Part shown: one piece after another, positions 1 to 64,000 of the stretch | Layout: each line of letters opens with the position of its first letter | Numbering within the stretch: position 1 is the stretch's first letter | Source of the DNA: Cloeon dipterum | Lineage: Eukaryota; Arthropoda; Insecta; Ephemeroptera; Baetidae | Assembly (NCBI RefSeq): GCF_949628265.1 | Contig: NC_088786.1 | Coordinates: 19,117,681 to 19,181,680, forward strand | Direction of reading: 5' to 3' | DNA length: 64,000 nucleotides | The notes under the pieces: generated by a model | What the model was told of the DNA's origin: nothing | The model's database searches: none | The model's input: only the letters and a program-made list of their open reading frames with translations | Position numbers and translations under genes: made by a program

Positions 1-6569
<6,569 letters not shown>

Positions 6570-6920
6570 GAGCTCATGCACATGCAATGTAAGAATCTGA
6601 GCGATGTTTGGGGTCGCTGATTTGCACCTACGTTTAACTCTCTTGCATTGCAATGACGAGTCCGTTTGAATTTGGAAGGATTGCAAAAGCTTTCCGACTC
6701 TCTACTTGCTGGTTTGCACCTTTCCATTAGCATGCGTGAATTAATTTCACGAGATGAATGTCTGGCGATTCAAGAAAAGACCCTAATGTGGGGGTTGTAA
6801 CACGAGCTGTTCCTTTCCTCCAATGAGGCTCACCACGTTATTGGGATGCTAGTTTTCTCGAGTTGCTCACTATCAGGATGCCACCCATCTTTATGAAACT
6901 GATAGACAAATAAATAAACT
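6570..6920 (+). repeat. Interspersed repeat R1, longest copy
   Basis: This roughly 330-bp segment matches 38610-38940 in the same orientation over nearly its whole length, with substitutions and small indels. Shared landmarks are AGTCC(G/A)TT(T/C)G(A/G)ATTTGG, GCGTGAATTAATTTCACG and the GA(A)TGTCT(G/A)GCG box. Shorter reverse-strand relatives lie at 8630-8730 and near 58110-58185. It is probably a non-autonomous transposable element, but no terminal repeats or polymerase III boxes were identified. Confidence 0.7.
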
Positions 6921-9834
6921 GGAAGATGAGATAGATCACACACGATTTTACTCCGTCGAAGCTAATCTGTCAAAATGCAAGGCGATAACAAAGCTCGCTC
7001 TGTGCCTACTTTGTGCAAACCACTCGTTTTTCTTTCACCCTCGCGTGCATGTGTACGAAGGAAAAGGCCATTTGCCAACGACTTTTTGGCTTGCTGCCAG
7101 CCTGCGGCACAAGTCACTCGTCCGTTCGTCGCTCGGTTCACTCGCTCGCGAGACCTGTTGCACCCGTTGTTGCCACCAACGCGATATTAATTTTTTACAA
7201 ATCACAACGATGCACCTGCTGCATTCACTCCGCGTGGCCAAGATAGGCTTTCCGCTCCACGCGGTGATTCAGCCGGTTGCATAACATTTATCTAGGAAAA
7301 AACCCCGATTAAACTTGGCAAACAAGTTTGTTCCAGCGCCTTGCTACGCGGGGTATAGGAAGCTTTCTGTTTGGAGTTCTATATTTGCTTGAAGCTAATC
7401 CGTCTGTGTTTAAATTGTGCAATCATCCTCCAGCCCCGTAGCAAAATGAACAAATAATAATGCTTGACAAACTGCGCTCGTGCCACTTAATTTCAGGCAG
7501 CAAGTCTTGTGAGCACAAGTTCCTCCATTTGTCAATCTGTGCTTTATATTTACTTGCAAATCCGTTTAAATATTTCGCCCATTTCTTGCATGCTCTTTAC
7601 ATTGCAGCAGTTCGGTGTTAACATTTTTGAGTGTCTCTCTTAATCACATTTAAAAGAATTTTGCTAAGAGGTGAGGAAATTCCACGATTGAAGCCTGCGG
7701 AAAGGGGGTGTTCTCTTTTTTAACACCCAAAAATTAAAGGTTGGATTAACTTTTGATTGAGCTGAGGTATGATATTGAAACTTTTACTATCCGATCTTCT
7801 GTTTGATCTGGGCTAGGACAACTTATTAATTTATAAAACAGCAGGTCAAGTGTCAAGGTCATGTTTTGTGACCTTTTTAAAGTTTGGGTTTTCAGGGTGA
7901 TAGGAGCCCTATTTTTTTAGATTAATAAGGGCCACACTCCAGCTTTTCCCTCCCGGGTAAAGTTTTAGCGAGTTTGCCAGGAATGCTGCCTTTTCTCACA
8001 TGTTTTGTATTTTTGTCAAGCTTTAATTAATATGAATGTAATTTGATCAATTGTGACAACAAACATAAGTTAAAATATAGTGTGTAAAATTCTGCTCAAT
8101 AACATCAAGTTTTATGGTGGCAAACTTAGTTAGAAGTGTAAAACCGGCTCAAAGCCGTTCTGCTGTAAATGACCTTTAAATTGAAAATGTGCCTAGTGCC
8201 TAGCGTTGATGAAATCCAATTTTTTGTTTCCAACTTTCTTAAGCACAAAGGGTACCAAATGGAATAATTTGAGGTCAAATGCATTCTGCAAGGTCTATCC
8301 CTGATAGTAAACCCGAAAATATGTCCTAAATCATCGAGTTTGGTGTCATTTTATATGTTTTCAGTTCTTATGGAGTTCAGATTTAGTGTCCGAAATGCAA
8401 ACATAGGAATCCTAGGAACCGAATTTTGGTAAGCCTAATCCTTCAGGAACATTCAAAATTTGGAAGAATTTTTCAATCGTTTGTAAATAAAGTATTCTTG
8501 CTTGTGTAACTTATCTAGGGAAATGAATATTTGGATTTGAAATTATTGATTTTTTTCAATTGTATCCTAGCCCTGCGCTGTTTTTTTTTTTTATTAAAAC
8601 GCTCCAGGATTTTTTTCTTTGAAACCTTTCACTCATGCTGGAAAAGGACAAACCAGCAAGTAGAAAATCCAAATGGACCGTCATTGTGAGGCAACCAAGC
8701 TGCAAGCATAGCTCAGATTCTCGCATTTCAAGTGCACGCGGTCTGTTTTTTATTGAGTTTTTCCTTTCCCTTCGTCTCTCAGCTCCTGTACGAAAGTTTT
8801 CTCGATTTTGTATTGCGTTCTCCCCTTTTCGCTTTGTGCTATCAGCTCTCCCCTTTCATTCGCCTGAGCAGACCAGATAAGGGGGTATTTGGGCGAGCGG
8901 CAGGGGCAAACTGCGCATTTTCTAAGCCGCTTTTTCGACACTCCTGAAAGTGTTAATCTCGCGAGATCCCCGCAAATCCCACCAAACAAGGAGGACGCCG
9001 CTGTCCAATTAGCAGCTGTAGCAAGGTGGAAACTTTTTGCTTTTCGCACCGGCCAAATCCGCACTCGCGGCTGTGACAAATAGAACCCGAGGCACGCCCT
9101 GCCCTGCAACCCAGCACCCTGCGCGTGGATCAAAAGAGTCATGCATTAGCAATGCGGCCGATTCCTGATTCATCCGCAATGGGAAAGTGCGGTGCGGCTG
9201 GCCGGCTGGCCGGCCAACCTTGGCGAACGCAATTTCAACTGCTGATTGTGAGTGCCGACCAGCATGCCGCACCACTCGAAACAAATCCCACAACCTCCGC
9301 GGAGCGAAGAGCGAATAAAAGGGATTTCAAAGCTTGCGCATTGAAAATTCAATCAAAATCCCGCAAACTCTCTCTTTCTCTCCTACGAGTTCGTCAATTA
9401 GAAAGGATATTCGAAATATAATTTTTTCCTCCAATTTTTCTTTTGTTGATATAGTTGGTTTCAGTTACTTGGCGGATATAAATATTGTTTGTAATAAAAT
9501 TTTACAATAAATTATTTAGAGTGAAACTGTTCTTGAGCATGATTTTAAGCTGGAGGTTTTATCAAAATAAACCAACAGTTTTGACAAATATTGGCTAAAT
9601 TTGGATGAATTTAGATCTTTTTAACTTCTTTAAAAAGGAGACACGTTTTAACCATCATTTTCAAGATTTTCCTGGTTTTTCAATGTTTTTTTATAGTACG
9701 GAGTTTGCGTACTGTATGGCAAAAGAATTTGAATATACTGGTGAAAATGGCCAAGACATTTCATTTTAATAGACGTGTGTGTGTATATGCTTTAATCGCT
9801 TGAAATTCGTAATCATTCTAATTCTATTACTTTC
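6921..9834. other. Gene-free stretch with GC-richer islands
   Basis: No supported gene. GC-richer islands lie at about 6960-7290 and 8630-9390, with AT-rich DNA between them. Several 60-130-codon open frames in these islands overlap on both strands and carry no recognisable domain, so I treat them as chance frames. A truncated reverse copy of repeat R1 is listed separately at 8630-8730. Confidence 0.5.
8630..8730 (-). repeat. Truncated reverse copy of repeat R1
   Basis: The reverse complement contains CTACTTGCTGGTTTG followed by CCTTTTCCAGCATG, and further upstream AGAATCTGAGCTATG, all matching the copy at 6577-6735. Part of the middle is missing relative to that copy. Confidence 0.6.
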
Positions 9835-10035
9835 TGTAGCGGTACAACAACGCGGTCCTGCTTTTTGTTGGAAGCCAACAATTGTCGGCGGTTTGAATTA
9901 TTGTAATTTTGCATTATTGTTCAACAGCAGAAAGATGATTTTAAAATAATAATCAGTTTTCGTCCGTCAGCCACACGGTGCTGACGTGATTCGTTTAATT
10001 GAGCAGAACCCGATTCAAAGGGGTGAGTCCAACAG
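9835..10035 (+). repeat. Dispersed repeat R2, forward copy
   Basis: The segment is matched in reverse complement by 59172-59375. Shared landmarks include GCCAACAATTGTCGGCGG, the CAGCAGAAAGATGATTTT box, GGTGCTGACG and ACCCGATTCAAAGG. Order and spacing are kept over about 200 bp although the copies are 49 kb apart and opposite in direction. No terminal inverted repeats are obvious. Confidence 0.7.
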
Positions 10036-11485
10036 TCAGTTAGCAAAAAGAGTTTGTAACTCATTATTGAAAAAACAATTTCAGTTCTTGTACTTCATTT
10101 TAAGCATCCGATCGGATTTCCAACTGTAACCAATACACCAACAAAATTCTTCATCTGAATTCATCGGTCTTCATCATTTTCAAACCCTCCTCATATCTCT
10201 CAAATTTCTTTAAACGTACCAGAAAAAATTAAATAAATCTAAACGCACAATCGTAGTGGTTTATATACGTGTGGCTCAACTCGACGGGAATGAGAAAAAT
10301 CCACATAGCTTTGAGAGTTTACGATTTGCAGAGTCTAGACAATTGACTATACCAAACAAATGGAATTCATATTCGCCGAGAAGGCAAAGGATGAAGCGAT
10401 TCGCACGCAAATAACTGCAACGCCTCTCGTCATAAAACAGCCTGATATGCACAGTAGATAAATATTCCATCCCCCAGAGCTGGTGCGTAATTTCGCAAAT
10501 TGTGCGCAGTAATCATATAACTCTGCCGGCGATAATAAACAAAAGCAATTTGACGTTGTACGCGTTACAAGCAGTATATATAATCGCTGTTCACTATAAA
10601 ACAGCAGTTCGGCACTGCCGGTCGAGGCCGAGCGGGGAGAGAAAGAGCTCAATTACAGAAAATGGTAAATAAGTGGGTGGGAAGGAGAGCAAGACGCCGC
10701 AAAGTGGATTATCGCTGCCACCATCCGACGGCGGCTCCTCGCACGCGTGGCAAAACAGACGAAGAGCTGAAAGGAGCTTATCGCCGGGGCAAATAACCTG
10801 CTCTGTGACCAACTACACGTGTTCGGAAGTGAAAATTCACACTCTGGTATTTTTAGTATATGAATATTTTATTTGGAAAACCCAGCCAATTCAGAAGGAT
10901 TCTTTTTGAAATAGCATTTTAAGGATAAAAATTTGCGTAAATGATCTGCGCTCTAAATTTCCTCTTTGTTGCACAGAAAATTACTAAAAATTAACTCAGG
11001 AGCAACTCTTTAAAATGTCTCAAATATTTCCTGAATTTTTTGTCACCCCTGCAACGGTTAAACAGAACTGTAAGTTGCCTTTTGCATAAACTGACATGAC
11101 ATGAAATTTTTCTAGCCAACAATATGAAATTGTGAACGCCTGATTTTTTTATTTATTGACTTGTTTGTTATACACTTTTTTTGTGAAATAAAAAATATTG
11201 CTTCAAAGTTACATGAAATGAATAAACTTGTTTCAAGTTAAAAAAGCAACGAAGGAACAAGTTGACTCAGTATATCACTTTCCCTTTTTCTGCTTACCTT
11301 CATTTGTGCCACACAGGACTAGCAGATAGCAGAAAGGAAAAGGAAGAAACACAGTCTGCTGGTCCCGCCGGAATTGGCAGATCAAAAACACACGCGCGCC
11401 GAGTAAAAGAGCAAGGAAATCAAACTTTTCCTTATTTTCTTAGGATTTGTTTGAGAAAAGGAGAGCAGGAGACTCCCCAACAAAC
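10036..11485. other. Gene-free stretch
   Basis: No supported gene. The interval includes the possible promoter at 10575-10664 described separately. The rest is AT-rich with no recognisable coding or RNA feature. Confidence 0.45.
10575..10664 (+). promoter_or_regulatory. Possible core promoter and ATG-only first exon
   Basis: A TATATATAA box at 10575-10583 is followed about 80 bases later by ATG (10662-10664) that runs directly into GTAAAT, a donor-like sequence. Many insect genes have first coding exons this short. No downstream exon was found, so this is a weak suggestion. Confidence 0.25.
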
Positions 11486-11622
11486 TACATTGCAAGTCAG
11501 GGGTGAGAAAATCTCATCCCACCGCATGCCACTATATCTGGGGTATCAAAGGTGAGTTTTTCACACCACACAGCAGTGACATGCGACGAGGTGAGATTTT
11601 CTCACCCCTACCTTGCAGTGTA
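11486..11622. mobile_element. MITE-like element with about 40-bp inverted repeats
   Basis: The left end TACATTGCAAGTCAGGGGTG and the reverse complement of the right end TACACTGCAAGGTAGGGGTG agree, and the match continues through GAGAAAATCTCA and on to CGCATG. Total length is 137 bp, so most of it is inverted repeat around a short centre. No transposase is encoded. A target-site duplication is not clear beyond a possible TA. Confidence 0.75.
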
Positions 11623-14600
11623 AGAAATTTCAATCATTTTTAAGAAATAATTGCTAATTTTTTTGTGTTTTATTCTTTCATTAATCAGTGCTAAAATTGT
11701 TCGGTAAAACCGCTTCCCTGAACAAAACGTATCTATGTAGCAACGAGATAGAAAAAAGCATTGCTAACAAAACCTTCAGCAAATGAAAATTTAGTACCTC
11801 CACACGTCGCCAATAGTTTCAAACAAACCATTACTTTTCGGACTGGATAAGATGTGTGCGCAAATCCATCTGTGCCTCGGTGCCCAGCTCGGTGGGAAGC
11901 CAGCACATTCAAGGAATTGGCGGCCTATAATAATTCAGACCACGAAGCAGCCATGTGCTTCTCGGTGCGCAGCGGCTGGCAGCAGAAATAAGCGGACTTG
12001 AAATATGAGACTTCAAACAAGCCCGAATCCCGAGTCTCTGCACAGCACGATGGGCAAACAAGCGGTTGAGTGACGGAACCGGCAAAATGATGTCTCGCGT
12101 CACCGACATCATCATCACGAAAAGTGGCTCTCGTTGCCGAGGAGATTTTGTCAACCATGGTAGAGCGTTTCGAATGCAGCAAAACTATGCGAAGTCCCCC
12201 CGAATCGCATTTGCGAAATACGAGCTTTGCTAATTGATTTGCGGTTGCTGGGTAGCCACGATCGAATTAATTAACACGCAGCTATGTAGCACGAGGCACA
12301 AGAAAATTCAGCACGGCGTATTGGTTAAACTCTCCAACGCATTGGCAACTTTGTCGGACGTCAAAATAGCTCAAAGGGCTGGAAGGCACCCCGGCGCCGA
12401 CTCGCCACTCGCTGGTTTTCGTACCTTTTCAGAGGCTTCAGGGACAAATGTCTGGCGTTTAAATAAAAGATCTCGGTGCGGGGAGGCGAAAAGATGGCCA
12501 CATTGGGCCCAAGCTCCACTCGGAAGTGTAATTGGGACCTGGGACCCGGTGAGCTCACAGCCACGTGCTAAGCAGAGAGGTTAAAAAAACTCATTTCATC
12601 AATTAATTCCACTGACGAGAGTGCCGATGTACCAAAATAGACACATAATAGGGACTGTAATTTTTTTAGCTTCCAATCATCTAGGGATCTTCAAATGTAA
12701 AGGAATTATGTAATTTCAAGCCGTTAGCACCAAACTTAAAATCACCTTAAACCCACCAAATAGAAATCCATTCGAAAATGATTTATAAAAAAGTGAGAGT
12801 TATGGTAGCTCAAGATTACCTTTCTCCATATACTTAATATTTATTTATTATTTTGTTTAAACGCAATTCTTTAAAAATTATGAAAATTTTCTTAATAAAT
12901 GTTATGGAGTCTTAGAGTGTGTATTATGCTACAAACAATGTATCAAATTCAGTGCCTTTTGATCATTTAATTTTTGCTAAAAACAAACCCCTAACGAGAC
13001 GCAAAAAACGGTAATTTGAAATCCAATATCTCCTTTGATTTAAAATTGAGCTCGTTAAATAAAAATGAGGCGCGGTAATTCTTCATAGAAGTGACTTTAA
13101 AAGTAGGAAGGTCTTCTTCTTTCCAAAGAACTAATTGGAATCATTTAGCTTCTCCACTTTTGCTGTATTTAATATGACGCCAGAGCAAAAACGCTTGAAT
13201 GTAAAGTACTACTTTTTCTTTTTCCATCCAGCTGAGAGAGACTTTTAATAAAGCTTTGAGCAGGTGGAGTGTGAATTCATCTGGTGCCTCTTTGGCCGGT
13301 TGGACGAAATTAAAGTCAGTTTCCCAAGCATGAAAGGCAGACGCCCTTTGACCTTTGCTCGACGGCAACCACCAAGAATCGAGCCCTCTCTTGCACCAGC
13401 GACCACGCCAGACACTTTGCAAAAGACAAGCACACTTTCAAAGAGCAGATTTTTTTTTAAATTTAAATTTTTTTCTTTTGTTTGTTGTTTATTCTTCATT
13501 ACATTTGTTTAATTTTTCAGAAGCTGTGTTGCCTGCATAAGCGAATGAAAATAACCGACAAAAAAGGATCAGCGAAAATGAATTTCCATCACGGGATTAA
13601 TCAACTTAAATGCATATATTTTAGGAGATAAATGTTTTTAATATACAGGAAATTCAGAAGAATTATAGGCTTGTGCCCCTTCAGCTGCTAACCGCAGCTA
13701 TCACGTTACAAAATGTCTTATTGTGGATTCACAAACAATAGTGCTGAAATATAAATCATAGCAGATTAAATCAAGGAGAGAAGCCATCTTTTAACTTTTT
13801 GTTTCCCTTTATTTCGTATCTCTGAAATTATGAAATTAAAATGCTAACAATTCCATAAGCACATCGACTGATTTTTTTTTAGAATCCAGTTGGTGGGGTA
13901 ACCCACGAAAACAATATATGCAAAGTTTTTTTAATGTATAAAAATGTATCAAGGTGTCGGAGGTGGTTGCGATACGTTCTCTAGTGAATTCGGAATGAAG
14001 CAGAACAGCGTGGCCCCCTGGTGCTGCAACCGCAATAAAACGAGCTTTTAGGCGTTGTCGAGCGCTTGGGGAAAAATCCCTGCAGCTCTGAATTTCATTA
14101 AATTTTTCACTATGCTAAAACGCTACTTTTTTGTGGAATGTTGGCGACAGTCTCCCCTTTTTTTACCTCGCAATATTGTTGGCTCTTTATTCACAATTTT
14201 GAGCTCATCCTAATTCATCGTGTTTGCCTGTGCACATTCATAAATACATATGACATTTTATTAGGAAAATAGATGTGAAATAAATTTAAAAAACAGTGTT
14301 AAATAATTTCACGGTCGCAATGAAGCACTTACTATTTACAGCTCAATTCCTCTGCGTGTCAGTGTTTTCACATCGCTAGTAATTGTCTGTTTTATGGCCT
14401 TTGAGATATATCCTGTATAGTCTGCTTAAATGGTGCGCATTGTCTGTTCTGCTATCGATTCAAATTTGAGTGTTTGCCAGTGCGTGCAGACCGCTCGTGC
14501 AGCGTCAAATTCGAACAAAACGCGCGGCTTGTGCAAATTGAAAGCTCGTCAATGATTCAGGTGGAATTGCCGCAGGAGATCAACAGTTGCAGTCGAGCCC

Positions 14601-17183
14601 GAAGTACAATTGCTGGCCGAAAAAATAAAATAGAAAGCAGCAGAGCTCTCTTGCTTCTTCGCCCGGCCATCTGCTCAAACTTTGCCCATTACTCCTCGAC
14701 GAGACTCCTGTATGGAGTTAACAGTCTGACAGACAAATTCCTGCCCTCTCTCGCTCTGACCGGTCGACCCGAAAAAAAGCAAGAAACGCGTGCAGAGCCG
14801 AGCAAATTGACTCAGCACGGCTGTCTCTCTCTTTTTTCAGCTCAGAGTGAAATAGACTTTTAGACTGCGCATTTCCTTGCTCCGGACTGATTTGCACTGG
14901 GTACGTTACGCGTATTGGGAATTCTATCTCTACGAGTGGATTGAATTAAAAGGGTTTGCTTTTTTGCAGAGCCGTTTGTTAGGATTTCCAATCAGGGAGG
15001 CACTCTGATTAACAAGGAGAGCGCACCTATACTAATCTGGATAAAATTGATTTTTTTCTTGCCATACCTTCCTAACAGAGTTCGAATGAGATTTAAATTA
15101 GCCTGAGAGAATTTTGGACGTTTTCTTCTAGATTTAAGTTAGAATTCTTGAAAATTCTACTTTGGATTGACAATACTTTTCTGATTAAAATAAATCGAAG
15201 TTTCAAGAGGCATACGATATACGCTTTTTAAGTTAACTCCTATGAGTGCTCCGGACTGAATGTTCTAACAAAAAATTCGATGAGTAATCGAATAAGTGTA
15301 TGTGTAAATGTAGTTATTAAATAAAAGCAAAGGTTCAAGGGCATTCTAAACATCCTCAGGCAGCTGTTGGTCTTGTGTCTTGTTTATTCTCATGATGAGC
15401 ATCAGCACAAATCAATGGCAGGGCGTGTTTATTTTTCGCCCAACAAACCGACGGCACAGCAGGTTGGGATTTCGCCGACCGTGAAGAGGGCCTCGCTCCC
15501 TTTCCCTTTCTCTCTGTGGCCCGTTCTGTGATAACTGCAAAACTGCTCGGCGCTCGAAATCGGCCTCCGAGATGCAGCCAGCCGGATTCACGCCACGCTC
15601 GCTCCACGTTCAGCAAAGATCAACACAAGTTGAAATTACAAGCAAAGTAACGCTCGCCCTCTCCTTCTGCGAACTGTTCCTTGCTATTTAGGGTGGTATA
15701 CACTCTACACTGCTTTCCTTTTGGGATTTTGTGGCGAGAATTTTCTCCCCCAACCCAACAGAAGAAACTAGGTTATTTATATTAAGCTCTCTTTAGGGGA
15801 TGCGGAATTTCCAGGGATCACGGTATATCCGCAGTGACAACACAGGATAGTGTTAGCAATTTTAAAAATTTCATTAAATGTTTACCCAGGATATTTGTGA
15901 ACTTATGTAAATATTCCATAGCGGTGTTCTTTTTTCGTTTTCAAGAGATTCCACCCTAAAACATGAATTTGTCGACTTATTCGTGTTTTGAAAATATTGT
16001 CAACTGGTGACAACTTTCTAACCATTATAATTGCAAAAACTACAAACCATTAGACTCGCGCATTGACTTTTCCTTTAAGAGATGAATGGTTTAGAGGGTT
16101 CTATCCCCTATCACCTTCCACTCTCTGCTAAATTTTAATAGGAAAAATGCACTGCTTAATGCAATTTCACTCGCCGCTTTAAAATATTTAAAATAACCCA
16201 AAATTCACTTTATATAGAGTCCCGCCATACCTTATAATAATAAACAATTATAGCCATATTTATTTATAATTCTGGTTTTATTTATCTAACTATTTACACT
16301 CTCCTGACTTCATTCAAAATGGGTTTAGACCGCATTTACTTTTTGAATATTTTTGGTCTTGTGTGACCAGTTCAGTGTGGAGGAGAGATCAAGGCAGATT
16401 TGCAATTCAAACAGATCATAAGGTCCAGCCTGGCGCTCGCAAGAGAAAATTACAAGCTGAACAGCGCGAAAACGAAAATAATGGTTTGGGGAGCTTTGAG
16501 AGAGATGCTTCATGAGGCTTCATACACAAAATCTTGGCTCATCGCAGGAAAATTACGCCAAAAATTTCAATATTGGGAGCTCTGTGATTACTAGCTCCTT
16601 TGATCACTGTCAAAGAAGGGTCATTTTTAGAGCATGCCTGCCAAAAAAATAAAGGGTGTGCTTTTTGTGTGGAGAAATCTCTTTGATAATAATGGCTATG
16701 GCGACGTTCTTTACAATATAATATGCTTTTTCCCAAACCCGTGAGCTTACGAAGAATTTCACTTTGTTGCCCCGATCAGACGAGTTTACTCGGAAAATTT
16801 TAATTAGGTTCAAAGTGATTTTATTGCGGATCAACAGAGCAACTATGCCCCATACCTCCCCACATGGATTAGACGGGAGACCTCGTACATTAGAACGAAA
16901 AAATATATTTCAAGCCTATGGGACCACGCTGCAATAAATGGCTTGACGCACAATCAAGTTAAAAATAGTAAAAGTTGTTACTCGTTCGCATGAAAGTGGT
17001 TCATTTATATCTTTAATGCATTTATCTCACTGTTCGCATCAAACTTTTCATAATATTTTCAATGGATTCTTTTTTTCAGGTCATTCATCGTAACTCTGAT
17101 TTCGTCAGTCAGTTTTTTCCTTTTTTATTCGTTTCAACGTGAAAACAATTAGGGTTGCGTTTGAACGCTTGGAAAAGATACGA
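11623..17183. other. Gene-free stretch with GC-richer islands
   Basis: No supported gene. GC-richer islands lie at about 11820-12580, 13140-13550, 13980-14060, 14440-14900 and 15350-15710. The longest frame, 129 codons at 14474-14863 (+), has low complexity and no domain I recognise. Some islands could hold enhancers of a neighbouring gene. Confidence 0.45.
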
Positions 17184-17190
17184 TATATAA
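17184..17190 (+). promoter_or_regulatory. Possible TATA box of the ionotropic receptor gene
   Basis: TATATAA lies about 115 bases upstream of the receptor start codon, which leaves room for a short 5' untranslated region. The position suits a TATA box, but the transcription start is unknown and the region is AT-rich. Confidence 0.3.
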
Positions 17191-17305
17191 TGACTCTGCA
17201 CGCACATGGCTCGCGGCGCGTCCAGCTCAACAAGAGGCAGAAAAATCAATTTAGAGGTGGCAGAGCTCACTCAGCAGTACACACTCAGGCAGCAAACGAG
17301 AGACA

Positions 17306-20300
17306 ATGCCACTGCTGGTGCTAGCTTGTTGCCTTCTGATCTCGCTTTTTGCACCGCCGCTGGTTGCTCAGGTGAGCGTGGATTTCGAATTTATAGAATC
17401 CGAATGGCGTTTGGCTAGCAACTTTTTCTTCACCTATCACAGCCAGTGGTCTATCCGGAGAGTTGTTGTAGTTTATGTTACTGCAGTCCAAAAACAAGGT
17501 GAGTTATACGTATTATGGGTGAAAATTTGACTTGGTTTGAAAATTTTAACAGTACATACATATATATATATGGATACCAAAAGTTTGATCGAAGGGTAGA
17601 TTTACTATTGATTAAAAGACTGTCTATGGTGTTTTTTTTTCTAAAATATGACTGACTTTTTCTTGAGAAAGGAAAACAGATGGTTTTACGAAGAAAAAAC
17701 TTTCTTGGACAAAAGTGCCAAGGAAATGTAACATGTAACACTCCAAATTTAATTTTAGCATCAAGTATTCTTCATCACAAACTTAACAAACGGCAAAATG
17801 AGTATTTGCTTCTAAAACTGACTAATTTATTTCACATCAGTTTCTTTAATGAATAACCGTTGAGAAATGCCGTCAGGTATATTTTTTCCAAAGCTTTTCG
17901 GCTCACAATTTTTACTGCTGCACTTTTTAAGTATGCATATGTTAAAATTAAATTTAAATCACGGACAAAATTCTAATATTAACAAGTAATAATTTTTAGA
18001 TTTTTAACGGTCAAAAGTGATAGGAAATTAAAACAATAATTATGTGGTCAACTTAAAAAGATTTGTAGCCCATTTGAGCTTTTGGCCTGCACACTTTCGG
18101 TTGTTTGTCATGTATTTTTGAGAAAATCGTAGTAATACCTGCTGATCTGAAATAAAAACGGACGCAAATTTATGCTGTGAACCTTGATTGATACTCTTTT
18201 TACAGAGGCTATACAGCAAGCATTTACATCACAGATGTTTCAAGACATGTCAAACAATGGGATTTCAGTCAGCTACATTAAGCTGCCGAATCCACGACCG
18301 ATCGCTGCTCTCCGACTTGATAATGAGAGCCAGCCCCCGATCACTTGCATGCTGCTACTTACCCCCACAAAGTTCACGTCCGAATTCGTCAGAGCGGTGA
18401 GGATTTCATCAAAAGGAAACGATGAAATTTTGAATGAAATATTTATTAGACACAAAAAATGTTCAATAGATAAGACACACATAAATGTGTATCACCGTTC
18501 AATGTTGTTTTTGATTTGGTGGCTTGAGACAGAGGGAAATTCTCCTTATCAGTCTAGGAATAATATAAATTAACTGGTTTTTCACAGAATTTTCATTCAC
18601 GATCATAACTCACGTAGGAGTTATAGGTCACTTTTTACTACACATTATCAAATAGTGAAACCCGTGACAAGTGTGTCTTGTGAACATGTGTCTATCATCC
18701 AAATATTAAACAATGAAATTTTCTAAAATAATTTATACTAGGCGTCTGACGCTGGTGGCATGTCTGGCAGCAAGATTCAATGGATTTATGTGCACCCAAC
18801 GGGAACACGCGCCCTGTCAGCAAGCAATGGCCTTAGACCGGACACCAAGCTGCTCAACGTTGTCCTTAATCAAGACAGCACTATCACGCTGCAGCAGTGG
18901 ACTGGCGCCTCGTACACGAATGATGTGGTCTGGAGTGGTCCAAGCAGCAGCATACCCACAGAGCTGGCCGTGCCGCCCAACTACAACTTGTCTGGAATAG
19001 TTCTCAGCGTTGCTGTGTTTCACGTAGAACTTCTTCATTGGATTTTTTTGAAATTTATGCCACTTTTTTATAGGATCCACCTTTTGTTATCCTGACCAAC
19101 GTGACTAGGCCTGGATTAATAAACCCATCGCAAGTGAGCGGTTGGTTGGTTGACGTTTGGTACGACTTGCAAAACATCTTGATGTTTGAGTAAATTCTAT
19201 ATCTTGAGATTTAAGTCATAATTGTAATATTCTAAATCAAAGGACAAGATTCTACACACCTAAACTGACAACCTCAGTAACAAAGCTGAAAGCTTCAGTC
19301 GATGAATTGCAAACCGGACGTGCAGACGTTGTTCTAGCTCCTTTTGTGGTCACGATTAGCGACTTTGATTTGGCTGAGTACTCAATGCCTATAGCCGATA
19401 TCAGGTCAGGACGAGTGTTCAATTTATAGCTTAGGGTTGGGAGTATATATGTATACACATTGTTTTTGACGAAAAGAGACGACCCTTTTAAGTTGGTTTG
19501 AAGTTGAAGCCAATTTAAACGGGCTCGGTCTTTTTTATTTAATTTTATTTAAAAAACGTAACTAAAGAATTTTTGCGCTCTTTTTGAATTATTCATCTGA
19601 CTTTAATTAGCGATATAGCAGATAGCAGATGGATATTTAAATGTTTCAAGTAAGGCTCATAAGTGTTAGGATCCGTGGTTCGTGACACCTAGAAAATATT
19701 CCCGATCGTAAAATATACAGATGCCTGAAATAATGCTCCCTACTTACCTAATTTCTAAGTGACCTGATTTCAGGTTCCGCTTTCTTCTACCTCGAGAGAA
19801 AGCGTCTTCGAGTATTGACCAGTTTTTGCAGCCCTTCGAGCTGTTCCTTTGGCGGATGACCCTTGCCGTGCTGACACTTGCGGTCGCTCTGTTGACCATA
19901 TCTTACTCACTCGGTCGCTATTTCGAATATGAAAATCCGCATTGGTCACTTTTCAACCTCAAAGAGTCGTTGTTGGTGATTTACGGCTCACTGTTCGCCC
20001 AAGGCCACGATTACGTGCCTAACTCGTTGGCCTCGCGCATGATCATCTGGCTTTCCTACATTTTTGGCGTAGTTATAGTTACGTCTTACAGTGCTGCCCT
20101 CATAACCAAGCTGACCCTTGGCACGGTCGAACCACCCTTCAGAACCTTCGATGAGATGCTTGATTCAGACTACACGGCCATCTTGCTTTCTGATTCTGCT
20201 CCTATACGACTTATGCAGGTCAGTTGGAAGATCTTTTGTCATTGTTGAAAAGAATTTGTACAATAAGATGAGCAAATTCAAACGAAAAATATCGACTAGG

Positions 20301-21063
20301 CCACTTTATTTTTACCTTTTCCTTGAACTGGATTAACATTGATATCTTCTGTATCAATCAGACAGCTGAGAGAGGCGCGTGGAACGAACTCCGAGTGCGA
20401 AAGCCCTATCCTGTCACTTTACCAAATTTGGCCGACTCATTAGCAGAGGTGCAAAAGTCTTGGGCCAAATACACGCTTTTGGAGTCGCGCGAGCGCGTGC
20501 TACCTCTCATCCAGTACCCTCCGGAGAACTGCAAACTGACCATGCTGCCGACGGACGTGTTCAAAGCACCAGGCCAGTTGATGCTGTCGAAATCGTCCCC
20601 GTACAAAGCCGCCATCGACCAACAGTGAGTGCTTATGCAACCGGTGGGGCGTCTCTGCACACCCGGTTGCACAGTGAATTATAATAAAAAATTTCTGACT
20701 GCGTGAGTTGAAAGGTTGATTATGATGCGGGGCTGCGGTCGACTCGACCGAATGCAAGAGCGATGGATGGGTTTGGTGTACGATGACCCTTGTCCTAGGG
20801 ACTCCACCCTGCCCCAGTTTGGCATGGACAACGTGCTCTTGCCGTTTTTGATCATGGCTAGCTCGCTGGGCTTGGCCGTCGTTCTTCTCATCGCTGAAAT
20901 ACTAATCAAGCGGTGGTGCGGCAAATTGCTGGCCGAGCAAAACGAGGAAGGTGAACTGGCGAAGATTGCACGAATCAGAGGAATAAGGCTAAGCAAAGGT
21001 TGGAGGGCAGTTCAACGAAATCTTGGCGAATTTTCCTCTCAAAATCAGCGTTCCAGGATGTAG
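17306..21063 (+). CDS. Divergent ionotropic receptor (iGluR-like chemoreceptor)
   Basis: Eight exons: 17306-17498, 18206-18396, 18742-19023, 19074-19189, 19243-19404, 19774-20218, 20362-20624, 20715-21063. They sum to 2001 bases, or 666 aa, with phases matching at every junction. A signal peptide (LLVLACCLLISLF) opens the protein. The divided ligand-binding domain follows (GWLVDVWYDLQ at the S1 side). Then come M1 (about 338-360), the pore stretch YGSLFAQGHDY (385-395), M2 (about 403-428, ending TSYSAALITKLT), S2, and M3 (about 591-614) with a short cytoplasmic tail. Such receptors are ligand-gated cation channels in sensory neuron membranes. In S1 the Arg that holds glutamate in true iGluRs aligns with Asp301, so glutamate is probably not the ligand. 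This marks a divergent tuning receptor, not a conserved co-receptor. The subfamily is unknown. Confidence 0.9.
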
Positions 21064-21280
21064 AGCGCGCTTATAAAATTTAAAAAAAATTTTACTAAGA
21101 AGAGCACATTTTTTTGCGTTTTCTCATGACTGCATATATATTAGCAGGCATATAAAGAAAAACGGCCCTAAATTCACAAGTCCTGCACACATGAACTAGT
21201 CATAAGCTGAAAGAGCGAAATTAAAGTACTCAATCAATCCGTAAAATCCTATCAAATAAGACATTTTCTTGAAAAATTAA

Positions 21281-21286
21281 AATAAA
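21281..21286 (+). terminator. Poly(A) signal AATAAA of the receptor gene
   Basis: The first clear AATAAA downstream of the receptor stop codon, about 220 bases into the 3' untranslated region. Confidence 0.5.
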
Positions 21287-22634
21287 GTTTTACCCGCAAA
21301 AGGAAAGATTACAATTTTCCGAAATTTTACAGCTTTTAAAGTGTTTTAAGCTATTGCATCATCTATCATCGACGCTTTTGATTGGAAAGAATCGTGTGTG
21401 ACTCTGTCAGATATTGCACCGCAAAAGTGGAGGAAAATGCGCAGAGATATGTGATGTTGATAATCCCTACCCTACGTTTGTATTTCCTCAAATGTGTGCT
21501 GCCAGCATTTGCATCGGCTAATGGAAAAGGAGAGAGCATCGCCTTTTCCTTGCAGAACAAAAGACACAAGCAGAGCACTTGAGTTGTGAAACGCAACAAT
21601 TTGAAGAACAGAGCGAATTTCGAATTTCAACGCTCTGAAAACGTTATGCGCGTCGCTTTCATTGCTGTTCCGCCAAGCGTCCGCAGAAATGAGCACTCGC
21701 TTTGATGTTATACGCACGTGAAGGGTTTTTGCGGGAAGGACTTTAATCGCGATAATGCGGCCGCGGAGCGATAATCACACCAGATTTAGTCAAAATGGCA
21801 CGACATATGCGTGGTTCTCGCACTCTATCGCTCACGCCTCCTCTGGGAAATTAAAACACGCAAAAAGGAACGCACTGCTCGACGCTAAAATTTATCTTTA
21901 GTAATTTCATGCAATCCGTGCTCTCCAAACGCCCTGCGATTGGATACCTATTTTTACTTCTAAATCACTTTTGATCATACGATAAAAGTGTAGCACTTCT
22001 CTCCTCTGTCTTACTTTTGTTCTTCATGACACGACAGATCTAAATAAATGTTTCATTTATTATTTATTAAATAATTTTTAAGAGTTTGAAGATATTTTTG
22101 TTGTTTTTATCATCATAATTTCCAGGAAGCTTAACTGCATGATGTTGTCCAATAGATGCGTTTAAATTACATAAGATTTTTATCTCATTGTTGAATGGAG
22201 TGATAACCATTAATTTGAAAATTTGATATTCAATTTGCAAAAATAAAATAACATAAATTGTGTTTAATAAAAATTACCTGTTTTTTAATACACCAAAAAA
22301 TCTGAATGATTTTCGACTTTCCACTTGAGAAACTTTTGTAGGTAAAGTTGTGTGAAAATTAATTAAATAAAATCGCATACCAGTTTTCATGAGGCAATCT
22401 TGAGTTACTATAGTTTTTTCAGAGATACATAGTCTTGTGGAATATTAGTGAGAATCAAATTTTAAAATTCATCTCTTATATGCGTATTAATTTAAATTGA
22501 AAATACAACATTTTTTAATTTGTTTTATTACAATTTGATCACCGATGCCAATAATAAAAAATTAAATTCAGAAGCCATGAGAGTGTCACGAAAATGTGAA
22601 ACTACAGAAGTGCCGGTCGCCGGAAGGTACTCAC
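21287..22634. other. Gene-free stretch
   Basis: A GC-richer patch at about 21360-21970 is followed by very AT-rich DNA to 22550. No coding or RNA feature was recognised. If the exon candidate at 22635-22673 (-) is real, part of this would be its first intron. Confidence 0.45.
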
Positions 22635-22673
22635 CCTGCGCATGACCCTGAGGGAAAAGGAGGATGTCTTCAT
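22635..22673 (-). CDS. Possible first coding exon of an unknown minus-strand gene
   Basis: On the minus strand an ATG in good context (CACCAAGATGA) opens 13 codons, MKTSSFSLRVMRR, that end exactly at a strong donor (CGCAGG/GTGAGTAC) in phase 0. Upstream on that strand (22690-22900) is the most CpG-dense block of the window, as expected of a promoter or GC-rich 5' untranslated region. No second exon was found to the left, so the gene is unidentified. A longer frame through the same region would remain open, but its composition looks like untranslated GC-rich sequence. Confidence 0.35.
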
Positions 22674-22689
22674 CTTGGTGGCAATGGTT

Positions 22690-22900
22690 GAGGGCCTGGT
22701 GCGTGTTCAGTGAGTGGACCGTGTGCTGGGGCGGCTGCTGCAGCGACTGGCAGGGTGCTCTGGGGGCGACTCGGCGCTCTCTGCCTCCACCGCGCCTCCC
22801 GCTCGCCCGCCCGCCCGCACCCCCGGCAGGCCCCCGGACCGGCGACCACGCCTCCCGCCCGGCCGCTCTACGTGCGTCGCCAGGGCAACCGAATCCTGCC
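22690..22900. promoter_or_regulatory. CpG-rich block, possible promoter or 5' UTR
   Basis: About 200 bases of GC-rich sequence with CCCGC and GCCC runs, sharply different from the AT-rich flanks. It lies directly upstream of the candidate minus-strand exon at 22635-22673. Open frames exist in several phases on both strands, as is usual where stop codons are scarce. Confidence 0.4.
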
Positions 22901-23009
22901 AGACCAACGTGACTCTTGCACGAATCGCGAAACAAAAAAGCAGAAAGGGAAAGGAAGGGTATATATTTAAAATGATCTTCACAACATGAGGAAGACTCTA
23001 TTATTTGCA

Positions 23010-23700
23010 TTTTTTTTTATTAAAAATTCAAAAATTTATTGTAATGAGTGCGTGTTGAGAATTTCATGTATTTTTAAACATTAAAAGAGCATGTCTTAAA
23101 TTACATCTCATAGAAAATAGCGAGGATGAATTTCAAGTTTTATGCGTTTCATTGTTGGTTTGAAGCATGCAGGCTGGATTTAATTTATTATTCTCTCCAT
23201 TAGCATGTCAAGGTTGTGGGTGAAATATTGTGCAAGTGTTGCGATGGTTAGAGATCTCCGGCCCTATACCCTTTATTGTTCAGTGAAAAGGGGTATTGTG
23301 CTCATGGGCAAACCGTCGTACCTCTCCCTCTCCTTCTCTCTTGTGTTTTGTTTCTCTCGCACAAATAGCAACACGTGTTCTAATATTTTAAAATTGCATA
23401 GACTCTTAATGATTTTTTTACTACACTTTCACCATTTAATATGATATCATTTTACCACTGAAGTAATTGGAACAAACATCGCAATAATAAACATAATAAA
23501 TGTAAGTGCTCTAAGCCTTGTACAAAGGCTCGGTAACATGACTAAAAAAAAAATCATTTTTGATTCGTTTAAGTAGCCAAATAAATCTCTGGCAAAAGAT
23601 GTGGCATATCAAACTAATCAGCTCAACTTCAAAATACCTGTAAGAATCACCTTTTGCTAAAAAGAGACATTACAAAGAGTAAAGAAATTTACTAAATTCG
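23010..23700. other. Gene-free stretch
   Basis: AT-rich sequence with no supported gene, RNA or repeat. Confidence 0.45.
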
Positions 23701-23717
23701 GGTAAGTCGGGACCAGC

Positions 23718-23996
23718 TTAGCCGAATTTTTGTCCGGCGGCGCTGGCCATTTCCACCGGCGCCTGGCGCGACTACGGTAGACTGACATTATTTTAAACGC
23801 GAAGTTTGATAGTGCTCACACGGCCTGAAGACATATTTTCTCCTGCACTTTTTAATTTTTGGCCCTTTTTCACCGGCGGCTGGCGGCGCTGGCGCAGTTA
23901 ACAATTATATAGCCAGATTCACGGTATTGTTAGCGGCCGCTAACGTGTCCCAAAATTTGCCGGCTGGCGCGGCGCATCGCGGCTGGCTGAGACCTT
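23718..23996. repeat. Cluster of GGCGCTGGC-like motifs with a 16-bp palindrome
   Basis: Variants of CCGGCG(G/C)CTGGCG and GGCGCTGGC recur at about 23736, 23756, 23874, 23889 and 23961. The perfect palindrome GTTAGCGGCCGCTAAC lies at 23929-23944. The cluster is just upstream of the NOA1 promoter region. It could be a decayed mobile element or a regulatory block. Confidence 0.4.
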
Positions 23997-24474
23997 AATT
24001 TTTATCCCGTTAAAATTCATAGCTGATTTCGATAATTTTCTAAAAATTTCATTTCATAGATCTTAGCATCAAATTACTGGAATATAGGTATAAATTATAA
24101 CGTCTGAGAGTAGAGATCATGAAACCCGCAACACATGTCCTTTTTGCAAAGTTTTTCGCAAACTATTTTTGTGCCAGCCAGTAGTCGCCGAGGGAGAGCG
24201 AGAACGTCGAGAACGTGTAAAAAGGGCAAAAAAGACAACCATGCACTACCTGCTGACGTGCGTGGTGTGCTTACACAGAATCGTCTTCCTCCAGCGAAGC
24301 GCCTGTTCTGATACTGTGCCGCCGCTACCAGCCAAGAGCCACGCCCCTCAGCAGCTAGAGCGCACATGTCATGTTTGTGTTGTGATTCTGTCGCCCGACG
24401 TTTGAACGGCACCTGGCAACGACAGGTCGTTTCCTGTCGAAGATTTGCAGTTTCCGCATCCCTTTCTGACTAAA

Positions 24475-27400
24475 ATGATGCTCACCAAATTAATCCGACG
24501 AACCGGCTGTCAGTCTGTTGAGCTGTTTGCGAGGACCAAAATCCCGAGCAGTTCTTGCAGGTGGGCCCATTTGGCACCGGCAGGTGTTCAGGGCAAGGAG
24601 GAGAATAGCCTAGAAGACAAGATAATCTACAACTCGTTGATTGGCGGCCAAAGATTCCGGATGCGGCAGAAAAAACTGGAAAAGCTAAAAAAGGAGTCGT
24701 CCTGCAGCAACAACACTTCCAGTCTAAGCCACAGTTTTCTCTCGGCTGAAGCCAGGGCCCACCTTTTGGGAATGGTGGAGCAACCTGGGGAAGGGCTAAA
24801 ATTCGAGAATGATGACCTACTCAGCCTGCAGAAACTGATGCAGGAGAAACGTCAGGTTGAAAACCTGAGTAACGAAGCCTTCAGGGACATCTCTTTGGAC
24901 TTCATGACGTCCACCAGCAGCGACCCTTCACTCCCAGCAAGTCGAGTGCCCTGCGGAGGCTGTGGAGCACCCCTTCACTGCCAGGACCCTGAATACCCTG
25001 GTTTCTTACCTCTGGAATGCTTCAAGGGAGTGTCAGAACCACACCTGAGAGCTCTCACCTGCCAACGGTGCTACACGCTCAAGAACCACCACAAGGCCAT
25101 CCATGTCGATGTCTCGCCGGACGAGTATCCTAAAATCTTGGAGCACATAAGAGATAAAAGGGCCTTGGTGCTCTTAGTCGTGGACTTGATGGACTTTCCC
25201 TGCAGCATTTGGCCCCACCTTAGCCAAATCATAGGTAAAAAAGGGAAAGGGGGGAAAAGCTAAAATATTGTCCCCAAGGAAGGTTGTGGAATGTTTGCTA
25301 GACTGATTATGGAATGATTTTTTTAAATATGTATTATCAAATTAAGGAAAATTTTCCTAGTTTAGTATTAGCTTGTATTGTCTGAAACTGAAATTTAAAA
25401 GTCTTTATTTCAAATTGTTTTTTCTCTTTTGTTCTCCCCAGGTTCCAGGAGACCAATATGCGTGGTTGGAAATAAAGTAGACCTTTTACCAAACGATGGA
25501 AAATTCTTTTTGGAACGAGTAAAAGAAAGTTTAACCAAAGAAGTCATCAGGGTGTCCGGCATTGGCGAGAATTACATAAAACACGTTGCTTTGGTCAGTG
25601 CCAAAACTGGATACGGCATTGAAGCATTAATTAACAAGTTGCATAACAATTGGAGAGTACAAGGTAATTATATTTATAATTAATCCAGTTACTTAACCAG
25701 TGCCTCTTTCTAGGTGATGTTTATGTTGTTGGCTGTACCAATGTGGGCAAGTCCTCAATTTTCAATGCACTTCTTGACTCGGATTACTGCAAGGTGCAGG
25801 CTTCCAATCTTGTGCAAAGGGCTACTATTTCTAACTGGCCAGGCACCACTCTAAACTTGCTAAAGGTTTGATATTGTCTTGAGAAATTCCAAGTTTCTAA
25901 AGGAAATTTTGTTTGAACAGTTTCCTATCTTGCGGCCAAGCCACCAAATGCTTTTTGATAGAACAGCAAGACTGATTAGTGAAAAAGTAGATGTATCAAT
26001 AGAAATGCATGAGGAGAAGGAATTACTGAGGAAAACTCGTGATATCGAGCATGCCACTCTCAGAGGTTTGCAACCAAGTTATTCTTAATTCAGCTAGACT
26101 AACAATTTATAAATTAAAGGTCATGTCCGCAAAACCTATGAGTTGAGTCAAAATCAGGTGAAAGACCCTTTTAAATTGCCTTCGAGCAGAGCAACAGATT
26201 TCACGCCACCTGCAGGAATAAATCCAGAGGATGAGGCGTTTTTGCAAAGCCGCTGGTGTTTTGATACTCCGGGTGTTGTGTATCCCGACCAGGTAAGTTG
26301 CGGGAGCACTGGACTTATCATTATAATAACAAATTCATGCTTTGGAATTAGGTCATCAACCTCCTGACAGAAGAGGAACTGGAGAAGGTTATTCCCAAGG
26401 CCATAATTTCACCTCGATCTTTTTCCCTGCTGGCGGGCCAAACTCTCTTTTTGGCTGGTCTTGGCAGAGTTGATTATCTGCATGGAACTTCAAATCAAAT
26501 TATGTAAGCAGTGTTAACACAATTTTCCGTTCTCTTATTCACGGCCAGTTCAGCAAAAGATAACCCTATAACGTTTTCATTTTTGCAATCTATATTTGCC
26601 ACTTGCATTATTTTCTTTTAAAAAGATTTATATTTTTTTCTAAAATCTATTTCATGACCAAAAAAGTAGAAGTCAAAAAAGCTCAGCAGGTTAAAAAACT
26701 TTCCAAATTGCCTCTTTTTTATTTATATTCAAATTTTAGAAAAAAAATGAATTGCTTTCCTGTTTGAAAAAAGAATTTGAGGGTGTTTGATGATTTAATT
26801 TAAAGTGAGAATTTCTTAAAATTGAATTAAATTTCCTCTTAAGCTTCCTTAAATTTTATTATTATACTTGCTTATTTTCATCTAAGTCATAAATACACAT
26901 AAAATGTACAGGTCAGGTATTTACAGATGAAAAAAAGCTACAACGCTAGCGGAAAACCGATAAAACAGACCGTAGTCATCGCGATGCGCCGGTTCGAAAA
27001 ACAATTTTAAACAATAAAATATCTTGGGCTTGAAAGCTCTAAAAAACAAAAGAACCCAAGAACGCCATTTTTCACTTATTTGAAATAAAAAGGCTGAGCA
27101 AAATAAGAACAAATATAAATTTCAACTACTCAAGTTTTTATGTTTTTTAAGTTGTTGGGTTTCTTACATAGAACACACAATGCAAGGAATGTTGTTGATA
27201 GGAAAATTTTCTTACTTAGTAATACCATTTTGAATGTCTTTAAAAATGTAGGCGGATCCTTTCTTTCTGTATGTTGCTTCTTTTCCTATTTGCTTATAGC
27301 ATTATTTTTTTAGTGTTACGATATTTTCTTCTGATCATCTCCCCATCACAATTTGCGAGACTACTCAGGCTGATGAGGTTTACCAAACCTACGCTGGTTC

Positions 27401-27761
27401 AGATCTACTTGTGGTCCCATCAGGGTCCGAGGAGAGACTGGCCATGTGGCCGGGACTGAAGAAAGGACTTTCAGCAAAATTTGAAGGGATTCACTCTAAG
27501 GAGAGCGTTGCAGATGTTTTGTTTTCTTCCGCAGGTAATAATGAAGCTCAATATAAAATGATTAAATTCTAAAACAAGATTTGTTTAGGATGGATGAGTG
27601 TCACTTTGCCTAGAGAAAAAGTAGCAGAGTTAGAAATTTTCACGCCTCTAGGATTGGGAATTCACGTGAGGAAACCATCCATGTTGCCTTTTGCCGTCGC
27701 TAGAAGAGGACGCCGAATAGAAAGAACCCCTGCTTATGAAAAATTTAGACCTGTGCTTTAA
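24475..27761 (+). CDS. NOA1: NOA1-type mitochondrial circularly permuted GTPase
   Basis: Eight exons: 24475-25234, 25442-25663, 25714-25865, 25921-26065, 26120-26292, 26352-26503, 27314-27534, 27589-27761. They total 1998 bases, or 665 aa; human NOA1 has 698. I chose ATG 24475 because a basic, Ser/Thr-rich leader follows, as for mitochondrial import. A treble-clef zinc site is formed by CGGC (160-163) and CQRC (196-199). The GTPase motifs run in permuted order: G4 NKVD (264-267), G5 SAKTGYG, G1 GCTNVGKSS (334-342), then G3 DTPG (475-478). The family belongs to the YqeH/YlqF/YawG class and acts in mitochondrial ribosome assembly and translation. The last intron but one is the longest (26504-27313); its acceptor was set by phase and by conservation of the C-terminal domain ending in SSAGWMSV. 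The gene converges on EBAG9. Confidence 0.93.
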
Positions 27762-27913
27762 ATCAATATAAATCACGGATTATACTGTTAGTTTATAACT
27801 TTTAGTTTTATTTTGACTCTTCAAACACGGTGTAAAAACAAATAATCACACGTTTACATAGATCATCTTAACTAACAAAAAGGTCGGGAAATTTGATTAA
27901 TTCAGGTCACTGG

Positions 27914-29718
27914 TCAGCTCATCCTCTCTCCGAGGCCGCCCCTGTGCTCAGCCCGTTTCATCTGCAGCTCCTGAGCACGCTTTTCGCGCTGTGCTCTCCG
28001 TACCTCTTCCTCCCAATTGCCTGCGTCTTCTGCTTCCCAACCTTCTTCCTCAACCCACGTTCCAAGTTCACCACCCTGGAAAACAAATACAAAAAACTGG
28101 CTCAATTAAAGTCATTACTACAAAAATGACTAGCCATGGAAAATACAGAAAAATGTGAATTCACCGGGAAATCAGCTAAAATTGAATATTTTAGGAGTGC
28201 TCAAGCTCATATTAAAGAGCTACTAACAATATGAAATGAAATATCTAAAGAGGGAGGGGGTATTTAATAATTTTTAAAATGTTTTGTGAAAAATTTCTTA
28301 CTTTAGTGAGTAATTTTCCTATTTAAAATTGTTATTAAATTATACTACCGTTCATTATTTTCATTCCCTTGCAAGTAAAATTGGAAATTTTAGCTTTTAA
28401 TTTAAAAATTGAAGCTGTAATGTCTGCAAAATAGAGTATTATAGAAGAAATACACACCACAATGGGCATGGGCTGCGCTGCAAACATTAGTGAAGACCTG
28501 CTGGCGTCCACTTGCTCCTCTTGTGCGCTCAATTTCACCCTTGGGGCCTTAGTGACTCTCGGAATCATATCCTTCCACAGTAAGAAAATTAAATTACTCA
28601 GTTCTAATTTTAAAAAAAGGGAAATAGAAGCCAACCTGGAAGTAATCAGCCTGTACTTCAGGTTCTTCAGGTTCATTCTGCTTCTGCCTAGCAGTTGCCA
28701 GTGAAGTTCTGTATTCCCTTATTTGCCTCGTAACCTCGTCTTCCTCTTTGCCCCAGGTGTCCCATCCTCCTTGCACATTCTACAAAAATATGGAATGTAT
28801 ATTAGAGAAAAAATAAACACATTTATTTTCTCTTAAATTTATTTAAACTAAAGAATATTGTTTCTGCAATTCCCATTTGTTTTAAAAATTAAAAAATTCT
28901 ACAAATACTTACGCAATCATAGCTTAAATTGCAAAAATATTTTAATGGAGTACTTAATCAATCTCAATAAATTTATCAGATTTTTTTCACAATTTAAGTT
29001 TGGGCGATAATTTAAATTAAAGCAAAATGAAGTTAACAGTGTGCTTTAGACAACGGTCTAAGCACTGTTAGCAGCACGATTTTCATTTTGTGTTTCATAT
29101 TTCACCTGGTGGAAGACAAAGGTTGACAATTGTGACAATGCTCTTTCACAAAGTGAAACTCAACGCCTCATTCCAGATTTACTTATTTCAGCGCGCGTGA
29201 AACCCAAAACCTGTCTCTCGCGGTGCGTGCAGCCGAGATAATTTTGAAAAGCTTTTCTTTCCCCTATTTCTTCAAGGGCTACACACTTACACGGTGCTTG
29301 GCGACTCTTTCATTGGGGAAACGAGCAAGCGGCGCATTAGCTCCATTAAAATTACTAAATAGATCAGTCCCCAGCGAGTTGATAACCTTTTCATTTGATA
29401 ATGATTCTTGTTTTGACATTACAGCTTACAACAAAAAATATTGCTGTTTATAGATTGATATTCCTCAACTGGAGAACCAACCAAACGGAAAGGAAACACA
29501 ATTAACTGGATTTTCAGCCAGCTTGTTAAAAATTAAACAAAATCTCATACTTCCTGAGGATCGTTTGGGACGACACCGATGGCAGTAAGAGGATGCGATT
29601 CGGACTGTGAGAGCCTACGTCGTCTTCGGAAACAGCAGCAAGCCCTCCGAAACAAAGCCAGGACCCACAAAAACAATCCCCTCAGCTTGGCCAGCAAAAC
29701 TTGCAGGGCGCCAATCAT
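27914..29718 (-). CDS. EBAG9: EBAG9/RCAS1 homologue, Golgi-associated membrane protein
   Basis: Four coding exons on the minus strand: 29718-29551, 28779-28636, 28571-28458, 28075-27914, all in phase 0, giving 195 aa (human 213). The order of elements matches the family: a short hydrophobic N-terminal segment (LFLWVLALF) followed by an Arg/Cys stretch (RRACCCFRRRRRLS), then an acidic middle with WDTW and DYFQ boxes, then a helical tail beginning GELGTW and rich in Glu and Arg. Known members sit in the Golgi membrane through the N-terminus and restrain regulated secretion and vesicle traffic. An AG acceptor just before AATGACACAAG shows that a 5' exon lies upstream. The ATG at 29752 in that sequence opens only a four-codon frame, so the downstream ATG is preferred. 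The gene is head-to-head with AGL and tail-to-tail with NOA1. Confidence 0.88.
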
Positions 29719-30299
29719 TTTCGCGATGGTCAAACTTGTGTCATTCTAAAAATATGGAAGAAAAATTTATAGTGTAGGTGGTTATGAAAAAACATCAATA
29801 CTGAAATTATCCACGAGTCTATTTGTAACGCGTATGCAATGTCTGTCATTTCTAATAACATTGTTTTCCTGAGATAAGGAATAGTTTACGAAGAATGCTC
29901 CTTACCTTTCTGAAACAAAATAGTAGTTAAATCTAACATAGTTTGACTGAATTTTTCTCAATTACTTAAATGAGAAGAGATAAACAGTTAAAATATTGAT
30001 GTTTCTGCACTAGAAAATAAATGGATTTAGACTGCTGAAATTTAAATGCCTGACAGGTATTGTGTCTTGGTTGCTGTCGGCATCAAAATCAGCTGGGTGA
30101 GGGTTTTTAGATAGAGTAACAAGCCTTCAAATTTTGATATACTTTAATTGACATAAATTTAACAGATTTAGAATAAAATTTAATTAAAACAGATTTTCTA
30201 CACAAAATCCAAAACCAACAGCAGCAAATTCGATTTCCCAGCCGAGAACTTCGTCAAGGTACCAAACTCCTTTGTTTACTCCCCGTGTGATCTTGATAG

Positions 30300-30688
30300 C
30301 GCAGGGCAACGATCGAGTGGAGGGTGCGCGGCAAGCCAAAATAATCAAAGGCCGGCGGTGGCGGTCAGCAGAGAGCAGAAGAGCTGCTGCGGGGATTTTG
30401 GCACAATGGCAGAGGCCACGTGAATTGCTGCTGCGGTCTGCAAGGTGTGTAGCCAGCGTTCCGGGCCGCGAGGGGCGCGATTCGCACGTGGGTTGGGCCG
30501 GCCGAGGCGCGGCTGGAAGGGTTTTGTTTTGGTCGGCTGACCTATATTTGACCTTGGCTGCTCTCTCTCTCTCTCTTTCTCTGCAGCGGGGCCGTGTCGA
30601 GCCTTGCTCGCATCTCCTGTCTCTTGCTGGACGTGTCCCTTAGCGCAGCGCGTGAGTCTCCCTTGCAGCATTTCTGAGAAAGGTCACC
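30300..30688 (+). promoter_or_regulatory. GC-rich promoter/5' UTR of AGL exon 1A
   Basis: GC-rich DNA precedes the AGL start, including a CT-rich tract (30560-30582) that ends in CTGCAG at 30581-30586. That could be an acceptor for a 5' untranslated intron, making exon 1A run from about 30587, or simply CT/GAGA-type promoter sequence. Only about 970 bases separate the AGL and EBAG9 start codons, so the two may share a bidirectional promoter. Confidence 0.45.
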
Positions 30689-33600
30689 ATGGCAGAAGAG
30701 GAAGGGTGAGTAAAATTGTCTCTTTCTTGCTCTATGCCTCAGTGACTAATTATGCCGATTGACACAGCATGCTCCTCGGATATAAATTTATATCCTACAT
30801 ATTTTGCTTAATTCGTTTAAGGCAGCATAATTAAATTCGCCCTCTACATGTCTTTGATTTTTAAATTATTTTTCTATTCATATTTCGCGTGAGAAGCAAC
30901 CCTTTCTCACACGCCAACTTTGACAGTTCGGTTTATTGGGTTTATTGTCCTTTGTGTGAGGGACAGTTCAACGTACTTACGTCAATGGAGATAAAATAAG
31001 TGGTTTAAGTTTCGTGACCTCCTCCAACAGTATTTTGAAAATTATTTTCAAAATTATTATGTATATTGTGTTAATATTAATTTATTTTAAACTGATTGTG
31101 AGCAGAGGCCAAGAAAAATAATGGAAATAACCTCGAGTGGTCGCATATTTCAAAAAGCAAAGAAAAATGTCTGAAGTTAAGGACAAAAACAAATAACATC
31201 CTTTCAGATAATATTATAAATTTGGTAAATTTGTAAAACTTAAAGCATTATTTATTTCATTGGCTACAAACCGAAAAATAAAAATAAAGAAATCAATGAA
31301 CAAGAAGAGCCCATATCTTTTAATCCGAAAAAATAGTTTTTTCTTCCTACATTGTTTGATATTAGATGAAAATTTGCCATAAATAGAGGTTTTCGTGTGT
31401 CGGAATCTCGAATTGTAGATACTGTTAAGCTAATAGGGTAATTAAAAAATCTTGAAAAATATAATCTGAATTTATAAAACTTGAATTATTTTTTTCAATC
31501 GAATTTAATTCTATTTACCAATTGCATAAGAGGTACTAGTTTGGCTTTTTAATATAGTGGCTATGAACGCTAGAGCAAAAATCTTGGCGAATTCAAAAAG
31601 CTGATAAAATTTTCAATATTTAAAAAATTTTAAAAAAAATAAAATGTTTCTCATATTCCTAATAATGGACAAGGTATGCAAATAAAAAATGATTTTTGTT
31701 TCTAAAATTTTAGGCATCTAATAAATATTTTATTAATATTTTGAAATTGTGTTCTTCGTCAATTGAAATTTGAGTTTTTTTAATATATCCTGCTATTTCA
31801 TTAATAAACATTCATTCACACTTTGCTGTGAATGGCAAGGAAGGTAGTCGTTTTGCTGGCACCCAATGGAAGCATTTCACTAAACAAACATCCCCACCTA
31901 CGGTCTTTTTCACGCTACTATAAAGATTGCACTTGTGAAAGGCGGGGAGTCCAGTGACGAACGCAGTGTCATTAGATGTATTTATATGTTCAATTTCATA
32001 CTACTTATTACGAAATTAATAATTCATTATGTGCAACCTCGTTGACTGTTTCAATAATTTAATATATCAAATACGATTAAAAGCATTAAAAAATAAATTG
32101 AAACAAAAACTGGCTTTTTTAATGTTTGAAATCGAGTCTAAAAGTTTTCTCGGCACTTATTCTGATTAATTTTATGAAGAATAAGGAACATTTCTTTACC
32201 CTTCTGACGCCAAACTGCTATATCAAGTTCAGCATCTGACGCAAGAACTGAAAAACTAGAAACTGGTTTGCTTTTCCCATTTGAGGCCAAACAGGGGAAT
32301 TTCATCTATATCATTTTTAATTAAATTGCAAATGAGTCATTTTATTGTTCTTGGCAGGCGCACGCTCGAGAGTGTTGAATCAGCTATTTTTAATCTGCCA
32401 TCAGTGTTACCTTTCAGCCTTTGAGCAAAATCAATTTTTTCTGTTTTAATTTGTTTTAAACATCAAAATAGAATTTATCTTATTTAAAAAAAGTTTGATT
32501 TATCACAGGAAATTTTTTGAAGCAATCAACTTAATGTATTTGCGTTGCTAATTTTAGAATTTAATTAGGCAAAAGCTCGTTAGTATCACGCTATCACAAT
32601 CACTGAACAAAATGCGAATTGATTTAATTAGAGCAGCTGACCTTTTTATTAATATTCTGATGGTTGTGCTGATCATGATAAAGATAGATGCATGTTAACT
32701 ATGCCATAATAAGCTTGGTTTGACCACCTCTACGGTGACCTCGACCCCGCGTGGCGTCTAGATAACATAGAGCTCTTGTCAAAATTTCACCGTCGCCTGC
32801 GTCGCGACAATGGCGGGCGTGTCCAGCGGCAATGTGGCTCGCCCCAAACGCGGACCGCTTAAATTACAAAAATCAACAAGGAGCAGGGTCAAAGTTCGGA
32901 TCCACGCAATCAAACTCGATCATTTTTGCGCTTGCTCGTGCACCGAGAGTACAGAGCAAATTCGGCCGGAGTGCGACACCAGTTGCAGTCGGTTCGTGCG
33001 CGCGCGAGACACGCGGATGAAAGCAAGGGAGTTTTATTAAGAAACCCGATAGGCCGGGTAATTGGAGCCTTGGGGCCGTGCAGCAACGGCGAGGGCGGCG
33101 GGCCGCGAAAAGCAGATTTTCCGCGCGATGCGCCCGTGGAGGAGCATTGGTCCGACTAGTGTGATTCTTTTATTCAAAAGAGTCGGCGCGAGCGGCGAGA
33201 GAGGCCATGCTGGCGCTGGTGCACCTGCTCAGCCAAGTATTTAATTTCGCGCTAGGGGGTGGTGGGGGTGCGGATGGTGGTGGTGCCCATCACCATCTTA
33301 ACGGCGAATCTAGCCACCAGGAGTGTCACTCGTCTCTCGACTCTGGACCAGAGCGGTGAGTCCTCCAATAGCTCTCCTCCAACTCTGCAGCAATCCAACC
33401 ACTTTTTCGCTCACTCGATCACTCCTTAAACTCTCCTCGCGTTTCCCAAACCATGCACAAGATGCGCAGACATTATTTCACCCAGAGAAAGTGGTAATTG
33501 CTACTTTTTTCTTACACTCTGGAATTTTTGCAACTTTTCCTCGACGCTCCACGCGACTTTGAGCAAACGTTGCAAGTCTTCCTTGCTTTCCGACATCAGA

Positions 33601-36600
33601 CTCAACATGTTGCTTTTCATTTCAACCTTTTCAAACGGCATATATTTTAACATTCACACTCCCGCACCCGCACACCACCTGCGCGCAGCGTGCAAGGCTT
33701 TTTGATCAATTCTTAACGTGATCTGATTCCCTCGCGAGAAGCTAATATCGATCCGAACGTATCACGCAATCTACCTATGCATCAATATTTGCATTTTGCT
33801 TTTTTTACCGTGACACTGAGCTACGGCCCTTTTATGTTTTTGGTGCAGGAGGTCTGAACCGAGCCACCCCCAAGAGCTGAAAGGAATCTTCGCGATGACC
33901 CTAGGCACTCAGCGAAGCAGTGTTGTCCAACAGTACGGCGGACAGGTCAGGGTGCTGACCCTGAACTACGGCGAGCACCTCGACTCGACGCTCTTCCGTC
34001 TCAAGAAAGGTGAGTGATAGCCACTTTTTTCTAATCTAAACTCAAATATATTTGTTCGTAGTGCTATATTCCAATTTCTATCCACTTAGGTTGGATTTTC
34101 TTTTTCTTTTCCTCAAACACTCAAGATGTAACGATGATTTTTTAGTTTCTTTTTGTCTATCCAGAAGTACTATATCGGAAACCTATGAATCAAGAATAGA
34201 ATGGTTTTCCTTTTTTTAAATCATATTAAACAGACGGTGGTTATTCCTAGAAAATTTCCAAAAATGCAATGGACTGTTGGTTGATTGCCAGCAACCAAGT
34301 TAAAATCATTAAATCCGACTGATGGATTAGATATAAATGTATTCTAGGATGGACCCTGCAGTTCCGTTTGGGCCCGTCTCTGTTGGGCAAAGACGTAAAA
34401 ATCTTTTGCAACCACCCTGAAACACCTGAGGGTGAGATCTTTGACCGCCGCCGCTACCGAGGCCTGGCTTGGCGTCGGGACGGAGGCCCGGCCGACGACA
34501 CATCATTCTACACTGAAATCAATATTGTCCGCGCGGGCTCCTTCCATTTTTACTTCACTTGCGACGAAAACAAGTATAACTCTATTGGAAAGAACATAAA
34601 CATGTCGATTACAACTGCTCTTTTTATTGGCAGCTCGTATGATTTCGCAATGAATGACGGCTACTACACTGAGGGATATTATTCCGAGGGCTACACTGGC
34701 AAGAACAAAAGACCTGATGGGTCTGGCTTTTTCCTCGTCGAACCCGATCTGTTCTACGGCAGGGGTGACGTGCTACCCTTGGACTGCGTGCAGTGCCAGA
34801 CCGTCCTCGCCAAGTGCCTTGGCCCTTTCCACACCTGGGAGAAGAAACTGGCAGTCTCAAGGGAGAGTGGCTACAATATGATTCATTTCACCCCAATTCA
34901 GGTATGACAGATTTTCATTCAGCGAATTTGGAGGTTATTGAAATTCATTTTCAGGCCCTAGGCATTTCCAACTCGTCGTACAGTCTGAAAGACCAGCTAA
35001 GGCTGAACCCAATCTTCAGCGAACACGGGGATCACATCAGCATCGAACATATTGAGAAACTGACCCACAAAATGGCAACAGAGTGGAAGGTTTGTAAATG
35101 ACACTATAACGAAGAGCCTCATAAATTGTTAAATTCCAAAGGTTTTGAGTATTTGCGACGTTGTGCTGAACCACACGGCCAACGAAAGCGCTTGGATCAA
35201 GGACCATCCAGAATGTACATACAACATGGACAACTCGCCGCACCTGCGTCCCGCTTTCCTGTTGGACGCCATTTTGGCCCGCTTTGCGTTTGAGATCTCG
35301 CAAGGAAAGTGGCAGCACTCAGGCGTGCCTAAGCTGATCTGCATAGAAGACCACTTGCAGGCGATGCGCGGCACTCTTCTCGGCCAGCTGCTGCCGCAGG
35401 CCAAGCTGTGGGAGATGTATACGGTGGACATCGAGTCCACTCTGTCCCATTTCGCTCGAATGGCCAGGGAAAGGGGCCCTCTGAAGCAGGGCCATGGCGA
35501 GTTGACCATCCAGCAGGACCCTCAGTTCCGCCGCAACCATTCCAAAGTGGACATGGAGCAGGCGCTGAGCCTCTTCAACATTCAGAGGTTTGTTTATCTT
35601 CCTCGAATTTTTTTCCAATATTTCTGCCACGTTTTTAAGCTCTAATAAAATTTCAAAATCTTGCGAAGTCGAAATTGTCTGTAAAATCACGCAAAAATGT
35701 AGTATGTTGAAATCCAAGTATTTTTATTTTTTACAAGAATATCATTTGTTTGACAAAATATCATTTTGTATGACAGGAAGGACTGCTACGACGAAGCACA
35801 TCGCGTCCAGCGCTGCACCGACGATCTGCGCGAATACCTTGAAACATTGAACCGTCAAGTGACTGACACTCTGCAGAGTCACCTGGTTGCTGCCGTGGAC
35901 AACTGCCTGGCAGGAATTAGATACTTCCGCGTGCAGACCGACGGGCCAAGGCTTAAGGAAATCACTCCGAAGGATCCCCTGATTCCCAGGTAAGATGAAC
36001 CAATGATGCTTGAGCCGATTGAAATTCCAATTTGGCCTCTTCTCCTACACAGGTACTTCACCTACACTGGTAATACCGACACGCTGCTTGATGACGTGGA
36101 GCGCATCATGTACGCCAACGGGGGCCGCTACATCATGGCTCACAACGGCTGGGTAATGAACGCTGATCCGCTCCGCAACTTTGCCGACGCCGACTCCAAC
36201 GTCTACCTGAGGAGAGAACTGATCGCCTGGGGAGACAGCGTCAAACTGAGATACGGCGAAAAGCCGGAGGACTGCCCGTTCCTGTGGCAACACATGCGAG
36301 AGTATGTCGAGCAGACTGCAAGGACATTCCACGGAATCCGCCTCGACAACTGCCATTCCACGCCAATACCTGTCGCAGAGGTATCAAAATTAATGTTAAT
36401 TACATTTGACTTGGAAATGATTAAACCCGATTGGGTTATGTTTCAGTACCTCTTGGATGCTGCCAGGCGCATCAGACCTGACCTCTACGTCGTCGCTGAA
36501 CTGTTTACCAATTCTGATGAAAAGGACAACATTTTCATCAACCGCCTGGGCATTACATCTCTAATCAGAGGCATGTACTATTTATTATTTAATGAGAGCT

Positions 36601-39600
36601 AGGGAATTTCGACGGTAAAGACGTTTTTTAAATGGTGCTATTCTTGCTAATTATTATTGTTAAGGGCCCCTTGTATTCGAAGTATTGGACAAAATGTGTG
36701 TGTGTGTGTATATTTATAGAAAAAATTTGGCATAGATAAATCGGAAGTTTTTGATATACTGAGGTCACGGGTCGAAAAAAAGTTATTTTTAGCTGAAGTA
36801 TGAATAGCGAGAAAATAAAAATTTCACGATCGGTTGATTTTAACCATCAGAACATGCTACACTCATGACGTCAAAAATGACTTTAAGAACGTGCAATAAA
36901 TTGAACCCTGGTCCTTTAGGCTTGATAGTGTTAAAATCAAACATGTAGCTGTTTTAATTATGGCTGCCAGGCTCTGTTTGATTTGCAATATTTTTAAGTG
37001 TGAGAAAACAATGTTGCATTTTTGCACATTGCTAAATTGGCAAATCCTAATGTGTGCTCATTTGGAATCTAATAGCTAATAAGACGCACCGAAAAAAGAT
37101 TTAATTGTCTTAATTTCCTAATCTTTGCGCAGAGGCCATGTCTGCTTGGGACTCGCACGAAGAGGGACGTCTGGTTTACCGCTACGGCGGCGATCCAGTT
37201 GGTGCCTTCATTCAGCCACCTACTCGTCCTCTTGTGCCTAGCATCGCCCACGCCCTTTTCCTTGACGTCACGCACGACAATCCAAGTCCAGTGCAGACCA
37301 GAAGCGTGTACGACCTGCTACCCAGCTCAGCCTTGGTCAACATGGCTTGCTGCGGGAGCGGAAGCAACAGGGGCTACGACGAGCTTGTTCCTCATGATGT
37401 AAAATCGTTAAATGGTTGAAGATGAGTGTGGTTAATATACTAATTTTTAGATCCATGTTGTGGATGAAATCCGCCACTACACAGAATGGGCTGAGAACGT
37501 CAATTCGAACGGAAGCCAGACCGTTGGCTTGCAAAGCGGCATCATTGCGGCCAAGCGGGCGCTGAATAAACTGCACTTTGAGCTGGGAATATCCGGTTTC
37601 AACCAAGTATGAAAAATAATGATCATTCAGAGTTGGTCTCAAACTTAATTGAAAACATAGGTGTTCGTTGACCAAGTTGACTCTGATGTGGTGGCCGTGA
37701 CCAGGCACTGCCCCGCCACCCACCAGTCAGTGGTGCTTGTTGCGTGCACTGCATTTAAACAGCCAGAGCCTTTCTACAAGAGAACACACACACGGCCATT
37801 GCGGGTCGAAGGCACCGTCGACGAGGTGATTTTCGAAGCAAGCCTTTGCCACAGAGATTCAAAGTAAATTATATGAAATTGCCATAGTATTTGAAAACTA
37901 ATTCCTTCTCCGCAGATCTGGTGGCGCGTGGTTTGTGCCTCCTCCTTCCAACTTCCGCAAAGATGGACGCTTCATCAACGGCTTGAGCGATTACAAGCTG
38001 AAGCTGAGGGAACACTTCCCTCTGTCTCAGGCTGAGGCTGTCCACAAGGGTGAAAGTGGCGACCCGCAGGTCACGCAGATCGACTTCACAGAGGACTTCC
38101 AGCCTGGCTGTGTGATAGCATTTAAGTGCGTTTTAATTAAAATGCAGTCAATTTTTATTTAATATATTTTCCCCAGGGTTTCTCTGCATTACAACATGAC
38201 GCCAGCTATCGCTCACCTTGGCCGGCTTGTCGAACGGTTCAACATGCGTTCTGCCAATGACATGTCTACAGTGGATCACGATTTTGACAGAATCGTGTCC
38301 AGGCTTAACCTTGCAGATCTCAATAGAGCTCTCTTCCACTGCGAAGAGGAGGAAAGAGACGAGGGCCATGGCTTCGGAGCGTATAATATTCCAGGATTTG
38401 GATCCACGGTTTACTGCGGCCTACAAGGTACTGGAAACATTAAGATTGGTGGTTAATTTCTTATTAAATCATGTTGTAAACAGGTTTCATTTCATTGCTA
38501 AGTGAAGTTAGGCAAAAGAACGATTTGGGCCATCCTCTGTGTGGAAACTTGAGGGCTGGTAACTGGATGATAGGTAACTTTTGATGCTTTCAATTATTAA
38601 AAACCGCAAAATGAGAATCCAAGCGATGTTTGGGAATCAAGTTCGAGCTGATCTGCGCCTAAGTTTGACTCTCTGTCATATTGCAATTATTACAAGTCCA
38701 TTCGGATTTGGGAGGATTGCGAAAGCCCTCTGACTCGCACCTTTCCAGTATGCGTGAATTAATTTCACGGGACGAACGTCTAGCGTTTCAATAAATTGCA
38801 CCAATGCAAGGCAGTAACATGAGCTGGCCCTTTTCTGCAATGGACTTCCAATGAGTCTCTTTGAGGCCATGTTAATCGTTCCCCGTGTTATTAACACGTG
38901 AGTCACCCATCTCAAAAAACACAAACCGATCAAAGATAAAAAAAATTTGGGAACATCGAGACATCATGGCTCCTCTTTTTTAAGACTACATCAGTCAGAG
39001 GCTGAAGCTCGATCCAGGCACTGAAGAGCTAGGCAGGTGGTTTGAGGATAACCTTCGCCACCTGAAGGAATTGCCGCGCTACCTGGTTCCCAGCTACTTC
39101 GATGCTGTGTTGCAAGGGGTGTATCAAGCACTCCTTCAGCGCGTATGGAACTGCATGTCAACGTAATCCCCTCGAATTCACTTTCCAACCGCAAACCTTG
39201 ATTTTGTTCTTGCGCAGATTCATTCAGCTTGGCTCGCATTTCGTCAAGAGCCTCGGTCTTGGCTCCGTTCAGTGCGGTGGAATAGTGAAATCCGCACAGC
39301 TGCCGAAGCTGTCGCCAGCTTTGCCACCACCCTTGCCACCAACCAGGCTGGGACTAAACGGACAGTCTGATCAAGTGTTCCTCACGCTCTCTGCAGGTGA
39401 GAAATCCACGCTTGTCTGAGTTTTCATTGAACGTCGTTTTTTAAATTTATCTTTGAACTCTCTGAAAGTTCCTCTGTAACGAAATAACGAATCCATTGGT
39501 TTCGCCAAATACTACAACGTCGAATCGTTAGAGTTTTCTTGTTAGTCTAATTATCTTTTGTTAACCAGCATTTCCAACATTTGGGCTATTCTTTATTTCC

Positions 39601-41886
39601 TTCAATTAATTTTCTATCCTAATTAAATCTTGCAGGCTTGCCTCACTTCTCCACTGGCTACATGCGTAACTGGGGACGAGACACTTTCATTTCCCTTCGA
39701 GGTTTGTTCATTCTCACTGGACGCTACCAAGAGGCTAGGTATATTAAATCACTAAACCTCAAATTGGTTTAATCTCACGAGGATCTCGTTCAGGTACCAC
39801 ATCCTCGCCTACGCCGCTTGCCTCCGCCACGGTTTGATTCCCAATCTCTTGGATGGAGGCAAAAACGCTCGGTTCAATTGCAGAGACGCAGTTTGGTGGT
39901 GGCTCTATTCGATCCAGAGCTACGTCCAGGAAGTGCCAGACGGCTGGCGCATTTTCCAGGACCCAGTGTCCCGTTTGTTCCCGAGGGACGACTCTCCTGC
40001 TCTTGAGCCTGGCTCACATGTAAAATAATTTAATTAACTCAATCACCAGGTAGGTGCTCACCAATTTTATTGCAGGACCAACCCCTTCAAGACATCGTGC
40101 AGGAAGCACTGCGCGTGCACTTCCAAGGCCTCAAGTTCAGGGAACGCAACGCAGGAGCCAAGATCGACGCACACATGAACGACCAAGGATTCAACAACGA
40201 GATTGGCGTCGATTGCGAAACAGGCTTCGTTTACGGAGGCAACGGCCAGAATTGCGGCACTTGGATGGACAAGATGGGCTCAAGCGACAAGGCCGGCACC
40301 AAGGGCAGACCCGCAACACCTCGCGATGGCAGCGCCGTCGAGCTCGTCGGTCTGTGCAAGGCTGCTCTCAAATTCCTCAATGGCTTGTACACCATGGGCA
40401 GATATCCACATAACTCTGTAGAGCGCAGAAACAATGACGGTACTAAAAAAAATAGTAAAAAAGTAAATATATTTATTAAAATGCCAATTCTGAAAGATCA
40501 TTGGCCGTTCCACCCAAATTTGGTTTGTAGACACTGTTTATGCATTTTACTAAACACAAGGTGCATGAAGAAGAAAAGTGTCTTAAAAAAAATTGTGGAA
40601 AACCACATTTTTCAACTTCACCCTTTTGACAATCAAACAGACAAAATATTTATAGGAAATGTCAGTTGAGGCTGAAAATTGAAACTATTGCAGGAAGCTA
40701 CACAACATGGACGTTCCAGGAGTGGGAGGACAAGATTGTGCACCACTTTGAACGCAAATTCTGGATCAACTGGACGCCCATCCCTGAGAACGAGCCGCGA
40801 CCCGAACTGATCAACCGGCGCGGCATCTACAAGGACTCGCACAATGCGAGCCAAGCGTGGGCTGACTACCAGCTGCGGCCCAACTTCACGGTGGCCATGG
40901 TGGCCGCACCCGACATGTTTGACCCTCACCATGCGTGGTCGGCGCTCGGCGAGGTCGAAAAGATCCTGCTTGGCCCCCTGGGCATGAAGACCCTCGACCC
41001 CAGCGACTGGGCTTACTGCGGCGACTACAACAACTGCGACGATGGAAACGACTCAAAGACGGCGCAAGGTTTCAACTACCACCAAGGACCTGTAAGTTGA
41101 ATAATACTTTGTCTGTGTTTGAATAATTTTTTAACATAAAAGTTTTCAACAGACTAAAATCTATAAATAGCTAGCTCCTGAACGAATTATTCGTAATTTT
41201 TCGTGCAAGAAACTTATTCATTAATTTTATTTTAACTCAGGAATGGGTGTGGCCCGTGGGCTTCTTCCTGCGCGCCCGTCTCCACTTCGCCCGCATCGTG
41301 GGCGGCGAGGCTGAGTTGCGTCGCACAATGTCGGCCACCAAGGCTTACCTTTCCCGCCACTTCACCGAACTCACCACGTCGCCCTGGCGAGGATTACCTG
41401 AGTTGACCAACAAGGACGGCAGATACTGCTCGGACAGTTGTCGTATCCAGGCTTGGAGCATGGCAACTATCCTCGAGGTACGATGCCTAATATATTTACC
41501 CTTTTGCATTTTTATAATTATCTATAAATCATTTCGAATCACTCAATTTTCTCAATGCGAGTTCTCATTTAACTTCATTTTCTCATTTTAATTTGAACTC
41601 TGTGGTGATCATTAGGCTGGCGATATTTCGACGAAAAAGACGTCTGCGTGTAGCATAATGTCCAGTCTGCAATGGAATAAAGAGTGTGGGCATAAAATAT
41701 TTGATGATATTTTCCCAAACAATATAAAAGTGTATTTTAAAACTAAAAAGGGATGATTTAGATTAAAAATCTATAGGCACTGTAATAAATATTTAGAATA
41801 TATTTAAAACAAATATTGTGGCTCGATTTCAGACGCTGCACCAGATGTCTCAACTGGAGGAAGAGCTCGGATACAACCACAACTGA
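30689..41886 (+). CDS. AGL: Glycogen debranching enzyme (isoform A start)
   Basis: Coding exons: 30689-30705, 33849-34009, 34348-34901, 34955-35089, 35142-35587, 35777-35989, 36053-36380, 36447-36570, 37133-37398, 37451-37606, 37661-37863, 37916-38125, 38177-38427, 38484-38573, 38985-39162, 39218-39396, 39636-39738, 39794-40019, 40076-40439, 40694-41091, 41241-41477, 41833-41886. They sum to 4893 bases, or 1630 aa (human 1532). The cytosolic enzyme moves maltotriosyl units and then cleaves the alpha-1,6 branch glucose. The transferase half has RLDNCHSTP (Asp607) and VVAELFTN (Glu636), spaced as in the family's acid pair. The glucosidase half has [14 protein letters not shown] (Asp1345) and GLPELTN (Glu1588). 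The exon 36447-36570 ends AGAG/GCATGT, a GC-AG intron. The Kozak context at 30689 (TCACCATGG) is strong. A repeat R1 copy lies in the intron 38574-38984. Confidence 0.95.
30706..33206. other. AGL intron 1 sequence between the two first exons
   Basis: About 2.5 kb of AT-rich intron. A GC-richer stretch at about 32700-33206 leads into the alternative first exon and probably contains its promoter and untranslated leader. No other coding feature is supported; short open frames at 32810-33240 overlap in several phases. Confidence 0.6.
33207..33355 (+). CDS. AGL: Alternative first coding exon of AGL (isoform B)
   Basis: ATG at 33207 opens 149 bases ending at a strong donor (GAGCG/GTGAGT). The exon ends in the same phase as exon 1A, so it joins 33849 without a frame change and would give a 1674-aa protein whose first 49 residues replace MAEEE. 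The peptide starts hydrophobic ([12 protein letters not shown]) and then has a Gly-rich and His-rich stretch ([14 protein letters not shown]). It is preceded by GC-rich DNA, as expected of a second promoter. Whether it targets glycogen, a membrane or nothing is unknown. A third option, initiation at ATG 33896 inside the shared exon, is also open. Confidence 0.65.
38610..38940 (+). repeat. Interspersed repeat R1 inside an AGL intron
   Basis: This copy fills most of the AGL intron 38574-38984 and matches 6570-6920 in the same orientation, including GCGTGAATTAATTTCACG and the GA(A/C)GTCTAGCG box. It leaves both splice sites intact. Confidence 0.75.
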
Positions 41887-41967
41887 CTTGCGCCTCACCC
41901 CTCTCTCGACCCTCGTCACGTAGTGTTTAGCGACCTGTATCTCTCTTGGAACCGTCCCCTGCCAACA

Positions 41968-42300
41968 ATGAACCCGCTGATCCTCAACCCTGTCGCCCTG
42001 ACGCCTCAGATGTCGCCGTGCCTCCGCCGCACGGGCTCCATCCGAGGCTACAAGAGGAGCAGCCCACCCACCCCCAGAGAGAGGGGTGACCACCGTAGGG
42101 CCCCTCATTACGAAGACGTAGAGGCCGCCGAGGTCCCCCTGGTGCGCGGCAGGCCCACCGCCAACAGGAGGAAGATCAAGAAGAACCCCGAGTACAACAG
42201 GCTCGAGCAGAAGCAGATCGCGCGCATTATGGTCTCCTACACCCTCGGCTTTTTTATCCTCGCCATCTTCGCCTTCTACGTCTTTTACTTTATCTATTAA
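41968..42300 (+). CDS. Small single-pass membrane protein, possibly dicistronic with AGL
   Basis: An ATG 81 bases after the AGL stop opens 110 codons. The protein has a Pro/Arg-rich N-terminal part (SPPTPRERGDHRRAPHYED), a basic segment (RRKIKKNPEYNRLEQKQIAR), and a C-terminal hydrophobic helix (SYTLGFFILAIFAFYVFYF) ending two residues before the stop. This looks like a tail-anchored or type II membrane protein. No AATAAA lies between the AGL stop and this ATG, and the next is near 42891, so both frames may share one mRNA. A private promoter in the AGL tail is the alternative. GC content is higher than in the flanking DNA, as for real coding sequence. I do not recognise the family. Confidence 0.6.
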   Translation: MNPLILNPVALTPQMSPCLRRTGSIRGYKRSSPPTPRERGDHRRAPHYEDVEAAEVPLVRGRPTANRRKIKKNPEYNRLEQKQIARIMVSYTLGFFILAIFAFYVFYFIY

Positions 42301-43468
42301 AAGCAAACTTTTGACTCCAGGGGGTTTGAATACAGTTGCCAAAATTCATTTTTAGCCCTGAAACATTTACAAACTTTTTTATTTTGAAATTCCAAAATTT
42401 TTGTTTCGACACTGTAGTCGTCTCGTCGCGCGGCAGTTGGAAAATGAAACGCCGCGCTGCTAAGAGACTAGTCACACGGGGAAAACATGTAACTGAAAAT
42501 GTGTTAAAAAAAATATTTGTAGGTTATTTTCATATTAGAAGTTAAACCGTTCGGAATTGTCTTAAAAAATTATTTTAGCTATATGTATTATTTAGCACAC
42601 CCCCACCCACCTGTCATCTAATGAGACTCTAAATAGTTTCACATTAGCATAGACTCTCTTGCTCTTCTCCCGAGTCTTTCTTAACTCTCTGTATCTGTCC
42701 TGAAGACACTGGCATTTTTGCGCCTCGCTTGACGCACTGGGGTAGGTGGGAGCGCGAGCGTGCCCTCCCTCCTGCCGTCTTGTTAGGAATCTGTTCGATT
42801 GTGCCATGGTTTTTGTTGTGTAACCAAAGCAATATGTGCCGTTCTCAGCTGAGATCAACTGTTGTCAAAAGGAGCTCAGTTTGTTAGAAAAATAAAAAGA
42901 AAACTCACTCGTAAGAGGTTGTTGCTGAATCAAAAGTCTATGATTTTGTTAAGAGCCAAAGGTTTCTCACGGAATGTTTGGCACTACCATCAAAATTCTA
43001 TCCCGATTTATGTGTTTCTCTGGTTTGTCGCGCAACTTGCAATGATGCTGGACAAAATTTGCATCATTTTTATTACTGTTTGAAAGAGCTTGGCTTGTTG
43101 TTTTTATTTGGCCAATATATTATGGATAATATACTATCTCACGATTAAACTTGTTAGAAAAAGCCCTCGGCGCTCAGGCTGTAGCTGTGGTTTGTTAATT
43201 AGTTGTCTGTTAATTTGTTGATTAATTGGTTGTTAATAATGGAAGGAACAAATATAATTTACAAACATAATTCTCTTGCTAATATTTGAAAAGAAAACTT
43301 TCCCGAGAAGGCAATGGAAGTGTATATGGTTTTGTGATGTATGAACGTACAAATAAAAATTCGAAAAAATAATCTGGCTGTATTATATTAAATAATAAGG
43401 ACGTGAATTTTTAATGGAAATAAAATAAGCAAATTAAAAATTAGACATGAAAGGACTAAATTTAAAAT
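42301..43468. other. Gene-free stretch after AGL
   Basis: This probably includes 3' untranslated sequence of the upstream transcript; an AATAAA lies at 42891-42896. A minus-strand open frame of 88 codons (42592-42858) is GC-rich but has no recognised domain, splice partner or start context, so it is not annotated as a gene. Confidence 0.45.
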
Positions 43469-43710
43469 GTTTATGTTCTGGGAGATAGCTAACTATTTGA
43501 TTTAAATTGTTTTTCCGTGCCAATTAGACGGTCACTATTTCAATAAACGACATTTTGTGACATCGTTCTAGCCGAATCAACGCGTTTTTATTTTTATGGG
43601 AAAAACAAATTTTGGTCCGAATTTCAAGATTTGGTATTAATGTTAAAGAGCATAGTAAAAAAATCATCAAACTCAAAATTTTAAAACAAATAGATGCGAG
43701 TTTTTACGAA
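43469..43710 (+). repeat. Segmental duplication block A, copy 1
   Basis: Matches 52452-52705 in the same orientation with moderate divergence. Shared landmarks are AAATTGTTTTTCC, GCCAATTAGA, AATCAACGCGTTT and TTTTATGG(G)AAAAA. It is non-coding. It lies about 290 bases upstream of block B in this copy, whereas in copy 2 the acyltransferase gene lies between A and B. Confidence 0.75.
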
Positions 43711-44000
43711 GAATTTTGCTCAAGTATACTAGCACTGAAGTTTCCAAACACATTTTGGAGAGTATCTAAATTTTTAGCCATTTTTTATAAGTTAAAATCG
43801 GTTCAACTTAAAGAACCCTATATTCCCATCGCTGAAAATTCGAACAGACTATCTTAATTTTTCCCAGTCTCTGAACTTTTTTCATGTTCGTGTTAATCGT
43901 GTTATCACGAAGAGCAAGGAGAAGCTCTCTGAAGCTGAGTGAATAACTCCTCAGCATTCAAGGCATGTATATAAAAATTAAAAAATTATAATCCCAAACA

Positions 44001-44540
44001 CTGTAAGCCACCGCGAGATGTCAGTTTAGCTATGAAAAAAACACGCGGCATACGCGGCCTCTGCATCGCGGAAATGATAAGAAACATTCTTTGTCAGATG
44101 ACGTGTGATGTTTCGAAGTTTTGGCTGGGTCGCTGGCGTCGCTGTCCCTTGTAGCCGAGAGAAGAATAATTTACTCATCGCGCAGGATAATTAATAATTA
44201 TCTAAATTCACCATGATTCACCATTGGTGAGTTGTGTTCTCTTGTGTTTTTGTTCATATTAATGTACTTTAAAGCATAATTTTCGATTTTCAGGGGTTGA
44301 AAAACTTTCAACGCAAACGATTTAAATTATTGCTCACTTTTCGTTTAAGTATTTTTGTCTTAGACTTTATATTATACAAATTGAGCTCTAACCTGATGGG
44401 CTGATTTTAGTTTTTCATTTGTAAGGGAGCAATTTATTACGGATCTTAGATAATAATATATAATAAATTCCTATAATCTCTCCCTATATGTTGAATTTTT
44501 TCTTTTGATATTTTGCAAACATAATAGTAGATCAGTGCTA
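44001..44540 (+). repeat. Segmental duplication block B, copy 1
   Basis: Matches 55887-56495. Shared landmarks are GTAAGCCACCGC(G/A)AGATGTCA, TTTAAATTATTGCTCAC and GATGGGCTGATTTT. The sequence TTTCAGGGGTTGA at about 44290 is the uninterrupted form of the site that carries a 142-bp element in copy 2. The block lies upstream of the caspase-NACHT gene and may contain its promoter. Confidence 0.75.
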
Positions 44541-45241
44541 TACTCAACGTGTCAACACGTTTGCTGATAATATCATTTTTTATTCAAGACCATTTTCCGT
44601 AATTTGAATTTAATCAACATTTATTTTATCATGCATAGAGAGGCACGAAGTTTTTTTTGTCTTGTACACGTTATTATTAATAATATAAGAGAACCTTTTA
44701 GACGGGGAACGAATTAAAAAAAATTAATTTCTTCCTTTTTTTCTACGCATCAAGCTATTTTAAAAATCATTGTCTATGCACATTAAAAATTGCTTAAATC
44801 ATTAGTCATTAGGAGTTTAATGTTTCCAAAAAGCTTCAATTTTACACGTGTATATATTTGATGAATTCAATTCTTGTATCGATATCATGTGACTGATTGT
44901 GAAACATAATCTGCGAAGCTTGAAGAGTGGCTCATAGATAATTTCGATAATTTATAAAAGAAATGCATTTTTTTCCAAGTTTATGACTCTTATCAACCGT
45001 GACCATACCGGCTCTAAATTTAATAACTATTGACATTCTCTGGCATTTAATTTTGGACATCTCTTCTAGCTAAGCATTCTTTGCAACAATTTGCAGTAAC
45101 ACACCATGTTAATTTTTCGCTTAAAATTCAATGCAGTTCAGAATTCAATACTACGTGCCTGACAAATCTTTTAGAATATTTAATTGAAGTAAAAGCACTT
45201 TGCAATTTTTATTAAATATTTCAAAATTTTCTAGGTTAAAA

Positions 45242-48200
45242 ATGCGTAAGCAAAAAATCATGAAAACCAGGTTTGGATATTTCCAAGACAATAGTGGGAC
45301 AGCAAGAGAAATTGATTGGTATGAATGATAGGTTTACAGCAATATTTGCACTGTTTAAAATATGTATTATCCTCCTTTGTAGGGTATTCGTCCTAGTGAT
45401 CCATTACGACTTCTCATCAAGAGAAGGATTTGAATTAAAGAAAAGAATTGGAGATGCGGAAGATGTTGAAAGGCTGCGAAGCACATTTAAAGAAAAGAGA
45501 AACTGCTCGTTTCACGAAATTTTATCTCCAACAAAAGATGAATTATTTGAGCTCATTTCAAACGAGGAAAAGCTCCTGCAGCTTTTCAGAGGCAGCAGCT
45601 TAAACTGTGTGCCAGAGATATTCATTCTTTTTATTTTGTCGCACGGAGGTACCGATGGAATCATATACACAGACCATTTTCAACCAGAGTCTAAGGAAAT
45701 GGTTTATTTTTACCGACACGATGTTTTCCAGAAACTTGCTTCTCTGAAAAAGTTCAAAACCTGCCTCAAATTCATCAACTTTGGGGTAATTGATTTAACA
45801 AATTTTTATGTTTTATCCAAAAGAGACTATTAATTATTTATATTTCAGCCCTGTCGCGGACTTGAATATGATCCAATCTTGTCGCCATCAGAAAACAAGC
45901 TCAAGACAAACTCTAAAGTATCCAAATTATACTTCGTGCCAAACATTTATGAAAATCTGGTTGTTGCTTACTCCACTCTAGAAAGTATTTAATTTTAGAT
46001 CCTCGACTTTTTTAAAGTGTATTGAATCATTCCATGAATTGCAGCAAAGATCGCAAAACGGGAGGATGCCGCTAACTCGGTAACAAAAATGGGAACTTAT
46101 TACGTCCAATCATTTTGCGACGTGCTTGATGAGCTTCAACATGACACAAATTTCGCGGACGTTTTGACCATGGTGCAGCACGAAGTGCACAGAACGACAA
46201 CAACTAACCCATTCAATAAAAGTGGTCAAACTCCAGAATTCACCTTATTCCCACACAAGAAGATCATCATTCGTTGCGTTGAAAAGTAAATATATATTAT
46301 GAAACTGTTATATACGTCATGATGATCTGTATAAGTTTGTCTTAGAATTATGGTCTTTTGTTCCTGGTTACCCAATTTCGTACCTTTCCACTAAATTTTC
46401 TTTCAATCAGGACAAAAAGAGCTTAAGGATAATGAATCGGTCTATTTTTTTTTCTCAGAGCGATTTCTCAACCAGGCATGTCTTGCGGTCATGATGGAAA
46501 AGCCGATACTTCGCGTTTGAAAAATACTCCAATTCAACGTGATGCAAGGGAGCATTTTTTCAAATGGCAGTCAGACACAGGAGAAACTTTGCGAAGTCGA
46601 AGAGCAGCAATTTTTCGAGATCCAGAAGTTTCGAAATACCAAGCAATGAAGATGGACAAGGCACTGACGAGAAACCTTCTTTTTGAAACTTCCTTACACA
46701 ATATCACAACGCGAGAGCTGAACAATTATTTTACTAATTGTAATTTTTATTAAATTTCTCTTTTCAAATCAATAACTTAATCTCGTGTTCCAGCTAAATT
46801 GCTCGATTATGAGAATGTGGGCTGCTGTTTGGCCGCGTTTTTTACTAAGACCCAAGTTGACGAAAAAAGTGGCGAAATCAGCATCACTACAACAGACGAC
46901 GTGACTGTTCCGGCTGGAGACATCATTAGCACCTGCGTTGGGCCCGAAAACAAGAACATGACTGGCAAGCCATACCTCTTTTTCTTCATCAACCAAGTTT
47001 CCCCAGCCGCTGATAACATGATGCCTCATGAGGTTGCATATAAATATACTGCAATTATTCAAGTATTTTTTATTTTGTCAATGTTTCAGCCACAATTGCC
47101 GAATTTGAATTACGCGATTCGAGCTACCCAATACAGCGGCTATTTAGCTTTTTTCGCACTGAGCGAAGGTGAATTTATTTAAGTTTAATTTAGTATTCTT
47201 ATTGACTATGTAATCATTATTTTCATATAGATATATTTGAACGACTGCTGGAAATTTTGGATGGAAAACTTGTGAAAAACGGTAAAAGCATCCAAGAACT
47301 ACTGTCCGAGCTCCTTCATCTAAATCCAGAGGATGTCTCCAACTTCAGTGCAAGTAATAACAGGCTGATGCTTATTGCGTCAACATTGCAGTACTCACTC
47401 GATTTCCCAGACTTACCCAGTCGTTTCGTTCAACCAACGTTAAAAATTTCCAATCAAAATTACAAATTTGAAACATTTTTGCGGCTAGTTGAATCCTTAG
47501 AAAATATGATGTTGGTTGTTTCATCGGACGCTGGTATGGGGAAAACAACAATGGTGCTCGAACTTTCGAATATCTTGAGAAAGAAAATGAAAAGAAAAAT
47601 TGTTCTTTTGCAACTAGTTCGGTTTTACGAATTTTTCCCCAACGGCGATGATGAGTGCGACTGCACGCTGTACTCGCTCCTTGCAAAGGCATTAAGCGTC
47701 ACCGAGGAGAGAATCATAGACCTGAACAATAGTGAAGGATTCTTTGTCTTTTTAGATGGGTTTGACGAAATAGCGACCCATTTTAAAGGTTTGACATCAA
47801 ACATTTTACGAGAGCTGGTTAAGAGAAAAATCCCATTTCTTATCACGACAAGACCAGAAGAAGAAAATGCGCTTAAAAGTATTTTGAAAGAAGCCAAAAT
47901 TATTGGGCTTGAAAATTTTGATCGAAATCAACAGCTAGAGCTTATGAAAATAGTCACGCAAGAGAGAGAGGAGGAGTGTGAAAATAAATTAAAAAGCTTT
48001 CGGGCCACTGCGATGGGAGATGTCTTGGGAAATCCCTTGCATCTCACTATTGTCAGTCAGGGCAAAAATGCTAAAAATATGTGGGAAGTTTATGATGAAT
48101 TTTTGCACACGAAAGTCGCTCATGGATTAGAATTTAAAGATAATATCCGAATCGACAATGCAAAAGGGCAAATGCAAATCAAGGACAGAATTAAATTCCT

Positions 48201-51200
48201 TCAAAAAGTAACGTATGATCAAGTGAAGAACGATCTAAAAACAAAAGAATTCAGCGAGGATGAATGCTGTAAAATAAATAACACGGGAGTTGCATGGATA
48301 AGTGGAAGTCAAATTATCTACACGCACAAAACTGTATCAGACTTTCTTGTGTGCCGAAAATTCGTTTTCGAGGTTCAGAACAAGAAAGCTGAAAAGGATG
48401 CAACAATCATGAGTCACGACAGATTGTCAGGAAGCAGAAGCTTCCTCGATCTTTACCTATCCCAAGACGAGAAAAATTTCCGATTAACTTTAATGGAAAT
48501 CGTAAAGCAACACGTACCACCAAGGTCGGTTTTGTTTATACTAAGCGAAGGCCACAAAAATATGTTCAACGCTTTTCAGGGGCTAATTAGAGAAGCAGTT
48601 AACTCACAAATATCTGATATAGATCTCTTGAATAAAACTTTGAATGCGACAATTTCAAATAATATTCAAAACGCAGAGTTTGCTAAATTTTTACTGGATT
48701 TTGAGTTTCCAATAAAAGATGAGGTGCAAAAACATGAACAAACTGCAATGGATTTGGTAATGACAAGATTCAAGAATGGTGAGGATGCACTCTTTCTTGC
48801 CCAAAAGTTGTACGATAAGAATCAATCGCTCGTCAAAACCGAGCCTAACGACGAAACAACATTTCAGCAAGCAGCTGAAAAAAAGGATTCAAAAATGTGT
48901 GGTTGGTTGCTCGAAATTAAAAATGATGAAGTTGATTTCATCAAAATGGGCAAGCATCCATTTGACTATGTTGCTCAAAACGCGCAATTCGGACTCGAAG
49001 TTGGGAAATACCTTATATCGATAGGTGTTAAGCCTGAAGTCCAAAGTTTAAAAAAAGCCGTGCGGTTGAATAATTTCAAACTGGCAGAGCTTCTGTTCTT
49101 TAATTTGGCAGACGAAAATAAAAGGCTCGGGGGAAACAATATTCTTCACTTTGCCATCCGTATAGACAGCATTGAATTTGTCATACACGTGAGCCAAAAA
49201 TATGGAAAAGAATTGGTCTCGCAACTAACAGATCATGGAGTGACTGCCCTGCAATTGGCAGCGAGCTACTCTGGTTTGAGCATGTGCAAGTTGATTGAAA
49301 AGTTTGATATTGAATTTCACGCCAGCGAAGACAATGGGCATGTTTTTTGTCATGACCGGTGTCTTCCTGGTTTAATTAGAAATCAAGCATTTCTAGCTGG
49401 TGCACCCTCTCAGATATCAAACGGTATCGCATACTTTCTAAGTAATTTTAAGAAAATACCCGGTACTCTGTGCCCATCAATGTTCAGCGTTCTTTCGCCT
49501 TCGGGTGAAAATGCTTTTCATGCAGCTGCTCGAAATGAGAACAGAATTGACGAGCTTGTAGCACTTGCTCAGCATTTTAAAACAAACAAAGTGGCAATTG
49601 ATCTGAAAAATAAAATGGGTAACACCCCATTTCAAATTGCAATCCTAAATCAACGAACTGACCTGGCTCTGTACTTGATGAAAAACGGGGCGGATGTGAA
49701 AAACAGTTGCGGAAAATTCAACGCATTTCAATTTTTTATAATAAATGATAATCTGGACGGGGCCAAGGAGGTTTACAAAAGGCATAGTGAACTTCTGGGC
49801 CAACTCACTGACAAGGGCGAATCTTGTTTGCACCTAGCAGTGATGCATTCCTCCATAAAAATGTTCAATTGGCTTCTGCAAATCGGAGCCAATTTGCATG
49901 CTGTGACTAAAAATGGAGATAATGTTTTGCACCTGGTCCATCATCAAGTTCATGAGGTATATGTCTCTCTCTCCAAAGATGGAAAAAATTTTGAAATGTT
50001 CAACAAAATTAAAAGCTGGGTAAAATTTTTAGTTTCTAAAGGGGCTGACATCAGTCTAAAAAATAATCAGGGAAAAATTCCACTTCAAATTGCTCTTGAA
50101 GATAAAAGTACGCTGTCGCTAGCAAAAGAATTGATGGAATATTCAGCTCCTCCCGAAATGAAGTTGGACGGGCATAACCTGTTGCACATTTTCATTAAAT
50201 ATGAAAATTTGGATGACATTAAATACATTCATCATTTGCATCGTGAATTGATAAAAGAAAGATCAGACAAAGGAGACTATGCACTGCATCTGGCTGCAAG
50301 ATGCTGCAAAGATCGTGAAACCTTTGAATGGCTCGTTGAAAATGGGGCAGATGTCCACGCGCTTAATTGGAATGGGGACAATGTCTTACATGTCTTAGCT
50401 TCAAAATATGAACTAAATTTTGAAATTGTTCAGTATTTCTTTGATCTAGGTGTTAACATCAATTCAAAAAATATCCACATGTTGACACCACTGCAGGTAG
50501 CTGCTGAGCACTTGAGTTTTGGGAGTATTCGTGGATTCGTTGAGCTCGGAGCTGAACTTTTTAGAAACGGTGCGAAATACAACGTGTTGCACGTGCTAAT
50601 TAAAAATTTTAAACTCGACCTAGCAGAGTTCATCCACTCAAAAGACAATAAAGTCGTGACGGAGCTCACCGGCGACGGGTATACAGCCCTGCACTTAGCA
50701 GTTCAGTTTTCAAAACTTGAGATGTGCAAGTGGCTGATTGAGATTAACGGTGTCGATGTACATGCTGTGACAGAACAGGGTGACAACATTCTCCACATCG
50801 CGGCACGTCGACATGATAATGAAGGGAAACAAATTTTAGAATACATACTCGCAACTTTTGAGGTGAACATTAACCAGAAAAATAAATCAGACGAGACTCC
50901 ACTTTTCATTGCTTTGGTCCCCGCGGATAACATTTATGCGGCTAAAAAATTGATTGAATCAGGGGCTGATTGTAGAGTTAAATGCGGTGGAGTTTCGCTG
51001 TTGCATGCGAGTCTGGAGAACAATGGAGAGTATGCCTTGGATGCCATTGAACTGTTAAAAGACAAGGGTGTACTCGAGGAACTCACAGAAGAGGGAGAAA
51101 ATATATTGCACCTCTCTGCCAGATATGCGAATATCAGTACTTGCATCTACGTGCAAAATTTTGTCGCGGACCTGCATGCGACCACAAATGACGGCAGCAC

Positions 51201-51408
51201 CGTTTTGCACATGGCTGCCTTGAACAAAGTATATGGACGGGATATCATAGAACATTTTATGTCGCTGGGTTTGGACTTGGACTTGGAAAAAGTAAGCAAT
51301 GATGGAAAATTAGCATTAGATGTTGCTAATTCAATACAGAACTACAATGCAAGTAGCATTCTATTAAAGTATTACAATATGTTATTTCAACGTGAAGATG
51401 CTTATTAA
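45242..51408 (+). CDS. Caspase - pseudo-caspase - NACHT - ankyrin-repeat protein (NLR-like)
   Basis: Exons: 45242-45318, 45383-45785, 45849-45984, 46045-46285, 46459-46739, 46794-47032, 47090-47168, 47231-51408. They total 5634 bases, or 1877 aa. An in-frame ATG at 45260 is an alternative start; a 5' exon may precede. Residues about 26-290 form a caspase domain with SHGG (His113) and PCRG (Cys162), 49 residues apart as in active caspases, then AYSTLE and a p10-like end (HEVHR, FTLFPHKKIII). Residues about 335-500 repeat the fold without the Cys. A NACHT-type NTPase follows, with Walker A GMGKTT (587-592) and Walker B FFVFLDGFDE (about 656-665). From about 1120 to the end there are ankyrin-type repeats (TALHLAV, NVLHL, GADVHA). 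Inferred role: an intracellular sensor whose repeats detect a signal, NACHT oligomerises, and the caspase acts. No CARD or death domain is seen. The 4.2-kb last exon is uninterrupted. Confidence 0.88.
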
Positions 51409-52165
51409 AATTGTAATTTTTTATTAAGTTTTCAATTTTTATTTTCTCTAATTATAGTTTTTAATGAAATGTTAAAATGGTAATTTTTGGGAGGCGTACA
51501 TCAATAGGTTTTTGTATTGATTTTATTTGTGAACATAAAAATAAATATTTCAATATACATAGTTCAATATCATTAATCTGAATATACATATTTATTGTCA
51601 ATTGTTACTTCGTAAGGGGAAATTTTTGTGATCAATAAAATATAATTATAATTAATCTAATTACTTTGGTTTTAATCTTATTGGATACAAGTTTTTAATT
51701 TCAAATAACTATAACATAAAATCTTCGGTAGACAAAAACAGTAGCAGTGGGCAACCGGCTATGCACAGCAGTTTTGCGGGTTGCATATTGCCCCTGCACG
51801 CGCGTAATTTCTACCGCTGCGCGCACCAAGAGGGGCCTCACCTGTACGACCTTCTGATTGGGCTGATTTATATGAAGTAAATCATAATTTAATTTGTCAG
51901 TGCCTAGAGAAAGTGGAAATGAATTAAAATTTAGATGTGTGGCCTCAAAAGTTCTCTTCCTGCAATTATTAAAGAAAGATTGCACAGAACCCTTATAGAA
52001 TTTGAAGCTTTTAAGTTTCTCCTGGCGCTGGTGTGAGTTCTGCAGAAAAGGTAATTTTTCACGCTGGACCACCATTTCCCGTTCGTTCATCGTGCATTGC
52101 ACATTAAAAGATACTCCATTTATATCAAAGTCAATGGCGAGAGCTCTATTTATTTACTCTTTCCG
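51172..52165 (+). repeat. Segmental duplication block C, copy 1
   Basis: It starts in the last ankyrin codons of the caspase-NACHT gene and continues through its 3' untranslated region and about 750 bases of non-coding DNA. It matches 56633-57650 in order. Shared non-coding landmarks are GGCAACCGGC, TTCTGATTGGGCTGATT, TCTTCCTGCAATTATTAAA and GCTGGTGTGAGTTCTGCAGA. Confidence 0.85.
51634..51639 (+). terminator. Poly(A) signal AATAAA of the caspase-NACHT gene
   Basis: The motif lies in ATCAATAAAATATA about 225 bases after the stop and is retained in duplicate copy C2 (GTGATCAATAAAAATA near 57090). An earlier AATAAA near 51540 is possible. Confidence 0.5.
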
Positions 52166-52843
52166 TGAATCCCAGAAATCGACGATCTTGCCCATTGGAG
52201 GCCAACGAATATTGATGACGACTCTACCTGATTAGTTATTGAATTGAGAATACTATACAGAATTGCCTTCCCTCCGCGTCTCTTTTCCAGCGAGCGGCGC
52301 GACCAGCACGAGGGCGGACAGCAATTTCCCATTTTTTGTTCATCACTACTTTTTGTTTTGGAAATGCATTAAAAATATATAGCACAAGATGGTTACTATT
52401 AAATATTATAAATATATAAGATAAGATTTCTTCATTCATCGAGTTTCAAAAGTTTGTTTTCTGGAAGATGTCAACTATTTTGTATAAATTGTTTTTCCTT
52501 GCCAATTAGATGGTTGCTATTCCAATACAAAGCGGCTTTTTGAGACATCTCGCTTTAGCCCAATCAACGCGTTTACATTTTGTGCAAACTCAGCATTTTT
52601 ATGGAAAAATTTACATTTTTGTCCGAACTTCGAGTTATTGATATTTTGTTAGGGAGAATAGTACAATATGATCGAACTTTAAAGTTAAAACAAATGCGAA
52701 CCTAGCTCGTTAATTTTTATCGATAAGATAGATCTATCAAGATATGATAATTTTTTCTTTTGATGAATCAAAATCACAATAAAAATTGGAACGTTTTTAT
52801 CATTTAAGTTTTAACGCAACGCGTGACGATCACCGATCACGCG
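52166..52843. other. Intergenic stretch, mostly duplication block A copy 2
   Basis: No gene. It includes block A copy 2 (52452-52705) and the upstream region of the acyltransferase gene. No clear TATA box was identified. Confidence 0.5.
52452..52705 (+). repeat. Segmental duplication block A, copy 2
   Basis: The counterpart of 43469-43710. It contains a small insertion relative to copy 1 (TGTGCAAACTCAGC) and lies about 140 bases upstream of the acyltransferase start codon. Confidence 0.75.
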
Positions 52844-55762
52844 ATGAAGACTGCACTCTATTTAATACTTTTGGTCACTACTAGCACATTAACCGTGAAA
52901 TGCGACTGCGATGCCGATGTACAAGATTACATTAACAGTCTCAGCGGCGAAACGTCACCGCAGATGTGGTCTTTGGAGAGTAAGAATAACGCACATAATT
53001 AAACATATTTTTGATTATTCGCCTTTGTAAATTATTTTCTGATGAAAAATGTAGCAGACTGTAGCATTGATTAAAAAATGGAAAAATTGCCAGTATGTAA
53101 AAAACTCAATTAAAAAATCATGCGTATCAAAGTTTTAAAGCAATTTTGTAATTTTGGCTGTCTTCTCCATATTATTTGTCAAAGAAACAATCGTAAATGA
53201 ATAATGAAAAATATTTATCAAAACTGATTCAAACGATTTCTAGTGTTTGACTCCTCGACCAAATTTCCACTGCCGGACGCCACGCTCGAGCTTTCAACCG
53301 CAATTCAAATTGCTAATTTTGACGAGTGTCTGGCTGTTTCTGGTCCTTTGGACACCACAGGTCATCCCAGATTCACCGGCCAGTATTGTCAATTCTCGCC
53401 AGGCTACGATCTCGGCAATTTTTTGCGGAATATTTCACAGCCATCTAGCACTGTTCAATCTGCGATGAGCTCGATGATGCACTTGATTACTCGAAACTCA
53501 AACATTTTTAATAAGGCACAAACTGTAGTGCTGCCTTTTTTCTGGGCGGTCTGCGCTCCATCGTCGTGTGGCCCCGAAGGTGTCAAGCGGGTTGCCGATT
53601 TTAACATGCAGTTCTTTGCCAATGGTCTCGGTCTGCAAGCAAACACAAGCGTGGTGCAGCAATCGTGTTATTACGATAACGACGGGTCAAGAAACCTGGA
53701 CGCTGCCTCGTGGTCCTTTGTGTAAAATTTTATTACAAATATAAATCCGACTATTACTTTATTGTGCTCATTTTTCAGGGTTTGTGTAGTTTTGTTAGTC
53801 CTTGTGATTTTATTTGGTACCGCACTTGACGTGCGAAATTTTAAGAAATTGCCAGGTATGGGATTTTAATCTGAAATATTTCCTTATAGTTAAGTTATTT
53901 TTCAAGGTTGGCTTGAAAACATATTCTTGGCGTTTTCTTTGAAAAGGAACTTTGATGAGCTAGTACGGGTGCCAGAGAAACTAGCTCCTAGTCAGATAGG
54001 TTGCGTTCATGGCATTAGAGCCCTCTCCATGCTGTGGATCGTCTTTTGCCATTCTTATTCTTCAACAACACTACCTCCTTTCTTCAATGTCAACCTTTTT
54101 CTCTCAGAGGTATGACTTCAATTTTGTTTTTGTTTTTGGATATATGCAAGTGTGAAAAAGATTTTAACCAAAAGTTTTCTAAACAGGTATCAAAATCTTG
54201 GTACATGGCACCTCTTTTAAACGGCTTCATGGCTGTGGATTCCTTCTTCTTTTTAAGCGGACTTCTATCAGTTTACGTTCCCCTGATGGAATCCTCTAAA
54301 GGACGCAGTTTTAACGTTTTCAAGTACTACGCTTACAGATATCTCAGGTAAAATTTAAATAAATCATTAACGCTTGTAAGTAGTAAAAATGATAAAACTT
54401 GCAGAATAACGTTGCCTCTCGCATTTGTCACGTGGTACCTGTCATCAGTGCACGCCTACCTGGGAAATGGACCTCTTTGGGCCATCTACGTTGAAACTGG
54501 AAAACAGCTCTGCGTGCAAAACTGGCTGCCTACGCTATTCTACATCACCAACTATTTCTACCAGCACGTAAATACTACAGAGCTTCACTTTTTTGTCTTT
54601 TAAATTTTTTAAATATCGACAGTGCTAGTTATTTTCAGAGAAAACGCCATTCCGGCATTTTAGGCAAAGAAGTTTTTATTGAAATCAACTTTTTAAATTG
54701 CGTTGCTTCGTTCGACCTTTTGCAGTGCGTGACTCAAGCATGGTACTTGTGCGTGGATATGCAGTTGGCGCTACTCTCCCCTCTCATAATATTCCCTCTG
54801 ATCAAGTGGCCCAGGTACGGACTGGCCGCCCTCGCTCTGCTCACGGCCGCCTCCGTTGCTGGCCTCTTCGCAGTGACGTTCGTAGAGCAATTGCCTTGGA
54901 CGGCAATTTTCTTTGACTCGTCAGTTTGAATAAACGTGCTAAAAATATTTGAAAATAATTCTTCATCTTTAGTACTGGGAAATCTCAACGGTTCTACGAC
55001 ATCGTGTACGAAAACACGCCGTTGCGGGCCACGCCGTACCTCTGTGGAATGGGCCTGGGCTACGTGATAGCTCAAAAGATAAAAGTGCGGCTTCCAAAAT
55101 GGGCCGTTTTAGTTGGCTGGCTCGTAAGTTTAGCGCTGCTGACTGGGGTCGTCTTCATCGTGCTCGTGCCTTACCGCGACGACTTCATTTACAGACCTTT
55201 AGAGGCAGCCTTTTACGCCAGTCTGCACAGACTCGTGTGGAGCCTCGGTCTCTGCTGGATCGTTTGGGCCTGTGTCAATGGTTTTGGTGGTAAAAATAAA
55301 ATTAGTCAGATATTTTTAAACAAATTAAATAAATAATTATTTTCAGGCTTCATCAACGATATACTGACTTGGAAGTACTTTCAAATAATGAGCAAGCTTA
55401 GTTTCAGCGCATATCTCGTCCACCTTTGCGTGATTATTGGCAGTCAGTCAACAAGCAGAACTGTAAACAACGTCACGAATTTTGAAGTCGTAAGAAGTTC
55501 TAACATATCCGAAGAAACAGATAATGGAAATATTTCTCATTAATCGTGCAGCTTTACTGGTTTTCGGCATTCTTAATCCTTATACTGCCCTACACACTTT
55601 TTCTTTATCTGGCAGTGGAAATGCCCAGCATGCAAATACTCCGCTCGGCGTTTGGAAAAAGTATTGGGTTTTATGCTCCTGAAATAAACTCATAAACTTA
55701 TTTTGTTGAAATCTTTGTTCGCAGGTGGTGTGATTAAGAGAAGCAAGGAGGCAATTAATTAG
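52844..55762 (+). CDS. NRF-6-like (nose resistant to fluoxetine) membrane acyltransferase
   Basis: Eleven exons: 52844-52979, 53244-53721, 53779-53855, 53907-54109, 54187-54347, 54405-54567, 54726-54919, 54973-55289, 55347-55489, 55552-55660, 55725-55762. They total 2019 bases, or 672 aa, with all phases consistent. A signal peptide (MKTALYLILLVTTSTL) precedes a Cys-containing extracellular NRF domain (about 46-205; ANFDECLAVSGP, WAVCAPSSCGPEGV). An acyltransferase-3 membrane domain follows: GCVHGIRALSMLWIVFCHS with the conserved His279, MAVDSFFFLSGLL, and about ten hydrophobic helices ending in YLAVEMPS. Family members in worms and insects move lipids or drugs across epithelia; the acylated substrate is unknown. 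The C-terminus ends 5 bases before an AATAAA (55767-55772). The gene lies between duplication blocks A and B of copy 2. Confidence 0.93.
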
Positions 55763-55886
55763 ATTCAATAAATTTATAGTTAATTGAGGATTTAATAAAT
55801 AATTTTTAAGACTAAAATACCATTGGATGTACATATTATTTGATTAACCTTGTGAGTAACGAGAGCAAGTAATTTTTGCAAACAGC

Positions 55887-56495
55887 GTAAGCCACCGCAA
55901 GATGTCACTTTTCGCAATAAAACACAAGCTTGGCCACTGCAACTGCGAACGCGTTCATGAGACTATTCAGATAACGGTTGTGGCGTGTCGAGAGAGAAGA
56001 CCTTCCTGTCACCGATATACGAATTCACTCATATTGTAGGATATTTGGTAATTATCTCAATTCGCCAATGGTGACGATTGTTCTCTTTTTGAGTTTTTGT
56101 TCATATATTGAACTATAAAAGCATAGATTTCAGGGTGCAGCGCACCTTTTGTGATTCCCCCCTAAGCTATGTTCAATGCGCCCCTCCCTGCACTCGAAGA
56201 GTGAGGAGGAGGTAGTTTTACGCGAGCCACGAAGTGAGGCGGGAAAGTTAGGGGGAAATCACAAAAGGTGCGCTGCAAGGGGTTTAAAAACATTATACGC
56301 AAACGCTTTAAATTATTGCTCACTTTTCATTCATTTTTTTGTCTAAGACATAATATAAATCTCATTTTGATATTGAGTTCCGAACCTGATGAGGCAGATG
56401 GGCTGATTTTTGTTTTTCATTTGAAAGGGAGCAATTTTCAGGGATTTTAATTTCTTACAAATGTTGAATTTTCTTTTGATATGATAGAGTCAGTA
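55887..56495 (+). repeat. Segmental duplication block B, copy 2 (interrupted)
   Basis: The counterpart of 44001-44540. It is split by the inverted-repeat element at 56136-56277; the two sides rejoin to match copy 1 around TTTCAGGGGTT. Confidence 0.75.
56136..56277. mobile_element. 142-bp MITE-like element with 30-bp inverted repeats, AGGG duplication
   Basis: The left end begins TGCAGCGCACCTTTTG and the right end is its reverse complement; about 30 terminal bases match with one difference. AGGG at 56132-56135 is repeated at 56278-56281. The duplicate locus near 44290 has a single AGGG and no element, so the insertion and its 4-base target duplication can be read directly. No protein is encoded, so an autonomous partner elsewhere must have moved it. 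Confidence 0.88.
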
Positions 56496-56632
56496 GATTT
56501 ATAAATTCGATTATGATATTTTGATAAATGCTTTACTTAAATTTTAAATTTAGAAAACAAAACTCAATCTAGCTCATCGTTTGACATAACCACTAAGTAA
56601 TGCAGTTCGAATTATATTTAATAACATATTGT

Positions 56633-56800
56633 GCATGCGACCACAAATGACGGCAGCACCATTCTGCACATGGCTGCCTCGAACAAAGAATATGGACGAG
56701 ATATCATAGAACATTTTATACCGCTGGGTTTGGACTTGGACTTGGAAAAGTCAACATTGATGGAAAATTAGCACTAGATGGTGCCATTTCATTAAATAAC
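56633..56800 (+). pseudogene. C-terminal remnant of a second caspase-NACHT-ankyrin gene
   Basis: This sequence matches the last ankyrin codons of the intact gene from 51172 onward (GACGGCAGCACC, GGTTTGGACTTGGACTTGG). A single-base loss after CTTGGAAAA shifts the frame relative to the intact gene, and nothing of the caspase, NACHT or earlier ankyrin parts precedes it. It is therefore a dead fragment left by the duplication. Confidence 0.85.
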
Positions 56801-57650
56801 CACAGTGCATTCGTAATATGTATTGTTGAAGTATTACATACAACAATACAATGCAATGTAAATATAAAATTATTGAAGTTGTACAATTTTATTACGTTCT
56901 CAATTTTTGCTTTCTCTAATAATTGTAGTTTTTAATTCGATGTTAATAAGTTGGTCTCTTTTTTGGAAAACGTACATATATGTATTTCAATTGATTTTAT
57001 TGGTGACAGATTTGTGATATAAATAAAAATCAACCTATTTTCTTAATAATTTTTGTCGAGTGTTACTTATTGAGGGAACTCATTTTGTGATCAATAAAAA
57101 TATCCAAATAATTTTATTATTTTGGTTTCAATCTAATTATGTAAAATTGTATAAATTTCAAATAACAATAATTTCAAACTGACAAACAAAACCTCCGTTA
57201 CACACAAGGTAATAGGCAACCGGCACGACACAGCAGCTTCTCGGGTTGCATAATAGCCCCTGCACACTACACGCACGTTTCTTCAGCCGCTGCGCACCAA
57301 GTTGGGCCTCACCATATTCTGATTGGGCTGATTGATATCAAACAAAGTGAATAAAGCATAATTTGGATTCGTCAGTACTAGGATATAAATAAATTCGATG
57401 TTGGATGTACGGCTGCAAAATATCTCTTCCTGCAATTATTAAAAAGAACGATTGCACAGGCTCTTTCTTATAGAATTGCAAGCTTTAAAATTTCGCGTGA
57501 TGCTGGTGTGAGTTCTGCAGAGAAAGTTACTTTTCACGCTGTGCCTCCATTGGCGCCATTTCGTATTCGTTCATCGGGCATTATCACATACTCCTTTTTT
57601 TACCAATGCCAATGGTGAACTCTATTTATTTATTTACTCATTCCGTGCTA
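56633..57650 (+). repeat. Segmental duplication block C, copy 2
   Basis: The counterpart of 51172-52165. It is about the same length, with many small indels. It includes the pseudogene fragment, the old 3' untranslated region with AATAAA, and the well-conserved non-coding part near 57200-57560. Confidence 0.85.
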
Positions 57651-59171
57651 GCATGCTATAAATGTGAAGTCAAATTGATACACATCTAATTCTATAATAA
57701 AATAGTTACTTTTGTTGACATAAATTCCATTTTTCTACACCTTAAACTTAACTTGCATGCAAATAAAGAAGTTTGACCCCAAAAATTATTGCTCTATTGA
57801 AGGATTGAATATTATTTCCTATTTTTAGATTACTTTTTGTGTTGGCAATTAATTAAAAAGAAATAGCATAGTTGGAAAGGGCAACACGGCAAGTAAAAAT
57901 GATTTGCAGACCGGGGTGATGCATTGCTCCAGATAAGATCCAATTTTTTTCTCTTTTTATCCCTGTCCGAGGACCGGGAAGGGCGAGTACTGCACTAGCA
58001 TGGATGCTGAAACCCGGGTCCCAATAACACCGCTAACGGATAACATGGGCGCACCAGGCCGCACAGGGACCCAGTCCACTCAAGGGCCACTTGCCTCCGC
58101 ACCAAGGACTGCATTGAAACGCTAGACATTCGTCCCGTGAAGCCAAATCACGCATGCTGGAAAGGTGCAAACCAGCAAGTAGCAATTAATTAATTAAAGA
58201 AGTATTGTAGCATTTGTATATCACTACCCATTGTTTGTTATTTGCTTTGAAATATATTTTTTATTCTCATTTCAAATTTATCTGTGTGCATCGATAAAGC
58301 TTGAAGAACCTTTATTGTTGTTAAAGTGTTTCAAATTTTGTCCAAGTATGACTACTTTGTGTTAACACAACATACATAGCACAATAAAAAACGCTATGTC
58401 AAAATAAATCCTGATAGTTTAAATAAATTTAAATTTATAAATAACTTAGACGGCTAAAATTAAAAATATCATTAAAAATGCATGATATCTCTCATTTTAA
58501 CTCTTGCATAATCTGTGAAATAGTGCAAAAGTGTTTTATTGGAGCGAAGGGAACTTATTGTAAATAAATCAATAAAAAATCAGCGCACATTCTATATGCA
58601 TGGCAAATAATTTAAAATGTGCTACTATTTAAAATTTTAATTTAATTATAAATTTTGCTTACACTTCAGGGAAATTAAACTTTCCTCTCATTCCATACAT
58701 TTTTTCCTAGATTCAAAGTGATTCCAACAAACAAAGTTGTGAAAAACCATATTTCGGATATTTCCAGCAGATACCATTTTTAAAACTTGCATTCCCTAAT
58801 GTTTGGTAAATGTCGAACGAAAATGATTGGGACATCATCTTGCTGTCAACTGTAAGAAGATCTGAAAATCTTTGTAAATAGTATAAATTTCGAGCATTAT
58901 GCTTGAATAATTTCATTTTAATTTACTGTATATTCTAACATAAAAGTAATTCAATAAATGGCAAATAAAATAAGAAAAACCGTAATTATACCGTTTTCAT
59001 TTATTCAATATTTGGGAATGAAGTATGAAATAATGAAGACCGATCAATTATATGACGAATTTTGTTGATGCAATAGATTACAGTTAAAATCCGATCGGAC
59101 TCTTGGTCAAACACTATGAGGACTGAAAAATAGTTTTACATTAATGAATGACAAATTATTTCGCTAACACT
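57651..59171. other. Gene-free AT-rich stretch
   Basis: No supported gene. A GC-richer portion at about 57900-58190 contains a reverse R1-related tail. The rest is AT-rich without recognised features. Confidence 0.5.
57900..58185 (-). repeat. GC-richer repeat with R1-like end, reverse orientation
   Basis: On the minus strand the segment opens CTACTTGCTGGTTTG and then CACGGGACGAATGTCTAGCG, matching R1 at 6704-6765 and 38735-38790. Beyond that point it carries about 200 bases (with GGGTCCCTGTG and GACCCGGG) not seen in the other copies. It may be a longer member of the family or R1 inserted beside another element. Confidence 0.5.
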
Positions 59172-59375
59172 GGCGGTTAACTCACACCTTTGAATCGGGT
59201 CCTGCACAATTAATCGACCCGCGTCAGCACCTAGTGGCTGAGGGCGAAAACTAAATTTTTATTTTAAAATCATCTTTCTGCTGTTAAATAATATTGCAAA
59301 AGCACAATAATTCAAACCACCGACAGTTGTTGGCTCACAACAAAGGGCAGGACCGCCCATACGCCATACGCATAA
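59172..59375 (-). repeat. Dispersed repeat R2, reverse copy
   Basis: The reverse complement matches 9835-10035 across its length, including ACCCGATTCAAAGG, GGTGCTGACG, the CAGCAGAAAGATGATTTT box and GCCAACAACTGTCGG. Confidence 0.7.
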
Positions 59376-60556
59376 AGCGCATTTTTATTCCTTTATTTAC
59401 ATATTCTTTTACTTTTAAAATGTAGAGACCATTTTCATTTAGGATCGCCGAGCATTGGAATAGTTTGCCCCAGCCCCTCCAAGACCGACAGTATGATTTT
59501 TTCCATCAGATCTCAAAGTTCACTTATGGCAGAAATTTTAGCGTGTTGTGGAAGTATTTTAGCTTGTTGTTTATTTTTTTATTATAGGCCTTGTCCAGTG
59601 CGACTATCTTTGGATTTGCTGACGTTTCAGCGACATGTTCGCTTTGTATATGTGCCTTTATCACTTTTTTGTGTTTGATATCAGTGAAGTAAAGATTAAA
59701 TAAATAAATGTGCTCTATAAGATTGCTTACCACCGCCAAAAGTGCACAGACCAACAAAACGTCTAATTTTTGCTTTGTCTAAATAACTGTTAACGATAAA
59801 ATTATCTAAATTTGATTGAAAGTTCAGAAAAAGGGTGAACAGTCAAAACTCCATATCACTACCACAATTTTGAAATTTCTGCACAATATGGGTTGCATTA
59901 ATAATTTACGGTTAGCCTTGATCAGAGGAGTATACTGTGCCGCATGCACGCTTCCGAAGCATGTTGCATAGTTTGTGCGTTGTTGCGGAGCTCAAATACA
60001 AATTTTACCACTTTTCCCACGTTTAGGAAATGGTACATATCCTTCCTGACCAAACGCATGAAATGTATCCTTTTGTTCAATTCTTTTGAATTTCTTAATC
60101 TAACCGCTAAAACAACAGCAGGATCTTCCTGTTAAACGGGGAAGTAACTCAACTAATTTCTCCAGAAGGAAGCGAAAAAGCGGAACTTGAATCACAGCAC
60201 CCAAAAAAGAGGATATTAATGGCTGATAGAAAGCTTTGAAGATAAACAAGTCTAATTGTAAAAATCGGCTCATTCGTCATTCAGCTGCGAGGCACGTTCA
60301 TTATAGACTAAATAGCCAATGTGCACAGAAGTGTGGAATAAGTGACGTCAGAGAGCCGTGTGTTACGATTCTGACGAGGAGGATTCCACCTCCACGAGAT
60401 CGCCGCTTCGAGTGAGACGAAAAGCAGGGAGGTGGCTGCAGCCAAGTCAGTTTGCTTTGAGCCGCGCACCTGAGAGAAAGGTCGCTCGACCTGAATTCCC
60501 CGCGCGCGCACACACCACACGCCACTCCGATCTCTCGCTGGAGTTTCGTGCGTTAT
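59376..60556. other. Gene-free stretch leading into a promoter region
   Basis: AT-rich to about 60270, then GC-richer toward the candidate promoter at 60557. No supported coding region. Confidence 0.45.
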
Positions 60557-60703
60557 TCAGTGCGTGTTCTGCTCCTTGTTTTGTTCCCTTGGCACGATGA
60601 AGCTGCAGTGCTCAACGCGGGAAATGTAGCCGCTGAGTGCTTTTCCGAAGAATTTTTCCCGAGTGAATGCTGACACGGTTCAGAAAAGTCACAGGCGCGG
60701 CCA
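60557..60703 (+). promoter_or_regulatory. Possible initiator and 5' UTR of the right-edge gene
   Basis: TTATTCAGTGCG at 60553-60564 contains TCAGTG, a good match to the arthropod initiator, about 147 bases upstream of the start codon. The surrounding DNA is GC-richer than its flanks. There is no TATA box at the expected distance. Confidence 0.4.
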
Positions 60704-60752
60704 ATGATGAACAACTTTTCATTGTTGCTGCTCTCTCTAGTCACTGTAACAG
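60704..60752 (+). CDS. Probable signal-peptide first exon of a gene running off the right edge
   Basis: ATGATG in good context (GGCCAATGATGA) opens MMNNFSLLLLSLVTVT, a typical secretory signal sequence. It ends at a donor ACAG/GTTAGT in phase 1. Short first exons holding only a signal peptide followed by a long intron are common in insect secreted or receptor genes. No second exon was found before 64000, so the intron is at least 3.2 kb and the product is unknown. Confidence 0.5.
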
Positions 60753-63700
60753 GTTAGTAGGGATTTCTTAATTTATTTTAAATTTGGTCCAGTTGAGGAT
60801 GTTGCTGCTCTACCTGATTAAAAACAAAATCTTTGCGTCATAACTCTCTGGTTGTAATTTGTGAGAGGAAGGAAACAATTCGTACGGTATCTCTCTTCGC
60901 TTGAGAGCTGCTTTCGCCGCCAGAATTTTTTCAGCCGCCGTGTGTATGTGATGTGAGTGCGTTTCCGGTGCACTTCCAGCACTAGGCCCGCGCTCAGTCT
61001 GTCAAAGGTGAACGTTCCGTGCGGAAGTAGGTCGGCGCGTCTGCCAATGAATCACGCTGCCTTTTTGTATTGTAATTATGCTGCGACGACTTTTTGTTTG
61101 TTTTTCGAAAGAATGAGAAATTCAGTGCGAGGCGCCTCCTGCAACAGGAGCGTGCGTATTTATTTTTATCGAGTGTGTGTCTCTGTGTTTGAGGTGCAAG
61201 CCACGTGCCGAAAGTAGGCTCCGACTTGATTGAAATTGCAGCAGCCGCTTTGTCCCTCGATCAATCAATCGTGATTCATTGCACTTTGGATGCATTCCAA
61301 TTTTTCCTTTGACTTGGCACGCTAGGCCCGTCCCTGCGATCAGGAAATAAACAGAAAAAAATGTCGGTAGTGTTGTGAATTCTTATGGCAGCAATTAGCA
61401 GACTAAAGTGAAAATAATATTATAAGCGAGTAAAAGGCAGTGGCGATTTCATGCTTGGTGCTTTTGTGCTCGAGTTGCTCCCGCGAAGAATCGGGCAATT
61501 AAACTTACCGTTGAAATTTTTACCAAGATAAGTTAGTCTCACAACTCTTTAGAAAACTCCAAAAATTTTACAAATTTTAGGAGAAAGAAAATGAGAATCC
61601 CCTTTCTATTTTGAAAAGCATCTTTCCACGCGAAACCGGACAAAAAGAGCTGGGAAAAAGTTGTCTGGTCCGTCGCGAAGAGTAGCCGGCCGCGTGCTGA
61701 GCTTGCAGTTTAAATCGGGGTCACCTCGTTTGTAATAAAAGCAAGCGCACCTATACCCACCGCAGCTAGGATTGTAAACTCTGCTTTCCACCGAGACGCC
61801 TCATGTGTAAAAAAATTATGCATGAGCCATTGTACCAAGAAAATTAAATGCATTATTGCAAATCCTGAGAGTATGTATAATCTTGATTTTTCACTTCGCC
61901 AAGGTTTGTTTTTGAATTAATGTTAAATTTTAGTTTGCGGTAATTATCATAACAATTTCATTTAGCGAGACTCAGATGGCCTAATTGTGTATGTGAAATG
62001 CTTTGATAAAGCTAGGGTCAAATTAAAATTCAATTTTATGTGAGCAGGTGAATTAAAATAATTACCTTTTCAGGTCAAAATTATTTTAAATTAACCTTAA
62101 ATTCATGAAAGTTTTATATTTATATTACGTATGGAAAAATCAGCAGCCAAACTGATAAATATATTACAAGAAGGAGCCAAATCTCTCAAAAATATTATTC
62201 TATATACTTGGATTCCAAGTAAATATAAATCAACTAGAATTATTTTAATATTATATTTAGCACAACGTCATTTTAAAATCACTGTGTTGTTATTAAAAAA
62301 ATAAATTTCGTATTAAATATAATAATGGAATGCCGAAAACAAGCCTTTCCAAAGCGGCACCAAGTTTCGCATTTTGTTCTGTTCGTGTAGAGAGCTAGTG
62401 GCGCCTGTCATTTTCTGCAGTGACACAATGGAATGAAAATTCTTAGCGGCGATTCACGTGTGAGCAATAACAATGCAGCTCTATGATTATTATTATATTA
62501 TTTGCTGTCATGTAACTTCTCTCTCGCGCGTTTACAAACACACACACACGCGCGTGTTGTACACACGACATGCCAAATATCAAAGGAAGCGGTCGCTGGC
62601 GCGTGAAAGCCTTTTCGAAAATTGGCTGTCATCTTTTCGCATTACGAAGCATTGTGTACACCCGTTGCAATAGCGAGAGAGAAATAGACGTGTGTATCAA
62701 GAAATTGTTTAGTAATGCATGGAAACTTAATTTCAACAACGGGAAGGAAGTGCATTACTGCAGAGATTGTGCACATTACTGAAACTAGTCCGTTTAGAAT
62801 TTAACAAATTTTTGTCTCCGCTTCTGGCGCAACAAAAGGCTCTTTTGAAACGGCATTAATAAAAAGAATTTGATCGCTCAGCGCACTTGGGCAATTCAGT
62901 GAAACGTATTGTCACACATGTAAACAACCTCGACCTTTGGGCGCGTTCTCCAAGAGGTTTTTGGGGCAGAGACTTTCCAACCGAAAAACTAGTTTGCAAA
63001 TTCGCACAGTTGGTTTGAACACCACAGCGATTTGAACAGTCAATTGGGCAGATTTTTTTGTTCGTTGGCTATTGAAATCACTCGTGGACAAGGTGATCGC
63101 CGCCGGCAGCAAAACTTGCTTCATTAATATCTGCGAAAAGAAAAATGGATAATCTTATTTCAATTTGCAAACTCTTATAGCGAACTGATTTTAGAATAAT
63201 GTAAAATGTCTCAACTTGGATACGATAAATATTTTAAATAGGAATGATCATGCGAAAAAATAGAAAAACTTTTTAAAAAGAGAAAAGGAAAACAAAGGCA
63301 GGAAGTTTTATTGAATGAAATGAGTGAAATGGTTCAGCTCATCTATGCGTTGTTTCTCAGGATGGAGATTGCAGTTGACTGCAAAAACCAATTAAAATGT
63401 TGCATGGGTAACGTTTCAAACTAATAAGAAATTTAGTTGTGCTTTCCGAATAGCGAGCACCATTTTACTGGAAACATTATTTAATATTTAATTAGATTTT
63501 ACATAACACACAATTCGCAAATTCATCTCGTTGAAAGAAACTCATACCTTCCATAAAAATTGTAAATTTCACTTCAGTTAGTTTTTTACTTAAAATTTTC
63601 TTTTGAGTTTAGTGCTCCCTGAATCCAACATTACAAATCAGTTTAAATTTTACTCTACTTAAACAAACGACAACTGTCCAGTCAAACAGAAATAATAAAA

Positions 63701-64000
63701 TATTGTAGATTTTTTAAAAATACCCATAAAAAAGTAGTACAATAATTGCCGCCAATGGGCAATTCCTTTGCTCCGAATCGGTAATATATGAAACGTGTGA
63801 TTGATACACTCGGTCTTGTCCTACAAACCTGAAGCGAGGCTGGCATCAAATTCTCTATGAATGAATTAATCCAACGGAGAAAAAGAAGGAAGACGAGCCG
63901 CCACACTCACGACGCAGCAGCGGCGGTGGTTTTTCTAAAGAAATCGTGCGATCCAGTCTGGCTGGAAATGGGGCTTGTTGACAGTCTGAGTATATGCGTG
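60753..64000. other. Probable first intron / gene-free right end
   Basis: No supported exon or RNA. GC-richer patches lie at about 60850-61310, 61610-61800, 62340-62760 and 62870-63120, and a short CA/CG run at about 62537-62556. If the exon at 60704 is real, this is intron that may hold regulatory elements. Confidence 0.45.

Follow-up and report, generated by a model that had tools for sequence, protein, structure and literature searches.

A mayfly gene family joining caspase, pseudocaspase, NACHT and ankyrin domains in one chain: candidate NLR-like receptors with a built-in effector

A gene of the mayfly Cloeon dipterum encodes, in this order, a caspase domain that retains its catalytic dyad, a second caspase domain that is dead, a NACHT NTPase module of the NLR type and a C-terminal region of ankyrin repeats, and it belongs to a large family of mayfly genes. 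The protein is probably an intracellular receptor of the STAND (NLR-like) type that carries its own effector. Insects are generally regarded as having no NLRs. The gene lies in a stretch of 64,000 nucleotides, here called the window, which is C1:19117681-19181680 of the 190-Mb, ten-contig Cloeon dipterum assembly. The corresponding RefSeq gene, LOC135948392, is labelled "uncharacterised".

The eight-exon model proposed in a preliminary description of the window was rebuilt exactly, with GT/AG boundaries at 7/7 introns. The RefSeq protein is this model with seven additional N-terminal residues and is otherwise letter-identical; counting the intron that follows its short first coding exon, the RefSeq-like model has eight introns (Table 1). 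His113 (LSHGG) and Cys162 (GPCRG) are at the positions that the preliminary description gave them. The three profiles that it proposed for checking, Peptidase_C14, NACHT and Ank, were all found in the RefSeq protein above their curated Pfam cut-offs. Its reading of the domains was right for the caspase, the NACHT and the ankyrins, but it missed the second, dead caspase domain and the large family. In tblastn, the caspase and NACHT exons in the window were matched collinearly by all eight of the other family members used, and the exon 5–7 region by seven of them, the exception being P0056. These collinear matches argue that the combination of domains at this gene is not due to chance.

Table 1. 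Features of LOC135948392 in the window. Bit scores and cut-offs are those of Pfam for the LOC135948392 protein; family counts refer to alignment rows with a letter at that position.
Feature	Position in window	Strand	Details
Whole gene	45242..51408	+	8 exons, 1877 aa; RefSeq LOC135948392 (1884 aa)
Upstream first coding exon of RefSeq model	44213..44226	+	spliced to 45235; N-terminus MIHHWLK located in window
Caspase domain	45311..46280	+	residues ~24-284, exons 1-4; Peptidase_C14 50.1 bits, cut-off 21.4
Catalytic His113	45642..45644	+	His in 52/53 family rows
Catalytic Cys162	45852..45854	+	Cys in 50/53 family rows
Pseudocaspase domain	46550..47412	+	residues ~317-546, exons 5-8
Pseudocaspase Lys398 at His position	46847-46849	+	dyad residue replaced
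Pseudocaspase Gln447 at Cys position	46994-46996	+	dyad residue replaced
NACHT NTPase module	47464..48474	+	residues ~564-900; NACHT 35.6 bits, cut-off 26.7
Walker A GMGKTT	47533-47550	+	Lys in 50/50 family rows
Walker B FFVFLDGFDE	47740-47769	+	DGFDE conserved in family
Helical His motif YTHKTVSDFL	48319-48348	+	conserved in family
C-terminal ankyrin-repeat region	48475..51405	+	same exon as NACHT; Ank_2 188.6 bits, cut-off 27.3

The first domain has the caspase fold, and its catalytic His and Cys stand in SHG and CRG motifs. Of 51 family rows, 48 retain the dyad, and the caspase looks catalytically competent. Is it also a caspase of classical specificity? The S1 pocket for Asp is made, as we take it, by two Arg residues and the Gln of QACRG. 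By alignment with caspase-3, the window protein has the two Arg (R47 and R211), and the Gln is replaced by Gly (GPCRG). The Gln is mostly Gly across the family rows and one of the pocket Arg is Thr in 21 of them, and a classical preference for Asp can therefore not be taken for granted.

The middle domain is a pseudocaspase, a caspase fold without the catalytic dyad. This was suggested by the reading of motifs and settled by structure and by hmmsearch against the other caspase genes of the genome; the structure models are those of family paralogues, of which P0009 is 30% identical to the window protein. The best hmmsearch match of the middle domain is L025, which itself has no Cys motif. L025 (G000:C5:14224000-14228500) is a caspase-like gene with LSHG present and VQVLRS where QACRG is expected, possibly another dead caspase. 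Comparison of the family caspase and middle-domain profiles by hhalign gave no relation (probability <=0.5%), and when the middle region was searched against PDB as a single sequence, a weak and unrelated match was the sole result. Wherever the family HMMs find both domains, the pseudocaspase is C-terminal to the caspase.

The NACHT NTPase carries Walker A and Walker B motifs, as in NLRs, and its helical His motif presumably resembles that of NLRP proteins. Together with the ankyrins it forms one 1400-aa open frame in the window. The top Foldseek matches of the P0009 model are NLRC4, NOD2 and NLRP3, ahead of CED-3 and the caspases, with CED-3 as the best caspase match. These animal NLRs share with the window protein the NACHT and a repeat array after it, whereas they have LRRs and a CARD, PYD or other death-fold N-terminus where the window protein has ankyrins and the caspase and pseudocaspase. 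In the LOC135948392 protein, Pfam finds only ankyrin families and no LRR array after the NACHT, and no CARD, PYD, DED or Death domain at the N-terminus (E 0.001). It is therefore classed here as NLR-like and not as an NLR. When four regions were compared in 15 family pairs of our own choice, the one after the NACHT (mostly ankyrins) was the least identical in 14; the exception is P0028/P0029, in which the caspase is lower.

The 62 family proteins returned by three protein searches belong without exception to two species of Baetidae, Cloeon dipterum and Neocloeon triangulifer; the protein database may lack other mayflies, and the family may also occur outside Baetidae. Candidates were taken within length limits, and in two of the searches (caspase-to-NACHT and alignment words) scoring was confined to those 7992 that had most words in common with the query. 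A caspase-to-NACHT query returned only the window gene itself, the relatives being found through NACHT words and alignment words. By precomputed Pfam labels, C14, NACHT and ankyrin occur together in 5/8 proteins of the NACHT-word search and 29/56 of the alignment-word search. With the family HMMs, the order caspase, middle domain, NACHT was found in every member having all three. There are also variations on this plan. P0003 (Neocloeon LOC132193991) has two NACHT modules in a single chain, and P0012, P0013, P0014, P0016 and P0017 have an N-terminal extension of ~230 aa ahead of the caspase, which in P0013 and P0016 has no Pfam match.

A tree was built from the 40 of the 62 proteins in which the three domains are near complete, with P0002 left out and P0003 entered with its first NACHT. 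The species label must change at least three times on this tree, which has large Cloeon-only groups, and the window gene sits on a long branch of unsure placement. From the label changes and the Cloeon-only groups, the family seems to predate the split between Cloeon and Neocloeon and to have kept duplicating.

The Cloeon genome contains at least 101 NACHT matches (Pfam, E <=0.001), all above the cut-off, a lower bound given by scoring 106 of 119 candidates. On prokaryote controls, the same search gave matches in 11/14, above the cut-off in three. The matches are found on contigs C4 (46), C2 (34), C1 (8), C3 (8) and C5 (5), in clusters, the largest of which packs 18 matches into 0.45 Mb. When the exons were searched one at a time with Pfam Peptidase_C14, the genome gave only 36 matches, several of them pieces of stand-alone caspases. 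Since this profile misses most of the family caspases, family HMMs were used instead, and most family caspase exons were found by these alone. The DNA surrounding 37 of the 101 NACHT loci was inspected, with the window gene (L003) among them. These loci are the first 20 by coordinate, one more, and a further 16 picked by hand across C2–C5. In a six-frame HMM search, caspase, pseudocaspase and NACHT follow one another on one strand at 35/37 loci (34/36 excluding the window gene), with 1.8–3.9 kb from the first caspase exon to the NACHT. At L002 this search found no family NACHT, and at L029 there was no caspase within the 2.7 kb examined. Extrapolated from this sample, most of the 101 loci would share the same order. 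Its recurrence at 35 loci is hardly to be expected of an artefact in which two genes were joined.

BIR (IAP) domains are also numerous: tallied by domain and exon they make 102 genome matches, and of these, by our count, 43 lie between 7.77 and 7.88 Mb of C3 (G000:C3:7772011-7877466). This abundance may represent an expansion tied to the family caspases. One member of the family, P0056 (LOC135942178, locus L033), has lost both dyad residues (Y/F). Beyond its NACHT and ankyrins the chain has two BIR stretches and ends in a RING-like match that falls short of the cut-off. A single 1288-aa open frame at C4:8.636-8.639 Mb (G000:C4:8635944-8639210) spans its NACHT and both BIR matches in the same phase, so the NACHT-BIR join is not a modelling error. 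Judged from its sequence, P0056 looks like a receptor turned inhibitor. A search for gasdermin, run without a positive control, gave no match.

How might such a protein work? We propose that the ankyrin array would keep the NACHT shut and would sense either a ligand or some host protein that is guarded. ATP-dependent opening would then lead to NACHT oligomerisation, and the oligomer would gather the N-terminal caspases, which would be activated by proximity. Alternatively, each caspase might pair with its own pseudocaspase, as caspase-8 does with FLIP(L). Proteolysis would be switched on without a CARD/PYD adaptor and would either stay local or lead to the death of the cell, with IAPs as a possible restraint. 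The preliminary description had proposed an NLR-like sensor-protease in one chain. The Pfam domains, the Foldseek matches of P0009, the dyad retained in 48/51 rows and the variable ankyrins support that anatomy well, but the protein had been taken for a single unusual gene.

Is the role of the protein immune, as we suggest it may be, or developmental? The same molecule could instead switch on cell death in development or homeostasis, for instance when tissue is lost at moulting or when gill or gut is remodelled. It is general knowledge that caspases and IAPs act in insect apoptosis, and no feature tested here is specific to infection. However, the 101 NACHT matches, many of them clustered, the Cloeon-only groups in the tree and the ankyrins as the least conserved region in nearly all pairs resemble the birth-and-death evolution of sensors and not a conserved developmental switch, which we consider unlikely.

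Within the preferred reading of an NLR-like receptor, the pseudocaspase might assist the caspase. Could it instead be a lock that caps the active caspase in cis and is freed by the opening of the NACHT, with some members being pure decoys? Its constant position C-terminal to the caspase would suit a lock, and P0056, in which the dyad is lost, the rest is kept and BIR domains stand in the NACHT frame, would suit a decoy; we think this distinctly improbable all the same. In the passages of PMC7586951 cited here, the heterodimer of FLIP(L) with caspase-8 is active and its formation is favoured energetically, yet FLIP(L) can both activate and restrain caspase-8. Since FLIP(L) can do either, anatomy cannot decide between lock and activator. 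Caspase-8 and c-FLIP(L) are two proteins with DEDs, whereas the mayfly chain holds both partners with a NACHT and ankyrins, and the N-terminal tandem DEDs of FLIP(L) are absent from it, no DED being found in the LOC135948392 protein (Pfam, E 0.001).

Separate genes for the caspase and NACHT exons, which the preliminary description had named as the way in which it could be wrong, are very unlikely, and we give almost no weight to the artefactual joining of an adjacent caspase gene and NACHT-ankyrin gene: although the one-gene reading comes here from gene models and DNA, and some models in the family (P0002, P0062) have a merged or unusual look, the RefSeq model matches that of the preliminary description, raw DNA shows the order again at 35/37 loci, as do gene models of both species, Neocloeon included, and the middle domain is split over exons 5–8 with its end in the same exon as the NACHT and ankyrins.

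A wider reading is possible, and we put it forward tentatively, as something short of probable. The family may be the mayfly counterpart of an NLR repertoire, with about 100 mostly clustered receptors (an extrapolated number), each a one-chain inflammasome of sensor, switch, caspase and FLIP-like partner, checked by co-expanded IAPs. If so, it would be an insect NLR-type immune system that evolved without death-fold adaptors.

Parts of this arrangement are known elsewhere. In the Apaf-1/caspase-9 and CED-4/CED-3 apoptosomes, a STAND NTPase platform activates a caspase that is recruited through CARD-CARD contact from a separate protein. The mayfly proteins have a STAND platform and a caspase in common with these, including the Foldseek match of P0009 to CED-3, but their caspase is fused. 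Bacterial STAND NTPases, some of the NACHT clade, occur in systems with peptidase effectors that include caspases; these are prokaryotic, and the cited passages mention no ankyrin array or tandem pseudocaspase (PMC8195603). Amphioxus hybrid caspases (LRR-caspase, TNFR-caspase) join sensor to caspase directly and bypass the adaptor, as here, but no NACHT-caspase fusion is mentioned in the passages cited (PMC2575513). Coral NACHT/NB-ARC genes show lineage-specific expansion and tandem duplication, some with ankyrins; CARD, DED and Death are the N-terminal domains named in the part cited, which names no caspase-NACHT (PMC4083563).

For arthropods, the cited part of PMC11508797, a survey of metazoan inflammasomes, reports NLRs without an N-terminal effector domain, and for this reason does not count Arthropoda among the phyla that may have an inflammasome. 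An NLR is known from shrimp, according to the excerpt cited (PMC12370184), and NACHT is given as absent from Drosophila in the section cited of PMC2575513. Among the matches listed in our literature search, outside which subscription papers, preprints and supplements lie, there was no description of a caspase-NACHT fusion in insects, and no paper in the literature searched had the caspase-NACHT combination terms. The main text of the Cloeon genome paper (PMC7250882) contains neither "caspase" nor "ankyrin". A mayfly family with a built-in caspase would change the picture of insects and other arthropods as being without effector-bearing NLRs. It would also reveal a way of coupling a sensor to caspase activation that needs no adaptors, and offer a natural single-chain model of pseudocaspase control over a caspase. 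Cloeon dipterum is established as a laboratory model in the text cited (PMC6446309), so the function of the family is open to experiment.

Elsewhere in the window, the open frames at 34323-41097 (+), upstream of the gene, read by eye like a glycogen debranching enzyme, an ordinary neighbour. A GA dinucleotide array of 79 copies with 98% matches is present at 4999-5156.
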